Below are positions 1 to 50,709 of a stretch of DNA of 50,709 nucleotides, in pieces. A model generated the notes under the pieces. That model saw only the letters and a program-made list of their open reading frames with translations, was not told the origin of the DNA and did no database searches. The position numbers and the translations under genes were made by a program. Origin of the DNA: Bacillota bacterium (GTDB lineage Bacteria; Bacillota; Sulfobacillia; JACIYH01); assembly GCA_040757085.1 (NCBI GenBank), contig JBFLXJ010000018.1, positions 1 through 50,709 of the forward strand, in the 5' to 3' direction. Numbering within the stretch: the stretch's first letter is position 1; each line of letters starts with the position of its first letter.

Positions 1-2
1 GT

Positions 3-1139
3 GCCCGGGAACAGGCCCGCCGGGCAGGCAAGAAGAGTGCCGTAGTGTTCATCGACGAATTGGAAGTTTTGGGGGGTAAGCGGGGCCGGTATTCCGCCCA
101 TCTGGAATATGACCAGACCCTTAATCAGTTGCTCGTGGAGATGGACGGTCTCTCCGTCGACGACGAGATACGCATCCTGCTGATAGGTGCGACCAACCGG
201 CCTGACCTGCTGGATCCGGCCCTGCTGCGCCCGGGGCGTTTCGACCGGGTGGTGCGGGTGGATCTGCCCGACCGGGACGGTCGCCTGCAAATCCTGAAGG
301 TGCACACGCGGGACAAGCCCCTGGCTCCCGACGTCAACCTGGAGGTTATCGCCCGGGAGACCATGGGATTTTCCGGTGCCCACCTGGAGAGCCTTGCCAA
401 TGAGGCTGCTATCCTGGCCATGCGCGAGGGATCCCAACAAGTCGAGCAGAGGCACCTGCGGGAAGCCATCGACAAGGTGATGATGGGGGAGAAAGTGGAC
501 CGCAAGCCCCGCCACAAGGAACTGTTCCGGGTGGCGGTGCACGAGGCCGGTCATGCCCTGGTGAGTGAATTGCTCACTCCCGGGTCGATATCTTCTCTCA
601 CCATCTCACCGCGGGGGAGTGCGCTCGGGTACGTGCGGCAGGCTCCCCAGGACGACTTTTACCTTTACTCGCGCAGCGAATTGGAGGAGCAGATCTGTGT
701 GCTGGTGGCCGGGGCCGTGGCAGAGGAACTGGTCCTGGGCGAACCCAGTACCGGGGCGGCAAACGACTACGATGCGGCGTGCCAGGCGGCCCGGCGCATG
801 GTGTATGCCGGTCTCTCCGTCCTGGGAGCAGTGGATCCCGACCTGGTGTCGGGCGACGCCGTGCAGCGGGCCATGTCCGATATCATGTCCCGCCAGAGGC
901 AGCGGGCGCAGGAACTGCTCGGCCCCAGGACCGAGGCCATTCGCCGCCTGGCGGAACGGGTGCTCGATTCGGAAACTCTCTCCGGTGAGGAGATCCGCGC
1001 CATCCTCGGATTCGGGAGCGCCGGGCAGCCCGGGCCGGCGGTGCGGAAGGTTCGCTTGGTCCGGCCCGTGCCCCTTCGCGGAGCAGGAATCCGGCCCCCC
1101 GGACAGAATTCTCCAGCCGAGGTGAAGAGGCCGGCTTGA
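3..1139 (+). CDS. FtsH-like AAA+ zinc metalloprotease (5' truncated by window edge)
   Basis: The reading frame is open from the first complete codon of the window, so the N-terminus and Walker A lie outside it. What remains starts just before the Walker B motif (VVFIDELE), followed by the second region of homology ([21 protein letters not shown], arginine finger region) and the AAA lid. Next comes an M41 peptidase domain with the zinc motif HEAGH and a downstream GAANDYD segment that should supply the third zinc ligand. FtsH-family proteases degrade membrane and short-lived proteins as hexamers. The C-terminal tail is Pro/Arg-rich and the spacing inside the peptidase domain differs from standard FtsH, so this may be a paralogue rather than the housekeeping enzyme. 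Its TGA stop overlaps the TTG start of cinA, so the two are probably cotranscribed. Confidence 0.9.
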   Translation, partial: AREQARRAGKKSAVVFIDELEVLGGKRGRYSAHLEYDQTLNQLLVEMDGLSVDDEIRILLIGATNRPDLLDPALLRPGRFDRVVRVDLPDRDGRLQILKVHTRDKPLAPDVNLEVIARETMGFSGAHLESLANEAAILAMREGSQQVEQRHLREAIDKVMMGEKVDRKPRHKELFRVAVHEAGHALVSELLTPGSISSLTISPRGSALGYVRQAPQDDFYLYSRSELEEQICVLVAGAVAEELVLGEPSTGAANDYDAACQAARRMVYAGLSVLGAVDPDLVSGDAVQRAMSDIMSRQRQRAQELLGPRTEAIRRLAERVLDSETLSGEEIRAILGFGSAGQPGPAVRKVRLVRPVPLRGAGIRPPGQNSPAEVKRPA

Positions 1140-2389
1140 TCGGGGAAATAGTGGCCGTGGGGACGGAAATCCTCCTGGGGGATATCGTAAACACCAACGC
1201 CCAGTTCCTGAGCCAGCGTCTGGCCGCCCTGGGCGTGGACGTGTATCACCAGGTGGCGGTGGGTGACAATCCCGGGCGCATGGCGGAAGTGTTCCGGAAG
1301 GCGCTGGAGCGTGCCAACCTGGTGGTGGTGACCGGCGGGCTGGGTCCCACCGAGGATGACCTGAGCAAAGAAGTGATGGCGCAGGTCCTCGGCCGGCCCC
1401 TGGAGTTCGACCCGGAGGTCATGGCGGAAATCGAGGGTTTCTTCCGCCGGCGGGGGAGACCTCTCACCCCGAACGCCCGCAAGCAGGCCCTGGTTCCCCG
1501 CGGGGCCAGGATACTCCCCAATCCGGTGGGCACGGCCCCGGGCTTGTTCCTGGAGGAGGCAGGGAAAGTGGTGGTGCTCCTGCCCGGGCCGCCGGGAGAG
1601 CTCTCTGCTATCTGGGACCGGTATGCCGAGCCCATCCTGCGGGAACGGGGGGCGGGAGGGCAGGTCATCCTGAGCCGCACCCTCAAGGTGTGCGCCATGG
1701 GGGAAGCACAGGTGGCGCACCTGGTACAGGACCTGTTCGCTTGGGACAATCCCACCGTGGCACCGTACGCCAAACCGGGAGAGGTTCACCTGCGGGTTAC
1801 GGCGAAAGCGTCGGGTCCCGAGCAGGCCCGGGCCCTCATCGCCCCCGTGGAAGACGAAATCCGGCGACGGCTGGGGTGGCGGGTGTTCGGGGCGGACCGG
1901 GAAACTCTGGCCCAGGCAGTGGGGGAGAAGCTGGCGGCGCGGGGCCTTACCCTGGCGGTGGCGGAGAGCTGCACGGGTGGCATGCTGGGCGCCAGGATCA
2001 CCTCCGTGCCCGGATCCTCCCGCTATTTCCTGGGAGGGATTATCTCCTACGCCAATGAGGTGAAGGAATCCGAGCTGGGCGTCCCCGCTCGCCTCATCCA
2101 GCAGCTGGGGGCGGTGTCGGAGCAGGTGGCGGGGGCCATGGCGCAGGGTGTGCGGGCCAGGCTGGGGGCCGATCTGGCCCTGGCCGTCTCGGGAGTGGCG
2201 GGACCGGGAGGGGGCAAGCCTGGTAAGCCGGTGGGAACGGTGTGCTTTGCCCTGGCCGGGCCGGAAGGCGTGTTCACGTGGTCGGATTTCCTCCGGGGGG
2301 ACCGGGAGGAAGTGCGGCAGCGTGCCTGTCAGGTTGCCCTCACCACCCTGTACCGTTACCTGGTCACCGGCAGTCCCGGGGGGGAATAG
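1136..2389 (+). CDS. cinA: CinA: competence/damage-inducible protein, nicotinamide-nucleotide amidase
   Basis: A 417-residue protein with the full two-domain CinA layout. The N-terminal MoaB/MogA-like domain (about residues 1-170) starts IGEIVAVGTEILLGDIVNTN and contains GGLGPTEDD. The C-terminal PncC-type domain (about 255-410) has AVAESCTGGMLGARIT and VSGVAGPGGG, with the nucleophilic Ser of ESCTGG. PncC hydrolyses nicotinamide mononucleotide, recycling the pyridine nucleotide released by DNA ligase; the N-terminal domain may add ADP-ribose pyrophosphatase activity. The start is TTG, overlapping the preceding stop by 3 bases. Position just upstream of recA is the classic Firmicutes arrangement. 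Confidence 0.96.
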   Translation: MIGEIVAVGTEILLGDIVNTNAQFLSQRLAALGVDVYHQVAVGDNPGRMAEVFRKALERANLVVVTGGLGPTEDDLSKEVMAQVLGRPLEFDPEVMAEIEGFFRRRGRPLTPNARKQALVPRGARILPNPVGTAPGLFLEEAGKVVVLLPGPPGELSAIWDRYAEPILRERGAGGQVILSRTLKVCAMGEAQVAHLVQDLFAWDNPTVAPYAKPGEVHLRVTAKASGPEQARALIAPVEDEIRRRLGWRVFGADRETLAQAVGEKLAARGLTLAVAESCTGGMLGARITSVPGSSRYFLGGIISYANEVKESELGVPARLIQQLGAVSEQVAGAMAQGVRARLGADLALAVSGVAGPGGGKPGKPVGTVCFALAGPEGVFTWSDFLRGDREEVRQRACQVALTTLYRYLVTGSPGGE

Positions 2390-2391
2390 GG

Positions 2392-2946
2392 TTGAGGCTT
2401 TTCGTGGCTGTGGAACTGCCTGCCTCCGTGCGGCAGGCCCTGGGTGAACTGGTGCGGTACCTGGGCAGTTCCCGGGCGGACGTCAAGTGGGTGGAGGAAG
2501 AGAACTTCCACCTCACCCTTAAATTCCTGGGGGAAGTGGACGCTTCCCGGCTCCCCCATCTGGGGGAGGCGTTGGGCCGGGCGGCGCGGGGCGTGGCCCC
2601 CTTTGATTTTCAGGCAACGGGGACGGGGGCGTTTCCCTCCCGCCGTCGCCCCAAGGTGATCTGGGTGGGCGTGGGCCGGGGAGCAGCGGAACTGGGGCAC
2701 CTGGCCGGCAGGGTGGATGCGGAACTCGCCCACCTGGGATTTCCCCGGGAGAACAGACCGTTCTCGCCCCACCTTACCGTGGGCCGCGTGCGTTCGCCCC
2801 ATCGCCTGGACGACCTGGTGAGGATGCTGGAGCAGGCCAGCTTCGCCACCCGGGACGTTGCGGTGAACGAGATCGTGCTTTTCCAGAGCGTGTTGGGTCG
2901 TGGCGGCCCGGTTTACACCCCGCTTGCCCATTTTCCGCTCGGGTAG
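2392..2946 (+). CDS. thpR: RNA 2',3'-cyclic phosphodiesterase / 2'-5' RNA ligase (ThpR, LigT family)
   Basis: A 184-residue protein of the 2H phosphoesterase superfamily. Both signature tetrapeptides are visible: HLTLKF near residue 40 and HLTVGR near residue 127. They supply the two catalytic histidines. The N-terminus LRLFVAVELP is typical of the family, which fixes the TTG start at 2392, two bases after the cinA stop; the frame is open further upstream but that part only antisenses family expectations. The enzyme opens 2',3'-cyclic phosphates on RNA and can run the reverse ligation in vitro. The gene is the third member of the ftsH-like/cinA/thpR run and ends about 140 bases before recA. 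Confidence 0.93.
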   Translation: MRLFVAVELPASVRQALGELVRYLGSSRADVKWVEEENFHLTLKFLGEVDASRLPHLGEALGRAARGVAPFDFQATGTGAFPSRRRPKVIWVGVGRGAAELGHLAGRVDAELAHLGFPRENRPFSPHLTVGRVRSPHRLDDLVRMLEQASFATRDVAVNEIVLFQSVLGRGGPVYTPLAHFPLG

Positions 2947-3013
2947 TGCTTGCTGGGCCAAGGGGCGCTGCCTGTGGGGAGGAGATGGCGGGTCGGCGGG
3001 CTGCCCCGGGTGC

Positions 3014-3043
3014 TTGTCCCCCTCACGGACAGGATGATATACT
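3014..3043 (+). promoter_or_regulatory. Candidate recA promoter (extended -10)
   Basis: TTGTCC at 3014-3019, an 18-base spacer, then TATACT at 3038-3043 preceded by TGA, which makes an extended -10 (TGnTATACT). It lies about 40 bases upstream of the recA ribosome binding site. No obvious Gram-positive LexA box (GAAC-N4-GTTC) was seen nearby, so SOS control is not evident by eye. Confidence 0.55.
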
Positions 3044-3084
3044 CAGCAGAGGAAGCGGCTCCCGACCAGGAAGGAGGGGACCGC

Positions 3085-4107
3085 ATGGATAAAGACAAGG
3101 CTCTGGAGATGGCCCTTTCCCAGATCGAAAGGCAGTTCGGGAAAGGGTCTATCATGCGTTTGGGAGAGGCGACGGCCCGCATGCAGGTGGACGTGATCCC
3201 CACGGGTTCCCTGGCCCTGGACCTGGCCCTGGGGATCGGCGGGATACCGCGGGGGCGGGTGGTGGAGATTTACGGCCCGGAGGCGTCGGGTAAGACCACA
3301 GTGGCCCTCCACATCATCGCCGAGGCCCAGAAGATGGGAGGAGTGGCGGCATTCATCGATGCCGAGCACGCGCTCGACCCGGTGTACGCGCGCCGGGTGG
3401 GGGTAGACGTCGACAACCTCCTCATTTCTCAACCGGATACAGGGGAGCAGGCCCTCGAGATCGCCGAGGCTCTCGTCCGCAGCGGGGCCGTGGACGTGGT
3501 GGTGGTGGACTCGGTGGCGGCCCTGGTGCCGCGGGCAGAACTGGAAGGCGAGATGGGCGACTCCCACGTGGGACTGCAGGCCCGGTTGATGTCCCAGGCC
3601 CTGCGCAAGCTGGCCGGTGCTATATCCAAGACCAGGTGCGTGGCGGTCTTCATCAACCAGTTGCGGGAGAAAGTGGGGGTGATGTTCGGTAACCCCGAGG
3701 TTACCCCCGGAGGCAGGGCCCTCAAGTTTTACGCTTCCATCCGCCTGGAGGTACGCAAGCAGGAGGCCATCAAGCACGGTACGGAAGTGATCGGGTCCCG
3801 GACCAGGGTGAAGGTGGTCAAGAACAAGCTGGCTCCTCCCTTCCGGCAGGCCGATTTCGACATCATTTACGGACAGGGTATTTCCCGGGAGGGTGGCATA
3901 CTCGACGTGGGTGTGGACGTGGGCGTGTTGCAGAAGGTGGGCACCTGGTACAATTTCGGGGATGTCCGCCTGGGGCAGGGCCGGGAAAACGCCCGCGATT
4001 ACCTGCGTTCGCACCCGGAAACGGCGGCGGAGATAGAGCGAAAGGTGCGGGAAGCCCTCAGTCTGGGGACCGTGAAGATGGCGGCAGCCAGTGATGACGA
4101 CGCCTAG
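3085..4107 (+). CDS. recA: RecA recombinase
   Basis: A 340-residue protein matching RecA throughout: [11 protein letters not shown] start, SIMRLGE, Walker [10 protein letters not shown] near residue 64, DAEHALDP, the Walker B-type [12 protein letters not shown], the L2/central block with [16 protein letters not shown] and [12 protein letters not shown], and a short acidic tail (SDDDA). It polymerises on single-stranded DNA, drives strand exchange, and activates LexA/UmuD-type self-cleavage. The ATG at 3085 is supported by AAGGAGGGG at 3071-3079; the frame is open further upstream without similarity to RecA. recX overlaps its 3' end. Confidence 0.98.
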
Positions 4108-4708
4108 CCGCGGCACTGGGGGCCGGGGCGCACCCGGCGGGCCAGAGGCTGCCCGGGAGTGTGCCCTGCGGCTTCTGGCGCGTCCGCGGACGGAACACCA
4201 GATCAGGATGGCCCTGACCCGGCGCGGCTACGACGCGTCAGTGCAGGAAGAGGTGGTGACGCGCCTGCGTGAGCTGGGACTGCTGGACGACCTGGCCTAC
4301 GCCCGCGCGTACATACAGGAAGCCCTGGTGTATCGCCCCATGGGTAAAAGGGCGCTGGCGGACAGGCTCGCCCGCCGGGGAGTGAGCCGCGAGCACATCC
4401 GTCAGGCCCTGGCCGAGTTGGCCGGGAGCGCAGGGACGGTGGGGGTGACCGGGCCTGCCGGGGGGGCGGGTGCTGCGGCGGAGCCGGGCGGGCAAGCGGA
4501 AGAGCCGGGCAGCGGGCAGGTAGATCCGGAAAGGCTGGCGGCCCGGCGGGCGGCCCAGGCCTGGCTCCGGCGTAACCGGCAGCGCGTCGACCCGGCTCGC
4601 CTCCAGGCCCATCTGCTCAGGCGGGGTTTCGAGTGGGAACTGGCGAGCCAAGTGACCAGGGAGGTCCTGGGCGAGGAGGCTGAGGATGCGATTTCTGGTG
4701 GTTGCTGA
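4094..4708 (+). CDS. recX: RecX: modulator of RecA
   Basis: About 204 residues with RecX three-helix repeats: [20 protein letters not shown], then the [18 protein letters not shown] block, a [15 protein letters not shown] repeat and a C-terminal repeat ([25 protein letters not shown]). RecX caps or disassembles RecA filaments. The ATG at 4094 (or GTG at 4091) overlaps recA by 14-17 bases, as expected for coupled translation. Between the second and third repeats is a low-complexity Gly/Ala/Pro/Glu insert of roughly 40 residues (about 4420-4535), which is unusual for the family and probably a flexible linker. Confidence 0.9.
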
Positions 4709-5696
4709 CTCCCACCTGAGGGGGACATCTCCTCAGGGGCGCCGGGACGATTTCTTCGCCACCTGCCGGGCCAAGCTGGAGGAAGTGGTGGAGCTCACCG
4801 AGAGCCTGCAGGTGGATGCCCTCCTCCACCTGGGGGACCTGTTCGATCGCCCCGACCTGGCCCCCGGGGTCGTGCGCGAATTCGTGCTGGTGCTTCGTCG
4901 CTGCCGGGTGCCCATCTACGGGATCGTGGGAAACCACGACGTGTACGGGCACAACCCCGAGAGCCTGCCCCGCACATTGCTCGGCCTGGTGGAGGCCCTG
5001 GGGGGCATCAGGCTTATCGGGCGGGGTGAGGTGGTGTGGCTGGGCGGAGGTGGCAGGCCCGTAGTGCAGTTGACGGGTGCGCCCTTCCGCTACGACATCG
5101 ACAGCGGCGACGGGGAGGATTACGTGGTGAAGAAGGATGCCCGCGCCGACGTGGCTATCCACATGGCCCATGGCATGCTGCTTGAGAAGCCATGGGTGCC
5201 GGGGCTCGATTACGTACTGATCGATCGGGTGGCTCCGCAGACCGAGGCCGACCTCACCCTGGTGGGCCATTACCACCTGGGGTATTCCCGCCTCCCCCTG
5301 GAGCCGGTGCCGGGGCGCCTGTTCGTCAACCCGGGAGCAATGGTGCGGCTGGAGGCCACCCTGCCCGAGGTCGCCCGCCGCCCGCAGGTGGTGCTGGTGG
5401 AGGTGGACGGGGGAGGCATCGCCGTGCGTGGCATACCCCTGCGCAGTGCACCCCCCGGGGACGAGGTTCTGGATCGCTCGCTCATTGAAGCGGCGGCCTA
5501 CCGGGAAGCCCAACTGGCCGACTTCATCCAGCGGGTGAGGGAGGCCTGGGACGGACGTCACCTGTACAACGTGGAGGACATGGTGGCGGCCATCGCCAGC
5601 GGACAGGGGTATCCCGAAGAGGTGAAGGTTGAGGCCCTGCGCCGCGTCGGGATGGCCCGGGAACGGCTGGCCGGCGGGGGCGGGTGGGAACAATGA
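4686..5696 (+). CDS. Calcineurin-like metallophosphoesterase, Mre11/SbcD-like nuclease
   Basis: A 336-residue protein with the ordered metallophosphoesterase motifs: [11 protein letters not shown] (D-x-H), LLHLGDLFDRP (GD), YGIVGNHDVYG (GNHD), then VAIHMAHGM and LVGHYHLGY near residue 200. These give the two-metal site. The family contains SbcD/Mre11 nucleases, which act with an SMC-type ATPase partner. The three genes immediately downstream together encode such a partner, which supports a nuclease role. The ATG at 4686 overlaps recX by 23 bases, and its own stop overlaps the next start (ATGA). The C-terminus (after about 270) resembles a capping domain. It lacks enough visible similarity to name it sbcD with certainty. 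Confidence 0.85.
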   Translation: MRFLVVADSHLRGTSPQGRRDDFFATCRAKLEEVVELTESLQVDALLHLGDLFDRPDLAPGVVREFVLVLRRCRVPIYGIVGNHDVYGHNPESLPRTLLGLVEALGGIRLIGRGEVVWLGGGGRPVVQLTGAPFRYDIDSGDGEDYVVKKDARADVAIHMAHGMLLEKPWVPGLDYVLIDRVAPQTEADLTLVGHYHLGYSRLPLEPVPGRLFVNPGAMVRLEATLPEVARRPQVVLVEVDGGGIAVRGIPLRSAPPGDEVLDRSLIEAAAYREAQLADFIQRVREAWDGRHLYNVEDMVAAIASGQGYPEEVKVEALRRVGMARERLAGGGGWEQ

Positions 5697-6865
5697 AGTA
5701 CATAACCAGCCTCGAATTGGATAATTTCCAGTGCCACGCCCGCACCCGTCTCGCCTTCAGCCCCGGGCTGAACGTGATCGTGGGGCCTTCGGACCAGGGT
5801 AAGACCGCCATCATCAGGGCCCTCCGCTGGGTCCTGTATAACGAGCCGCGGGGGAGCGACTTCGTGCGGGTGGGGGCCGATACCTGCCGGGTCGCGGTCA
5901 GCTTCGATGACGGCACCCGCATCGTGCGGGAGAAGGGACCCCGTACCAACCGCTACGTCCTGTACAGGGACGGCGAGGAGCAGGTTTTCGAGGCGGTGGG
6001 CTGGGGAGTACCGCCCCAGGTTCTGGCGGCCCACGGTATGGCAGCCCTGCAGCTGGATGCCGATACGGGGATCTTCTTGAACATGGGTGGCCAGCTCGAG
6101 GGCCCCTTTCTCCTGGAGGCATCGGGCACCCTGCGGGCTAAGGCGATCAGCCAGGTGATCGGTGCCCACATCATCGATGCCGCCATCCGCGACGTACTGA
6201 ATGACGAGGGCCGGGCAGCCCGAGACGAAGCCCAGTTGAGCCGCGACATCGCCGAGTGGGAAGAGAAACTGGCAGAGTTTGCCGATCTGCCCGCCCAGGA
6301 AGAGGCCCTGCAGCGAGCTGAGCAGGTGCTGGCGCAGGCGCACGAGGTGCGCCAGCGGGTGCAACGGCTGCTCGAGCTGAAGCAGAAGTGGGTGCGGGCC
6401 AGGGAAGAGGCGGCCAGACTGGGCCGGGTGGTGGCACGCCTGGAAGGCCTTCCCCGGGCAGAAAGAGCGCTGGGGTACGCCGACGTCCTCATGGAGCGGT
6501 ACGCCCGGCTGCGCCAGCTGGCGGCCCGCTGGCGCGAGACCACCTCCCGCAGGGCAGAATGGGAGCGGGTGGCGGCGCGGTTGGCAGATACTCCCCGGGC
6601 GGAAAAACTCCTGGAGTGGGCGGGGGACCTGGCGGCCCGGTGGCAGAAGCTGCGGGACATGCAGTTGCGCCTGGCACGGGCCCGGGAGCGCATAGGCCAG
6701 GCTACGCGGGAACGGGATCAGGCTGGCCTCCAGGAACAGGATCTCAGGGCTCGCTACGGCCAGCTGCTGGTCCGTCTGGGGAAGTGCCCCACGTGCGGCG
6801 CACCAATCACGCCGGCCCAGGTTCCCACCATTCTCGCGGACATGTTCGAAGAGGGGAGGAGGTAG
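5693..6865 (+). CDS. Rad50/SbcC-like ATPase, N-terminal half with zinc-hook-like CxxC
   Basis: A 390-residue protein that reads as the N-terminal half of an SMC/Rad50 ATPase. It has YITSLELDNFQCHARTRLAF, then Walker A GPSDQGKTA near residue 31 and a Q-loop region. A long heptad-rich coiled coil rich in Glu, Ala and Arg follows (about 175-360), ending in CPTCGAPITP near residue 365. In Rad50/SbcC a CxxC of this kind sits at the tip of the coil and dimerises through zinc. Here the polypeptide stops shortly after it, so no returning coil and no Walker B are present in this gene. The start ATG at 5693 overlaps the upstream phosphoesterase stop; the coiled-coil genes at 6867 and 7157 follow directly. 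Confidence 0.85.
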   Translation: MKYITSLELDNFQCHARTRLAFSPGLNVIVGPSDQGKTAIIRALRWVLYNEPRGSDFVRVGADTCRVAVSFDDGTRIVREKGPRTNRYVLYRDGEEQVFEAVGWGVPPQVLAAHGMAALQLDADTGIFLNMGGQLEGPFLLEASGTLRAKAISQVIGAHIIDAAIRDVLNDEGRAARDEAQLSRDIAEWEEKLAEFADLPAQEEALQRAEQVLAQAHEVRQRVQRLLELKQKWVRAREEAARLGRVVARLEGLPRAERALGYADVLMERYARLRQLAARWRETTSRRAEWERVAARLADTPRAEKLLEWAGDLAARWQKLRDMQLRLARARERIGQATRERDQAGLQEQDLRARYGQLLVRLGKCPTCGAPITPAQVPTILADMFEEGRR

Positions 6866-6866
6866 C

Positions 6867-7118
6867 TTGAACCTGGAGGGCGAGCTGGCCAGGCTCAAAC
6901 AGCAACTGCAAAACGCCAGGACATTGAGGGCGAAGGCCGAGGGCCAACTGGAAGCCCTGGAGCAAGATAAGCAACGTATCCTGGCGGAGATGGCCGAACT
7001 CGGGGTGTCCCCGGAGAGCCTGGATGACGAGGTGGCCCGGATGGAAAAGGAGATCGCGGACCTCCTGGAACAGGCCCGGAGTCTCATCCCGCGGGAACTC
7101 CTGACCGGGTCGGGCTAG
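6867..7118 (+). CDS. Small coiled-coil protein between two halves of a Rad50-like ATPase
   Basis: An 83-residue protein starting with TTG one base after the previous stop. It consists almost wholly of heptads (LEGELARLKQQLQNARTL, AEGQLEALEQDKQRILAEM, DDEVARMEKEIADLLEQA), so one long helix pair or coiled coil is predicted. In an intact SbcC/Rad50 this would correspond to a piece of the arm next to the zinc hook. No catalytic motif is visible. It could bridge the N- and C-terminal ATPase halves or be a remnant of a split gene. The coding frame is clean, and the close spacing argues that it is expressed. Confidence 0.7.
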   Translation: MNLEGELARLKQQLQNARTLRAKAEGQLEALEQDKQRILAEMAELGVSPESLDDEVARMEKEIADLLEQARSLIPRELLTGSG

Positions 7119-7156
7119 GGCGGGGCAGCCAAGACCGAGCAGGTAGGGATGACAAA

Positions 7157-7822
7157 GTGGTGACGGCAACGGAGCTGGAAGTGCAAAGCCTGGTGGCCCG
7201 GGCGCGCCAGGTGCTGGAACAACGGCGGGGCAGGCGCGAGCAGCTGCAGGAGCAGCTGGCCCGCCTGCGGAAGAGCCTGGCGGAAAGACAAAGGGACAGG
7301 CAGTTGTACGGCCAGGTGGCGGCTCTGCTGCGCACGGTGGCCGAGCATGCCCGCCGGGATGCCCGCGAGCAGGTGGAGATGCTGGTTACCGATGCCCTGC
7401 GCTACGTGTTCGGCCCCCACCTGGAATTTCAGGTGGTGACCCAGGAACGGGCGGGCAGGTCGGAAGCCGAGTTCTATGTGGTATCCAGTTACGGCACCCA
7501 CCGGGTGCAGACCAGGCCGCAGGATGCCCGCGGGGGCGGAGTGGTTGACGTAGTTTCTCTCGCCCTGCGAGCGGCGCTGCTGCTCCTGGCCCGGCCGCCC
7601 CTGGCGGGGCCGATGGTGCTGGACGAGCCGGCCAAGCACGTCTCCGAGGAGTACATTGCCCGGGTGGCATCGTTCCTCAAGGAGACGAGTTCTTCTTTTG
7701 GACGCCAGGTGATCATGGTCACTCACAACCAGCACCTGGCCCAGACGGGAGACAAGGCCTACCTGGTGGAAATGAAGGAGGGCGTTTCCCGAGTGCGGGA
7801 GCTGGCCGTATCCTTGACATAG
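7157..7822 (+). CDS. Rad50/SbcC-like ATPase, C-terminal half (Walker B, H-loop)
   Basis: A 221-residue protein that supplies the half missing from the gene at 5693. It opens with a coiled coil (about 10-70), then AEFYVVSSYG, a degenerate ABC signature (DARGGGVVDVVSLALR near residue 124), Walker B GPMVLDEP near residue 152 with the catalytic Glu, a D-loop-like AKHVSEEY, and the switch His in VTHNQHLA near residue 189. The two halves should associate to form a working nucleotide site. It starts at GTG 7157 or 7160, about 40 bases after the small coiled-coil gene. Its 3' end contains a strong promoter for the downstream rny region. Confidence 0.82.
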   Translation: MVTATELEVQSLVARARQVLEQRRGRREQLQEQLARLRKSLAERQRDRQLYGQVAALLRTVAEHARRDAREQVEMLVTDALRYVFGPHLEFQVVTQERAGRSEAEFYVVSSYGTHRVQTRPQDARGGGVVDVVSLALRAALLLLARPPLAGPMVLDEPAKHVSEEYIARVASFLKETSSSFGRQVIMVTHNQHLAQTGDKAYLVEMKEGVSRVRELAVSLT

Positions 7823-7842
7823 GAAAGGAAAATAGCTAGAAT
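7814..7842 (+). promoter_or_regulatory. Near-consensus sigma-A type promoter upstream of rny
   Basis: TTGACA at 7814-7819 and TAGAAT at 7837-7842 with a 17-base spacer: a perfect -35 and a 5/6 -10. It overlaps the last codons of the upstream ATPase gene. Transcription would start near 7849 and leave an untranslated leader of about 145 bases before rny. Confidence 0.75.
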
Positions 7843-7940
7843 TCCTACGGATGGGAGCGCAGACTACCGCTGTTTATCGATAGAGTATCCGGCATCCGGC
7901 GTGTGGGCAAAGGGACGCATCGGTAGGCATGTGGTAATCT

Positions 7941-7966
7941 GGCCGGAGGCTTCCTTCCGGCCTTTG
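7941..7966 (+). terminator. Hairpin in the rny leader, terminator- or attenuator-like
   Basis: Arms 7941-7949 and 7954-7962 (GGCCGGAGG / CTTCCGGCC, one G-U pair) with a CTTC loop, followed by TTTGT. It sits about 90 bases downstream of the predicted transcription start and just before the rny ribosome binding site. It could end a small RNA, attenuate rny, or act as a 5' stabilising structure. The U-run is short, so termination is uncertain. Confidence 0.45.
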
Positions 7967-7992
7967 TGCATATGCCCAGAGGGGAGGTGACG

Positions 7993-9534
7993 GTGATAGG
8001 CTGGTACACCGTCCTCGCGATGGTGGTTTCTCTGCTGGTGGGCCTACTGGCAGGATATTTCGTCCGTCGGCTGGTAGCAGAGGCGGCGATAGGTTCGGCG
8101 GAAGCCCAGGCTAAACGCATCGTCGAAGAGGCGGTCGATCAGGGGGAGGCCAGAAAGAAAGAACTCCTCCTGGAGGCCAAGGAAGAAGTGCACCGTTTGC
8201 GGGCTGAGTTCGAGCGGGAGACCAGGGAGCGCAGGATAGAGCTGCAGCGCATCGAGCGCCGTCTCATGTCCAGGGAAGAACAACTCGATCGCAAGCTGGA
8301 CAACCTGGAGCGGCGGGAGGAAAACCTGGCTTCCCGAGAAAGGGAACTGGCGATTGCCCGGGAAGAACTGGCAGCCATGCAGGCCCGGCAGCGTGAGGAA
8401 CTGGAGCGGATCTCCGGGATCTCCAGCGAGGAGGCCCGCCAGATCCTGCTTAAAACCGTGGAAGAAGAGGTACGTCACGAGGCTGCCCTGCTCATCCGGC
8501 AGGTGGAGCAGGAGGCCAGGGATGAGGCGGAAAAACGAGCCCGGCAGATCGTAGCGCTGGCCATCCAGCGGTGCGCGGCGGACCACGTGGCGGAGACCAC
8601 CGTGTCGGTTGTAGAGTTGCCCAACGAGGAGATGAAAGGGCGGATTATAGGACGGGAAGGACGCAACATAAGGACGCTGGAAACCCTCACCGGGATTGAC
8701 CTGATCATCGATGATACCCCGGAAGCGGTAATCCTTTCCGGCTTCGATCCCGTCCGGCGTGAGGTGGCCCGCATAGCCCTGGAGCGGCTGGTCGCAGACG
8801 GGCGCATCCACCCAGCTCGCATCGAGGAAATGGTGGAGAAGGCCCAAAAGGAAGTGGAGGCGCGCATCAGGGAAGAAGGCGAACAGGCAGCCCTGGAACT
8901 GGGGGTGCACGGGGTCCATCCTGAACTCATAAAGCTCCTGGGCCGGCTCAAGTTCCGTTCTTCGTATGGCCAGAACGTTTTGCGCCACTCGCTGGAGGTG
9001 GCCCATCTGGCCGGCGTGATGGCGGCCGAACTGGGAGTGGATGTGCAGGTGGCCAGGCGGGCCGGGCTCCTGCACGATATAGGCAAGGCCATAGATCACC
9101 AGGTGGAGGGGTCCCACACTGCCATCGGAGTAAACGTCCTGCGCAAGTACCGGGAGTCGGCGGAAGTCATCCACGCCGTGGAATGCCATCACGGTGACGT
9201 GGAGCCTCGCACGGTGGAGGCAGTGCTCGTGGCAGCGGCCGATGCCATCTCTGCTGCCCGGCCCGGGGCCCGGCGCGAGACGCTGGAGGCTTATGTCAAG
9301 CGCCTGCAAAAACTGGAGGAGATCGCGGACTCCTTCGAAGGGGTCGAGAAGGCCTACGCCATCCAGGCCGGGCGGGAAGTGCGCATCATCGTGCAACCTG
9401 ACAGGATCGACGACCTGGGTGCCGTCCGGTTGGCCCGCGACATCGTCAAGAAGATCGAAAGCGAGCTGGAATACCCCGGGCAGGTCAAGGTGACCGTGAT
9501 CCGGGAAACCCGGGCAGTGGATTATGCCAAGTGA
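7993..9534 (+). CDS. rny: Ribonuclease Y
   Basis: A 513-residue protein, the usual length for RNase Y. One N-terminal membrane segment (about 5-25, rich in Val/Leu/Ala) is followed by a long charged coiled coil (about 30-190), a KH RNA-binding domain with [13 protein letters not shown] near residue 218, and an HD domain with [11 protein letters not shown] near residue 360 and VECHHGD. The enzyme is a membrane-tethered endoribonuclease that initiates mRNA decay in Firmicutes. GTG at 7993 is chosen because GGGGAGG lies at 7981-7987 and because the membrane segment then starts at the right place; in-frame starts upstream at 7966 and 7972 are possible. It has its own promoter at 7814 and a GC-rich hairpin right after its stop. 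Confidence 0.96.
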
Positions 9535-9538
9535 GAGC

Positions 9539-9560
9539 GGGGGGCCGCAAGGCCCCCCTT
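9539..9560 (+). terminator. Hairpin terminator or processing stem between rny and ymdB
   Basis: An eight-pair perfect stem, GGGGGGCC (9539-9546) and GGCCCCCC (9551-9558), with a GCAA tetraloop and TTCTCCTT after it, beginning 5 bases after the rny stop. The U-tract is interrupted, so it may be a partial terminator or a stability element for the rny message. Confidence 0.6.
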
Positions 9561-9588
9561 CTCCTTGAGGAAGGGAGTATACATACGG

Positions 9589-10401
9589 GTGCGGGTGTTG
9601 TTCGTAGGGGACGTGGTTGGGAAGCCGGGCCGACAACTGCTGGCCCAGCTTCTCCCTTCTTATCTGGAAGAGGGGAAGCTGGACCTGGTGGTGGCAAACG
9701 GGGAGAACGCCGCCGGGGGGCTGGGCATTACCCCCGAGGTGGCGGCCGAACTTTTCGCCATGGGCGTGGACGTGCTCACCAGTGGCAATCACCTCTGGGA
9801 CAAGAAAGAGGTGATGCCCTTTCTAGAAAGGGAGGAGCGGCTTCTGCGGCCCCTCAACTGGCCGGGAGACCCTCCGGGCCGGGGGTCGCTGGTGCTGCAG
9901 AGTAGGTCGGGGATCCTCGTGGCGGTGGCGTGTGCCATGGGGAGGGTATTTGCCCCCGTCCTGCTCGATTGTCCCTTTCGCGCCCTCGCCCGGGAGGTAG
10001 AACGCCTGCGTGCCCAGACCCCCGTCATCTTGGTGGATTTCCACGCCGAGGCCACGTCGGAAAAGGTGGCGATGGGCTGGTTCCTGGACGGTAGGGTAAG
10101 TGCGGTGATCGGTACCCATACCCACGTGCAGACGGCGGACGAAGTTGTTCTGCCCAGGGGCACGGCTTATATCACCGACGCGGGCATGACCGGGCCCTGG
10201 CACTCGGTGATCGGCGTGCGGACGGAGATCATCGTGCAGAGGTTCCTGGATCAGTTGCCCAGCCGGTTCGATGTGGCCAGGGGCCCGCGCCAGTTCAACG
10301 CCGTCAGCATAGATGTGGACGAGACCACCGGGGAGGCCCGGTCGATCCAGAGGATTTCCTGGCGGGAAGGAACTTCCGGCGGAGAAGGGGATTTCGCATA
10401 G
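9589..10401 (+). CDS. ymdB: YmdB-family metallophosphoesterase (2',3'-cAMP phosphodiesterase)
   Basis: A 270-residue protein with the YmdB set of motifs: VLFVGDVVGKPGR at the start, VANGENAAGG, LTSGNHLWDK, VDFHAEATSEK and GTHTHVQTADE, which together bind a di-iron centre. In Bacillus YmdB hydrolyses 2',3'-cyclic AMP and interacts with RNase Y, influencing biofilm and motility decisions; its position directly after rny is conserved. GTG at 9589 is chosen because the product then begins MRVLFVGD like its relatives; AAGGGAG lies about 10 bases upstream. A TTG at 9565 would add eight residues. Confidence 0.93.
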   Translation: MRVLFVGDVVGKPGRQLLAQLLPSYLEEGKLDLVVANGENAAGGLGITPEVAAELFAMGVDVLTSGNHLWDKKEVMPFLEREERLLRPLNWPGDPPGRGSLVLQSRSGILVAVACAMGRVFAPVLLDCPFRALAREVERLRAQTPVILVDFHAEATSEKVAMGWFLDGRVSAVIGTHTHVQTADEVVLPRGTAYITDAGMTGPWHSVIGVRTEIIVQRFLDQLPSRFDVARGPRQFNAVSIDVDETTGEARSIQRISWREGTSGGEGDFA

Positions 10402-10417
10402 ACCGTAGCATAGGGCA

Positions 10418-10466
10418 TTGGCATAATAATTTTTCTATTGCCAAGACAGGCCATATATGGTAGGAT
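10418..10466 (+). promoter_or_regulatory. Candidate spoVS promoter with overlapping inverted repeat
   Basis: TTGCCA at 10438-10443 and TAGGAT at 10461-10466 with a 17-base spacer. The -35 is inside one arm of an inverted repeat, TTGGCA (10418-10423) and TGCCAA (10439-10444), separated by an A/T-rich 15-base loop. A repressor or activator could bind there. The site is 47 bases upstream of the spoVS start. Confidence 0.5.
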
Positions 10467-10512
10467 AACTCGCAGAGCCAAACCCAAGACGGTATGCGGG
10501 GAGGTAAGGGAC

Positions 10513-10776
10513 GTGCCAGAGGTCTTGAAAGTCTCGTCGCGATCCAGCCCTAACGCAGTGGCGGGAGCCCTGGCAGGAGTGATCCGGGAGAAGGGGTCGG
10601 CGGAGGTACAGGCCATCGGGGCGGGTGCCATCAACCAGGCGGTTAAGGCGGTGGCGATTGCCCGGGGGTTTGTGGCCCCGGGGGGAATCGACCTGATCTG
10701 CATCCCCGCGTTTACCGACGTCACCATCAACGGCGAAGAAAGGACGGCCATCAAGTTCATCGTGGAGCCCCGTTGA
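10513..10776 (+). CDS. spoVS: Stage V sporulation protein S (SpoVS)
   Basis: An 87-residue protein, one residue longer than B. subtilis SpoVS and nearly identical in pattern: EVLKVSSRSSPNAVAGALAG, IGAGAINQAVKAVAIARGFV, IDLICIPAFTDVTINGEERT and the ending VEPR. SpoVS is a small Alba-like nucleic-acid-binding protein needed for spore coat and cortex progression in Bacillus, and is found mainly in spore-forming lineages and some relatives. GTG at 10513 follows GGGGAGGTAAGGG. It has a promoter of its own and a strong terminator downstream, so it is probably monocistronic. Confidence 0.97.
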   Translation: MPEVLKVSSRSSPNAVAGALAGVIREKGSAEVQAIGAGAINQAVKAVAIARGFVAPGGIDLICIPAFTDVTINGEERTAIKFIVEPR

Positions 10777-10812
10777 GGACAGTCCGAGGTGGCACCGGGG
10801 TAGCGCAGGTTC

Positions 10813-10839
10813 GCCCGCCGCGAGGCGGGCTTTGTTCTT
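10813..10839 (+). terminator. Rho-independent terminator after spoVS
   Basis: A seven-pair stem, GCCCGCC (10813-10819) and GGCGGGC (10824-10830), with loop GCGA, followed by TTTGTTCTT. It is 36 bases past the spoVS stop and ends the conserved recA-to-spoVS block. Confidence 0.85.
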
Positions 10840-10905
10840 GCAGGTATCGGGGTCCCTCAGGGAGAAATACCCTCCGGTGAACCCGGGAACAAGGAGGGGT
10901 ATGGG

Positions 10906-12102
10906 ATGGATTTCGCGCTGACCGACGAGCACCGGATGGTGCGGGACATGGTGCGCCAGTTTGCAGAGAAAGAGGCGGCACCGCGCATCAAGGAGATGGA
11001 CGAAAAGGGCGAGTGGGACGTCGGGCTCATCAAGCGGATGGGCGAGCTGGGCATCCTGGGGCTGGTTTTCCCGGAGAAGTACGGTGGCGGGGGCATGGAC
11101 TACATCAGCCTGGCCATCGCCTGCGAAGAGCTGGAACGCATTGACACCTCGCTGCGCGTGGTGATGTCGGTGCACGTGGGTCTGTGCGGCCTGGGCATCC
11201 TGCAGTGGGGTAACGAGGCGCAGAGGCAGAAGTACCTCTCGCGCATGGCTACGGGGGAGCTGATCGGTGGCTTCGGTCTCACCGAGCCCAATGCGGGGAC
11301 GGATGCGGCTGCGCTGGAGGCCACTGCCACCCGGACCGCGGACGGGTATATCCTGAACGGGGAGAAGACCTGGATTTCGCTGGCGGACGTGGCGGACGTG
11401 TTCCTGTTCTTTGCGCGGACGGAGCCTCCCGAGGTTGGCCACCGGGGCATTTCTGCCTTCATCGTGGAGCGCAACATGCCCGGGTTCTCGTCGCAGCCCA
11501 TCCATGGGAAGATGGGCATCCGGTCCGGGAACACGGGCTCTTTCGTGTGCCAGGACGTGTTTGTGCCCAGAGAGAACCTGCTGGGGCAGGAGGGCGAGGG
11601 GTTCAAGATCGCCATGTCGTGCCTGGACAACGGGCGCTACACGGTGGCGGCGGGGGCGACGGGGTTGATTGCGGCGTGTATCGAGGCCTCGTGCAAGTAT
11701 GCGAAGGAGCGGAAGACGTTTGGTGTTCCCCTGGGCAAGCACCAGCTCGTGCAGCGGATGATCGCGCACATGGTGCGTGACTATGAGGCGGCTCGGCTTC
11801 TGACCTGGCGGGCGGGGTGGATGAAGAACCAGGGCATGCGGAACACCCGTGAGACGGCGCTGGCCAAGTGGTATGCGACGTGTGCGTCGTTCGATGCCGC
11901 GTCCGATGCGGTGCAGATTCACGGCGCCTACGGGTATTCCAACGAGTACCCGGTGGAGCGTTTTTTGCGCAACAGCAAGGGTGCGGTGATATACGAGGGG
12001 ACGCGCGAGATCCTGGAGATCATGATCGGGGAGTATGCCCTGGGATACCGGCAGGACAAGCCGCTGCGGTGCGAACTGCCCGGGTGGCCGTACGAGGGAT
12101 AG
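10906..12102 (+). CDS. Acyl-CoA dehydrogenase
   Basis: A 398-residue FAD-dependent acyl-CoA dehydrogenase. The N-terminal helical domain is followed by GGFGLTEPNAGTDAA, the FAD/substrate region, then LNGEKTWISLADVADV. The C-terminal helical domain carries ARERKTFG-like KERKTFGVPL, QIHGAYGYSNEYPVER and VIYEGTREILEI near residue 367, where the Glu is the expected catalytic base of short-chain enzymes. It would oxidise an acyl-CoA to the 2-enoyl-CoA and pass electrons to ETF. AAGGAGGGG at 10891 supports the ATG. The next gene starts 12 bases later, which suggests cotranscription with the 2-oxoacid oxidoreductase and a role in branched-chain or fatty acid catabolism; the exact substrate is not visible. 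Confidence 0.93.
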   Translation: MDFALTDEHRMVRDMVRQFAEKEAAPRIKEMDEKGEWDVGLIKRMGELGILGLVFPEKYGGGGMDYISLAIACEELERIDTSLRVVMSVHVGLCGLGILQWGNEAQRQKYLSRMATGELIGGFGLTEPNAGTDAAALEATATRTADGYILNGEKTWISLADVADVFLFFARTEPPEVGHRGISAFIVERNMPGFSSQPIHGKMGIRSGNTGSFVCQDVFVPRENLLGQEGEGFKIAMSCLDNGRYTVAAGATGLIAACIEASCKYAKERKTFGVPLGKHQLVQRMIAHMVRDYEAARLLTWRAGWMKNQGMRNTRETALAKWYATCASFDAASDAVQIHGAYGYSNEYPVERFLRNSKGAVIYEGTREILEIMIGEYALGYRQDKPLRCELPGWPYEG

Positions 12103-12114
12103 GGGGGCTGGGCT

Positions 12115-13251
12115 CTGGCAGAGAGGGTAGAGTTCTGGCAGGGTAACGAGGCCATCCTGGAAGGGGCGCTGGCTGCCGGCGCCCGCTTCTATGCGGGTTA
12201 CCCCATCACACCGTCTTCGGAGATTGCCGAACTGGCTTCCTGGCGCCTCCCCGCCGTGGGGGGCGTGTACCTGCAGATGGAAGATGAGATCGCCAGCATG
12301 GCGGCCCTGGTGGGGGCGTCCCTGGCCGGGGCGCGGGCTTTCACAGCGACGAGCGGTCCCGGCTTTTCCCTCATGCAGGAGAACCTGGGATTGGCCATCG
12401 CCCTGGAGGTTCCCTGCGTGGTGGTGGACATCCAGCGCAGCGGGCCCTCCACGGGTCTGGCCACGCGGCCGGCCCAGGCCGACCTCATGCAGGCACGCTG
12501 GGGGACCCACGGTGACCATCCGGCGGTGGTGCTGGCGCCGGCTACGGTGCAGGACTGCTACGACCTGACCATGCGGGCATTCGAGCTGGCCGATATGCTG
12601 CGCCAGCCCGTGATCTTGCTTGGCGACGAGGTGATCGCCCACGCCCGCGAGCGGGTGGTGCTGCCCGGCTCGCCGCCCGCCTGCGCTGGGCGTCCGGAGC
12701 CGGCGTGCCCCCCCGAACAATACCGTCCCTACGCGGGCGGGCCGGATGGGGTGGCACCCCTGGCCCGGTTTGGTTCCCGCTACGTGTTCCACGTCTCCAG
12801 TTCCATGCACGACGAGACGGGGTTCCCCAACGCGCAGCCGGAAAACGCCGCCCGCGTGATCGCCCGCCTGCACGAAAAGATCGCCCGCCACGCGGCCGAT
12901 CTCGAACTCTACCGGACCTACCATGCGGAGGGAGCACGCTACCTGGTGGTGGCGTACGGGGCGGCGGCGCGGGCGGCCCGGGCGGCCGTGGAGGAAGCCA
13001 GGGCGGCCGGGCTGCCGGCGGGTCTGTTCGTACCCCTGGTGCTGTGGCCGTTCCCGGCCCGGGCCCTGGCCCGGGCAGCGGCGGACGCCCGCGAGGTGCT
13101 GGTCGCTGAGATGAGTTACGGCCAGTTGGCCCTGGAAGTGGAACGCATTCTCCATCGCGATGTGGCCGGCATCAACCGGTACGATGGGGAGATGCTGACG
13201 CCCGAGGAGGTCCTGGCCGGCCTGGAGAGGGTGCTGACGCCATGCCCGTAG
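12115..13251 (+). CDS. korA: 2-oxoacid:ferredoxin oxidoreductase alpha subunit (KorA-like), probable CTG start
   Basis: About 378 residues. The family hallmark FYAGYPITPSSEIAE and the preceding WQGNEAILEGALAAG are encoded between 12136 and 12240. They lie in the same frame as, but upstream of, the first GTG/ATG (12256). No ATG, GTG or TTG exists in frame between the previous gene's stop (12100-12102) and these conserved codons. The only plausible start is CTG at 12115, seven bases after AGGGGGG, giving MAERVEFWQGNEA. Downstream are the segments ATSGPGFSLMQENL, VVVDIQRSGPSTGL and the C-terminal domain II-like region. With korB and korC it oxidises a 2-oxoacid (2-oxoglutarate or branched-chain) to acyl-CoA and reduces ferredoxin. 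Confidence 0.88.
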   Translation: MAERVEFWQGNEAILEGALAAGARFYAGYPITPSSEIAELASWRLPAVGGVYLQMEDEIASMAALVGASLAGARAFTATSGPGFSLMQENLGLAIALEVPCVVVDIQRSGPSTGLATRPAQADLMQARWGTHGDHPAVVLAPATVQDCYDLTMRAFELADMLRQPVILLGDEVIAHARERVVLPGSPPACAGRPEPACPPEQYRPYAGGPDGVAPLARFGSRYVFHVSSSMHDETGFPNAQPENAARVIARLHEKIARHAADLELYRTYHAEGARYLVVAYGAAARAARAAVEEARAAGLPAGLFVPLVLWPFPARALARAAADAREVLVAEMSYGQLALEVERILHRDVAGINRYDGEMLTPEEVLAGLERVLTPCP

Positions 13252-14084
13252 CCGAGGTCCGTCCCTATCTGGTTACGCGCAACCTGCCCCATTTCTGGTG
13301 CCCGGGTTGCGGCAACGGGGTCGTGCTTTCCGCGGTGGCGCGGGCCTTCGCCCGACTGGGGCTAGACCGAACCCAGACCGTCGTGGTGACCGGGATCGGC
13401 TGCTTCGGGCGGGCAGACGACTACCTGAACGTGAACGCCGTACACGGTACCCACGGTCGTGCCCTGGCCATCGCCACCGGCATTAAGGCGGTCAACCCCT
13501 CCCTGCGCGTGGTGGCTCTCATGGGGGATGGGGACTGCGCCACCATCGGCGGCAACCACTTCCTGCACGCCTGCCGGCGGAATCTCACCATCACCGCCGT
13601 GGTGTCCAACAACCTGAACTATGGCATGACCGGTGGTCAGTACTCGGGCACCACGCCCGCCGGCAGCACCACTTCCACCTCGCCCCTCGGCCACGCCGAG
13701 GAGGGGTTTGACCTCTGCCGGGTGGCCGCGGCGGCAGGGGCCATGTACGTGGCGCGGGCCACCGTGTACCACGTTCACCTCCTGGACCGCTATCTGGAAA
13801 CCGCTCTCACTCACCAGGGGTTTTCCATGGTGGAGGTGATGTCTTCCTGCCCGGTGTACTTCGGCCGGTACAACCGCCTGGGAGGGCCAGTGGAAATGAT
13901 GGAGCACTGGCGGAAGGTGGCCGTCCCCCTGGAGAAGTACTGGGAGTTGCCGGCCGAGGACCGGGAGGGGAAGGTGGCCATAGGCGTGTTTCAGGACCGC
14001 CCGGGCATTCCCTTCGAGGAGAGGTACCGGAAGGTGCAGGAAGCTGCCCGGGGTGCCAGGGCCGGCGAGGTGACTGAGCGATGA
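13242..14084 (+). CDS. korB: 2-oxoacid:ferredoxin oxidoreductase beta subunit (TPP-binding, KorB-like)
   Basis: A 280-residue subunit carrying the thiamine-diphosphate site: FWCPGCGNG near the N-terminus, TGIGCFGR, the GDGDCATIGGNH metal/TPP motif near residue 99, and VSNNLNYGMTGGQYS. The Cys residues of WCPGCGNG and the later GCF would hold the [4Fe-4S] cluster found in these subunits. It overlaps korA by 10 bases and korC by 4. No separate ferredoxin-like delta subunit gene is present in the cluster, which is normal for the alpha-beta-gamma type. Confidence 0.93.
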   Translation: MPVAEVRPYLVTRNLPHFWCPGCGNGVVLSAVARAFARLGLDRTQTVVVTGIGCFGRADDYLNVNAVHGTHGRALAIATGIKAVNPSLRVVALMGDGDCATIGGNHFLHACRRNLTITAVVSNNLNYGMTGGQYSGTTPAGSTTSTSPLGHAEEGFDLCRVAAAAGAMYVARATVYHVHLLDRYLETALTHQGFSMVEVMSSCPVYFGRYNRLGGPVEMMEHWRKVAVPLEKYWELPAEDREGKVAIGVFQDRPGIPFEERYRKVQEAARGARAGEVTER

Positions 14085-14731
14085 ACGGTTGCGGTGGCAG
14101 CGAGGCAAGCGAGAGGGCACAGACGAGCGGCCCGTGCGGGCCGGGGCAACGGTGGGAAATCATCATCGGAGGTGAAGGCGGCCAGGGGGTGGTGCTGGCG
14201 GGAGCCCTGCTGGGGGAGGCGGCGGTGCGGGCTGGTCTGAACGCCGCCCACACTTCCTCATACGGGATTGCCACCCGCGGGGGCTTCACCCGTTCCGATG
14301 TGATCGTGGTGCCGGCAAATGAAGAGATCGCCTATCCGCGGGTGCGGCGGCCAGGCCTGGTGGTGGCCCTGTCAGAAGGGGCGTACGGGCGCCTGTTGCC
14401 CTTCTGCGGCCCCGCCACCCTGCTCATCCGCGACACAGCCATCCCCTGCCCTGTCGCTGCGGGCGGGGGTGCAGCTGCCCCCTCAGGCGAGCGGTTGTGG
14501 CGCGAGCTGGTGGTGGCCCTGAGGGACGCAGCCAGGCAGGCAGGCGGGGAGAGAGTAATCAACATGGTTGCCCTGGGCGCCGCGCTGGCCGCGACCGCTA
14601 TGTTTTCCCCCGCATTCCTGGAAGAGGTGCTGCGCGACCGCTTCCGGGGCGAGCGGGGGGAAACTAACTGCCGAGCGATGTGGGCTGGCTACGGGCTGGT
14701 CCCACACGGCCGGGACGGAAAGGGTGATTGA
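14081..14731 (+). CDS. korC: 2-oxoacid:ferredoxin oxidoreductase gamma subunit (KorC-like)
   Basis: A 216-residue subunit of the catalytic-domain gamma family: WEIIIGGEGGQGVVLAGALLGEAA near residue 25, SSYGIATRGGFTRSDVIV, and a C-terminal NMVALGAALA block. It is the CoA-binding partner of alpha and beta. About 25 residues at the N-terminus (Gly/Ser-rich, with two Cys) precede the conserved start of the family, so translation may begin later, but ATG 14081 overlaps the korB stop in an ATGA and is favoured. Confidence 0.9.
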   Translation: MNGCGGSEASERAQTSGPCGPGQRWEIIIGGEGGQGVVLAGALLGEAAVRAGLNAAHTSSYGIATRGGFTRSDVIVVPANEEIAYPRVRRPGLVVALSEGAYGRLLPFCGPATLLIRDTAIPCPVAAGGGAAAPSGERLWRELVVALRDAARQAGGERVINMVALGAALAATAMFSPAFLEEVLRDRFRGERGETNCRAMWAGYGLVPHGRDGKGD

Positions 14732-15719
14732 GACGACGGACCCCGAAGAGTTGCACCGCGACTGTGTGGTGGTGGACGGGCACTGCGACACCGTGCTTCG
14801 GTTGTGGCAGAGCCGCGCCAGCCTGGAGGAGCGGCGACAGGACGGTCATCTGGATCTCCCCCGCCTGAGGGAGGGAGGCGTGGATGTGCAGGTGTTCGCC
14901 TGCTACATCGAACCCGAGTTCAAGCCCGACCGGGGCCTGCAACGCGCCCTCCAGCTGGTCGACCTCTTCTACCGGCAGCTGGAGGGTTGCCCGGGCCTGC
15001 GCCTGGTGCGGAGCTCTGCGGACATCGAGGAGGCGGGCCGGCAGGGACAAGTGGGGGCCATCCTGGCCATCGAGGGGGGAGAGGGCATCGGCGACGACCT
15101 GGCCTACCTGCGCACCCTCTACCGGCTGGGAGTCCGGCTGATCACTCTCACCTGGAACCAGCGGAATCTCATCGCAGACGGAGTGGGCGAGGAACGCACA
15201 GGGGGCGGGCTGTCCACATTCGGCGTACAGGTTGTTCAGGAAATGAACAGGCTGGGGATGCTGGTGGACGTCTCCCATCTCTCCGAAGCCGGGTTCTGGC
15301 ACGTGGTGGAAACGTGTCAGGGGCCCTTCGTGGCGTCTCATTCCTGCTGCCGGGCCCTGTGTGACCACCGGCGCAATCTCAGCGATGACCAGATCCGGGC
15401 CCTGGCGCGGGCGGGGGGGCTGGTGGGCATCAACTTCGCTCCCGCGTTCCTCAGGGAAGACGGGCAGGCGTCCTGGGAGGACGTGTTGCGTCACATTGAC
15501 CACGTGGTGTCCCTGGTGGGGCCCGACCACGTGGGTCTGGGGTCGGACTACGACGGTATCCCGGCCACGCCGCTGGGATTGGAGGATGCCAGTCGCCTGC
15601 CCGTGCTCACCCGCGGCATGCTGGAACGAGGTTATTCGGAAGAAGACATCCGCAAGATCCTGGGGGGCAACTTCCTGCGCGTGATCAAGCAGGTGACGGA
15701 CGGTGAAGGGCAGGTTTGA
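14724..15719 (+). CDS. Membrane dipeptidase (peptidase M19, renal dipeptidase family)
   Basis: About 331 residues of a binuclear zinc dipeptidase. Visible are VVVDGHCDTVLRL (the H-x-D ligands, near residue 18), AIEGGEGIGDDLAYL with the bridging Glu, VSHLSEAGFW, FVASHSCCRAL and VGLGSDYDGI near the C-terminus. The family cleaves dipeptides, including those with a C-terminal D-residue. GTG at 14724 overlaps korC by 8 bases and places the zinc motif at the usual distance; TTG at 14751 is an alternative. Genome context (metabolic operon) does not reveal the substrate; the D-aminopeptidase and peptide importer at 41.5-48 kb would fit a peptide-using organism. Confidence 0.9.
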   Translation: MIETTDPEELHRDCVVVDGHCDTVLRLWQSRASLEERRQDGHLDLPRLREGGVDVQVFACYIEPEFKPDRGLQRALQLVDLFYRQLEGCPGLRLVRSSADIEEAGRQGQVGAILAIEGGEGIGDDLAYLRTLYRLGVRLITLTWNQRNLIADGVGEERTGGGLSTFGVQVVQEMNRLGMLVDVSHLSEAGFWHVVETCQGPFVASHSCCRALCDHRRNLSDDQIRALARAGGLVGINFAPAFLREDGQASWEDVLRHIDHVVSLVGPDHVGLGSDYDGIPATPLGLEDASRLPVLTRGMLERGYSEEDIRKILGGNFLRVIKQVTDGEGQV

Positions 15720-16584
15720 CCTGCACGTCCACACCACCGCCTCCGACGGGACGTGGACGCCAGCGGAAGTGGTGAGGGAGGCGGCCCGGCGTGGCCTGGG
15801 CGGAGTGGGGATCACCGACCACGACACGGTGGCGGGGATCGCAGAGGCCCAGGTGGAGGCGGCCCGGGTGGGGATCACCGTGGTGCCGGGGGTGGAGCTG
15901 GGGGCAGAGCGCGACGATGAAGAAGTCCACGTGCTGGGTTATTTCGTGGACACTGCTCACCCCGGCCTGCGGGAGACCCTGGGCCGGCTGCGGGGCAGCC
16001 GACGCCTGCGGATGGAGCGGATGGTGGCCAGGATGAGCGAGTTGGGGATGCCCCTTTCTGCCCGGCGCCTGGAGGAACTGGCAGCGGGGGGTGTTCCCGG
16101 TCGCCCGCACGTGGCCCGCTTGCTGGTGGAGGCGGGGTATGTGCGCTCGGTGGAGGAAGCCTTCCACCGTTACCTGGAACGGGGACGTCCGGGATACGTG
16201 GCCCGCGAGCGGCTGAGCCCCGCGGAGGCCGTGAGGGTGATACGCGAGGCGGGCGGCTGTGCGGTTCTGGCTCACCCGGGGTTGCTCGCCGACGACAGGT
16301 TCATCCCCGAACTGGTAGCCGAGGGCCTGGGGGGCATAGAAGCGTACTACCCCGAGCACAGTCCGGAGACGGTAGAAAAGTACAAACGCCTGGCCCTTGA
16401 ACTCGGGTTGATGGTGACGGGAGGCTCGGACTGCCACGGCCCCGGATCCGGCTACCCGGTCAGGCTGGGGCAGGTGACGGTGCCGGCGAGCGTGGTGGAG
16501 GATATCGCCGGGGTGACGGATCGCCGTGGGGGTGAATCCGGTGAAGAAAGGCAGGATGACGGCGGAGATAGGTCCTCATCTTGA
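15703..16584 (+). CDS. PHP-domain phosphoesterase (TrpH/YciV-like)
   Basis: A 293-residue protein with the polymerase-and-histidinol-phosphatase fold: FDLHVHTTASDGTWTP (HxH), GVGITDHDTVAG, VVPGVELGAE, CAVLAHPGLL, and TGGSDCHGP near residue 245. These residues form the trinuclear metal site. Relatives hydrolyse 3',5'-nucleoside bisphosphates (pAp) or short 5'-RNA ends. GTG at 15703 overlaps the dipeptidase stop by 17 bases; the C-terminal 30 residues are Gly/Asp/Ser-rich and overlap the next gene, so its end looks less constrained. Confidence 0.9.
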   Translation: MKGRFDLHVHTTASDGTWTPAEVVREAARRGLGGVGITDHDTVAGIAEAQVEAARVGITVVPGVELGAERDDEEVHVLGYFVDTAHPGLRETLGRLRGSRRLRMERMVARMSELGMPLSARRLEELAAGGVPGRPHVARLLVEAGYVRSVEEAFHRYLERGRPGYVARERLSPAEAVRVIREAGGCAVLAHPGLLADDRFIPELVAEGLGGIEAYYPEHSPETVEKYKRLALELGLMVTGGSDCHGPGSGYPVRLGQVTVPASVVEDIAGVTDRRGGESGEERQDDGGDRSSS

Positions 16585-18031
16585 GGCAGCGCTGGCAGCC
16601 TGCCGCGCCCACGGTTGCAGCTACGCCGACGTACGCTGGGTGCGGCGGGAGCAGGAAGAGGTCAGGTGGCGGAACGGGCACCTGCGGGGGATCAGCCGCT
16701 CCCGCAGCGAGGGGTACGGTATCCGGGTGCTGGTGGAAGGGAGCTGGGGTTTTGCGGCCACCTCCTCGGGAAGCAGGGAGGACCTGGAGCGGGCTGCGCG
16801 GGAGGCGGTCGCCACCGCCCGGGCTAGCCGCAGTGCCGGTGGTCCGCCCGTACAGCTTGCTCCCCAGGAGCCGCAACACGGTTTCTACGCCACGCCTGTC
16901 AAGAAGGATCCTTTTGACGTGCCCCTCACGGAAAAGTTGAACCTGTTGCGCGATGCCGACCGGCTCATGCGTTCCGTGGGCGGTCCCCTCAGGGTTACCG
17001 AGGGGATGGTGGGTGCCCGGCGCGAGAAGAAGGTGCTGGCCACCACCGAGGGTACGTTGGTGGAGCAGGAACTGGTGGCGACAGGGGGTGGCATCCAGGC
17101 GACCGCCGGCCGGGGCGGCGAGGTCCAGTTCCGTAGTTACCCCAACGCCCACCGCGGCCACTGGGAGGCAGCCGGGTGGGAAGCGGTTGAGCGCATGCGA
17201 CTGCGCGAGCACGCCGAACGGGTGGCCCGGGAGGCCAACCAGTTGCTGGATGCGCCCTCCTGCCCGGAGGGGGTTACCACGGTCATCCTGGACGGGCGCC
17301 AGATGGCCCTGCAGCTGCACGAGTCGTGCGGGCACCCGGTGGAACTGGATCGGGTGCTCGGTCACGAAGCCGCCTATGCCGGGACCAGCTTTCTGGAGCC
17401 CTCCCTGCGGGGTCGCTACCGCTACGGGTCGGAAGAGGTGAACATCACTGCGGACGCCACCATCCCGGGCGGGCTGGGCACGTTCGGCTGGGACGATGAG
17501 GGCGTTCCCGCCCAGTGCGTCCCCCTGGTGGTGCAGGGGGTATTCAGCGGCTTCCTTACGTCCCGGGAAACGGCCCCGCGCCTGGGACAGAGGTCCAACG
17601 GGGCCATGCGGGCGGACGGCTGGAACCGCATCCCGCTCATCCGTATGACGAACATAAACCTGCAACCGGGGGACTGGACCCTGGACGAGATGATTCGCGA
17701 CACCACCCAGGGTATCTACATGGAAATCAACCGATCCTGGTCCATCGATGACCGTCGGTTGAATTTCCAGTTCGGTTGCGAGGCGGCCTGGGAAATCAAG
17801 GATGGATCGCGGACCCGCCTGTTGAAGAATCCCACCTACACGGGCATAACCCCCGAATTCTGGCGCAACTGCGATGCCGTGGGCGATCACGACCACTGGC
17901 ACATGTGGGGGACTCCCAATTGTGGCAAGGGGCAGCCCGGTCAGGTGGTGAGTGTGGGCCATGGGGCAGCTCCCGCCCGGTTCCACCGGGTCAGAGTAGG
18001 AGTGGCCCGCTGCCCGGGAAACGTGGTTTGA
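16556..18031 (+). CDS. tldD: TldD-family metalloprotease
   Basis: About 491 residues of the TldD/PmbA family. Key features are QLHESCGHPVELDRVLGHEA near residue 253, where HExxxH supplies the zinc ligands and catalytic Glu, and the characteristic ending MWGTPNCGKGQPGQVVSVGHGA..RFHRVRVGVA. In E. coli TldD and TldE together process peptides such as microcin B17 and CcdA; no TldE partner lies in this window. ATG at 16556, preceded by AAGAAAGG, is preferred; GTG at 16526 would extend it by ten residues. The gene overlaps the PHP gene upstream and a convergent small gene downstream. Confidence 0.92.
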   Translation: MTAEIGPHLEAALAACRAHGCSYADVRWVRREQEEVRWRNGHLRGISRSRSEGYGIRVLVEGSWGFAATSSGSREDLERAAREAVATARASRSAGGPPVQLAPQEPQHGFYATPVKKDPFDVPLTEKLNLLRDADRLMRSVGGPLRVTEGMVGARREKKVLATTEGTLVEQELVATGGGIQATAGRGGEVQFRSYPNAHRGHWEAAGWEAVERMRLREHAERVAREANQLLDAPSCPEGVTTVILDGRQMALQLHESCGHPVELDRVLGHEAAYAGTSFLEPSLRGRYRYGSEEVNITADATIPGGLGTFGWDDEGVPAQCVPLVVQGVFSGFLTSRETAPRLGQRSNGAMRADGWNRIPLIRMTNINLQPGDWTLDEMIRDTTQGIYMEINRSWSIDDRRLNFQFGCEAAWEIKDGSRTRLLKNPTYTGITPEFWRNCDAVGDHDHWHMWGTPNCGKGQPGQVVSVGHGAAPARFHRVRVGVARCPGNVV

Positions 18032-18176
18032 GGTAACGATAATCGTCATCCCAGACCGCCGGGTGTTCGTCATCCTCCGTACGCCGGACAGGGGCGAAGC
18101 TTTCGTCGCAGTAAAGTGCCGCCCACCAGTCAAACCAGCCGAGGTCGTCTATTTCCTGGTCGCCGGGTTGCAGCAT
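17991..18176 (-). CDS. Small acidic Trp/Asp-rich protein, unknown
   Basis: A 61-residue protein on the minus strand, convergent with and overlapping the end of tldD by 41 bases. The start ATG (18176) has an excellent ribosome binding site, GCAGGAGGG, seven bases upstream. The product is very acidic and aromatic (stretches such as DDLGWFDWWAAL and EDDEHPAVWDDDYRYL), has a single Cys and no membrane segment. I do not recognise the family. The ribosome binding site and clean frame make it a likely real gene despite its length; it is divergent from the HTH gene at 18309. Confidence 0.55.
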   Translation of the reverse strand: MLQPGDQEIDDLGWFDWWAALYCDESFAPVRRTEDDEHPAVWDDDYRYLKPRFPGSGPLLL

Positions 18177-18188
18177 GAGACAGCCCTC

Positions 18189-18227
18189 CTGCCCTATTAT
18201 GGAGGCGCCCGACCCTGCCTATTATGG
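18189..18227. repeat. Two direct copies of CTGCC(C)TATTATGG in a divergent intergenic region
   Basis: CTGCCCTATTATGG at 18189-18202 and CTGCCTATTATGG at 18215-18227, 26 bases apart. Read on the minus strand each is CCATAATAGG(G)CAG and includes CATAAT, a -10-like hexamer; the nearer copy runs into the ribosome binding site of the small acidic gene. They could be operator half-sites, perhaps for the HTH protein encoded just downstream on the plus strand. Confidence 0.6.
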
Positions 18228-18308
18228 CCGCTTCATGTCATGCCCCCGCCGGCAGCAGGAAATCGCTCCATACAGAAAGAACCAATTGGTGCGAAAGGGG
18301 CACGGGGT

Positions 18309-19043
18309 TTGGGTTTTGAGCACGAGGAAGAAGACCTGGAGAAGTTGGCCGAACTCCTCGATCGTCGGGAACGGGGCGAGATACCGCGTGGCGCGGACAC
18401 CCCGGCGGCTTCGTTGCCGCCTGGGGTAGAAACTGAAGCGTCTGTGGGTTTGCCGCCCACAGCGGAAGCTACCCCGCCGACGCCGCGGGTGGCTCCGGGC
18501 GCGGCAAGCTACACCTTTGCCGAGGCCTGTTCTCTCCTCAATCTTTCTCCTTACACCCTGCGGGGGTTGCTGGCAGAGTACGGGGATATTTTGGGAGTAG
18601 CCGGGCCGGATCAGGATGATGTGCCGTCAGGCAAGAGGCGGCTTACGGACTGGGCCTTCCGTATGCTCAAAGAAGCTGTCGCTCTCCGGAACGCCGGGTT
18701 GTCCCGGGATGAGATCCGCGACCGCCTGCAGGCGCTGGCGGAAGCAGCTGCGGGATTGGCAGTGGTTCCCGGCTACCAGGGCGCGGGGGCGTCGGGACGG
18801 CTGGTCCGTTACGTGGATCGTGCCACTGCCCGTGACCTTCTCCTCATTGAGAAAATTGAGCGACTCTCCGAACAGCTGGCCCGCAGCGAGCAGAAGCGGC
18901 TAGAGGACAGGGATCGCCTGCTCATGGCGCTCCTGCGCACCCAGCAGGAGGTGCAGCAACTTCGGTACGAGCTGGTGGCGCGGGGGACCCGCCGCGAACG
19001 CAAACGCCGGAGCATCTGGTCCCGTCTCTTCGGCCGGCGCTAG
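18309..19043 (+). CDS. MerR-like helix-turn-helix protein with C-terminal coiled coil
   Basis: About 244 residues. An acidic, Pro/Ala-rich N-terminus leads to a MerR-type HTH at about 67-135 (YTFAEACSLLNLSPYTLRGL, then GKRRLTDWAFRMLKEA and AGLSRDEIRDRL). A coiled coil follows (about 175-225) and a strongly basic tail with aromatic residues (RKRRSIWSRLFGRR) that could touch membrane or DNA. The layout resembles chromosome-anchoring or MerR-type regulators such as RacA, but no ligand domain is recognised. TTG at 18309 follows AAAGGGG; ATG at 18240 is an alternative that lacks a ribosome binding site. Its target may be the divergent small gene through the repeats at 18189-18227. Confidence 0.7.
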   Translation: MGFEHEEEDLEKLAELLDRRERGEIPRGADTPAASLPPGVETEASVGLPPTAEATPPTPRVAPGAASYTFAEACSLLNLSPYTLRGLLAEYGDILGVAGPDQDDVPSGKRRLTDWAFRMLKEAVALRNAGLSRDEIRDRLQALAEAAAGLAVVPGYQGAGASGRLVRYVDRATARDLLLIEKIERLSEQLARSEQKRLEDRDRLLMALLRTQQEVQQLRYELVARGTRRERKRRSIWSRLFGRR

Positions 19044-19148
19044 CATACGCGCCCGTCGCGCTACGCACTTCCGCATCCAGGTAATGCTGCGTCCTGCCGG
19101 CAGGGGACTGAGCCACCCCCGCCCGGTACGCTGTCGCGGCGGGCGACC

Positions 19149-19177
19149 TTGCCCTGCCGCATTTGCTCTGGTACATT
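19149..19177 (+). promoter_or_regulatory. Candidate promoter for miaB-mutS-mutL-miaA-hfq
   Basis: TTGCCC at 19149-19154 and TACATT at 19172-19177 with a 17-base spacer (4/6 matches each). Transcription would start near 19184, about 44 bases before the CTG proposed as the miaB start. Upstream in-frame codons used by a longer miaB would then be untranscribed. Confidence 0.4.
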
Positions 19178-19227
19178 TGGGGGCGAGTGAGGATACAGGG
19201 TGTGGCCCGAAAGAGGGGGATCCGGCG

Positions 19228-20607
19228 CTGCGTCGTTACTACGTGGAAGCTTACGGCTGTCAGATGAACGTGCACGACGCCGAAAACGTGGCCGGCATGC
19301 TGGAAGGCCTGGGATACGAGCCGGCCCCGTCCGTGGATGAGGCGGACATGGTGGTGATCCTGACCTGCTGTGTCCGCAAGACGGCGGAAGACCGCGCCTG
19401 GGGCCGGGTGGGGGAACTGGCGCGGCTCAAGCAGCGGCGGCCCGGGGTGGTCCTGGCGCTGGGAGGGTGCATGGTCCAGCAACCCGGCGTGGCCGACGAG
19501 GTACGCAGGCGGGCACCTCACCTGGACCTGGTGTTTGGCACCCACAACCTGTATCGGTTACCTGAACTCCTGACCCTGGTGAGGCCGGGGACCCTGGTGA
19601 CCGAGGTCTGGCAGGACGATGGTCGGTTGCCCCCGCCGCTGCCCGTGCGGCGTGCCCCTGGGGTGCGGGCCTGGATCACCATCATGTACGGGTGCGACAA
19701 CTACTGCAGCTACTGTATCGTGCCCTACGTGCGCGGTCGCGAGCGCAGCCGACCCCTGGACGAGGTGGTGGCCGAAGCAGAAGACGCCGTTCGGAATGGC
19801 TACCGGGAGGTTTTCCTGCTGGGGCAGAACGTGAACGATTACGGGCGTGACTTGGCTGACGGGGTGGACTTCGCTGTCCTCCTGCGCCGGCTCGATGGGA
19901 TAGGGGGCCTGGACCGCCTGCGCTATACCACCTCGCATCCGCGCGACTTCACCGATGCCATGATCGAGGCCGTCGCCACCTGTCGGACGGTGTGCGAGCA
20001 TTTTCACCTGCCCGTGCAGGCGGGATCGGACCGTATCCTGCGCCTGATGAATCGCGGGTACACCCGGGACCAGTACCTGGACCTGCTTGACCGTATCCGC
20101 TCCCGTGTCCCCAGGTGTAGTGTTACCACCGACATCATCGTGGGTTTTCCCAGCGAGACCGACGAGGAATTCGCCGACACCCTCGACCTGGTTCGGAAGG
20201 CTCGCTTCGATGCCGCCTTCACCTTCATGTTCTCGCCCCGGAGGGGAACTCCGGCTGCCTCCATGCCCGGCCAGCTCCCGGTGGCCGAGAAGAAAAGGCG
20301 TCTCCAGGAACTCAATCGTATCCAGAACAGTATTTCCCTGGAAAAGAATCGGGAACTGCTGGGCATGGACGTGGAGGTTCTGGTGGAGGGGGTTTCGGAA
20401 CGTGACCCGCGACAGCTCACCGGGCGCACCCGCACGGGCAAGGTGACGGTCTTCCCCGGGCCCCCCGAGTGGGCGGGGAAGATGGTGGTGGTAAGGGTGG
20501 AAAGGGCCCTCACCTGGACGCTGCACGGCCGGCCGGTGGGTGGTGAGATATACTGTGACGCCGGTACTGAGGCAATACCGGGCCCTGAAGGATCGGCACC
20601 GGGATAG
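19228..20607 (+). CDS. miaB: MiaB: tRNA-2-methylthio-N6-dimethylallyladenosine synthase, probable CTG start
   Basis: About 459 residues of a radical SAM methylthiotransferase. The UPF0004 domain has YGCQMNVHDAE, LTCCVRKTAED and LGGCMVQQP, whose Cys residues hold the second [4Fe-4S] cluster. The radical SAM motif YGCDNYCSYCIVPYVRG is near residue 155, and a TRAM domain ends the protein. It adds a methylthio group to i6A37 of tRNAs; its substrate modification is made by MiaA, encoded downstream. The start is best placed at CTG 19228, seven bases after AGAGGGGGA, giving MRRYYVEAYGCQMN as in clostridial relatives. TTG 19177 (no ribosome binding site) is an alternative that would add an unrelated Gly/Cys-containing leader. 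Confidence 0.93.
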   Translation: MRRYYVEAYGCQMNVHDAENVAGMLEGLGYEPAPSVDEADMVVILTCCVRKTAEDRAWGRVGELARLKQRRPGVVLALGGCMVQQPGVADEVRRRAPHLDLVFGTHNLYRLPELLTLVRPGTLVTEVWQDDGRLPPPLPVRRAPGVRAWITIMYGCDNYCSYCIVPYVRGRERSRPLDEVVAEAEDAVRNGYREVFLLGQNVNDYGRDLADGVDFAVLLRRLDGIGGLDRLRYTTSHPRDFTDAMIEAVATCRTVCEHFHLPVQAGSDRILRLMNRGYTRDQYLDLLDRIRSRVPRCSVTTDIIVGFPSETDEEFADTLDLVRKARFDAAFTFMFSPRRGTPAASMPGQLPVAEKKRRLQELNRIQNSISLEKNRELLGMDVEVLVEGVSERDPRQLTGRTRTGKVTVFPGPPEWAGKMVVVRVERALTWTLHGRPVGGEIYCDAGTEAIPGPEGSAPG

Positions 20608-23161
20608 TATCCTGCTCTTTCGCCTGGGAGACTTTTACGAGGCATTTTACCAGGACGCGGAGGTGATGGCCCGGGAACTGGGCATCACCCTGACCTCCCG
20701 CGAGATGGGGAAGGGGAACCGGGCCCCCATGGCTGGCATCCCCTGCCATGCCGCGGACAGTTATATATCCCGCCTGGTGGAGCGGGGGTACCGGGTAGCC
20801 ATCTGCGAGCAGGTGGAGGATGCCAGGAGGGCCCGCGGGCTGGTGCGCCGGGAAGTGGTGCGCACGGTCACCCCCGGCACCGTGAGTGAAGGGCGCCTGC
20901 TGGAGGAAAAGGGGCAGCGCTGGCTGGTGGCGCTGTGCACTCACAGGCGGAGCTGGGGGCTGGCCAGCGCCGATGCCTCCACCGGCGAGTTTCGCGTCAC
21001 CCAATGGGAGGGCCAGGACGCCTCCCGGCTGGCCCTGGAAGAAGTAGCCCGCTTGGCGCCGGCTGAGTGCCTGGTACCGCCTGCCCTGGCGGCTGACCCG
21101 GGCATAGGGAAGGTGGTGCGGGAGGCAGGGGGCATCCTCACCCCCCGGGACGAACTGGACTTCGACCCCGGGGAGGCGCGCAGCCGGCTCCTTTCCCACT
21201 TCCAGGTGGCATCCCTGAGCGGGTACGGCTGTGAGGGTCTGGATGCTGCCACCGGGGCGGCGGGAGCCGTCCTGAAGTATCTGACGGAAACCCAGGGGAC
21301 CTGCGCCCACGTGCGGGAACTGGTCACCTACCAGGTGGGGGACCACCTGGTCATTGACCCCACTGCCCGTCGCAACCTGGAACTGTTCCGCCGCTGGCCG
21401 GACGGGAAGACCGAGGGCACCCTCTTCTGGGTGCTCGACCAGACGGTGACCGCAGCGGGAGGAAGGCGCCTGCGTTCCTGGCTGGAACGGCCGCTGCTCG
21501 ACCCGGCCCTCATCGGGGAGCGGCTGGATGCGGTGGAAGAACTGGTGGGTGACACCCTGTTGCGGGAAGAACTGCGGGACTTGCTCAGGCACACCTGCGA
21601 TGGCGAGCGGCTGCTGGCCCGGGTGGCCACGGGCGCGGTAACGCCACGGGAACTTGGTTACCTCAGACGGACCCTGGACCTTCTTCCCCGCGTGAAGGAA
21701 GTGGTGGCCCGGGCCGCCTCTCCCCTCCTGCGATCCCTGCAGGAGCGCCTGGACCTGCCGGGCGACCTGGCCGACCTCCTCAACCGGGCCCTGGCGGAAG
21801 ACCTGCCTGTATCCGCCCGCGAGGGAGGCATCATCCGCGACGGGTTTTCCGAGGAGGTGGACAGGCTGCGCCGGGCTGCCCGGGACGGGCGCGCCTGGCT
21901 GGCAGAGTTGGAGTCGCAGGAGAGGGAGCGCACGGGGATCAGGTCACTCAAGATCGGATACAACCAGGTGTTCGGATATTACTTCGAAGTGACCCGGCCC
22001 AACCTGTCCCTCGTGCCGCCTGACTGGACCCGGCAGCAAACCCTGAGCGGGGCGGAGCGGTTTTTCACCACCCGGCTGAAGGAACTCGAGAGCACCATCC
22101 TGGGGGCCCAGGAAAAGCTTGTCGAACTTGAGTACGAACTGTTCTGCCAATTGCGGGATAAGGTGTTGGACGAGATAGACAGGCTGGGCGGAGGATTCTC
22201 CGCCCTGGCCGATCTGGACGCCCTGGCCTCGCTGGCCGAGGTGGCCGTGCGCTACGGGTACGTGCGTCCCCAGGTGGACGACGGGGACGCCATCTGGATC
22301 GAGGATGGGCGGCACCCGGTACTGGAGAGGATGCTGGAGGAAGGCGAATTCGTGCCCAACAGCGTGGCCCTGGACGCGGGCTGCCGCCTGCTGATCATCA
22401 CCGGCCCCAACATGGCGGGAAAGTCTACCTACATGCGCCAGGTGGCCCTGGCCGTCATCATGGCGCAGATGGGAAGTTTTGTGCCGGCGCGGCGGGCCAG
22501 GGTGGGGGTGGTGGACCGGCTGTTCGTGCGGGTGGGGGCCTACGACGACATTGCCTCCGGCCAGAGCACCTTCATGGTGGAGATGAGCGAGGTGGCCCGT
22601 GCCCTGCGCCATGCCACCGCCCGCAGTCTGGTCCTGCTCGACGAGATCGGTCGCGGCACCGGTACTTTCGACGGCATGAGCATCGCCTGGGCGGTGGCCG
22701 AGTACCTGCACGACCGGGTGGGATGCCACACCTTGCTGGCCACCCACTATCGGGAACTCATCGCCCTGGGGGAACGGCTGCCTGCGGCGGCCAATTGTTC
22801 GGTGGCGGTGCGGCGGCGGGGCCGGGAAATAGCGTTCCTGCGCCGGGTGGTACCGGGTGGTGCCGACGCTTCCTACGGCGTGGAGGTGGCCAAGCTGGCC
22901 GGGTTGCCCGAGGCGGTGATCGAGCGCGCCCGCACCATCCTGTCCGGACTCGAGGCAAGCGCGGCTCGCCCCGATGGGAACCCGGTGACACAGCGACAGG
23001 CGACCCCTGAACAGCTTACCTTCTTTCACCCCCGTCCTAACCCCCTGCTGCAGGAGTTGGCGGAGCTTGACGTGCTGCACATGACGCCGCTGGAGGCCAT
23101 TGCCAGGTTGCAGGAACTGAGCGAGCGGGCCCGACGCGAGATGGCCTGCGAAGGGGAGTGA
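20555..23161 (+). CDS. mutS: MutS DNA mismatch recognition ATPase
   Basis: An 868-residue MutS1. The mismatch-binding domain shows LLFRLGDFYEAFYQDA with the Phe-x-Glu wedge (FYE). Connector and lever domains follow, then the ATPase: ITGPNMAGKSTYMRQ near residue 612, a VGAYDDIASGQSTFMVEM signature block, LVLLDEIGRGT and the ATHY segment. A C-terminal HTH (LDVLHMTPLEAIARLQEL) allows dimerisation. GTG at 20555 is chosen because MutS proteins begin with a TP-x-x-RQY motif; GTG 20540 would add five residues. It overlaps the end of miaB by 53 bases, a deep overlap that suggests tight coupling. Confidence 0.97.
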   Translation: MTPVLRQYRALKDRHRDSILLFRLGDFYEAFYQDAEVMARELGITLTSREMGKGNRAPMAGIPCHAADSYISRLVERGYRVAICEQVEDARRARGLVRREVVRTVTPGTVSEGRLLEEKGQRWLVALCTHRRSWGLASADASTGEFRVTQWEGQDASRLALEEVARLAPAECLVPPALAADPGIGKVVREAGGILTPRDELDFDPGEARSRLLSHFQVASLSGYGCEGLDAATGAAGAVLKYLTETQGTCAHVRELVTYQVGDHLVIDPTARRNLELFRRWPDGKTEGTLFWVLDQTVTAAGGRRLRSWLERPLLDPALIGERLDAVEELVGDTLLREELRDLLRHTCDGERLLARVATGAVTPRELGYLRRTLDLLPRVKEVVARAASPLLRSLQERLDLPGDLADLLNRALAEDLPVSAREGGIIRDGFSEEVDRLRRAARDGRAWLAELESQERERTGIRSLKIGYNQVFGYYFEVTRPNLSLVPPDWTRQQTLSGAERFFTTRLKELESTILGAQEKLVELEYELFCQLRDKVLDEIDRLGGGFSALADLDALASLAEVAVRYGYVRPQVDDGDAIWIEDGRHPVLERMLEEGEFVPNSVALDAGCRLLIITGPNMAGKSTYMRQVALAVIMAQMGSFVPARRARVGVVDRLFVRVGAYDDIASGQSTFMVEMSEVARALRHATARSLVLLDEIGRGTGTFDGMSIAWAVAEYLHDRVGCHTLLATHYRELIALGERLPAAANCSVAVRRRGREIAFLRRVVPGGADASYGVEVAKLAGLPEAVIERARTILSGLEASAARPDGNPVTQRQATPEQLTFFHPRPNPLLQELAELDVLHMTPLEAIARLQELSERARREMACEGE

Positions 23162-23171
23162 TGCCGGTGGG

Positions 23172-24914
23172 GTGATCCGGCAACTGGATGCCGGCACGGT
23201 GGCAAAAATCGCGGCGGGAGAGGTCATCGAGAGGCCAGCGTCCGTAGTGAAGGAACTGGTGGAAAACAGCATAGATGCCGGCGCCCGCCGCATCGTGGTG
23301 ATCTGCCGTCGCGGGGGATTCGACCTCATCCAGGTCAGCGACGACGGGTGCGGGATGGCGCCCGAAGACGCTCCCCTGGCTTTCGCCCGCCACAGTACCA
23401 GCAAGCTGAGTTGTGCGGACGACCTGAGCCGGGTGACCACCCTGGGGTTCCGGGGGGAGGCACTGCCCAGCATCGCCGCGGTGGCCCGGGTGGAGATGGT
23501 GACCTGTCCGCCGGGTGCCCCATCCGGTACCAGGGTAGTGGTCGAGGGGGGCCGGGTGGCGCATGTGGAGGAAACGGCAGCTCGCCCCGGCACCAGGGTA
23601 ACCGTGCGGGACGTGCTGGCGGGGCTCCCCGCCCGGCGCAAATTCCTCTCGGATCCTCACCGGGAAGGTCTCCGCTGCGTGGACGTGGTGATGCGGCTGG
23701 CGGCCGGATACCCCCACATTGCCTTCCGCCTGGAGATGGACGGGCGCCAGGTGCTCAGCACCCCGGGGGACGGTCGCCTGCTGGATACGCTGGTGGCACT
23801 GTACGGCCCCGGCACCGCCCGTGCCCTGACCCCGGTATGTCCCCCCGAAGAGGACTACCCGCCGGGGATAGTATCTGTGACCGGGTACGTGGGTGGCTCT
23901 GCCACCTTCCGCACCCGGCGCTGGGCCCAGGCCCTGTACGTCAACGGGAGGGCGGTGCGGGCCCCCGGGCTGGTCCAGGCGGTTGAGGCGGGGTACGGCC
24001 CCATGTTGCCACCGGGCCGCCATCCCTTCGTCATCCTGTTCCTGACCGTCGACCCGCAACACGTGGACGTTAACGTCCACCCGACCAAAGCGGAAGTGCG
24101 CCTGGCCCGGGAAGAGGCGGTGAAGTCCCTGCTGGTGCGGGTGGTGACCCGAGCCCTGGGTGCCTCCGACATGTCCCGCCCGCTGGTCGCGGACACGTCC
24201 ACCGGGGGATGGGAAGGGGGCCCGGGGCAGGCGACGGAGAGCAGGGGCGAGGTGGGAGAGAACAAGCAGGAAGCAGCCGTGACCCTTGATCTGGCGCGGC
24301 ACGCCGGGGTGCGGGTCGGCAGGACCAGACTGGGGGAGCCGGGGCCGGTGTGGGAACTCAATTTTTCCCGCCTGCGGGTGATCGGGCAGGCCATGGGCAC
24401 CTATCTCCTGGTGGAGGGACCCGAGGGTCTGTACGTGGTGGATCAACATGCCGCCCACGAGCGGGTATTCTACGAGGCCATGGAATTCCCCCAGCGGAGC
24501 CAGTTGCTCCTGATCCCGCTGGTGATCGAGACCAGCTCCCGGGAAAGGGAGGTGTTGCGCGCTTTCCGGGACGAGGTATCCCGGGCCGGTTTCGAGGTGG
24601 AACCATGGGAGGGCGATGCGGCAGTCGTGAGGGCAGTCCCCGAGTGGGCAACCGGCCACGAAGAAGCGTGCCTGCGCGAGCTGCTGGAGGAACTGGATGA
24701 ACCGGTCCGGGGAGAGGCCCGTGAACACCTGCGCCGGGCGACCGCGGCTTGCCGGGCGGCGGTGAAAGCGGCCATGCCTCTTGACCAGGCGGAAGCCCAG
24801 GCCCTGGTGGACCAACTGGCCTGCTGTGAGAATCCCTGGGTATGTCCCCACGGGCGGCCCACGGTATTGAAGGTCACCCGTGCCGACCTGGAACGGCACT
24901 TCGGAAGACGATGA
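23172..24914 (+). CDS. mutL: MutL mismatch repair endonuclease
   Basis: A 580-residue protein with a GHKL ATPase N-terminus (IAAGEVIERPASVVKELVEN, then DDGCGM, FRGEAL, and the NVHPTK end of the transducer). The C-terminal domain carries DQHAAHERVFYE near residue 422, the DQHA(x)2E(x)4E metal site of nicking MutL proteins, and CENPWVCPHGRP, which completes it. The protein should therefore nick the strand to be repaired, as expected where no MutH exists. Between them is a variable Gly/Glu linker of about 60 residues. GTG start 10 bases after the mutS stop. Confidence 0.97.
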   Translation: MIRQLDAGTVAKIAAGEVIERPASVVKELVENSIDAGARRIVVICRRGGFDLIQVSDDGCGMAPEDAPLAFARHSTSKLSCADDLSRVTTLGFRGEALPSIAAVARVEMVTCPPGAPSGTRVVVEGGRVAHVEETAARPGTRVTVRDVLAGLPARRKFLSDPHREGLRCVDVVMRLAAGYPHIAFRLEMDGRQVLSTPGDGRLLDTLVALYGPGTARALTPVCPPEEDYPPGIVSVTGYVGGSATFRTRRWAQALYVNGRAVRAPGLVQAVEAGYGPMLPPGRHPFVILFLTVDPQHVDVNVHPTKAEVRLAREEAVKSLLVRVVTRALGASDMSRPLVADTSTGGWEGGPGQATESRGEVGENKQEAAVTLDLARHAGVRVGRTRLGEPGPVWELNFSRLRVIGQAMGTYLLVEGPEGLYVVDQHAAHERVFYEAMEFPQRSQLLLIPLVIETSSREREVLRAFRDEVSRAGFEVEPWEGDAAVVRAVPEWATGHEEACLRELLEELDEPVRGEAREHLRRATAACRAAVKAAMPLDQAEAQALVDQLACCENPWVCPHGRPTVLKVTRADLERHFGRR

Positions 24915-25852
24915 GCGAATTGCCCCTGTTGCTGGTGATATGTGGCCCCACCGCAGTAGGTAAGTCTGCGGTGGCCCTGGAGGTGGCTCGTCGCCTAGAC
25001 GGCGAGATCATTTCCGGGGATTCCGCCCAGGTGTACCGTTACATGGATATCGGTACGGCCAAGCCCAGCCCGGAGGAACGCCGCGAAGTCGCCCATCACC
25101 TGGTGGATATCCTGGATCCTGACCAACGCTGGAGCGTGGCCGACTTCCGCAACGCGGTGGATGAGCTGGTGCCGCAGGTGGCCGGGCGGGGCCACCTGCC
25201 CATCCTGGCCGGGGGCACCATGCTCTATATCCGCGCGGTTACCGCAGGATATCACTTCCCGTCCCCGGCGTACGACCCTGACGTGCGCAGGCGACTGTAT
25301 GATCGGGCAGCGACAGAGGGAGCCTCTGCCCTGTACGAATGGCTGGCCCGGGTAGACCCGGAGACGGCGCGCCGTCTTAACCCGGGGGACCTGCGCCGGG
25401 TGGTGCGGGCTCTGGAAGTGTTTCTGCTCACGGGCACCCCCATCTCGGCCCACGCCAGCCGGCGCCGGCCCGGTCCCTACCGGCTGCTGGTGGTGGGCCT
25501 CACCCGTCCCCGCCCTGTGCTGTACCGGCGTATAGATGCGCGCGTGGAGGACATGCTGCGGGCCGGTCTGGTTGAGGAGGTACGCGGGTTGCTGGAACGC
25601 GGGTACAGCCCGCAGCTTCCCAGCATGCGGGCGTTGGGATACCGCGAGATGATCGATTACCTGTACGGGCGGACCACCCTGGGAGAAGCCAGGCGGCTAT
25701 TTGCCCGCAACACGCGCCATTTCGCCCGCCGTCAGTTCACGTGGATGAAGCGGGAAGAGGGGATGATCTGGATAGACCTGGGAGAAAATAAGGAAGAAGA
25801 AGCCATCACTCGGATAGTAGAGATGGCGGCAGGAAATCGTTGGCCCCCGTAG
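24911..25852 (+). CDS. miaA: MiaA: tRNA dimethylallyltransferase
   Basis: A 313-residue isopentenyltransferase. P-loop GPTAVGKSAVALEVA near residue 12, then ISGDSAQVYRYMDIGTAKP with the catalytic Asp region, LAGGTMLYIRAV, and the C-terminal QLPSMRALGYREMIDYL and TRHFARRQFTWMK segments. It transfers dimethylallyl to A37 of tRNAs that read UNN codons, the substrate for MiaB. ATG at 24911 overlaps the mutL stop in an ATGA. The frame is open upstream inside mutL but without similarity. Confidence 0.97.
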   Translation: MSELPLLLVICGPTAVGKSAVALEVARRLDGEIISGDSAQVYRYMDIGTAKPSPEERREVAHHLVDILDPDQRWSVADFRNAVDELVPQVAGRGHLPILAGGTMLYIRAVTAGYHFPSPAYDPDVRRRLYDRAATEGASALYEWLARVDPETARRLNPGDLRRVVRALEVFLLTGTPISAHASRRRPGPYRLLVVGLTRPRPVLYRRIDARVEDMLRAGLVEEVRGLLERGYSPQLPSMRALGYREMIDYLYGRTTLGEARRLFARNTRHFARRQFTWMKREEGMIWIDLGENKEEEAITRIVEMAAGNRWPP

Positions 25853-25895
25853 AAGGAAAGGCAAGTCAGAAGGCTAGCATCGGGAGGGGAAACCT

Positions 25896-26159
25896 TTGCC
25901 CAAAGATCAGGTTAATCTGCAGGACCTGTTCCTCAACCAGGTGCGTAAAGAAGGTGTACCGGTCACCGTCTACCTGGTGAACGGTTTTCAGCTCAAGGGT
26001 TTGGTGAAGGGCTTCGACAATTTCACCCTGGTACTGGATAACGAGGGTCGCCAGATGATGATATACAAGCATGCCATCTCCACGGTGAGCCCCTCCCGGA
26101 GCGTTAATCTGGCGGCCCTGGTGGCCGAGGCACGCAAAGAGATCTCCCAGCAAAGCTGA
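25896..26159 (+). CDS. hfq: Hfq RNA chaperone
   Basis: An 87-residue Sm-like protein. It matches Firmicutes Hfq: [29 protein letters not shown] (Sm1), then [27 protein letters not shown] containing the Y-K-H motif of Sm2. It forms a hexamer that binds small RNAs and A-rich mRNA. The C-terminal tail, about 15 residues, is slightly longer than in Bacillus. TTG at 25896 is set by GGGAGGGG seven bases upstream and by the family start. miaA-hfq adjacency is conserved widely. The next gene is convergent. Confidence 0.97.
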
Positions 26160-26226
26160 TCAAAACAGAGGGATATCGGCCAGCATTCAGCTACTCCAGA
26201 ACACACCAGCTACCCCCTCAGCCAGG

Positions 26227-26556
26227 CTATAGCTTGATCTGGCGGGCGGCGGCCTCAGAGATGGCTTTCTCCACCATGGTCTTGGGCGGAAACCCCTGGG
26301 GTTGCAGCGGGCCCGGATACACGCGACAGGCAAGACTCCATCCCGTCATAGCGCGCGCGTCGGGGTCCACGTCCAGGCCGTCCACCCGCACAGTGGGTGA
26401 TCCCAGGAAGCTCAGCCTCTGAGCGGTGCTCGCGTCGGGAACCGGGACCATGGTGACGGGCACTCTCAACCCGTGCTCGAAGAGGACCTCTTCTACGACC
26501 GCCCGGGTCGGTTTCACGTGCCGTCAACCCGGGCTGTACAGCAGTTCAATTCGCAT
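26227..26556 (-). CDS. Predicted thioredoxin-fold selenoprotein (Sec encoded by TGA at 26524-26526)
   Basis: Read from ATG 26556, the frame gives MRIELLYSPG, then TGA, then RHVKPTRAVVEEVLFEHG and on to 26227: 109 residues counting selenocysteine at position 11. Related small thioredoxin-fold proteins begin with the same beta strand and have a Gly-Cys at this point, followed by a helix and the cis-Pro-like FLGSPTVRVDG (here near residue 63). So the TGA falls exactly where the redox Cys should be. A hairpin meeting the bacterial SECIS pattern lies 13 bases past the TGA. GAGGG precedes the ATG by 8 bases. It is the last gene of a minus-strand redox operon that includes a second Sec gene. A shorter reading from GTG 26517 would lose the active site. 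Confidence 0.85.
26496..26526 (-). promoter_or_regulatory. Candidate bacterial SECIS element for the thioredoxin-fold selenoprotein
   Basis: On the minus strand, TGA (26526-26524) is followed by 13 bases, then stem CGACC (26510-26506), loop CGGGC (26505-26501) and GGTCG (26500-26496). The loop begins 18 bases after the UGA, the upper stem has five pairs, and a G is the second loop base; these fit the published bSECIS consensus (loop 16-37 bases away, G among the first two loop bases). Confidence 0.65.
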
Positions 26557-26570
26557 GGCTATTACCCTCA

Positions 26571-27467
26571 CTAGGGAGCGGCAGTGTGACCGTTGCTGAC
26601 GGTGATGCAGGGACCGCTGCTGAAGTGCACGTGACGGCAACGGGTGCATTCCAGGCACAGGATGCACTGGGAAGAGCGGGGGTCACGCCATACTTCGTGT
26701 TCCATAGGGCAAAGGTCCCGGCACCACCCGCACCCGGTGCAGCGCGGGTCCACCTCCAGGTGGTGCCGGCTCCACCGGTTGGCCAGCCCGTAGAACAACC
26801 CCAGCGGGCACACGAACCGGCAGAAGGGCCGCTTTACGACCAGCACCGCCGCCACCATAACCAGGAGGATCGCCACCTTGACCCCAAAGAGCAGGCCGGC
26901 CATTTCCCGGAGGCCGGGATCGACGGCTAGCCAGGGTATTCCCGCCTCTAGAGTACCCGCAGGGCACAGCTTGCAAAACCAGGGCTCGTGCAGGGCCAGG
27001 GGCAGCGTCACCACCAGCAGCGCCGCCACCAACCACCGGGTCCAGGAGTGGCGGTTTGATACCTGCAATGCGGGCAGGCCGAGGCGGCGGCCCAGGCGAT
27101 GGCCCAGTTCTTGCACGAAGCCGAAGGGACAGAGCCACCCGCAGGTGCGGCGCCCCCACCAGGAGCCCGCTGCTCCCAGTGCTCCCAGGGTTAACAGGGG
27201 GACCCGGCCCAGGGCCAGGAAGTACTGAATGGTGCCCACGGGGCAGGCCCCTATCGCGAGCGGGCAGGCGTAACAGTGAAGAAAGGGATAGGGGAGGTGC
27301 TTGAGCACCGGCAGCGCGTACAGGTTCGCCGCCACGAGGGAAACCACTTGCCAGAACGTGCGCCGGCTGCCAACCTTGCCCACGCCACGCGGGCGCCCGG
27401 GGGCCGGTGGGCCAGCTGCTTCACCCGAGCCATGCGGGCTCAAAACTGCCCGGCCACGTACCCTCAC
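26571..27467 (-). CDS. 4Fe-4S polyferredoxin-type membrane protein (NapH/CcoG-like)
   Basis: About 298 residues. Hydrophobic segments alternate with cysteine clusters: CYACPLAIGACPVG, CGWLCPFGFVQELG, WFCKLCPAGTL and CRFVCPLGLFYG, the last of which are typical of NapH/YccM-type membrane ferredoxins. The end has two [4Fe-4S] motifs, CTGCGWCRDLCPMEHE and SSQCILCLECTRCRHV. It probably moves electrons across or along the membrane to the neighbouring thioredoxin-like selenoproteins. GTG at 27467 overlaps the stop of the 45-residue gene in a GTGA; the first 35 residues before the first hydrophobic segment are Gly/Pro-rich and a later start is possible. It ends 14 bases before the downstream Sec gene. 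Confidence 0.88.
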   Translation of the reverse strand: MRVRGRAVLSPHGSGEAAGPPAPGRPRGVGKVGSRRTFWQVVSLVAANLYALPVLKHLPYPFLHCYACPLAIGACPVGTIQYFLALGRVPLLTLGALGAAGSWWGRRTCGWLCPFGFVQELGHRLGRRLGLPALQVSNRHSWTRWLVAALLVVTLPLALHEPWFCKLCPAGTLEAGIPWLAVDPGLREMAGLLFGVKVAILLVMVAAVLVVKRPFCRFVCPLGLFYGLANRWSRHHLEVDPRCTGCGWCRDLCPMEHEVWRDPRSSQCILCLECTRCRHVHFSSGPCITVSNGHTAAP

Positions 27468-27601
27468 GGTGCCAGCCCGATGCACGAGAGGCACAGGGTG
27501 ACCGCGTTGCGGTAAATGATAGCCGGTTCTCCCCGTGCTGCCCCCACCCCCAGGGCAACCAGAGCCAGGAGCAGTACAACCTTTCCTAGCCGGTGGTTCA
27601 C
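27464..27601 (-). CDS. Small membrane protein with CxxC (CD1871A-like)
   Basis: A 45-residue protein read from GTG 27601: NHRLGKVVLLLALVALGVG forms one hydrophobic segment, and the C-terminus is VTLCLSCIGLAP with a CxxC. This matches the pattern of the small CxxC proteins (CD1871A type) that sit between thioredoxin-like and 4Fe-4S genes in Clostridia. The start overlaps the tlpA-like stop (GTGA) and the stop overlaps the start of the 4Fe-4S gene. That double overlap, the hydrophobic helix and the CxxC make it a real gene although it is too short for most gene finders. It may pass electrons or disulfides between the membrane ferredoxin and the thioredoxin domains. Confidence 0.82.
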   Translation of the reverse strand: MNHRLGKVVLLLALVALGVGAARGEPAIIYRNAVTLCLSCIGLAP

Positions 27602-28149
27602 CGTTCCGCCTCCGCAATCAGTTGTTGCAATTCCCGGGTCAGGGTTGCCGTCCCCGGGTATCCCTCGTGCCGGTAGCGGATATTCCCCTGGTGGTCGATG
27701 AGCACCAGGGTGGGGATAGCCCTGATGCCGTACGCTGTGGCCACCGAACCGCGATGGTCCAGCAGGATGGTGAAGGTGAGACCCCTTGCCGCCGCGAAGC
27801 GCTCCACGGGAGCCCGTTCCGGGTCCAGGCTGGGGGCCAGGATAACCACCTGTTTGCCGAACCTATCGTGTATCTGCTGCAACTGCAGCATTTCCGTATG
27901 ACAGGCGGGTCAGGTGGTCCCCCAGAAATTGAGCACGATCGGCTTGCCCCGCAGGGAGGCGAGGCTCACCTGGTTTCCTGCCAGGTCTGGCAGGGTAAAA
28001 TCCGGCGCCGCTCCCCCGCCGGAATGGTCGGCCGGGCGGCACCCCCCCAGGAGTGCGGCCAGCGCCAGCGTGACTACCGCGGCCAACAGCCCCGCTTTCG
28101 CAAGGTAATGCGGCAGTCGGTGGGACGGTGATCGGCACGACAACGACAT
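27598..28149 (-). CDS. Predicted TlpA/ResA-like lipoprotein selenoprotein (Sec encoded by TGA at 27910-27912)
   Basis: Read from ATG 28149, the protein has 183 residues counting selenocysteine. A basic N-terminus, a hydrophobic stretch and the lipobox LLGGC (Cys near 37) point to a lipoprotein. The thioredoxin domain has APDFTLPDLAG, PIVLNFWGTT, then TGA, then PACHTEMLQLQ. TlpA/ResA proteins have W-x-x-C-P-x-C here, so Sec replaces the first Cys, giving U-P-A-C. The downstream half has the cis-Pro GIRAIPTLVLID. The frame is unbroken on both sides of the TGA, and a SECIS-like hairpin follows it. The protein would act outside the membrane as a thiol or peroxide reductase. It is first in the redox operon, with a promoter at 28165-28193; GGGGGG at 28151-28156 is its weak ribosome binding site. 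Confidence 0.88.
27875..27912 (-). promoter_or_regulatory. Candidate bacterial SECIS element for the TlpA-like selenoprotein
   Basis: On the minus strand, TGA (27912-27910) is followed by 19 bases, then stem TGCTGC (27890-27885), loop AGTT (27884-27881) and GCAGCA (27880-27875). Six perfect pairs, the loop starts 25 bases after the UGA, and its second base is G. It fits the bSECIS consensus better than most chance hairpins. Confidence 0.7.
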
Positions 28150-28164
28150 ACCCCCCGGGGTTCT

Positions 28165-28193
28165 ATTTTAGCCGTTACCCCGTCGGGCCGCAA
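28165..28193 (-). promoter_or_regulatory. Promoter of the selenoprotein redox operon
   Basis: Minus strand: TTGCGG (28193-28188), 17-base spacer, TAAAAT (28170-28165). Transcription would start near 28158, only about 9 bases before the ATG at 28149, so the leader is very short. Either the gene is translated from a near-leaderless message or readthrough from the upstream permease gene also serves it. Confidence 0.5.
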
Positions 28194-28217
28194 GGTGCTA
28201 TTGCGTCGCTGGGCTGC

Positions 28218-29603
28218 TCAGGAGGCAGTCCGGCGACGCCCCTGAGCATAGATAACCGTGCCCGCCAGGATGGTGAGCAGGGTTCCTCCGACGAGCTGAA
28301 TCTCGTAGGCCCACACGTTGGCGGTTTCTTCGGGGGGCAAGAAGAAGAACAGGCAGGCGATGAAAATGAAGAACTCGCCCAGGAGGGTGCAGAACCATGC
28401 CCCCGCCCGGCCCCCCGGCACCGCGAAGGGGCGGGGCTGGTCAGGGCGCTTCGTGCGCAGGGTCAGGAATGCTGGGAACATGAGCAGGTAGGGGAGCAGG
28501 AACACCACCGACGACAGGGCAAAGATGGTCCAGAATACCGAGGCCACGCTGGTGAAGGTGAGGTAGTTCCCCACCGCCAGGATGGTGGCCACCAGGCCCA
28601 TCATCAGGTAGGCATAGTCCGGGCTGCCGTACCGGGGGTGGATGTGCCCCAGGACGGAGGGCACCTGCCTGTCCAGCCCGGTGGCGGCAATCACCCGGTT
28701 CGCCCCCAGGCTCCAGGTCACCATGTTGGCCAGGAAAGTGGCGAGCAACAGGGCCGAGGCCAGGTAGAACAGGCCGCTCAGCGCCGGCACACCCTCGCTC
28801 ATCACCTTAAGGGCATCGGTGATACCGGTCACGATGTTGATCTGTTCCAGGGGGATGGCAGCCAGCACCCCGAATGTGGCCAGCATGTAGACGCCGGCGA
28901 TGACTGTCCCGGCCAGCAGGATGGCGAGGGGCACGTCCCGGCGGGGGTTGTGCATTTCCTCCCCTGCTGCGCTCATGAGTTCGAACCCCATGTAGTTGTA
29001 CACGATGACGGGCAGAAAGGAGAGGGTGGCCGACCAGCGGGGGACCCACTCCCGAGGGGCGAAGGAATTGGCTGCTCCGCGGGTGAGGGCGTACCAGATC
29101 CCCATGCCGCCAAGTAGCAGGAGGAGCACGACCTTGATGATGGCGCCCACGTTGGGGATCCACTTGGCCAGCCGGATGTCCATGATGCCCAGGGCCACCG
29201 TTATCCACACGAGGCTGACGGTGACGGCGGCCTGGCCCACGTTTCCCAGGCCGGGCCAGAACACCGAGGCCAGAACGGCCGAGAACAGGACGTACACGGA
29301 GGGCATCCAGTAGGCGACATTGATCCAGTATAGCCAGGAGGTCAACGTCCCCCAGAAGGGCCCGTATGCCTCCCTGACCCAGACGTAGATGCCGCCCTCC
29401 TGGGGCCAGGCCGATCCCAACTCGGCCGTGACCAGCCCGTAGGGTAGGAAAAACAGGATGATGCTGAGGATCCACCACCCCATGGCCTGTACCCCGATCG
29501 CCGCGGACGCTGCCACGGTGTCAGCCACTATGATGGCGGACGCGGTGAAGAGAACCAGGTCAACCAGGCCCAGGGCCTTTCGCCAGGGTACCGCAGCTTC
29601 CAT
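28218..29603 (-). CDS. APC-superfamily amino acid permease
   Basis: A 461-residue integral membrane protein with about 12 hydrophobic segments. It opens with LGLVDLVLFTASAIIV, then LPYGLVTAELGSAWPQEGGIYVWVREAYGPFWG, the conserved PxGGxYxW segment of APC transporters, and later NYMGFELMSAAGEEMHNPRRDVPLAI, the typical F-E-(x)n-E-x-x-N-P-x-x-x-x-P block. The substrate is probably an amino acid or polyamine; glutamate/GABA-type antiporters look most alike by motif, but this is an inference. ATG at 29603 follows GGGGAGGA by 6 bases. It lies upstream of, and in the same direction as, the redox operon, 68 bases away. Confidence 0.9.
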   Translation of the reverse strand: MEAAVPWRKALGLVDLVLFTASAIIVADTVAASAAIGVQAMGWWILSIILFFLPYGLVTAELGSAWPQEGGIYVWVREAYGPFWGTLTSWLYWINVAYWMPSVYVLFSAVLASVFWPGLGNVGQAAVTVSLVWITVALGIMDIRLAKWIPNVGAIIKVVLLLLLGGMGIWYALTRGAANSFAPREWVPRWSATLSFLPVIVYNYMGFELMSAAGEEMHNPRRDVPLAILLAGTVIAGVYMLATFGVLAAIPLEQINIVTGITDALKVMSEGVPALSGLFYLASALLLATFLANMVTWSLGANRVIAATGLDRQVPSVLGHIHPRYGSPDYAYLMMGLVATILAVGNYLTFTSVASVFWTIFALSSVVFLLPYLLMFPAFLTLRTKRPDQPRPFAVPGGRAGAWFCTLLGEFFIFIACLFFFLPPEETANVWAYEIQLVGGTLLTILAGTVIYAQGRRRTAS

Positions 29604-29660
29604 CCGAGTTCCTCCCCGAACCATCGCCAGGGTCTCGGACGTCATTATTCTTCCCCGGGG

Positions 29661-29676
29661 CTGGCTACCTAGCCAG
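29661..29676. repeat. Perfect inverted repeat upstream of the permease
   Basis: CTGGCTA (29661-29667), CC, TAGCCAG (29670-29676), flanked by CCCCGGGG and GGGG. It lies between the divergent permease gene and the zinc-ribbon gene, 60 bases before the permease start, where an operator or a leader hairpin would be expected. Confidence 0.4.
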
Positions 29677-29748
29677 GGGCGCACCGGGCCTGTGCGGGCC
29701 GCCTACCTGTCCGATAATACCAGCAGGAACATTCCCGGGCGGGGGTGG

Positions 29749-30462
29749 ATGGCTGTGGCCGAATGTTCGGTGTGTGGCGCCAGCAACATGGGAATGGCCA
29801 GGGTGTCGCTGGTGGTGGTGGACAGGCGCTGGTACTGCCGCTCGTGCCTGCAGAAGCAGGAGGGAACGGTGAAGTGTGCCGTATGCGGCAAAGAGGCCTT
29901 CAGGGGAGACGAACACTTCAAGACGGTAGACGGCAGGAGGATGTGCACTACCTGCCTGGAAAGGGCCGGGCTGGGGGATGCCTTCAGCGTGATCATGGAG
30001 GCACGTATGGCTTCCCGCTCCGCAGCCACTCCGACAACGGCTGCTGCGGGGGCCCGGGGAGGGGAACGCACGTCCCCGGGCCTGGAAAGCAGCGTGGCTG
30101 CCCTGTTGCAGGAAAGCCTGGCACCGGGAGAACAGGTGGTGGCGGTGATCATTGGAAACGCCGGGGAGGCACTGGCGGCGACAGACTCCCGGCTCCTGAT
30201 CCTCAAGACAGGCCTGGCAGCAGGATCGCTACTGGCAAGACGGTGCACGGCGTTTCCCTATCGTGAGGTTCGGGGTGTGGAGTTGACAGTGGGGGCGGTA
30301 TACGGTTTTCTGCACATCCTGAGTGCCGACCACCCCGAAAAAGCCCAGGACGTGGTCGCGGCAAAGAAGGCCCCCAACGCGGTCACTTTCCTGGCGAACC
30401 GGCACAGCCAGTTCGATTCGCTTATGACGCGCCTGCGGCAGGAGGGGAAAATCCGGGTCTGA
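29749..30462 (+). CDS. LIM-like double zinc-ribbon protein with C-terminal PH-like domain
   Basis: A 237-residue cytosolic protein. The N-terminal 75 residues contain four C-x2-C knuckles (CSVCG, CRSC, CAVCG, CTTC) spaced as in two treble-clef or LIM-type zinc modules. A Ser/Ala/Gly-rich linker follows (about 85-120). The C-terminal part (LAPGEQVVAVIIGNAGEALAATDSRLLILK, then YREVRGVELTVGAVYGFLHI) has the beta pattern of bacterial PH/SHOCT-associated domains, which bind membranes or peptides. I cannot assign a function. GGGCGGGGGTGG precedes ATG 29749. Its 3' end overlaps the convergent membrane protein gene by 41 bases. Confidence 0.75.
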   Translation: MAVAECSVCGASNMGMARVSLVVVDRRWYCRSCLQKQEGTVKCAVCGKEAFRGDEHFKTVDGRRMCTTCLERAGLGDAFSVIMEARMASRSAATPTTAAAGARGGERTSPGLESSVAALLQESLAPGEQVVAVIIGNAGEALAATDSRLLILKTGLAAGSLLARRCTAFPYREVRGVELTVGAVYGFLHILSADHPEKAQDVVAAKKAPNAVTFLANRHSQFDSLMTRLRQEGKIRV

Positions 30463-31366
30463 CCACCGCCAGGCTGTAGCCCACCAGACCGAAGGCTAAG
30501 AGGGTGGCAAGGACCTCTGGCAGCCAGAGGCCGATGGTGCCTGCCCCCACCAGTACCTGGGTGTAGCTGAGCAGTGCGTGCAGTCCCACCGAGATCCCCA
30601 GAATGGTCAGGGCAGCCGCGGGAGACCTCGTCCAGGCCCAAGCCAGGACGGCGGCGCTGCCAGCGTGGTAGAAAGCCGCGGTCACTCTTTCCCATACTGG
30701 AACCGCGAGCGATAGCAGCCCCAGCTGCCGATGGGTGGAGATGGTGGAAAAGGCCACCGAGAGCAACCAGGCCGCCTGCATGGCCGCATAACCCGCGCCC
30801 ACGAGGGTGCCCAGCACCGGTCCCCGGCCCGGGGAGAGAGAGGTGCGGCAGGCGTCGAGCCAGGATGACAGCCGGAGGGCTGCAACGACGCCGGCGAGTT
30901 TGACAGGTTCGTGTACCAGACCGGACAAAAGCACCGGAAGGATAGAAAGGACGAGGGGGTCCGCGTCGGGCAGGAGCCCGGCCTGCCACCGTGACACGGC
31001 CTGGAGCAGCGGCACCTGCACCAGGGCCATGCCGGGCAAGAAGAGCGCTGTCCCCAGGAGGAAGGCGGCAGCCCACGTGCCGGCCACCCGCCAGGGCCCG
31101 ACCGCAGTCCACATCCTGGCGAGGGTTCGCGCCCAGACAAGCGTCCATCCCCGCCATGCCCGGGAGCGGGTTCGCCAAAGCAGTGCCGCTGCTGCCGTCG
31201 CCCCCACCAGCAACCCGGCCAGGATGCCCGGCAAGCGCAGTTCTTTCAGTATCGGCACAAGCCCGGGATCCAGAGTTCTCACCTGGGCGGGCAATCCGTG
31301 ATCATCCTGCCCGATGGAAGTGTTTTCTGTTGCTTTTTCGTTTATCCCATGCCCGCGGGTGCCCAT
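30422..31366 (-). CDS. Integral membrane protein, YhfC/PrsW-like
   Basis: About 314 residues from ATG 31366 (GTG 31282, giving 286, is equally possible; no good ribosome binding site was seen for either). At least seven hydrophobic segments are visible (LPGILAGLLVGATAAAALLW, WAAAFLLGTALFLPG, and others). VLLSGLVHEPVKLAGVVAA and PVWERVTAAFYHAGSAAV carry E-x-x-K and E-R..H motifs that recall the YhfC/PrsW intramembrane protease group, but the catalytic pairs are not certain. The role is unknown. Its neighbour on the other side is the gas-vesicle cluster, transcribed divergently. Confidence 0.65.
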   Translation of the reverse strand: MGTRGHGINEKATENTSIGQDDHGLPAQVRTLDPGLVPILKELRLPGILAGLLVGATAAAALLWRTRSRAWRGWTLVWARTLARMWTAVGPWRVAGTWAAAFLLGTALFLPGMALVQVPLLQAVSRWQAGLLPDADPLVLSILPVLLSGLVHEPVKLAGVVAALRLSSWLDACRTSLSPGRGPVLGTLVGAGYAAMQAAWLLSVAFSTISTHRQLGLLSLAVPVWERVTAAFYHAGSAAVLAWAWTRSPAAALTILGISVGLHALLSYTQVLVGAGTIGLWLPEVLATLLAFGLVGYSLAVVRPGFSPPAAGAS

Positions 31367-31755
31367 GTGGGGTGACCCGGTAACAGCGACCTGGGGGCAA
31401 GATCGACCTTTAGTCCCGGCTCCCTCGTCCTGCCATCGGCTTCCGCGTAGATTATGGAAACGTTGATCAAGGTGCGGCTTCCCGCCGCCCTGCTGCCTCT
31501 GCTCATACGGCAATGACCGTCTCTCATACCCGAGGCGCAATGCTACACTTTATGTCCTCAGGTGCCCCGGGAGCATATACTGACTACCGCCAGGGAACTG
31601 GAGCCCAGACTCGCACCGTCGTAACCGAGGTCCCGTTCCCCGTAGCCCCCTGGCAAGCCTCCTTGGCCGACTCGGGGTCTAGCCCGTGACGGGGTGGTAT
31701 ACAGTACAGAGACCGGGTTCGGCCGAGCACTCAGTCAGGAAAGGAGGGAAGAGAA
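31367..31755. other. Gene-free region upstream of gvpA
   Basis: About 390 bases with no convincing gene. It holds two candidate -10 elements on the plus strand: the extended TGCTACACT at 31541-31549 and TATACT at 31576-31581. TATACA at 31698-31703 lies nearer gvpA. None has a good -35, so the gas-vesicle operon may use an activator or another sigma factor. The gvpA ribosome binding site AAAGGAGGG is at 31740-31748. Confidence 0.5.
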
Positions 31756-31962
31756 ATGGCCGTTAAAACCAGTTTGGGTGCTTCCAGCCTGGTAGAGGTG
31801 CTGGACCGGATTCTCGACAAAGGCATCGTCATCGACGCTTATGTGCTGGTTTCCCTGGTCGGTATCGAGCTGCTGGGCGTGGAAGTCCGCGTCGTGGTGG
31901 CTTCGGTAGAAACGTGGCTGACCTACGCTGAAGCCGTCGGGCTCCTCCCGGCGAACGCCTGA
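31756..31962 (+). CDS. gvpA: GvpA: major gas vesicle structural protein
   Basis: A 68-residue GvpA with the conserved core [45 protein letters not shown]: helix, beta hairpin, helix. GvpA polymerises into the ribbed shell of the gas vesicle, with the hydrophobic strand facing the gas. The length and sequence fit the major shell protein, unlike the two longer GvpA-fold proteins later in the cluster. Strong ribosome binding site (AAAGGAGGG) seven bases before ATG. Confidence 0.97.
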
Positions 31963-32112
31963 CGAGCACCCTCCGGCTCCAAAGCAGGGATGGGGCGAGG
32001 CCTCATAGCTGACTGTCATACCCCGAAACCGGGTGGCCGGAGTCCCTGTCCGGAGACCGGCGCTGGACATCCGGCCACCTTCTTCCCAAGAGCGACAAGG
32101 GGTGAAGTGAGT

Positions 32113-32349
32113 GTGTTACCTCATGACGGGGCCCTTATCGCCTGCTTCTGCTCGAAGAGGAACAGGCGCAGACGAGGCCTGGAGCTGGCGCAGGAAAGGT
32201 GGTGGCTGCGCCAGGTGCTCAATCGCCGGTTACGGGAGCATGCACATGCCCGTCAGCAGGCAGCCCGAAACGTGGCCCGGGCGTGGCTGGACAGGGGAGC
32301 TGTTCACGGCGCATCGCGCCGCCACCACGGACAAAAATGTACTTCTTAG
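32113..32349 (+). CDS. Small basic protein in the gas-vesicle cluster, unknown
   Basis: If started at GTG 32113, with AAGGGG about 10 bases upstream, it has 78 residues. The middle is a basic, amphipathic helix (RGLELAQERWWLRQVLNRRLREHAHARQQAARNVARAWLD), the N-terminus has two Cys (IACFCSK) and the end is His/Arg-rich. It lies between gvpA and gvpN, where other organisms encode shell-strengthening or accessory proteins such as GvpC, but no GvpC repeats are seen. A competing frame from GTG 32111 gives an 81-residue reading. Support is from position and composition only. Confidence 0.4.
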   Translation: MLPHDGALIACFCSKRNRRRRGLELAQERWWLRQVLNRRLREHAHARQQAARNVARAWLDRGAVHGASRRHHGQKCTS

Positions 32350-32363
32350 GGAGTGATGGCACG

Positions 32364-33266
32364 ATGACGTACAGCAAACCGCTGGAAGACGTGGAAAAGC
32401 AGCCGCCAGGGGCAGGCTTCGTGGAAACGCCTTCTCTCCGCTGGATTTCGCAGCGAGCTCTGACTTACCTGAATTGTGGTTATGCGGTACATTTTTCGGG
32501 CCCCTGTGGGGTAGGGAAGACGTCCCTGGCCCTGCATGTGGCTTCATGTCTGGGGCGACCGGTTGTCTTCCTGCAGGGCGATGCCAGCCTCGAGTCCCGC
32601 GACCTGGTGGGGGGATTGCGCGGACTGCACCGGCGCAAGGTAGTTGACGAGTTTGTGCGTACCGTTCGCAAGGTGGAGGAGGACGTTATCCAACGCTGGA
32701 GTGACAGCTGGCTCGCCACAGCCTGTCGCCACGGGTACACCCTGGTTTACGATGAATTCACCCGCTCCCGGCCGGAAACAAATAACGTCCTGCTCTCAGT
32801 GGTAGAAGAACGGGTGCTGGTATTACCGGATACTACGCCGGACGTGGGGTTCATACCTGTCCACCCCGATTTCAGGGTGATATTCACAAGCAATCCGGAA
32901 GAATACACGGGCGTTTACGGAGCGCAGGACGCTCTCCGGGACCGCATGGTCACTATGCGCTTGCAGCCATACACCTTCGAGGAGGAGGTAGCCATCGTTG
33001 CGGCCAGGTCCGGGCTTCCTTCAGACCAGGTCCGACAGGTGGTGAAGGTCATGCAGGTTGCCCGCGCTGACCCGGGGATTAAGCCTGCCCCCACCGTACG
33101 GGCTTCCATCGTTATCTGCCGAGTGCTGGCCGCCACGGGCCGGTCGCCCCGTCCGCTGGACGAGTTCATCCTCGACGTCTACCGGGACATCTTAGGGGAA
33201 GGCCAGGGAGTGATGGCATTCCTGAAGCGGCTTTGGTATGCCGACGGGGAAGTGAGCGGTGAATGA
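32364..33266 (+). CDS. gvpN: GvpN: MoxR-type AAA+ ATPase of gas vesicle assembly
   Basis: A 300-residue AAA+ protein. It has FVETPSLRWISQRALTYLNCGYAVHFSGPCGVGKTS with the Walker A near residue 48, GDASLESRDLVGG, Walker B-type TLVYDEFTRSRPE, and FRVIFTSNPEEYTGVY with sensor Asn, all typical of GvpN. GvpN helps the vesicle enlarge from the initial bicone, probably with GvpJ/GvpA-like proteins. The frame is open upstream of ATG 32364 but without similarity. It overlaps the next gene by 4 bases (ATGA). Confidence 0.96.
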   Translation: MTYSKPLEDVEKQPPGAGFVETPSLRWISQRALTYLNCGYAVHFSGPCGVGKTSLALHVASCLGRPVVFLQGDASLESRDLVGGLRGLHRRKVVDEFVRTVRKVEEDVIQRWSDSWLATACRHGYTLVYDEFTRSRPETNNVLLSVVEERVLVLPDTTPDVGFIPVHPDFRVIFTSNPEEYTGVYGAQDALRDRMVTMRLQPYTFEEEVAIVAARSGLPSDQVRQVVKVMQVARADPGIKPAPTVRASIVICRVLAATGRSPRPLDEFILDVYRDILGEGQGVMAFLKRLWYADGEVSGE

Positions 33267-33748
33267 ACGACTTCCTGGATAAGCTGAGAGAAGCGCTGTC
33301 GCGGCTCGTGGATGAGGAATCCCTTAGCGGAAGCGGCACCTACCGCACCGGTGACGCCGCTTGCACCTTCGGCTACTCAATACGCCTGGGATTGCGGGGG
33401 GAGCAGTCCGGGCCGCGCAGGCGGGCTGCAAGCCAGCTGCTAACGCGAAATAACGCACCCGATTGCGAAATCCAGGACGAGGGCGAGTCCCTGCGCATAC
33501 TGGTTCACGCCAGACACGTCGGTGCAGGAGTTTCGACACAGGTGCAGGGCAACGACCTGGTGGTGAAGTCGGGGGAAACCACACTCTGTCGCATCCCTCT
33601 CCCTGCTCCCGTTAGGTCCGACACGCTACGCTGGTCGGTTCGTCACGGGGTGCTGGAAGTGAGAATCCAAAAGAGCGCCACCGGCTCTTGCGGTGCCCAG
33701 GATCCCACCGGCCCGGGGGGTGACTCCGGTGGAACTGAGGGTCAGTGA
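33263..33748 (+). CDS. gvpH: Hsp20/alpha-crystallin-like gas vesicle protein (GvpH-like)
   Basis: A 161-residue protein with a helical N-terminus (MNDFLDKLREALSRLVDEE) and a C-terminal beta sandwich (about 68-140) that ends in WSVRHGVLEVRIQKS, the A/G-x-L-x-V strand typical of small heat-shock proteins. In haloarchaea GvpH has this fold and acts as a chaperone or regulator for GvpE. No gvpE homologue is seen here, so a chaperone for shell or minor proteins is the likelier role. The middle segment (about 28-60) is Gly/Arg-rich and poorly conserved. It overlaps both neighbours. Confidence 0.8.
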   Translation: MNDFLDKLREALSRLVDEESLSGSGTYRTGDAACTFGYSIRLGLRGEQSGPRRRAASQLLTRNNAPDCEIQDEGESLRILVHARHVGAGVSTQVQGNDLVVKSGETTLCRIPLPAPVRSDTLRWSVRHGVLEVRIQKSATGSCGAQDPTGPGGDSGGTEGQ

Positions 33749-35846
33749 GGCCATGTTCCAGGACGTGGGCCGCGGGCTCTGCCGGATGCACCCCATGGAT
33801 ATGGCGGCCCTGAGAGTGGAAACGGGTGATGTCGTGGAACTGGCGGGCAAGCGTACCACCGTGGCAAAGGTGATTCCGGCCCGGCCGGAAGACAGGCAAC
33901 CAGGCTGGGTGCAAATTGACGGGGTCACCCGAAAGAACTGCGGGGTCGGCACGGGTGATTGCGTCCGGGTGAGGCCGGTAGCCGTCACTCCCGCCCAGAA
34001 GCTGGTGCTGAGCTGCCCTGATGGCGGGTGGCCGGAATGGTCGCAGCAATCCACTTACCTTTCCCGTTTGCTGGAGGCCATGCCGGTGGTGACGGGCGAT
34101 GTGGTAAGGGCATCGCTGTTCGGGAGCAGGCAGCAGGAATTCCGTGTGCGCCAGACCATACCTGCGGGTCCGGTGCTGGTACAGCGCAACACCGTGATTC
34201 GCGTGGAACCCGCCGCGGCTGACGACAAGCCCACAGCCACGGTGTCTTACGAAGACGTGGGCGGTCTGCGAGATGAGATACTGCGCATCCGGGAGATGAT
34301 CGAACTACCCCTCCGGTACCCCGAGCTGTTCAGGCAGCTGGGTATAGATCCTCCCAAGGGGGTCCTCCTGTACGGGCCACCCGGTTGCGGCAAAACCCTC
34401 ATAGCCCGGGCCGTGGCTTCTGCCACAAGTGCGTGGTTCATCTGCGTGAACGGTCCTGAGATTATGCACAAGTATTACGGGGAGAGCGAGGCCAACCTGC
34501 GCAAGATCTTTGAAGAGGCGAAGGCGCGTGCTCCCAGCGTCATATTCCTGGATGAAATCGATGCCATTGCCCCCCGAAGGGCAGACGTACACGGGGAAGT
34601 GGAAAAGCGCGTTGTGGCCCAGCTCCTCGCGCTCATGGATGGCCTGGAGCCCCGCGGACAGGTGGTGGTAATAGGTGCCACCAACATCCCCGAGGCACTG
34701 GACCCTGCGCTGCGTCGTCCGGGAAGGTTCGACCGGGAGATCGAGATCCGGATCCCGGATCGGACAGGGCGATTGGAAATCCTGGCTATCCATACCAGAG
34801 GAATGCCTCTGGCCGGGGACGTCTCCCTGGAAGAGCTGGCTGCTGCCACACACGGATTCGTGGGGGCCGATTTGCAGGCCCTGTGCCGGGAAGCAGCAAT
34901 GGCTGCGCTGCGCAGGGTGGTGCCTCAGCTGGACCTGAGCGCCCACCGGGTACCCGACGAGGTGCTGTCCGGGCTCCAGGTCACGGCCGCCGATTTCATG
35001 CAGGCACGCAAAGAGGTGGGCCCGTCGGCCATCCGGGAAGTGTTCGTGGAGATACCGGAGGTTACATGGGAAGAAGTGGGTGGCCTGGAAGACGTCAAGG
35101 CGGCTCTACAGGAAGCCGTAGAGTGGCCCCTCCGCTACCCCGAGATCCTGTCCCGGGCCGGCATCGATCCGCCGCGGGGAATAATTCTTTACGGTCCCCC
35201 GGGAACCGGAAAAACCCTCCTGGCCAAGGCGGTGGCCACCAGGGCAGGCGTCAACTTCATCTCTGTCAAGGGCCCTACCGTCTTTTCCAAGTACGTTGGG
35301 GAATCGGAAAAGGCTGTTCGCAACCTTTTCCGGAGGGCCAGGCAGGCCAGCCCGTGCATCATCTTCATTGACGAGCTCGATGCCGTGGCCAGTCGCCGGG
35401 GAGGAGGTCAGGAGGACGGCGGTGTAGCGGAGAGGGTTGTCAGCCAGTTGCTGCTTGAGATGGACGGTGTCGAGGGGTTGCAGGGGGTGGTGGTGCTGGC
35501 CGCAACCAACCGGATTGACCTGATCGACCCCGCCCTCCTGCGCCCGGGGCGTTTCGACCTGCAACTCGAGGTGCCCCTCCCGGATCAGGCAGCTCGGCTC
35601 GCCATCCTGCGGATTCACCTGCGCCACCGCCCGATCGCCCCTGATGTAGATCTGGTCCGGCTTGGCTCTTGGTGTGAAGGTTTCTCAGGGGCCGACCTGG
35701 CAGCCGTCTGCCGGGAGGCCGCCATGATGATGGTCAGGGAACAGATAACCCAGGGCAGCAGGGATTTCCTGATACGCGACCGGCACCTGCAGGCAGCGGT
35801 GGAAGCTCTTCGCCGTCGACTGGGAGGCGGATGTTTTCGTGGGTGA
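33729..35846 (+). CDS. CDC48/VAT-like double AAA+ ATPase in the gas-vesicle cluster
   Basis: A 705-residue protein with a CDC48-type N domain ([20 protein letters not shown], then the double-psi barrel-like region to about 165) and two AAA modules. D1 has [14 protein letters not shown] near residue 215 and [15 protein letters not shown]2 has [14 protein letters not shown] near 488 and [14 protein letters not shown]. Both retain the arginine-finger segment [13 protein letters not shown] / [16 protein letters not shown]48 unfoldases extract and remodel protein complexes. A clustered copy would act on gas vesicle proteins or shell subunits. GTG 33729 follows GGGGGG. It ends by overlapping gvpF. 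Confidence 0.93.
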
Positions 35847-36597
35847 AGCAGGCCTTTACCTGTACGGCATAGTTGACGGCAGGACCAATGTTTCGCTGGG
35901 CCCCATAGGAGTGGGCGAGCCGCCGGCAGACGTGAGGCTTATCCCGATGGGAGACATGGCGGCGGTTGTGAGCCCTGCTCCCAACCGAGTAATTGCCCCC
36001 AGGATGTCGTACCTGCTGGCCCACGACCGGGTGCTGAACAGCCTCATACATCGGTACACCGTCCTGCCGGTCGCCTTTGGTACGGTGGTTCCCGGCGAGG
36101 GCGAACTGAGGGCCTGTCTGGACCGATACCGCAGCCTACTCGCAACCGAACTGGAGCGATTGCGCGATAAGGTTGAGGTCGAACTGAAGGCCTTCTGGGT
36201 ACCCGAAGCTCTAATGCGTGCGGCAGGCTACAAGCCCGGAGAGTTCCAGTCAACGGAGGCCCTTCATCCCAACCGGCGTTACCAGCTTGCCCTCGAGGTG
36301 GGCCAGGTGGTGGCAGCGACGGTAGAAGCCTGGCGGCAGCGTCTCGCCCCGGAGATCTGCAGTTACCTGGCTCCCTGCTGCCTGGGATACCGGCTAAACC
36401 AGCCCCGGTCGGTACGGATGTTGATAAACGCTTCCTTCCTGGCGCGCAGGGACCGAGAACCGGAATTGGGGCGCGCTGTCCGGGCTCTTGCCGACCGGTA
36501 CGCAAACCGTCTGTCGTTCAGGTATGTGGCTCCCCTGCCTCCCTATAACTTCGTGGAGATTAACCTGCCCTGGCGGCCCCACCAAAGCGAGGGATAG
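35839..36597 (+). CDS. gvpF: GvpF/GvpL-family gas vesicle protein
   Basis: A 252-residue GvpF/L-family protein: GLYLYGIVDGR at the N-terminus, VLPVAFGTVVPGEGELRACLDR in the middle and the family ending PLPPYNFVEINLPW. GvpF and GvpL proteins have a ferredoxin-like double domain and hold monomeric GvpA before it is added to the growing shell. The GTG start overlaps the CDC48-like gene. A second, more divergent GvpL-like protein is encoded at 38145. Confidence 0.95.
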   Translation: MGEAGLYLYGIVDGRTNVSLGPIGVGEPPADVRLIPMGDMAAVVSPAPNRVIAPRMSYLLAHDRVLNSLIHRYTVLPVAFGTVVPGEGELRACLDRYRSLLATELERLRDKVEVELKAFWVPEALMRAAGYKPGEFQSTEALHPNRRYQLALEVGQVVAATVEAWRQRLAPEICSYLAPCCLGYRLNQPRSVRMLINASFLARRDREPELGRAVRALADRYANRLSFRYVAPLPPYNFVEINLPWRPHQSEG

Positions 36598-36600
36598 ACG

Positions 36601-36924
36601 GTGGAGGAACAGGTACGACATCAAGGTTTCTCCTTACTGAATCTGTTGTTCTGGCCGGTTACGTTACCCGTGCGGTCCCTGCGCTTCATCCTGGAACAGA
36701 TTGCAGAAGTCGTGGACAGAGAAATGAACGATAGAGAGGCCGTGCGCAAACAGATGCAGGAACTGGAAGACAGGTACCGGAAAGGCGAGATCGACGAAGT
36801 GTCGTTTCAGGCAGCATGGGACGAACTGGCCAGCCGCTGGCAGGCACTGACAGAGGCCGGGGAAGAAGCCGGGGAAGAAGCCGGCCAGAATGCTGGCCTC
36901 CAAGACCAGGAAGGGTGGCGGTGA
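36601..36924 (+). CDS. gvpG: GvpG
   Basis: A 107-residue helical protein matching GvpG: FSLLNLLFWPVTLPVRSLRFILEQIAEVVDREMND, then a charged coil and a Glu/Ala-rich C-terminal repeat (GEEAGEEAG). GvpG is a minor protein that interacts with GvpF/L and seeds assembly. It starts at GTG, three bases after the gvpF stop. Confidence 0.92.
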   Translation: MEEQVRHQGFSLLNLLFWPVTLPVRSLRFILEQIAEVVDREMNDREAVRKQMQELEDRYRKGEIDEVSFQAAWDELASRWQALTEAGEEAGEEAGQNAGLQDQEGWR

Positions 36925-36928
36925 CACC

Positions 36929-37333
36929 ATGCCCATACAACCCGTACGGGACCGATCCACGCTGGCGGACGTGATAGACAAACTGCTCGACAAGGGTCTG
37001 GTGATCAACGCCGATATCCTTGTTTCGGTGGCAGGAGTGGAACTTCTCGGCATCAAGCTGCGAGCGGCCCTGGCTTCATTCGAGACGGCGGCCCGCTACG
37101 GGCTGGAATTTCCGTCTGGCACCAACCTGCAGACGGCAGCTTGGAGAGAAGCCGCCGTAGGCAAGGAGAGCTGTCCTCAATGCGAAAAGATCGTACCCGT
37201 TGACGAGTTGCTCCAAGAGGGGTGCCCATGGTGTGGATGGCAGAGCCCGCGGCGGCATTCTCTCGCGGCCTCGGCGGTCACGCAGCCCGCGGTCCCTGTA
37301 ACTGCCGGTTCGGTACGGGGGAGGTTACCGTGA
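36929..37333 (+). CDS. gvpJ: GvpJ-type GvpA-fold protein with C-terminal zinc ribbon
   Basis: A 134-residue protein. Residues 8-60 form a GvpA/J core (LADVIDKLLDKGLVINADILVSVAGVELLGIKLRAALASFETA), after which gvpJ-like proteins usually stop or add a short helix. Here a zinc-ribbon-type motif follows: CPQCEKIVPVDELLQEGCPWCGW (about 74-96, two C-x2-C knuckles 13 residues apart), then a Ser/Ala/Pro tail. The core suggests a tip or nucleation protein; the ribbon could bind a partner protein or nucleic acid. The start at ATG 36929 is preceded by GGAAGGG; the frame is also open a little upstream. Confidence 0.88.
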   Translation: MPIQPVRDRSTLADVIDKLLDKGLVINADILVSVAGVELLGIKLRAALASFETAARYGLEFPSGTNLQTAAWREAAVGKESCPQCEKIVPVDELLQEGCPWCGWQSPRRHSLAASAVTQPAVPVTAGSVRGRLP

Positions 37334-37785
37334 CGGTTGCTGGTCTGGGTGACCTGCTGGAGCGGGTTGATCGTGCCAGCGCCAGGATGGTCTGGCACCT
37401 GATGTGGGAGGGTCACGCTCGCCTTGACGACCTGGCCCAAATCACCGGTCTGGATCATGCCCGGGTGCTGGAGCGGATCCGTTCGGTAATCAACCCCGTC
37501 AGCAGGAAGCTGTACGGGTGTGATTTGCTGATCTTCAGTCCCTGCCGGGTAGACCCCGCCACCGGATGTAAGGTCACCTTTGCCTGGTGGCTGGAGGTGC
37601 CTGCCGGCGGGGTCGTCCCGGCCAGCCGGCCAATGGCCGAGGTATTTGAGGAGGACGGGCACGTGCTGATACTGGCGGCCGTCGGCTCGCCTTTGCACGT
37701 GAGCGGGAGGGTCCAGGTTTCCTGCCGCAACGGGCTGTTGCGCGTACTGGTAGAAAAGGATGACTTCCCATGCCCATCAACGTAG
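37330..37785 (+). CDS. Winged-helix-like plus Hsp20-like protein, new gas-vesicle accessory candidate
   Basis: A 151-residue protein starting at GTG 37330, coupled to the previous gene (GTGA) with GGGGGAGG just upstream. The N-terminal part (LLERVDRASARMVWHLMWEGHARLDDLAQITG, then LDHARVLERIRSVI) has the helix pattern of a winged-helix or HTH domain. The C-terminal part (VFEEDGHVLILAAVG, then RVQVSCRNGLLRVLVEKDD) has the strand pattern of a small Hsp20 domain with the terminal NGLLRV strand. I do not recognise it as a known Gvp family. It could be a regulator-chaperone, and its position inside the operon links it to vesicle assembly or its control. Confidence 0.72.
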   Translation: MTVAGLGDLLERVDRASARMVWHLMWEGHARLDDLAQITGLDHARVLERIRSVINPVSRKLYGCDLLIFSPCRVDPATGCKVTFAWWLEVPAGGVVPASRPMAEVFEEDGHVLILAAVGSPLHVSGRVQVSCRNGLLRVLVEKDDFPCPST

Positions 37786-38141
37786 ACGCCGAACGCCTGA
37801 AAGAAGGGGTGCTGGGGCTGGTAGTCGCCCTGGCCGAGATAATCCGCGACTGCCTGAAACTCCAGGCTATCCGCCGTATGGAGTCGGGACGCCTGCTCCC
37901 CGAGGAGGCCGAACGGCTCGGGTGTGCACTCCTCGACCTGGACCGGGCTCTGGACGATATCAAGACCGAACAGGGGATCCGCCAGACCGTGGATGCAGTA
38001 CGGAACGGTCTTGATGACGTGGTGGATGACTTCCTGAGCTGCTTGGTGGATCCTGGGCGCTGGAGCCAGGAGGGTACACGCGGTCGCGCGCCAGTTGAGG
38101 GAAGCCGTGGACCGGTCCGGCAAAGGCCGAGGGAGGTGTGA
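37770..38141 (+). CDS. gvpK: GvpK
   Basis: A 123-residue protein matching GvpK: INVDAERLKEGVLGLVVALAEIIRDCLKLQAIRRMESGRLL, then LGCALLDLDRALDDIKTEQGI and a helical end. GvpK is a conserved minor protein required for shell assembly. It overlaps the end of the previous gene by 16 bases. The final 30 residues are Arg/Gly-rich and differ from relatives. Confidence 0.95.
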   Translation: MPINVDAERLKEGVLGLVVALAEIIRDCLKLQAIRRMESGRLLPEEAERLGCALLDLDRALDDIKTEQGIRQTVDAVRNGLDDVVDDFLSCLVDPGRWSQEGTRGRAPVEGSRGPVRQRPREV

Positions 38142-38144
38142 GCA

Positions 38145-39161
38145 GTGAGCGGTCTGGCCACCCTGTACCTGGCCCTGGCAATACGGGCTGCAGGACTGCA
38201 GCTGAGCCGCCCCCTGATCGAGGACCTGCTAGCCAGGCTGGGTCACCCTTGCGAGGACGAATTCCTCGATGCTCTTTTCCGGCTCCTGCAAGCTCCGGCA
38301 CCTCATTCAACCCCAGCCGCGGCTGCCGGCGACATGACTTTACCGCCACTCCCCGGGACAGCAGATCCGGCTTCTCCAGAGTGGCAAGAGAGCAGTCTGG
38401 AAGGGAGGTACCTTTACGGTGTGGTCAGGACGGGGGAGTCCCAGGGCGATTTCCATGCGGTGGGCGTGGACGGCAACCGCGTTTTCCTCGTTCGGGAGCG
38501 GGATCTCGCGGCCCTGGTGCACGCATGTCCTCCCGAGCCTTACCAGTCCGATGACCCGAAGCGGGTGACCGAGTGGTTACAAGCCCACCAGTCGGTACTG
38601 GAGGCGGCCATGGCGAAATGGGGCACTGTGATTCCGACCGGCTTTGACACCATCTTGAAGGGCAAGGCTCCCGACCCGGATGAGGTGGTGAGAAGCTGGA
38701 TTCGGGACGCGTACGACCGTCTGGACCGCACGTGGCAGCGCATAGAAGGCAAGGCAGAGTATGATGTGGAGATCACCTGGGATGCCGGAGCTGCGGAAAG
38801 GGAGGCCAGGGCTGCCAGCGAGACGATCCGCCTTATTGAAGCGGAACTGGCCTCACTATCATCGGGCCTGGCTTACTTGCAACGACAGCGACTGGACAAA
38901 GCAATGGCCGAAGCCGTGGGGAGTGCGTGCTCGGCTCACGCCCGGCGCTTTCTCGACGAGATTTCCTCGCGGTGCACGGAAACCAAACCGGAGGCTGTGG
39001 CCAGGACCGGTCAGGGTGAGCACCTGGTGCTGAGAGTGGCTTGCTTGGCCACCACCAGCCAGGTGGAAAAGCTGGGAGAAGCCCTTGACAGGATTGCAGC
39101 CATCCCTGGGTTCTCCGTGCGCTTCACCGGGCCGTGGCCCCCCTTTTCCTTCGTCGAGTAA
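38145..39161 (+). CDS. gvpL: GvpL/GvpF-family protein with N-terminal helical extension
   Basis: A 338-residue protein. The C-terminal 240 residues are GvpL/F-like (GRYLYGVVRTGES, then WGTVIPTGFDTIL, a long coiled coil and the family ending GPWPPFSFVE). The first 60 residues (LYLALAIRAAGLQLSRPLIEDLLARLGHPCEDEFLDALFRLLQ) form a helical bundle whose pattern resembles the dimerisation domain of archaeal/eukaryal ribosomal stalk proteins P1/P2. A Pro/Ala linker joins the two. The extension may mediate dimerisation or anchoring. GTG at 38145 has GGGAGG 8 bases upstream. The extension itself is an inference by pattern. Confidence 0.9.
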   Translation: MSGLATLYLALAIRAAGLQLSRPLIEDLLARLGHPCEDEFLDALFRLLQAPAPHSTPAAAAGDMTLPPLPGTADPASPEWQESSLEGRYLYGVVRTGESQGDFHAVGVDGNRVFLVRERDLAALVHACPPEPYQSDDPKRVTEWLQAHQSVLEAAMAKWGTVIPTGFDTILKGKAPDPDEVVRSWIRDAYDRLDRTWQRIEGKAEYDVEITWDAGAAEREARAASETIRLIEAELASLSSGLAYLQRQRLDKAMAEAVGSACSAHARRFLDEISSRCTETKPEAVARTGQGEHLVLRVACLATTSQVEKLGEALDRIAAIPGFSVRFTGPWPPFSFVE

Positions 39162-39182
39162 CACTGGAGAGGTGCCTGGGCG

Positions 39183-39746
39183 ATGAAACCAACCCAACCC
39201 CGACAGGCAGGCCTGGTACAACTACTCGACCGCCTCCTTGACAAGGGTGTCATCCTGCAGGCTGACCTGCTCATCTCCCTGGCCGGTGTCCCCCTGATAG
39301 GGGTTAGCTTGAGAGCTGCCGTGGCAGCGGTGGAGACCATGCTTCGGTACGGGATCTGGGAGGACTGGGATGAGGCGGTACGCGCGGTTGCCCGCACTTC
39401 CCGTAGGCTGGCCGCGGGGTGGGCGGGTCAGACCGAACCGGAAGGCGTTATCGCCTGCTTCCCCGGCCACGTCTGGTACAGCCCGAAAACCGGGGGTTGG
39501 ACGCCGGGTGAAATCCTGGTGACAACTACGGGCCTGGAAGCCGTGCCGGCTCCACCCCTACCGTATACGAGGATCAAGACCGTGACACCAGTATGGGTCT
39601 CGGGGGCACAGAGGGATGGACAGCGCTGCCTGTACCTTACGCTGGAGGATGGAGCGGGCCTGGCCCTGCTGGTGGACGAGGTGGATGGCTTGCGCCGGCT
39701 GATCCAGGACCGGATGCAAGACGCAGAAATCCTGTTGAGGAGGTGA
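39183..39746 (+). CDS. GvpA-fold protein (J/M/S type) fused to a PH-like domain
   Basis: A 187-residue protein. Residues 9-60 follow GvpA/GvpJ/GvpM (LVQLLDRLLDKGVILQADLLISLAGVPLIGVSLRAAVAAVETM). The remainder (about 85-185) is mostly beta strand followed by a C-terminal helix: GVIACFPGHVWYSPKT, ILVTTTGLEAVP, YTRIKTVTPVWVSG, RCLYLTLEDGAGLALLVD, GLRRLIQDRMQ. This is the pattern of a PH/GRAM-type domain. Relatives of GvpA ending near residue 75 would lack it. It could attach the vesicle tip to a membrane or another protein. It begins 21 bases after gvpL. Confidence 0.8.
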   Translation: MKPTQPRQAGLVQLLDRLLDKGVILQADLLISLAGVPLIGVSLRAAVAAVETMLRYGIWEDWDEAVRAVARTSRRLAAGWAGQTEPEGVIACFPGHVWYSPKTGGWTPGEILVTTTGLEAVPAPPLPYTRIKTVTPVWVSGAQRDGQRCLYLTLEDGAGLALLVDEVDGLRRLIQDRMQDAEILLRR

Positions 39747-39752
39747 CGGGGT

Positions 39753-40064
39753 ATGACATGTCCTGCCCCTACCGGGCGCACGAGCGGGCGGCAGTTGAGA
39801 TCCTCCCTCCGGGTGCTGGCCGGCAGGCGGGGCACGGGGATGACGGACCCAGCGGCAGAGGGGGCGCTGGTGAACGAGCGGTGGGTGACGTGGCAGATGC
39901 GAAAGCAACGGCGGTGGGCGGCATCTCTGGCTTCTGCCGTAGCCCGGGCCCGCGCCCGGGCCGCGCCAGCCCGGCGCAGGCTGGCTGCTAAGCAGGCGGC
40001 AATCAGGCGGTTAAGCGAGTTCCGTCGCCAGTTACTGGCAAGACGGGAGCTGGAAAGGAGCTGA
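39753..40064 (+). CDS. Small Arg/Ala-rich basic protein in the gas-vesicle cluster
   Basis: A 103-residue, strongly basic protein. After a short N-terminus, residues from about 30 (MTDPAAEGALVNERW) lead into a long helix rich in Arg and Ala (RKQRRWAASLASAVARARAR and on). No known domain. The start ATG 39753 has an excellent GAGGAGGTGA seven bases upstream; ATG 39840 would give a 74-residue form. It lies between two gas-vesicle genes, so it is probably expressed with them. It resembles, in composition only, the small gene at 32113. Confidence 0.6.
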   Translation: MTCPAPTGRTSGRQLRSSLRVLAGRRGTGMTDPAAEGALVNERWVTWQMRKQRRWAASLASAVARARARAAPARRRLAAKQAAIRRLSEFRRQLLARRELERS

Positions 40065-40070
40065 CGGGCG

Positions 40071-40340
40071 GTGAACCTGAGCCTGGATCAACTGGTCCGC
40101 GCGGGCACGCAAAAGGTGCTGGAGTTAACAGGGCTGCAACTTAGCAGCGTGACAGGCATGGTAAGGGAAGAAGGTCAATGGCGTCTATCTCTGGAACTGG
40201 TGGAGAAGCAATCAATCCCCAGGGCCATGGACATCCTGGGGAGATACGACGTCTGGGTGGACGACCACGGCAACCTGATGGGGTTTGACCGGAAGGAGTT
40301 GCGCAAGAGAGGCGACACCGGCCAAACGGCACCGGCCTGA
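40071..40340 (+). CDS. gvpO: GvpO
   Basis: An 89-residue protein with the GvpO pattern: LTGLQLSSVTGMVREEGQWRLSLELVEKQSIP, then MDILGRYDVWVDDHGNLMGFDR. GvpO is a small beta-rich protein needed for vesicle formation in many clusters. It follows the basic protein by 6 bases and is the last recognisable gvp gene. A strong hairpin follows downstream. Confidence 0.93.
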   Translation: MNLSLDQLVRAGTQKVLELTGLQLSSVTGMVREEGQWRLSLELVEKQSIPRAMDILGRYDVWVDDHGNLMGFDRKELRKRGDTGQTAPA

Positions 40341-40402
40341 GCGGAGGATCACCGGTTCTCGGCATCGAAGCGCCCGTGGTCAGGGAGATGGTGGGGAACG
40401 CT

Positions 40403-40453
40403 TGTCGCGGGCACTGCGGCCGCCCGGGTACGGGACCGTCAGTGCCCGCGACA
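40403..40453 (+). terminator. Large hairpin downstream of gvpO
   Basis: A perfect 14-pair stem, TGTCGCGGGCACTG (40403-40416) with its complement (40440-40453), and a 23-base loop that can extend the stem by CGG/CCG after a one-base bulge. It follows the last gvp gene by about 60 bases; the bases after it (GGTGTCTTTCG) hold only a short U-run, so it may be a transcript-stabilising 3' structure rather than a clean terminator. Confidence 0.6.
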
Positions 40454-40520
40454 GGTGTCTTTCGCATAGCATGGATACGGGGCACAGAGTGGACGTGCGT
40501 ACTACGTCCCGCCGTCAGGG

Positions 40521-41240
40521 GTGGTCAAACTCGTGGTAAGTCCCGGCCGGCCAGGCATAATCTTGACCACTTATAACTTCCTGGAGCAAACCAGGCGTTG
40601 CCTGTCCAGCCTGAGGAGAGCAACCACCACACCGTACCTGCTCATAGCGGTGGATGCCAATTCCCAGGACGGTACACCACAGCACCTGCAGGCACAGGGC
40701 ATACCGGTAATCCGTAATAATGAAGAGATCTCCCTGAGCGTTGCCCTGAATCAGGGGATTAGGTTCCTGCTTTCTCAGGCCAGTGTGTCTCACATAGCCT
40801 GGATACACAACGACATGCTGTTCTTTCGGGGGTGGCTGGAAGGCCTGCTCCAGGTGCTGGCAGCTCATCCTGAAGTGGGCAAACTTGCTCCGTACAACCT
40901 GACCGGTGAACCAGGCCAGTATACGGATGAGAAGGTGGAAACCTTCACGACTGCCCATGCCGGTCGGTTGCAGCCGGGAAATGGGTGTCCCTGGATCATG
41001 CCCAGACACGTGGTGGAAGAGGTAGGGCTGTTCGACGAGGGATACCTGCGGTGCGGGGGGTACGAGGACTGGGATTACAATAACCGGGTGCTGGAACGGG
41101 GGTACCAGGTGGCGATCACGTGGGCCAGTGCGGTGTGGCACCAGGGCATGGGCACGAGACGTTACGTCGACCAGAAGGGAGCCGATCGGTACAACGCCGC
41201 GTATTACGAACGCAAGTGGGGGCGCGGGCCGCGCGTGTGA
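40521..41240 (+). CDS. Family 2 glycosyltransferase
   Basis: A 239-residue GT-A protein. It has PGIILTTYNFLEQTRRCLSSL near residue 10, LLIAVDANSQDGT, HIAWIHNDMLFF with the DxD-like N-D, a SGNGCPW-like PGNGCPWIMPR, and CGGYEDWDYNNRVLERGY near residue 178, the ED motif region of family 2 inverting enzymes. It should move a sugar from a nucleotide donor to an acceptor. It sits between the gas-vesicle hairpin and the next operon and might serve the surface or an unlinked pathway. GTG at 40521; a GTG at 40533 is also possible. Confidence 0.82.
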   Translation: MVKLVVSPGRPGIILTTYNFLEQTRRCLSSLRRATTTPYLLIAVDANSQDGTPQHLQAQGIPVIRNNEEISLSVALNQGIRFLLSQASVSHIAWIHNDMLFFRGWLEGLLQVLAAHPEVGKLAPYNLTGEPGQYTDEKVETFTTAHAGRLQPGNGCPWIMPRHVVEEVGLFDEGYLRCGGYEDWDYNNRVLERGYQVAITWASAVWHQGMGTRRYVDQKGADRYNAAYYERKWGRGPRV

Positions 41241-41571
41241 GGAGTCCCGCCCGGGGTTGTGACAATAGAACCAACACAGGCGCCGGGAGCGCACGTCAGC
41301 CGCTGCAGACCCACTGGGCGATCAGCCTCCAGCAGGATTTGGGTTTAAAGCGACGAATAAAACAATAGCGTGGCTAAACTGCCGCTTTTGCTTTGGAGGG
41401 AACGATGTTAAGTGTGGCGGCGGGAGGAGCCCGATTTTCCGATTTCGCATTCCGTCCGTCGCGGTGATTGTCGGCGGGGAGGCGTGACGTTTTGAAGAAC
41501 GAGGCGTTCGCAGTCCCGCCCGGCCAACGCGCCGGGCGCGAAGATATTCGCAATGGTCAGGGGGCAGAGGC
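41241..41571. other. Intergenic region with a hairpin, before the D-aminopeptidase
   Basis: About 330 bases with no gene. It is less GC-rich than its surroundings near 41330-41420. An eight-pair stem, CGCCCGGC (41517-41524) with its complement (41531-41538) and a CAACGC loop, lies about 35 bases before the next gene, without a U-run; it may be a leader structure. No promoter was convincing. Confidence 0.5.
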
Positions 41572-42387
41572 ATGAAGTTGTTCATATCGGTCGATCTGGA
41601 AGGCATCACGGGCGTCACAGGCACAGAGTACCTGCTCCCGGAGGGGAGGTACTATGACCGGGCGAGGCGCCTCATGGCACGGGACGTGGGTGCCGTGGTT
41701 GCAGCCGCCCGCGAAGCGGGATGGGAAGTAACGGTGAACGATTCTCACAACCTTATGACCAACCTGCCCATAGAGGAACTTGACCCAGGCGTGGAGCTGA
41801 TATCGGGGCCTACCAAGCCGTTGTCCATGATGCAGGGCGTCGAGGGGCACGAGGCCGCCATGCTGATAGGATACCACGCCCGCATGGGCACCACGGGGGC
41901 AGTTATGGACCATACTTACTACGGATCCCTGGTGAGCAGAGTGTGGCTTAACGGCAGGGAAGTGGGCGAAGTGGGCATTAACGCCGCCATTGCCGGGTAC
42001 TTCGGGGTTCCCGTCATCCTGGTGAGCGGGGACCGGGCGGTTTGCGAGGAGGCGCGCGGCCTGCTGGGGGAGGTGGAGACCGTGGCCGTCAAGGAGGCTT
42101 ACGGCCGCAATACGGCGCGGTGCCTTCCGCCCGCGGTCACCACAGCGATGCTTACAGAGGGCGCGAAAAGGGCGCTGGGCCGGGTGGGGACGGCGCGGCC
42201 TTTCCTGGTGGACCCGCCCGTGCGCTTCGAGGTGGAGTTCCTCACCTCGCAGATGGCCGACCAGGCTTCCGTCTACCCGTTCTCAGAACGCAAGGGCAGG
42301 GTAATCGGGGTGGAGGGAGCCGACATGGTGCAGGCTTTCCGGGCCTTCCTCACGGTGCTGGCGCTGGGCCGTGCCCCGCTGTTGTGA
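41572..42387 (+). CDS. dppA: D-aminopeptidase DppA family (peptidase M55)
   Basis: A 271-residue zinc peptidase. LFISVDLEGITGVTG carries the D-x-E metal ligands, NDSHNLM supplies another His, and VEGHEAAMLIGYHARMGT includes further ligands near residues 92-105. M55 enzymes form decameric rings and cleave D-amino acid peptides such as D-Ala-D-Ala from peptidoglycan. In Bacillus dppA heads the dipeptide-transport operon, and the same order is seen here: the peptide importer follows after 140 bases. GGGGGCAGAGGC precedes ATG 41572. Confidence 0.95.
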   Translation: MKLFISVDLEGITGVTGTEYLLPEGRYYDRARRLMARDVGAVVAAAREAGWEVTVNDSHNLMTNLPIEELDPGVELISGPTKPLSMMQGVEGHEAAMLIGYHARMGTTGAVMDHTYYGSLVSRVWLNGREVGEVGINAAIAGYFGVPVILVSGDRAVCEEARGLLGEVETVAVKEAYGRNTARCLPPAVTTAMLTEGAKRALGRVGTARPFLVDPPVRFEVEFLTSQMADQASVYPFSERKGRVIGVEGADMVQAFRAFLTVLALGRAPLL

Positions 42388-42404
42388 TGACGGGGAGAAA
42401 CCTG

Positions 42405-42422
42405 CACCCGGCCGCCCGGGTG
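42405..42422 (+). promoter_or_regulatory. Short hairpin between dppA and the binding-protein gene
   Basis: CACCCGG (42405-42411) pairs with CCGGGTG (42416-42422) around a CCGC loop. There is no U-run. GATAAT at 42475-42480 could be a -10 for the importer, but no matching -35 was found. The region (42388-42528) holds nothing else clear. Confidence 0.3.
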
Positions 42423-42528
42423 GAGAAGCCTGGTCGGCGGACGCAACGGGGAGGTGGGATCGGGGAAAAACGACGATAATGGCGGGAGCGGCAGCGAAAG
42501 CGTAACTCCAAGCTAAGGAGAGGGGGAC

Positions 42529-44127
42529 GTGATCGTGAGGAAGAGCAAGAGGCCGTTAGTTGCCCTGGTAGCTCTACTTGTGGTGGGGCTCCTGGGCACT
42601 TCGTGTGCCGGCAAGAAGGCCGAGGCCCCGCTCAAGCCCGCCGGAGTGCCGCAGGATACCCTGGTGATCGGGGTAGCCGAGGATGCAGATAACCTCGACC
42701 CGGCCGTAACGGTGACGAACAATTCCTGGGCCATCACCTACCCGTGCTACCAGCGGCTCATGCGGTACAAGGTGGTCAATGGTCAGGGTTCCACCGAGGT
42801 AGAGGGTGACCTGGCCGAATCGTGGGAAGTGTCACCCGATGGGCTGGTCTGGACGTTCAAGCTGAAGCAGGGTTCCAAGTTCGACGACGGTACACCCGTG
42901 GATGCCAAAGCAGTCAAGTTCACCTTTGACAGGTTGCGCGCCGTGGGCAAAGGGCCTTTCGATGCCTTCCCCACCCTGGAGTCCGTCGAAGTGGTGGGTG
43001 ATTACACGGTGAGGTTCAAGCTGAACGCGCCCTTCCCCCCGTTCATCTATACCCTGGCCAACAACGGAGCATCGATAGTGAATCCGAAGGTTATGGAGCG
43101 TGAACAGAACGGGGACAAGGGGCAGGCGTATCTGGCCGAGCACACCATGGGCAGTGGGCCTTACCGTCTGGTGGAGTGGGCGAAAGACCAGTACTTCAAG
43201 CTGGAGTTAAACCCGCATTATAATGGGCCGCGGCCAAAGTTCGCCACCGTGATGTTCAAGATCATCAAGGACCCCTCGGCCCGCAGGTTGCAACTGGAAC
43301 GGGGAGACCTGGATATCGCCGAGGAGTTGTCGGTGGATCAGCTGGAGGAACTGAAGAAGAACCCCGATGTGGACGTGCGGGAGTTCCCCAGTCTCTCGGT
43401 AGTGTATGTTTACCTTAACTGCCAGCGTAGACCCCTGGACAACCCCAAGTTCCGCCAGGCCCTTTCGTACGCAACCGACTATGAAGGGATCATCAAGGGT
43501 GTGATGCTGGGCAAGGCGGTGCAGATGCGCGGGCCTGTTCCCAAGGGAATGTGGGGTCACGTACCCGATATGTTCCAGTACAAGATGGACCTCGACAAGG
43601 CCAAGCAGCTCCTGGCGGAGTCGGGGGTGAAGACACCGGTGACCCTGGGGTACCTCTACGCTGACCGGGACCCCACCTGGGAGCCCATTGGCCTGTCGCT
43701 GCAATCCACGTTCGGCCAGTTGGGCATCAAGGTGGAGATGCAGAAGCTCGCCTATGCCACCATGAGGGATAAGCTGGACCGGGGTGATTTCGACCTGGCG
43801 GTGGGCAACTGGACCCCGGACTTCGCCGACCCGTACATGTTCATGAACTACTGGTTCGACTCCGAATTCTTCGGCCTGGCCGGGAACCGGTCGTTTTACA
43901 AGAACCCCAGGGTAGACGAACTCATCAGGCAGGCTGCCCGGATAACCGACCAGGCTGAGCGGGAGAAGCTGTACCGCCAGGCCCAGGAGATTATCATACA
44001 GGAAGCGCCGTACATCTTCCTCTTCCAGCGGAACTACATGGTCGCCTTCCGCAAGAACGTCAAGGGCTACGTATTCCAGCCCATGTTGCTGAACATTTTC
44101 AATACGCCCGACATGAGTAAGGAGTAG
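42529..44127 (+). CDS. Peptide ABC transporter substrate-binding lipoprotein (family 5, DppA/OppA type)
   Basis: A 532-residue solute-binding protein. The start (VRKSKRPLVALVALLVVGLLGTSC) is a lipoprotein signal with the lipobox LGTSC, so the mature protein is tethered outside. The family pattern follows: DADNLDPAVTVTNNSW, WTFKLKQGSKFDDGTPVDAKAVKFTFDRL, GPYRLVEWAKDQY, FRQALSYATDYE, and near the end RVDELIRQAARITDQAERE. It captures short peptides (or nickel-type ligands in some relatives) for the importer encoded next. GTG 42529 follows AAGGAGAGGGGG. Confidence 0.95.
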   Translation: MIVRKSKRPLVALVALLVVGLLGTSCAGKKAEAPLKPAGVPQDTLVIGVAEDADNLDPAVTVTNNSWAITYPCYQRLMRYKVVNGQGSTEVEGDLAESWEVSPDGLVWTFKLKQGSKFDDGTPVDAKAVKFTFDRLRAVGKGPFDAFPTLESVEVVGDYTVRFKLNAPFPPFIYTLANNGASIVNPKVMEREQNGDKGQAYLAEHTMGSGPYRLVEWAKDQYFKLELNPHYNGPRPKFATVMFKIIKDPSARRLQLERGDLDIAEELSVDQLEELKKNPDVDVREFPSLSVVYVYLNCQRRPLDNPKFRQALSYATDYEGIIKGVMLGKAVQMRGPVPKGMWGHVPDMFQYKMDLDKAKQLLAESGVKTPVTLGYLYADRDPTWEPIGLSLQSTFGQLGIKVEMQKLAYATMRDKLDRGDFDLAVGNWTPDFADPYMFMNYWFDSEFFGLAGNRSFYKNPRVDELIRQAARITDQAEREKLYRQAQEIIIQEAPYIFLFQRNYMVAFRKNVKGYVFQPMLLNIFNTPDMSKE

Positions 44128-44133
44128 CCGAGT

Positions 44134-45150
44134 ATGGGCTTCGGCCAACTGATCGCCAGGAGGATGCTCTTGCTCCTCCTGGTGCTTTTTGGCGTAACAG
44201 TGGTAACGTTCTCGGTTTCTCACCTGGTCCCGGGAGACCCCGCCCGTATGCTGGTGGGTCAGCGGGCAAGTCAGGAAGTGGTAGAGCAGATGCGCCACCA
44301 GCTGGGGCTGGATCGGCCGATCTGGGAGCAATACTTGCGATACATGAGGAACCTGATGCAGGGCGACCTGGGCATTTCCATCCGTACCCAGCGCCCGGTG
44401 GTCGAGGATCTGGTGATCTTCTTTCCGGCCACGCTCGAGTTGGCCCTCACCGCCATGTTCCTGGCGGTCGCGGTCGGTATACCTCTGGGCATTGTTTCCG
44501 CCACCCGTAAGGACACGGTGGCCGACCACGTGAGCCGGGTGCTCTCGGTTGCCGGTGTGTCCACGCCCCTGTTCTGGCTTGGGTTGGTTGCCCTCCTCGT
44601 CCTGTACGGCCGGCTGGGCTGGCTGCCCGGGTCCGGGAGGTTGGACCCCTTCATCGTTCCGCCGCCACGGCTCACGGGCTTTCTCCTGCTTGACAGCCTG
44701 CTGGCAGGGCGCCCGGACGCGTTCTGGAGTACCGTGCGGCACCTCGTACTCCCTGCCCTCTGCCTGTCCTATGTTCACCTAGCCGTAGTCACCCGGCAGG
44801 TCCGGGCCAGTATGCTGGAAGTGTTGTCCCAGGATTACATCAGGACAGCGTTGGCCAACGGCATCCCTGGCCGATCCGTAATTTACCGCCATGCCCTCAG
44901 GAATGCGCTGATCCCCACCGTTACCGTGGTGGGACTGGCCGTGGGCGACCTCCTGGGTGGTGCCATCCTGACAGAAACCATATTTGCGTGGCCGGGCATG
45001 GGGAGTTACGTGGTTGACTCCATCAACTTCCTGGACTTTCCCGCCATCATGGGGTTTACGGTGTTTATCGCGGTGGGATACGTGCTCATCAACCTGGTGG
45101 TGGACCTGACCTACATGTGGCTGGATCCCCGGATCAGGGCCGTGGGTTAA
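44134..45150 (+). CDS. dppB: Peptide ABC transporter permease (DppB type)
   Basis: A 338-residue permease with six hydrophobic segments. It has the DppB hallmark N-terminus (FGVTVVTFSVSHLVPGDPA), LGLDRPIWEQYLRYM, and the permease motif ending EVLSQDYIRTALANGI..ALIPTVT, which contacts the ATPase (EAA loop). It pairs with the DppC-like subunit next door. Confidence 0.96.
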   Translation: MGFGQLIARRMLLLLLVLFGVTVVTFSVSHLVPGDPARMLVGQRASQEVVEQMRHQLGLDRPIWEQYLRYMRNLMQGDLGISIRTQRPVVEDLVIFFPATLELALTAMFLAVAVGIPLGIVSATRKDTVADHVSRVLSVAGVSTPLFWLGLVALLVLYGRLGWLPGSGRLDPFIVPPPRLTGFLLLDSLLAGRPDAFWSTVRHLVLPALCLSYVHLAVVTRQVRASMLEVLSQDYIRTALANGIPGRSVIYRHALRNALIPTVTVVGLAVGDLLGGAILTETIFAWPGMGSYVVDSINFLDFPAIMGFTVFIAVGYVLINLVVDLTYMWLDPRIRAVG

Positions 45151-45163
45151 GGGGGTGCTGGTG

Positions 45164-46015
45164 ATGGGGACCCGAGGTGGCTGGCGGTATAGCTGGTACC
45201 TGTTGCGGCGTAATCCCCTAGCCCTGGTGGGGACTGGTGTGGTTCTGGCGGTGATAACCGTGGCCGCTTTTGCCCCCAGGCTGGCTCCGTACCCGCCGGA
45301 CGAGGTCGTTTTCGCCTCCCGGCTCCTTCCTCCCGGCCCCCAGCACTGGTTTGGGACCGACGAGCTGGGCCGGGACATCTTGAGCCGGGTGATCTGGGGG
45401 AGTCGCGCCTCAGTGGGGGCGGGGTTTTTCATCGTGGCGGTGGCATTGGGCGGAGGTCTCCTGGTGGGAAGCGTGTCGGGATACTTCGGGGGTCGCCTGG
45501 ATACGGTCATCATGCGCCTGATGGACATCATCCTGAGCTTCCCGTCGCTGATCCTGGCCATGGCCCTGGCGGCTGCTCTGGGCCCGAACCTTGGCAACGC
45601 CATGCTGGCGGTGGCGTTCGTGCGCATACCCGTGTACGTCCGCCTGGTGCGCGGCCAGAGCCTGCAGGTGCGGGAAAGGGAATTCGTTAAGGGTGCCCGT
45701 TGCTTTGGGGCTTCCAACCTGTGGATTATCCTCCGTCATGTTATCCCCAACTCCATCTCCCCGGTGCTGGTGCAGGCGACCCTGGACGTCGGTAATGCCA
45801 TCCTGACCGCATCTGCGCTCAGCTTCCTGGGCCTTGGTGCTCAGCCTCCCCAGGCCGAGTGGGGGGCCATGGTGGCCAGCGGGAGGCGTTTCATTCTGGA
45901 CCAGTGGTGGTACCCGACCTTTCCGGGGCTGGCCATCTTCATCACGGCGATGGGTTTCAACCTGTGCGGGGACGGGCTCCGCGACCTGTTCGATCCCCGC
46001 ACGCGGACTCAATGA
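45164..46015 (+). CDS. dppC: Peptide ABC transporter permease (DppC type)
   Basis: About 283 residues. The N-terminus (WYLLRRNPLALVGTGVVLAVITVAAFAP) and HWFGTDELGRDILSRVIWGSR are typical of DppC/OppC, and the EAA loop reads VREREFVKGARCFGASN. Six hydrophobic segments. ATG 45164, eight bases after AAGGGGG, is preferred to GTG 45155. The dppB stop lies 13 bases upstream. Confidence 0.95.
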   Translation: MGTRGGWRYSWYLLRRNPLALVGTGVVLAVITVAAFAPRLAPYPPDEVVFASRLLPPGPQHWFGTDELGRDILSRVIWGSRASVGAGFFIVAVALGGGLLVGSVSGYFGGRLDTVIMRLMDIILSFPSLILAMALAAALGPNLGNAMLAVAFVRIPVYVRLVRGQSLQVREREFVKGARCFGASNLWIILRHVIPNSISPVLVQATLDVGNAILTASALSFLGLGAQPPQAEWGAMVASGRRFILDQWWYPTFPGLAIFITAMGFNLCGDGLRDLFDPRTRTQ

Positions 46016-46042
46016 CGAAGGGGCCGCATTGGGGGGCACAGC

Positions 46043-47062
46043 ATGGATCTCCTTGCGATCCGTGAGTTGAGGCTTGAGTTTCCCACCTTCTGGGGACCCG
46101 TCCGGGCCCTGGACGGTGTTAACCTCTCCGTGGGTCGCGGCGAGGTGGTCGGCCTGGTGGGAGAGTCGGGGTGCGGCAAGAGCGTGACCGCCCTTTCGGT
46201 GCTCGGGCTCATCCCGCCCGCGGCCAGGAAGACGATGAAGGGGAGAATAGAGTTCGCGGGCCAGGATCTCCTCCGGTTACGGCCGCGGGAACTGGAGAAG
46301 ATCCGCGGGGGCCGGATCGGCATGATATTTCAGGAACCCATGACCTCGCTCAATCCCACCATAAAGGTTGGGGCTCAGATCGCTGAGGTCGTGCGGATCC
46401 ACCAGGGGTTGAGCGCGAAGGCGGCCTGGGCCAGGGCCGTCGAGCTACTCGGGGATATGCGGGTGCCTGACCCGGAACGCGTAGCAAGCCAGTACCCCCA
46501 CGAGCTGAGCGGCGGGATGCGACAGCGGGCGATGATCGCCATGGCCCTGTCGTGCGGGCCCGACCTGCTGATCGCCGACGAACCCACCACTGCCCTGGAC
46601 GTTACCGTCCAGGCCCAGGTCCTGAGGCTACTGTGGGAAAAGGTGCGGCGCATGGGGACGGCGGTTCTCTTCGTCACCCATGACCTGGGGGTGGTGGCTG
46701 GGGTGTGCCACCGGGTAGCAGTGATGTACGCCGGCGCGGTGGTCGAGAGCGGCCCCACACCCCTTTTGCTGGACGATCCGCTTCATCCTTACACCCGCGC
46801 CCTCCTCGACAGTTTGCCGGACCGGTTTTCCCCCGACCAGCCCCTGCGCACCATTCCGGGTTCGGTCCCTAACCTGCTGCGTCCCCCGGCGGGCTGCCGG
46901 TTTCACCCCCGCTGTCCTGAGGCCGTGGAGGTGTGTGGCCACGCCAGGCCGCCAGACAGGGTCCTCCCGGGGGGGCGGATGCTTTCGTGCTGGCGAGGGT
47001 CGGGTTCCAGGGCATCCGCTACTGAAGATGCACCTGTTCGCACGAGGGAGGGGAAGGCATGA
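46043..47062 (+). CDS. dppD: Peptide ABC transporter ATP-binding protein (DppD type)
   Basis: A 339-residue ABC ATPase: Walker [10 protein letters not shown] near residue 41, Q-loop [10 protein letters not shown], signature [13 protein letters not shown], Walker [13 protein letters not shown] and switch VTHDLGVV. The C-terminal oligopeptide-transporter domain has [14 protein letters not shown], whose Cys residues may hold an Fe-S cluster as in some DppD proteins. It powers peptide import with dppF. Confidence 0.96.
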
Positions 47063-48177
47063 TGGCCCCGGGGGCAGGGGAGAGGGTCAGGGCGGCTCAG
47101 GGGTGCCACACCGGTTCAGCGCACCCGGGCTCTGAATTTAGCGTTGCCGAGGTACTGAGCGTCCAGGACCTGCGCAAGTGGTTTCCGGTGGCTTCGGACC
47201 TGTTCGGTCGGCCCCGGGTGTGGGTGCGCGCCGTGGACGGCGTTACCCTGAGCATTCGCCGGGGGGAGACCTTGGGATTGGTGGGCGAGTCGGGGTGCGG
47301 CAAGTCTACGCTGGGCCAGGTCGTGGTGGGGCTGGAACCCCCTACCTCGGGGTGTGTGCTGTTAGGGCAGGTGCTGTCGGGATCGGCCGGCGTTACCCGC
47401 GAGGTGCGCCGGAAAGTGCAAATTGTGTTCCAGGATCCCCAGGCTTCTCTCGATCCGCGCATGACCGTGGAGGCCATCGTAGGCGAACCGCTCTACGTAG
47501 CCGGCTGGCGCGGCCAGCGTCTCCGGGAGAGAGTGGTCGAACTCCTCGGCATGGTCGGCCTCGGTGCGGAAACCCTGGGTCGCTATCCGCACGAGTTTTC
47601 CGGTGGGCAGAGGCAGCGCATCGCCATCGCCAGGGCCCTGGCCCTCGAGCCCGAGCTGCTGGTTCTTGACGAGCCTACCTCGGCCCTGGACGTGTCGGTG
47701 CAGGCGCAGGTGCTCAATCTCCTGAAGGAACTCCAGAAGAAGCTGGGCCTGGCCTACCTTTTCATATCCCACAACATGAGCGTGGTGCGGTACATGAGTG
47801 ACAGGGTCGCCGTCATGTACCTGGGCAAGGTGGTCGAGGTAGGGCCCTGCCGGGTGGTCCTGGCCGCCCCGCAGCATCCTTACACGCGGGCTTTGATGCG
47901 CGCCGTCCCAACCGTCACCGGAGGGACGGCGTGGCTGCAAACCCCTCTTCTGGAAGGAGATGTGCCATCTCCCACCAGACCTCCTGCGGGTTGCCGGTTT
48001 CATCCCCGCTGCGCCCGGGCCACGGATCGCTGCGCCAAAGAGGAGCCTATCCTGGCTCCCGTACCCTGCGGCCCGGGGCGGACGACGGTCGACGCAGACG
48101 GGCACCTGGTGGCCTGTCATCTGGCGGGCGGATGTGATTCGATGGCCAGAGGAGAGACGTGTTTCGTCCCGCATTGA
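47059..48177 (+). CDS. dppF: Peptide ABC transporter ATP-binding protein (DppF type)
   Basis: A 372-residue ABC ATPase: Walker [10 protein letters not shown] near residue 80, FQDPQASLDPR, signature FSGGQRQRIAIA, Walker B LLVLDEPTSALD, switch SHNMSVV, and the C-terminal CRFHPRCARATDRC. ATG 47059 overlaps the dppD stop (ATGA); the first 30 residues (Gly/Ala-rich) are not typical and translation could begin later. Last gene of the importer operon; a terminator follows. Confidence 0.95.
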   Translation: MMAPGAGERVRAAQGCHTGSAHPGSEFSVAEVLSVQDLRKWFPVASDLFGRPRVWVRAVDGVTLSIRRGETLGLVGESGCGKSTLGQVVVGLEPPTSGCVLLGQVLSGSAGVTREVRRKVQIVFQDPQASLDPRMTVEAIVGEPLYVAGWRGQRLRERVVELLGMVGLGAETLGRYPHEFSGGQRQRIAIARALALEPELLVLDEPTSALDVSVQAQVLNLLKELQKKLGLAYLFISHNMSVVRYMSDRVAVMYLGKVVEVGPCRVVLAAPQHPYTRALMRAVPTVTGGTAWLQTPLLEGDVPSPTRPPAGCRFHPRCARATDRCAKEEPILAPVPCGPGRTTVDADGHLVACHLAGGCDSMARGETCFVPH

Positions 48178-48281
48178 TTGAGCCTGACGAGTTCGAGGTG
48201 GCTCTTTGAGTAGGCCGGGGCTGTGGCGGGTGATGCTGGGCATCGCATCGCGCTGTACTCCCAAGCAACTGACCATCACGG

Positions 48282-48302
48282 CCTCAGAGTGAGGTTATTT
48301 TT
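48282..48302 (+). terminator. Terminator of the peptide importer operon
   Basis: A short stem, CCTCA (48282-48286) and TGAGG (48290-48294), loop GAG, then TTATTTTT (48295-48302). It is about 105 bases past the dppF stop, directly before the next promoter. The stem is short but the U-run is the best in the window. Confidence 0.6.
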
Positions 48303-48310
48303 GCTATGAT
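48302..48310 (+). promoter_or_regulatory. Extended -10 of the khtT-khtU promoter
   Basis: TGC followed by TATGAT (48305-48310) makes an extended -10 with no clear -35. It overlaps the end of the terminator U-run and lies about 30 bases before the ribosome binding site (GGAGGAG at 48329-48335). Confidence 0.4.
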
Positions 48311-48341
48311 GGCAGTAGCGCAGGGCAGGGAGGAGATGATC

Positions 48342-48836
48342 ATGGCTTCCATATGCGAGTGCGACCTGCCGGGGATCGGCCGCAAGTTCCAGATCCAGAC
48401 CCGCACCGGGGACAAGCTGGTGGTGGTTATCCACGACGATGGCAGGCGAGAAATGTATCATTTCAGTTCGGGCGATCCCGAACAGGCCGTATCAGTGGTG
48501 ACCCTGGACGACGAGGAGGCTCGGGCTGTGGCGGGGATACTGGGAGGCCTCACCTATCGACCCAGAGCTCTCGAGGACGTGGAGATCACCTTTGACCAGA
48601 TGGTGGTGGAGTGGTACAGGGTGGGGCCGGGAGCGGCCGCGGTGGGCAAGACCATCGGGGAGCTTGACGTGCGCCAGAGCACGGGTGCCACCGTAATCGC
48701 CATCATCGAGCCGGACCGCACCAAGAAGCTCAACCCGGGACCCGAGCAGGTGGTCAGGGAGGGGTCGACCCTCCTGGTCATGGGTGACCGGAAACAGGTG
48801 GAGGCGGTGAAGAAGCTCGTCCTGGCCGGGAGGTGA
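48342..48836 (+). CDS. khtT: KhtT-like regulatory subunit (TrkA-C domain) of a K+/H+ antiporter
   Basis: A 164-residue cytosolic protein, the length of B. subtilis KhtT. The N-terminal part (CECDLPGIGRKFQIQTRTGDKLVVVIHDDGRREMYHF) matches KhtT, and the C-terminal RCK_C/TrkA_C domain is GPGAAAVGKTIGELDVRQSTGATVIAII, then REGSTLLVMGDRKQVEAVKKLV. KhtT binds cyclic di-AMP and gates the membrane antiporter. ATG 48342 is set by GGAGGAG; ATGs at 48306 and 48336 are less likely. khtU-like follows after 3 bases. Confidence 0.88.
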   Translation: MASICECDLPGIGRKFQIQTRTGDKLVVVIHDDGRREMYHFSSGDPEQAVSVVTLDDEEARAVAGILGGLTYRPRALEDVEITFDQMVVEWYRVGPGAAAVGKTIGELDVRQSTGATVIAIIEPDRTKKLNPGPEQVVREGSTLLVMGDRKQVEAVKKLVLAGR

Positions 48837-48839
48837 GCG

Positions 48840-50084
48840 ATGGAAAACGTAGTCCTGGAGCTGGGGCTGGCCGTGAGCCTCATAACCCTGGCCGGCCTCC
48901 TGGGTGCCCGACTGCGTCTGTCGATCGTGCCCTTTGCGATCCTGGCCGGCCTGGCGGTCGGTCCCCACGCTCCCCGGTTCGGCGTGTTTGATTTCCGGTT
49001 CATCCAGAGCGGCTCGATCATCGAGGTGATGGGGCGGCTGGGGGTCCTGTTTCTCCTCCTGTTCCTGGGCCTGGAGTTTTCCATGGTGCGCCTGCTGCGG
49101 GCGCGAAGGTCTATTCTGGCCAGCGGGCTGGTATACACCCTGATCAATCTCCCCCTGGGCCTGCTAGTTCCCTGGTGGATGCGCTGGCCCTTGCGGGAGA
49201 CCCTGACGGCCGCGGGGGTTACGATCGTCTCGTCCAGCGCCATCGTCACCAAGATGGTAGTGGACCTCAGGCGGACCGCCAACCCGGAGACGGAAATCAT
49301 CCTCGGGCTCATGCTGTTTCAGGACCTGTTCATCGTGCTGTATCTTGCCCTGGTGTCGGGACTGATCGGGGCGGGGCAGGCTTCTCCACTGAAGACGCTC
49401 AGCCATGTGGGGGTTGCCCTCGCCTTTGTGCTGGGTTTCCTTACTCTGGGGCGCCGGCTGGCGTTTCGCCTGAACCACGGGCTGGCCGTACTCTCGGAAG
49501 AGTTGTTGCTGGTGGGGTTGTTTGCCGGGCTCACCCTGGTGGCTGGCCTGGCGGAAAGAGTGCACGTGTCTTCGGCCGTGGGCGCCCTCTTGGTCGGCCT
49601 GGTGCTCGCCGAAACGGAGCACGCCCGTCGCATCGCCCAGATGGTGGTGCCTTTCCGGGACTTCTTCGGCGCCCTGTTTTTCTTCAGCTTCGGCCTTGGC
49701 ATCGATCCCCTTGCTCTGGGTGGGGCCACGGGGCCGGCCCTGGCCGCGGTAGTGCTCACCGTAATCGGCAACCTTGCGGCGGGAATGCTGGCCGGGCGGA
49801 TGGCCCGGCTATCGCCGCGAGCCTCCGCCAATATCGGGTTAACGATCCTCTCGCGCGGAGAGTTCTCGATCATCGTGGCCGGGCTTGCCAAGACCGGCGG
49901 GCTGCTCCCCGTCCTGCAGCCTTTTGCGGCGGTCTATGTGCTCGTTCTGGCTGTGCTGGGTCCGGTACTGACCAAGGGTTCCACCCAGATTTACGCCTTC
50001 CTGAGCCGGGTCACTGGAAGACTCGCAGGTACCGGAGCTCGGGGCCGGGCGGCCGCAAGATTCGCATTCCGGCGGCGCGGATGA
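48840..50084 (+). CDS. khtU: KhtU/CPA2-family cation:proton antiporter
   Basis: A 414-residue membrane protein with about 12 hydrophobic segments. It has the CPA2 pattern: LGARLRLSIVPFAILAGLAVGPHAPRFG, FLLLFLGLEFSMVRLL, SSSAIVTKMVVDL, LMLFQDLFIVLYLALVSG with the conserved QD, GALLVGLVLAETEHA, and LTILSRGEFSIIVAGLAKTGG. With khtT it exports K+ in exchange for protons, protecting against alkaline pH or electrophile stress. The C-terminal 30 residues are Arg/Ala-rich. Confidence 0.93.
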   Translation: MENVVLELGLAVSLITLAGLLGARLRLSIVPFAILAGLAVGPHAPRFGVFDFRFIQSGSIIEVMGRLGVLFLLLFLGLEFSMVRLLRARRSILASGLVYTLINLPLGLLVPWWMRWPLRETLTAAGVTIVSSSAIVTKMVVDLRRTANPETEIILGLMLFQDLFIVLYLALVSGLIGAGQASPLKTLSHVGVALAFVLGFLTLGRRLAFRLNHGLAVLSEELLLVGLFAGLTLVAGLAERVHVSSAVGALLVGLVLAETEHARRIAQMVVPFRDFFGALFFFSFGLGIDPLALGGATGPALAAVVLTVIGNLAAGMLAGRMARLSPRASANIGLTILSRGEFSIIVAGLAKTGGLLPVLQPFAAVYVLVLAVLGPVLTKGSTQIYAFLSRVTGRLAGTGARGRAAARFAFRRRG

Positions 50085-50148
50085 CCAGGAGCGCATCCAG
50101 TACCTCGGGGGGGCCAGCTCTGCCGGATGCAGGACCGCGCGACTGGAT

Positions 50149-50176
50149 GGAACTATACGGGAGGAACTATACGGGA
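50149..50176 (+). repeat. Tandem duplication of a 14-base unit
   Basis: GGAACTATACGGGA occurs twice in a row (50149-50162, 50163-50176) and is followed by GGATCG, a partial third copy. It lies in the degenerate region after khtU and looks like a recent slippage event. Confidence 0.8.
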
Positions 50177-50196
50177 GGATCGAGCCCCTGAGCAGC

Positions 50197-50465
50197 GTGA
50201 GCCAGTTGGTGAACCGGTTGGCGCCCGGGTTCATCGAGAAGGCGGATGAACCGTATCGTGCCGGGGTCGACCTGCATGCCCTCGCCTTATCAATCTCAGC
50301 ATGGCAGAGGGGGCCCCGAAGGCCGGCGACCTCGAACTGTCCAGGAAATACCTGGATTGCGCCATGCGTTTCCGCGTTCTGGGGAATGACTCCATGAACG
50401 CGGCGTATCAGGTGTTTCCGTCGGCGGTCGAGGGTGATGAATCCAGGGAGGTGAAAACAGCCTAA
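50197..50465 (+). pseudogene. Probable gene remnant, possibly frameshifted
   Basis: Two protein-like segments in different frames follow each other. The first (from GTG 50197) reads SQLVNRLAPGFIEKADEPYR and on to about 50290, with a helical pattern. The second (ATG 50301 to TAA 50463) reads LELSRKYLDCAMRF..NDSMNAAYQVFPSAVE, 54 residues. Joining them needs one frame change near 50275-50300. No family was recognised. It may be a decayed gene or two short ones; nothing else in 50085-50300 is interpretable. Confidence 0.35.
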
Positions 50466-50580
50466 AGAGCGAGCCAGGGTCCGCCACGAAAATCCACGAC
50501 GTTTAGGACAACCCCCTGCTCCACCAGCGCAAGGACGACGGGTTTGAGGTTGGCCAGCACCTGCCCGATTTCAAGATTCC
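50462..50580 (-). pseudogene. 3' fragment of an unknown gene, cut by repeats
   Basis: On the minus strand, codons from about 50577 to the TAG at 50464 give NLEIGQVLANLKPVVLALVE followed by a segment ending in DFRGGPWLAL, protein-like but without an ATG, GTG or TTG start. A TGA lies just upstream, next to the repeat at 50586-50610. This looks like the C-terminus of a gene disrupted by insertion. Its stop abuts the end of the remnant on the plus strand. Confidence 0.4.
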
Positions 50581-50585
50581 TCTGT

Positions 50586-50646
50586 CAACGGACTGAGAAA
50601 ATGTCACCCCAATTAACGTTCAACCGGACTGAGGAAATGTCCCCTT
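50586..50646. repeat. Two direct repeats resembling insertion-sequence terminal repeats
   Basis: CAACGGACTGAGAAAATGTC (50586-50605) and CAACCGGACTGAGGAAATGTC (50621-50641) are near-copies 35 bases apart. Multiple short repeats containing AATGTC-type ends are known at the termini of IS21-like and some other elements. The transposase, if any, would be to the right of the window; nothing confirms it here. Confidence 0.5.
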
Positions 50647-50709
50647 CCTGAGGTTGTGGCCCTGGATCATCATGTCTCAGCATACACCGTCTCCCAGAAA
50701 GGATCTTTG

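Follow-up and report, generated by a model that had tools for sequence, protein, structure and literature searches.

Does an in-frame TGA close to the beginning of a small reading frame in a Bacillota contig specify selenocysteine (Sec), or does it break the gene? The frame lies at 26227..26556 on the minus strand of the window, by which we mean the whole stretch of DNA analysed, 50,709 nucleotides in length. It opens with ATG at 26556-26554 (-), continues for ten codons (MRIELLYSPG), meets TGA as codon 11 at 26526-26524 (-), and then runs uninterrupted to a terminal TAG at 26229-26227 (-), which would give a protein of 109 aa with Sec at residue 11. A Shine-Dalgarno-like GAGGG is found upstream of the ATG at 26569-26565 (-). 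An earlier note on this DNA had described the same layout, from the ATG through ten residues and the TGA to the open remainder, and all of its coordinates were borne out. The predicted product matches the NCBIfam model NF049942, "DF family (seleno)protein", with 101.4 bits over model positions 1-96, against a cut-off of 70; we refer to it here as the DF protein.

The comparison set consisted of two other genomes of the same bacterial family (G001 and G002), both congeneric. Their DF proteins are 71-73% identical to the one described here, and among the three species third codon positions change most in each pairwise comparison of the genes. Given that TGA occupies the same codon in both congeners, that conservation at the protein level flanks it on both sides, and that the terminal stops of the three genes differ (TAG, TAA, TAA) while the TGA is unchanged, its retention exceeds what chance would give. 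Relatives further removed carry Cys where these genes have TGA. Across the family alignment of 24 sequences, column 11 is invariantly C or U, as expected from the earlier proposal that the TGA replaces the N-terminal redox Cys. The alignment with thioredoxin-fold relatives that had been suggested as a check thus places Cys at the TGA, and relatives retain Cys or Sec at this position, contrary to the finding that had been named as fatal to the proposal.

The genome is equipped for Sec synthesis and insertion. A SelB, which the earlier note had suggested looking for, is present at 343 bits (384 with a second piece), accompanied by SelA at 559 bits and SelD at 390 bits, all over their curated cut-offs, and by a tRNA-Sec at 75.7 bits, also over its cut-off. 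As a separate observation, the genome's own selD (G000:C25:15719-16630, L051) contains one in-frame TGA, and SelD of this genome is itself likely to be a selenoprotein.

From the gene, the conservation of its TGA, the Sec machinery, the family, the fold and the operon, all read from sequence, we infer that Sec is inserted at residue 11. We consider it very likely, with a probability of about 0.92, that the DF gene decodes UGA at codon 11 as Sec and that its product is a selenoprotein. The in-frame TGA of a small gene might instead be a chance nonsense mutation in a decaying pseudogene. This reading is extremely improbable: the codon falls exactly at an invariant Cys, all three species retain it, substitution on either side of it is of the purifying type, and the terminal stops are intact; the genome, moreover, has the complete Sec machinery, and the operon contains another conserved Sec gene.

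It is also very improbable that translation begins downstream of the TGA, leaving the upstream codons untranslated, an objection that the earlier note had itself raised. An open frame does exist from GTG 26517 and would yield 96 aa; codons 3-10 (IELLYSPG), however, show synonymous change while the residues they encode are conserved, these residues match up with beta-1 of every relative and of thioredoxins, and the Shine-Dalgarno-like site precedes ATG 26556. A protein begun at the later codon would lose beta-1 and the active site. Finally, readthrough could place an amino acid other than Sec at the UGA, as is possible in principle at any UGA. The prospect of this is very slim here, as TGA serves as the ordinary stop of the neighbouring TlpA and CD1871A genes, the Sec pathway is complete, and relatives have Cys at the position. 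Hence we proceed on the reading of codon 11 as Sec.

A SECIS-like hairpin (CGACC-CGGGC-GGTCG) begins 13 nt after the TGA at 26510-26496 (-); its loop, with G as the second base, starts 18 nt past the TGA. The five-pair stem and CGGGC loop of the earlier note thus exist where they had been placed, but they are weaker evidence than the note had made of them, such stems being common by chance. Among all 1133 TGA trinucleotides in the GC-rich window, 37% precede a suitably placed bacterial-SECIS-like stem of at least 5 pairs, and 75% precede one of at least 4 pairs. The hairpin was therefore rejected as proof of Sec. Folding of the bases after the UGA, which had been put forward as a check, gave no confirmation by itself: unconstrained folding shows no preference for the DF hairpin (z -0.4 to +0.6), which is not the minimum-energy fold. 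An Rfam scan of the window returned no match. The inner four pairs and loop, GACCCGGGCGGTC, are invariant across the three species. Between the TGA and codon 20, codons for the same residue are identical in 6 of 6 cases, versus 27 of 60 elsewhere in the DF gene, a modest, post hoc signal. The DF hairpin is compatible with a SECIS element, as weak evidence and not as proof.

Upstream of the DF gene, on the same strand, lie a NapH-like membrane 4Fe-4S protein gene (26571..27467 (-); Fer4_5 and NapH/MauN-type matches), a gene for a CD1871A-family CXXC small protein (27464..27601 (-); NF040920 36.6 bits, cut-off 32), and a TlpA/ResA-like thioredoxin gene (27598..28149 (-)) with an in-frame TGA of its own at 27912-27910 (WGTT-U-PAC). 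The ATG of the DF gene stands 14 bases past the stop of the 4Fe-4S gene, whose GTG start overlaps the preceding stop. Since the genes upstream of DF overlap stop-to-start (GTGA), the order TlpA-like, CD1871A-like, 4Fe-4S, DF looks like one operon. This arrangement, with both TGAs, is conserved in all three genomes. The TlpA/ResA-like gene is likely to encode the other selenoprotein of the operon, its TGA being kept in both congeners, in line with the earlier claim of two Sec genes in one operon. The argument from two in-frame TGAs at redox positions stands; the appeal to SECIS-like hairpins as support is weaker for DF and clear for the TlpA-like gene, where a stem TGCTGC-AGTT-GCAGCA, 25 nt after the TGA (z -2.3), is clearer than the DF hairpin. 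The CD1871A gene is also followed by a 4Fe-4S gene elsewhere in the class (L132, L133, L138 and L140), and a motif search of those stretches did not find the DF gene. DF therefore appears to be an addition to the CD1871A/4Fe-4S pair in this genus.

The gene is an addition to a recently described selenoprotein family, and the family itself was already known. "Hypothetical protein DF" was reported with deep-Sep (mSystems 2025, PMC12013277), which gives Desulfosediminicola flagellatus (WP_419720682.1) alone as the source of the Sec form, with Cys homologues and no other TGA-containing homologue. A 2026 review lists DF under the same NCBIfam model (PMC13188914). What the present gene shares with published DF is a score over the cut-off along the full model, a Sec form, Cys homologues and a SECIS-like hairpin. 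It differs in that the one published Sec form is from D. flagellatus (PMC12013277), whereas here Sec forms occur in three congeneric genomes of another lineage, within a TlpA-CD1871A-4Fe4S operon. The gene thus provides independent phylogenetic support for the DF selenoprotein family. In the contig search for related loci, one hit (L009) was set aside, since it lies within a long reading frame of another kind and matches by chance.

By profile comparison and structural modelling, the DF protein has a thioredoxin fold with a cis-Pro. The profile of 24 members matches the MJ0307 thioredoxin 1fo5 (E 2.8e-7), in an alignment where position 11 falls on the active-site Cys and P54 coincides with the cis-Pro; P54 belongs to FLGSPTVRVDG (residues 50-60), the segment that had been proposed to supply the cis-Pro half of the fold, and the proposal agrees with this alignment. 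An AlphaFold model from a seven-row alignment reached pLDDT 94.3, and a structure search with it retrieved, at Z 7-9, thioredoxins as well as the KaiB fold, which is related to theirs. Foldseek with this model found nothing in the PDB below E 0.001, the best match being a Trx-ArsC complex entry at E 2.5e-3. A single-sequence AlphaFold model was poor (pLDDT 61), and it was discarded together with its Foldseek matches, which were meaningless. In common with classical and MJ0307-type thioredoxins, DF has the fold, the N-terminal active-site residue and the cis-Pro; unlike them, it lacks CxxC, reading U-R-H-V in this protein, and it carries an extra conserved CR.Y...PP segment. The second Cys of CxxC is missing across the family alignment. 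The thioredoxin-like selenoproteins Sec.1 and Sec.2 (PF13192, Thioredoxin_3) have the same fold, although the DF match to that model is weak (E 0.01) and below the cut-off. They too occur as two forms that differ in which Cys is replaced by Sec (CxU, UxC; PMC13188914). Their redox residues are close together, in contrast to two candidate sites 66 residues apart in DF.

The second of these sites is the conserved Cys77 (ACRVY), a proposed resolving residue encoded at 26326..26328 (-). When 195 genomes from the phylum to which a myxobacterial relative belongs were searched, eight Myxococcota DF Sec forms (L100, L101, L103-L107 and L112) emerged in which TGA occupies this second conserved Cys position, within the motif GLG-U-RLYGLAGVPPR. 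The seven that can be read completely have Cys at position 11; L112 could be read only partly. A near-invariant 7-pair SECIS-like stem, TCGCGGG-CGTGCC-CCCGCGA, follows the TGA in these Sec77 forms. SelB is over the cut-off in 6 of the 7 Sec77 genomes tested; in the eighth Sec77 genome (G536) a tRNA-Sec was detected at 79 bits, with no SelB over the cut-off in the assembly. Among the sampled genomes, the DF family thus seems to carry Sec at either 11 or 77 and Cys at the other position. Reciprocal Sec/Cys swaps are usually read as a sign that the two residues form a redox pair. Because Sec is found at either position with Cys at the other, residues 11 and 77 probably constitute such a pair. L109, L110 and L118 have a residue other than Cys at position 77; therefore, an 11-77 bond cannot be universal, and some members must use a single thiol.

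We lean towards a two-site redox family in which Sec was gained independently, as Sec11-Cys77 in this genus and as Cys11-Sec77 in a Myxococcota clade, and in which a long-range selenenylsulfide would form across a thioredoxin fold devoid of CxxC. A single origin of all DF Sec forms is not rejected (AU p 0.13); against it, the Sec11 and Sec77 groups are placed apart in the tree, whose branches are long and whose forks are in many cases weakly supported. With conserved Sec forms seen in both this genus and the Myxococcota, two further lineages, DF passes from a candidate to a well-supported family. Furthermore, the differing Sec positions point to the two catalytic residues of DF, whose function thereby becomes testable.

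In the mechanism that we propose, the DF protein would be a 109-residue thioredoxin-fold oxidoreductase, probably cytosolic, with UGA codon 11 decoded by the cell's own SelA, SelB, SelD and tRNA-Sec under the guidance of the short hairpin just downstream. Sec11 would take the place of the thioredoxin N-terminal active-site Cys, opposite the cis-Pro P54, and its selenolate would attack a substrate, either a disulfide or the thiolate of a metal or metalloid. A Sec11-Cys77 selenenylsulfide would then form, Cys77 being the likely resolving partner with no CxxC present, and a reductant would reopen the bond. Together with the extracytoplasmic TlpA-type selenoprotein and the membrane 4Fe-4S protein, DF could conceivably help to relay electrons across the membrane in a selenium-dependent manner, a tentative and rather doubtful suggestion drawn from the operon partners.

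The company kept by DF in other bacteria bears on its substrate. The DF domain is fused in frame to an LMW-phosphatase/ArsC-type domain in five relatives (L099, L109, L110, L114 and L118; Pfam LMWPc tested for L099 and L114) and to a MerC-type membrane domain in five others (L108, L111, L113, L116 and L117; Pfam tested for L108 and L113). Elsewhere, a DF gene adjoins a heavy-metal P-type ATPase-like gene (L013), and on a Pseudonocardia plasmid a Cys-form DF gene has as neighbours a MerR gene and a gene of the alkylmercury lyase family. These ArsC-type and MerC fusions and these neighbours suggest that the DF family performs thiol or metal(loid) redox chemistry. The likeness to MerB and mercury-resistance proteins is one of genomic company in other bacteria, namely the MerR and alkylmercury lyase genes and the MerC fusions; a search of the DF protein against the Pfam and NCBIfam MerB models, with E values up to 1 admitted, gave no match. 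As a further observation, Cys-form DF genes also occur on two IMG/VR contigs (L127 and L128) near phage-like reading frames, with a terminase-like ORF in L128, and phages may carry the DF family.
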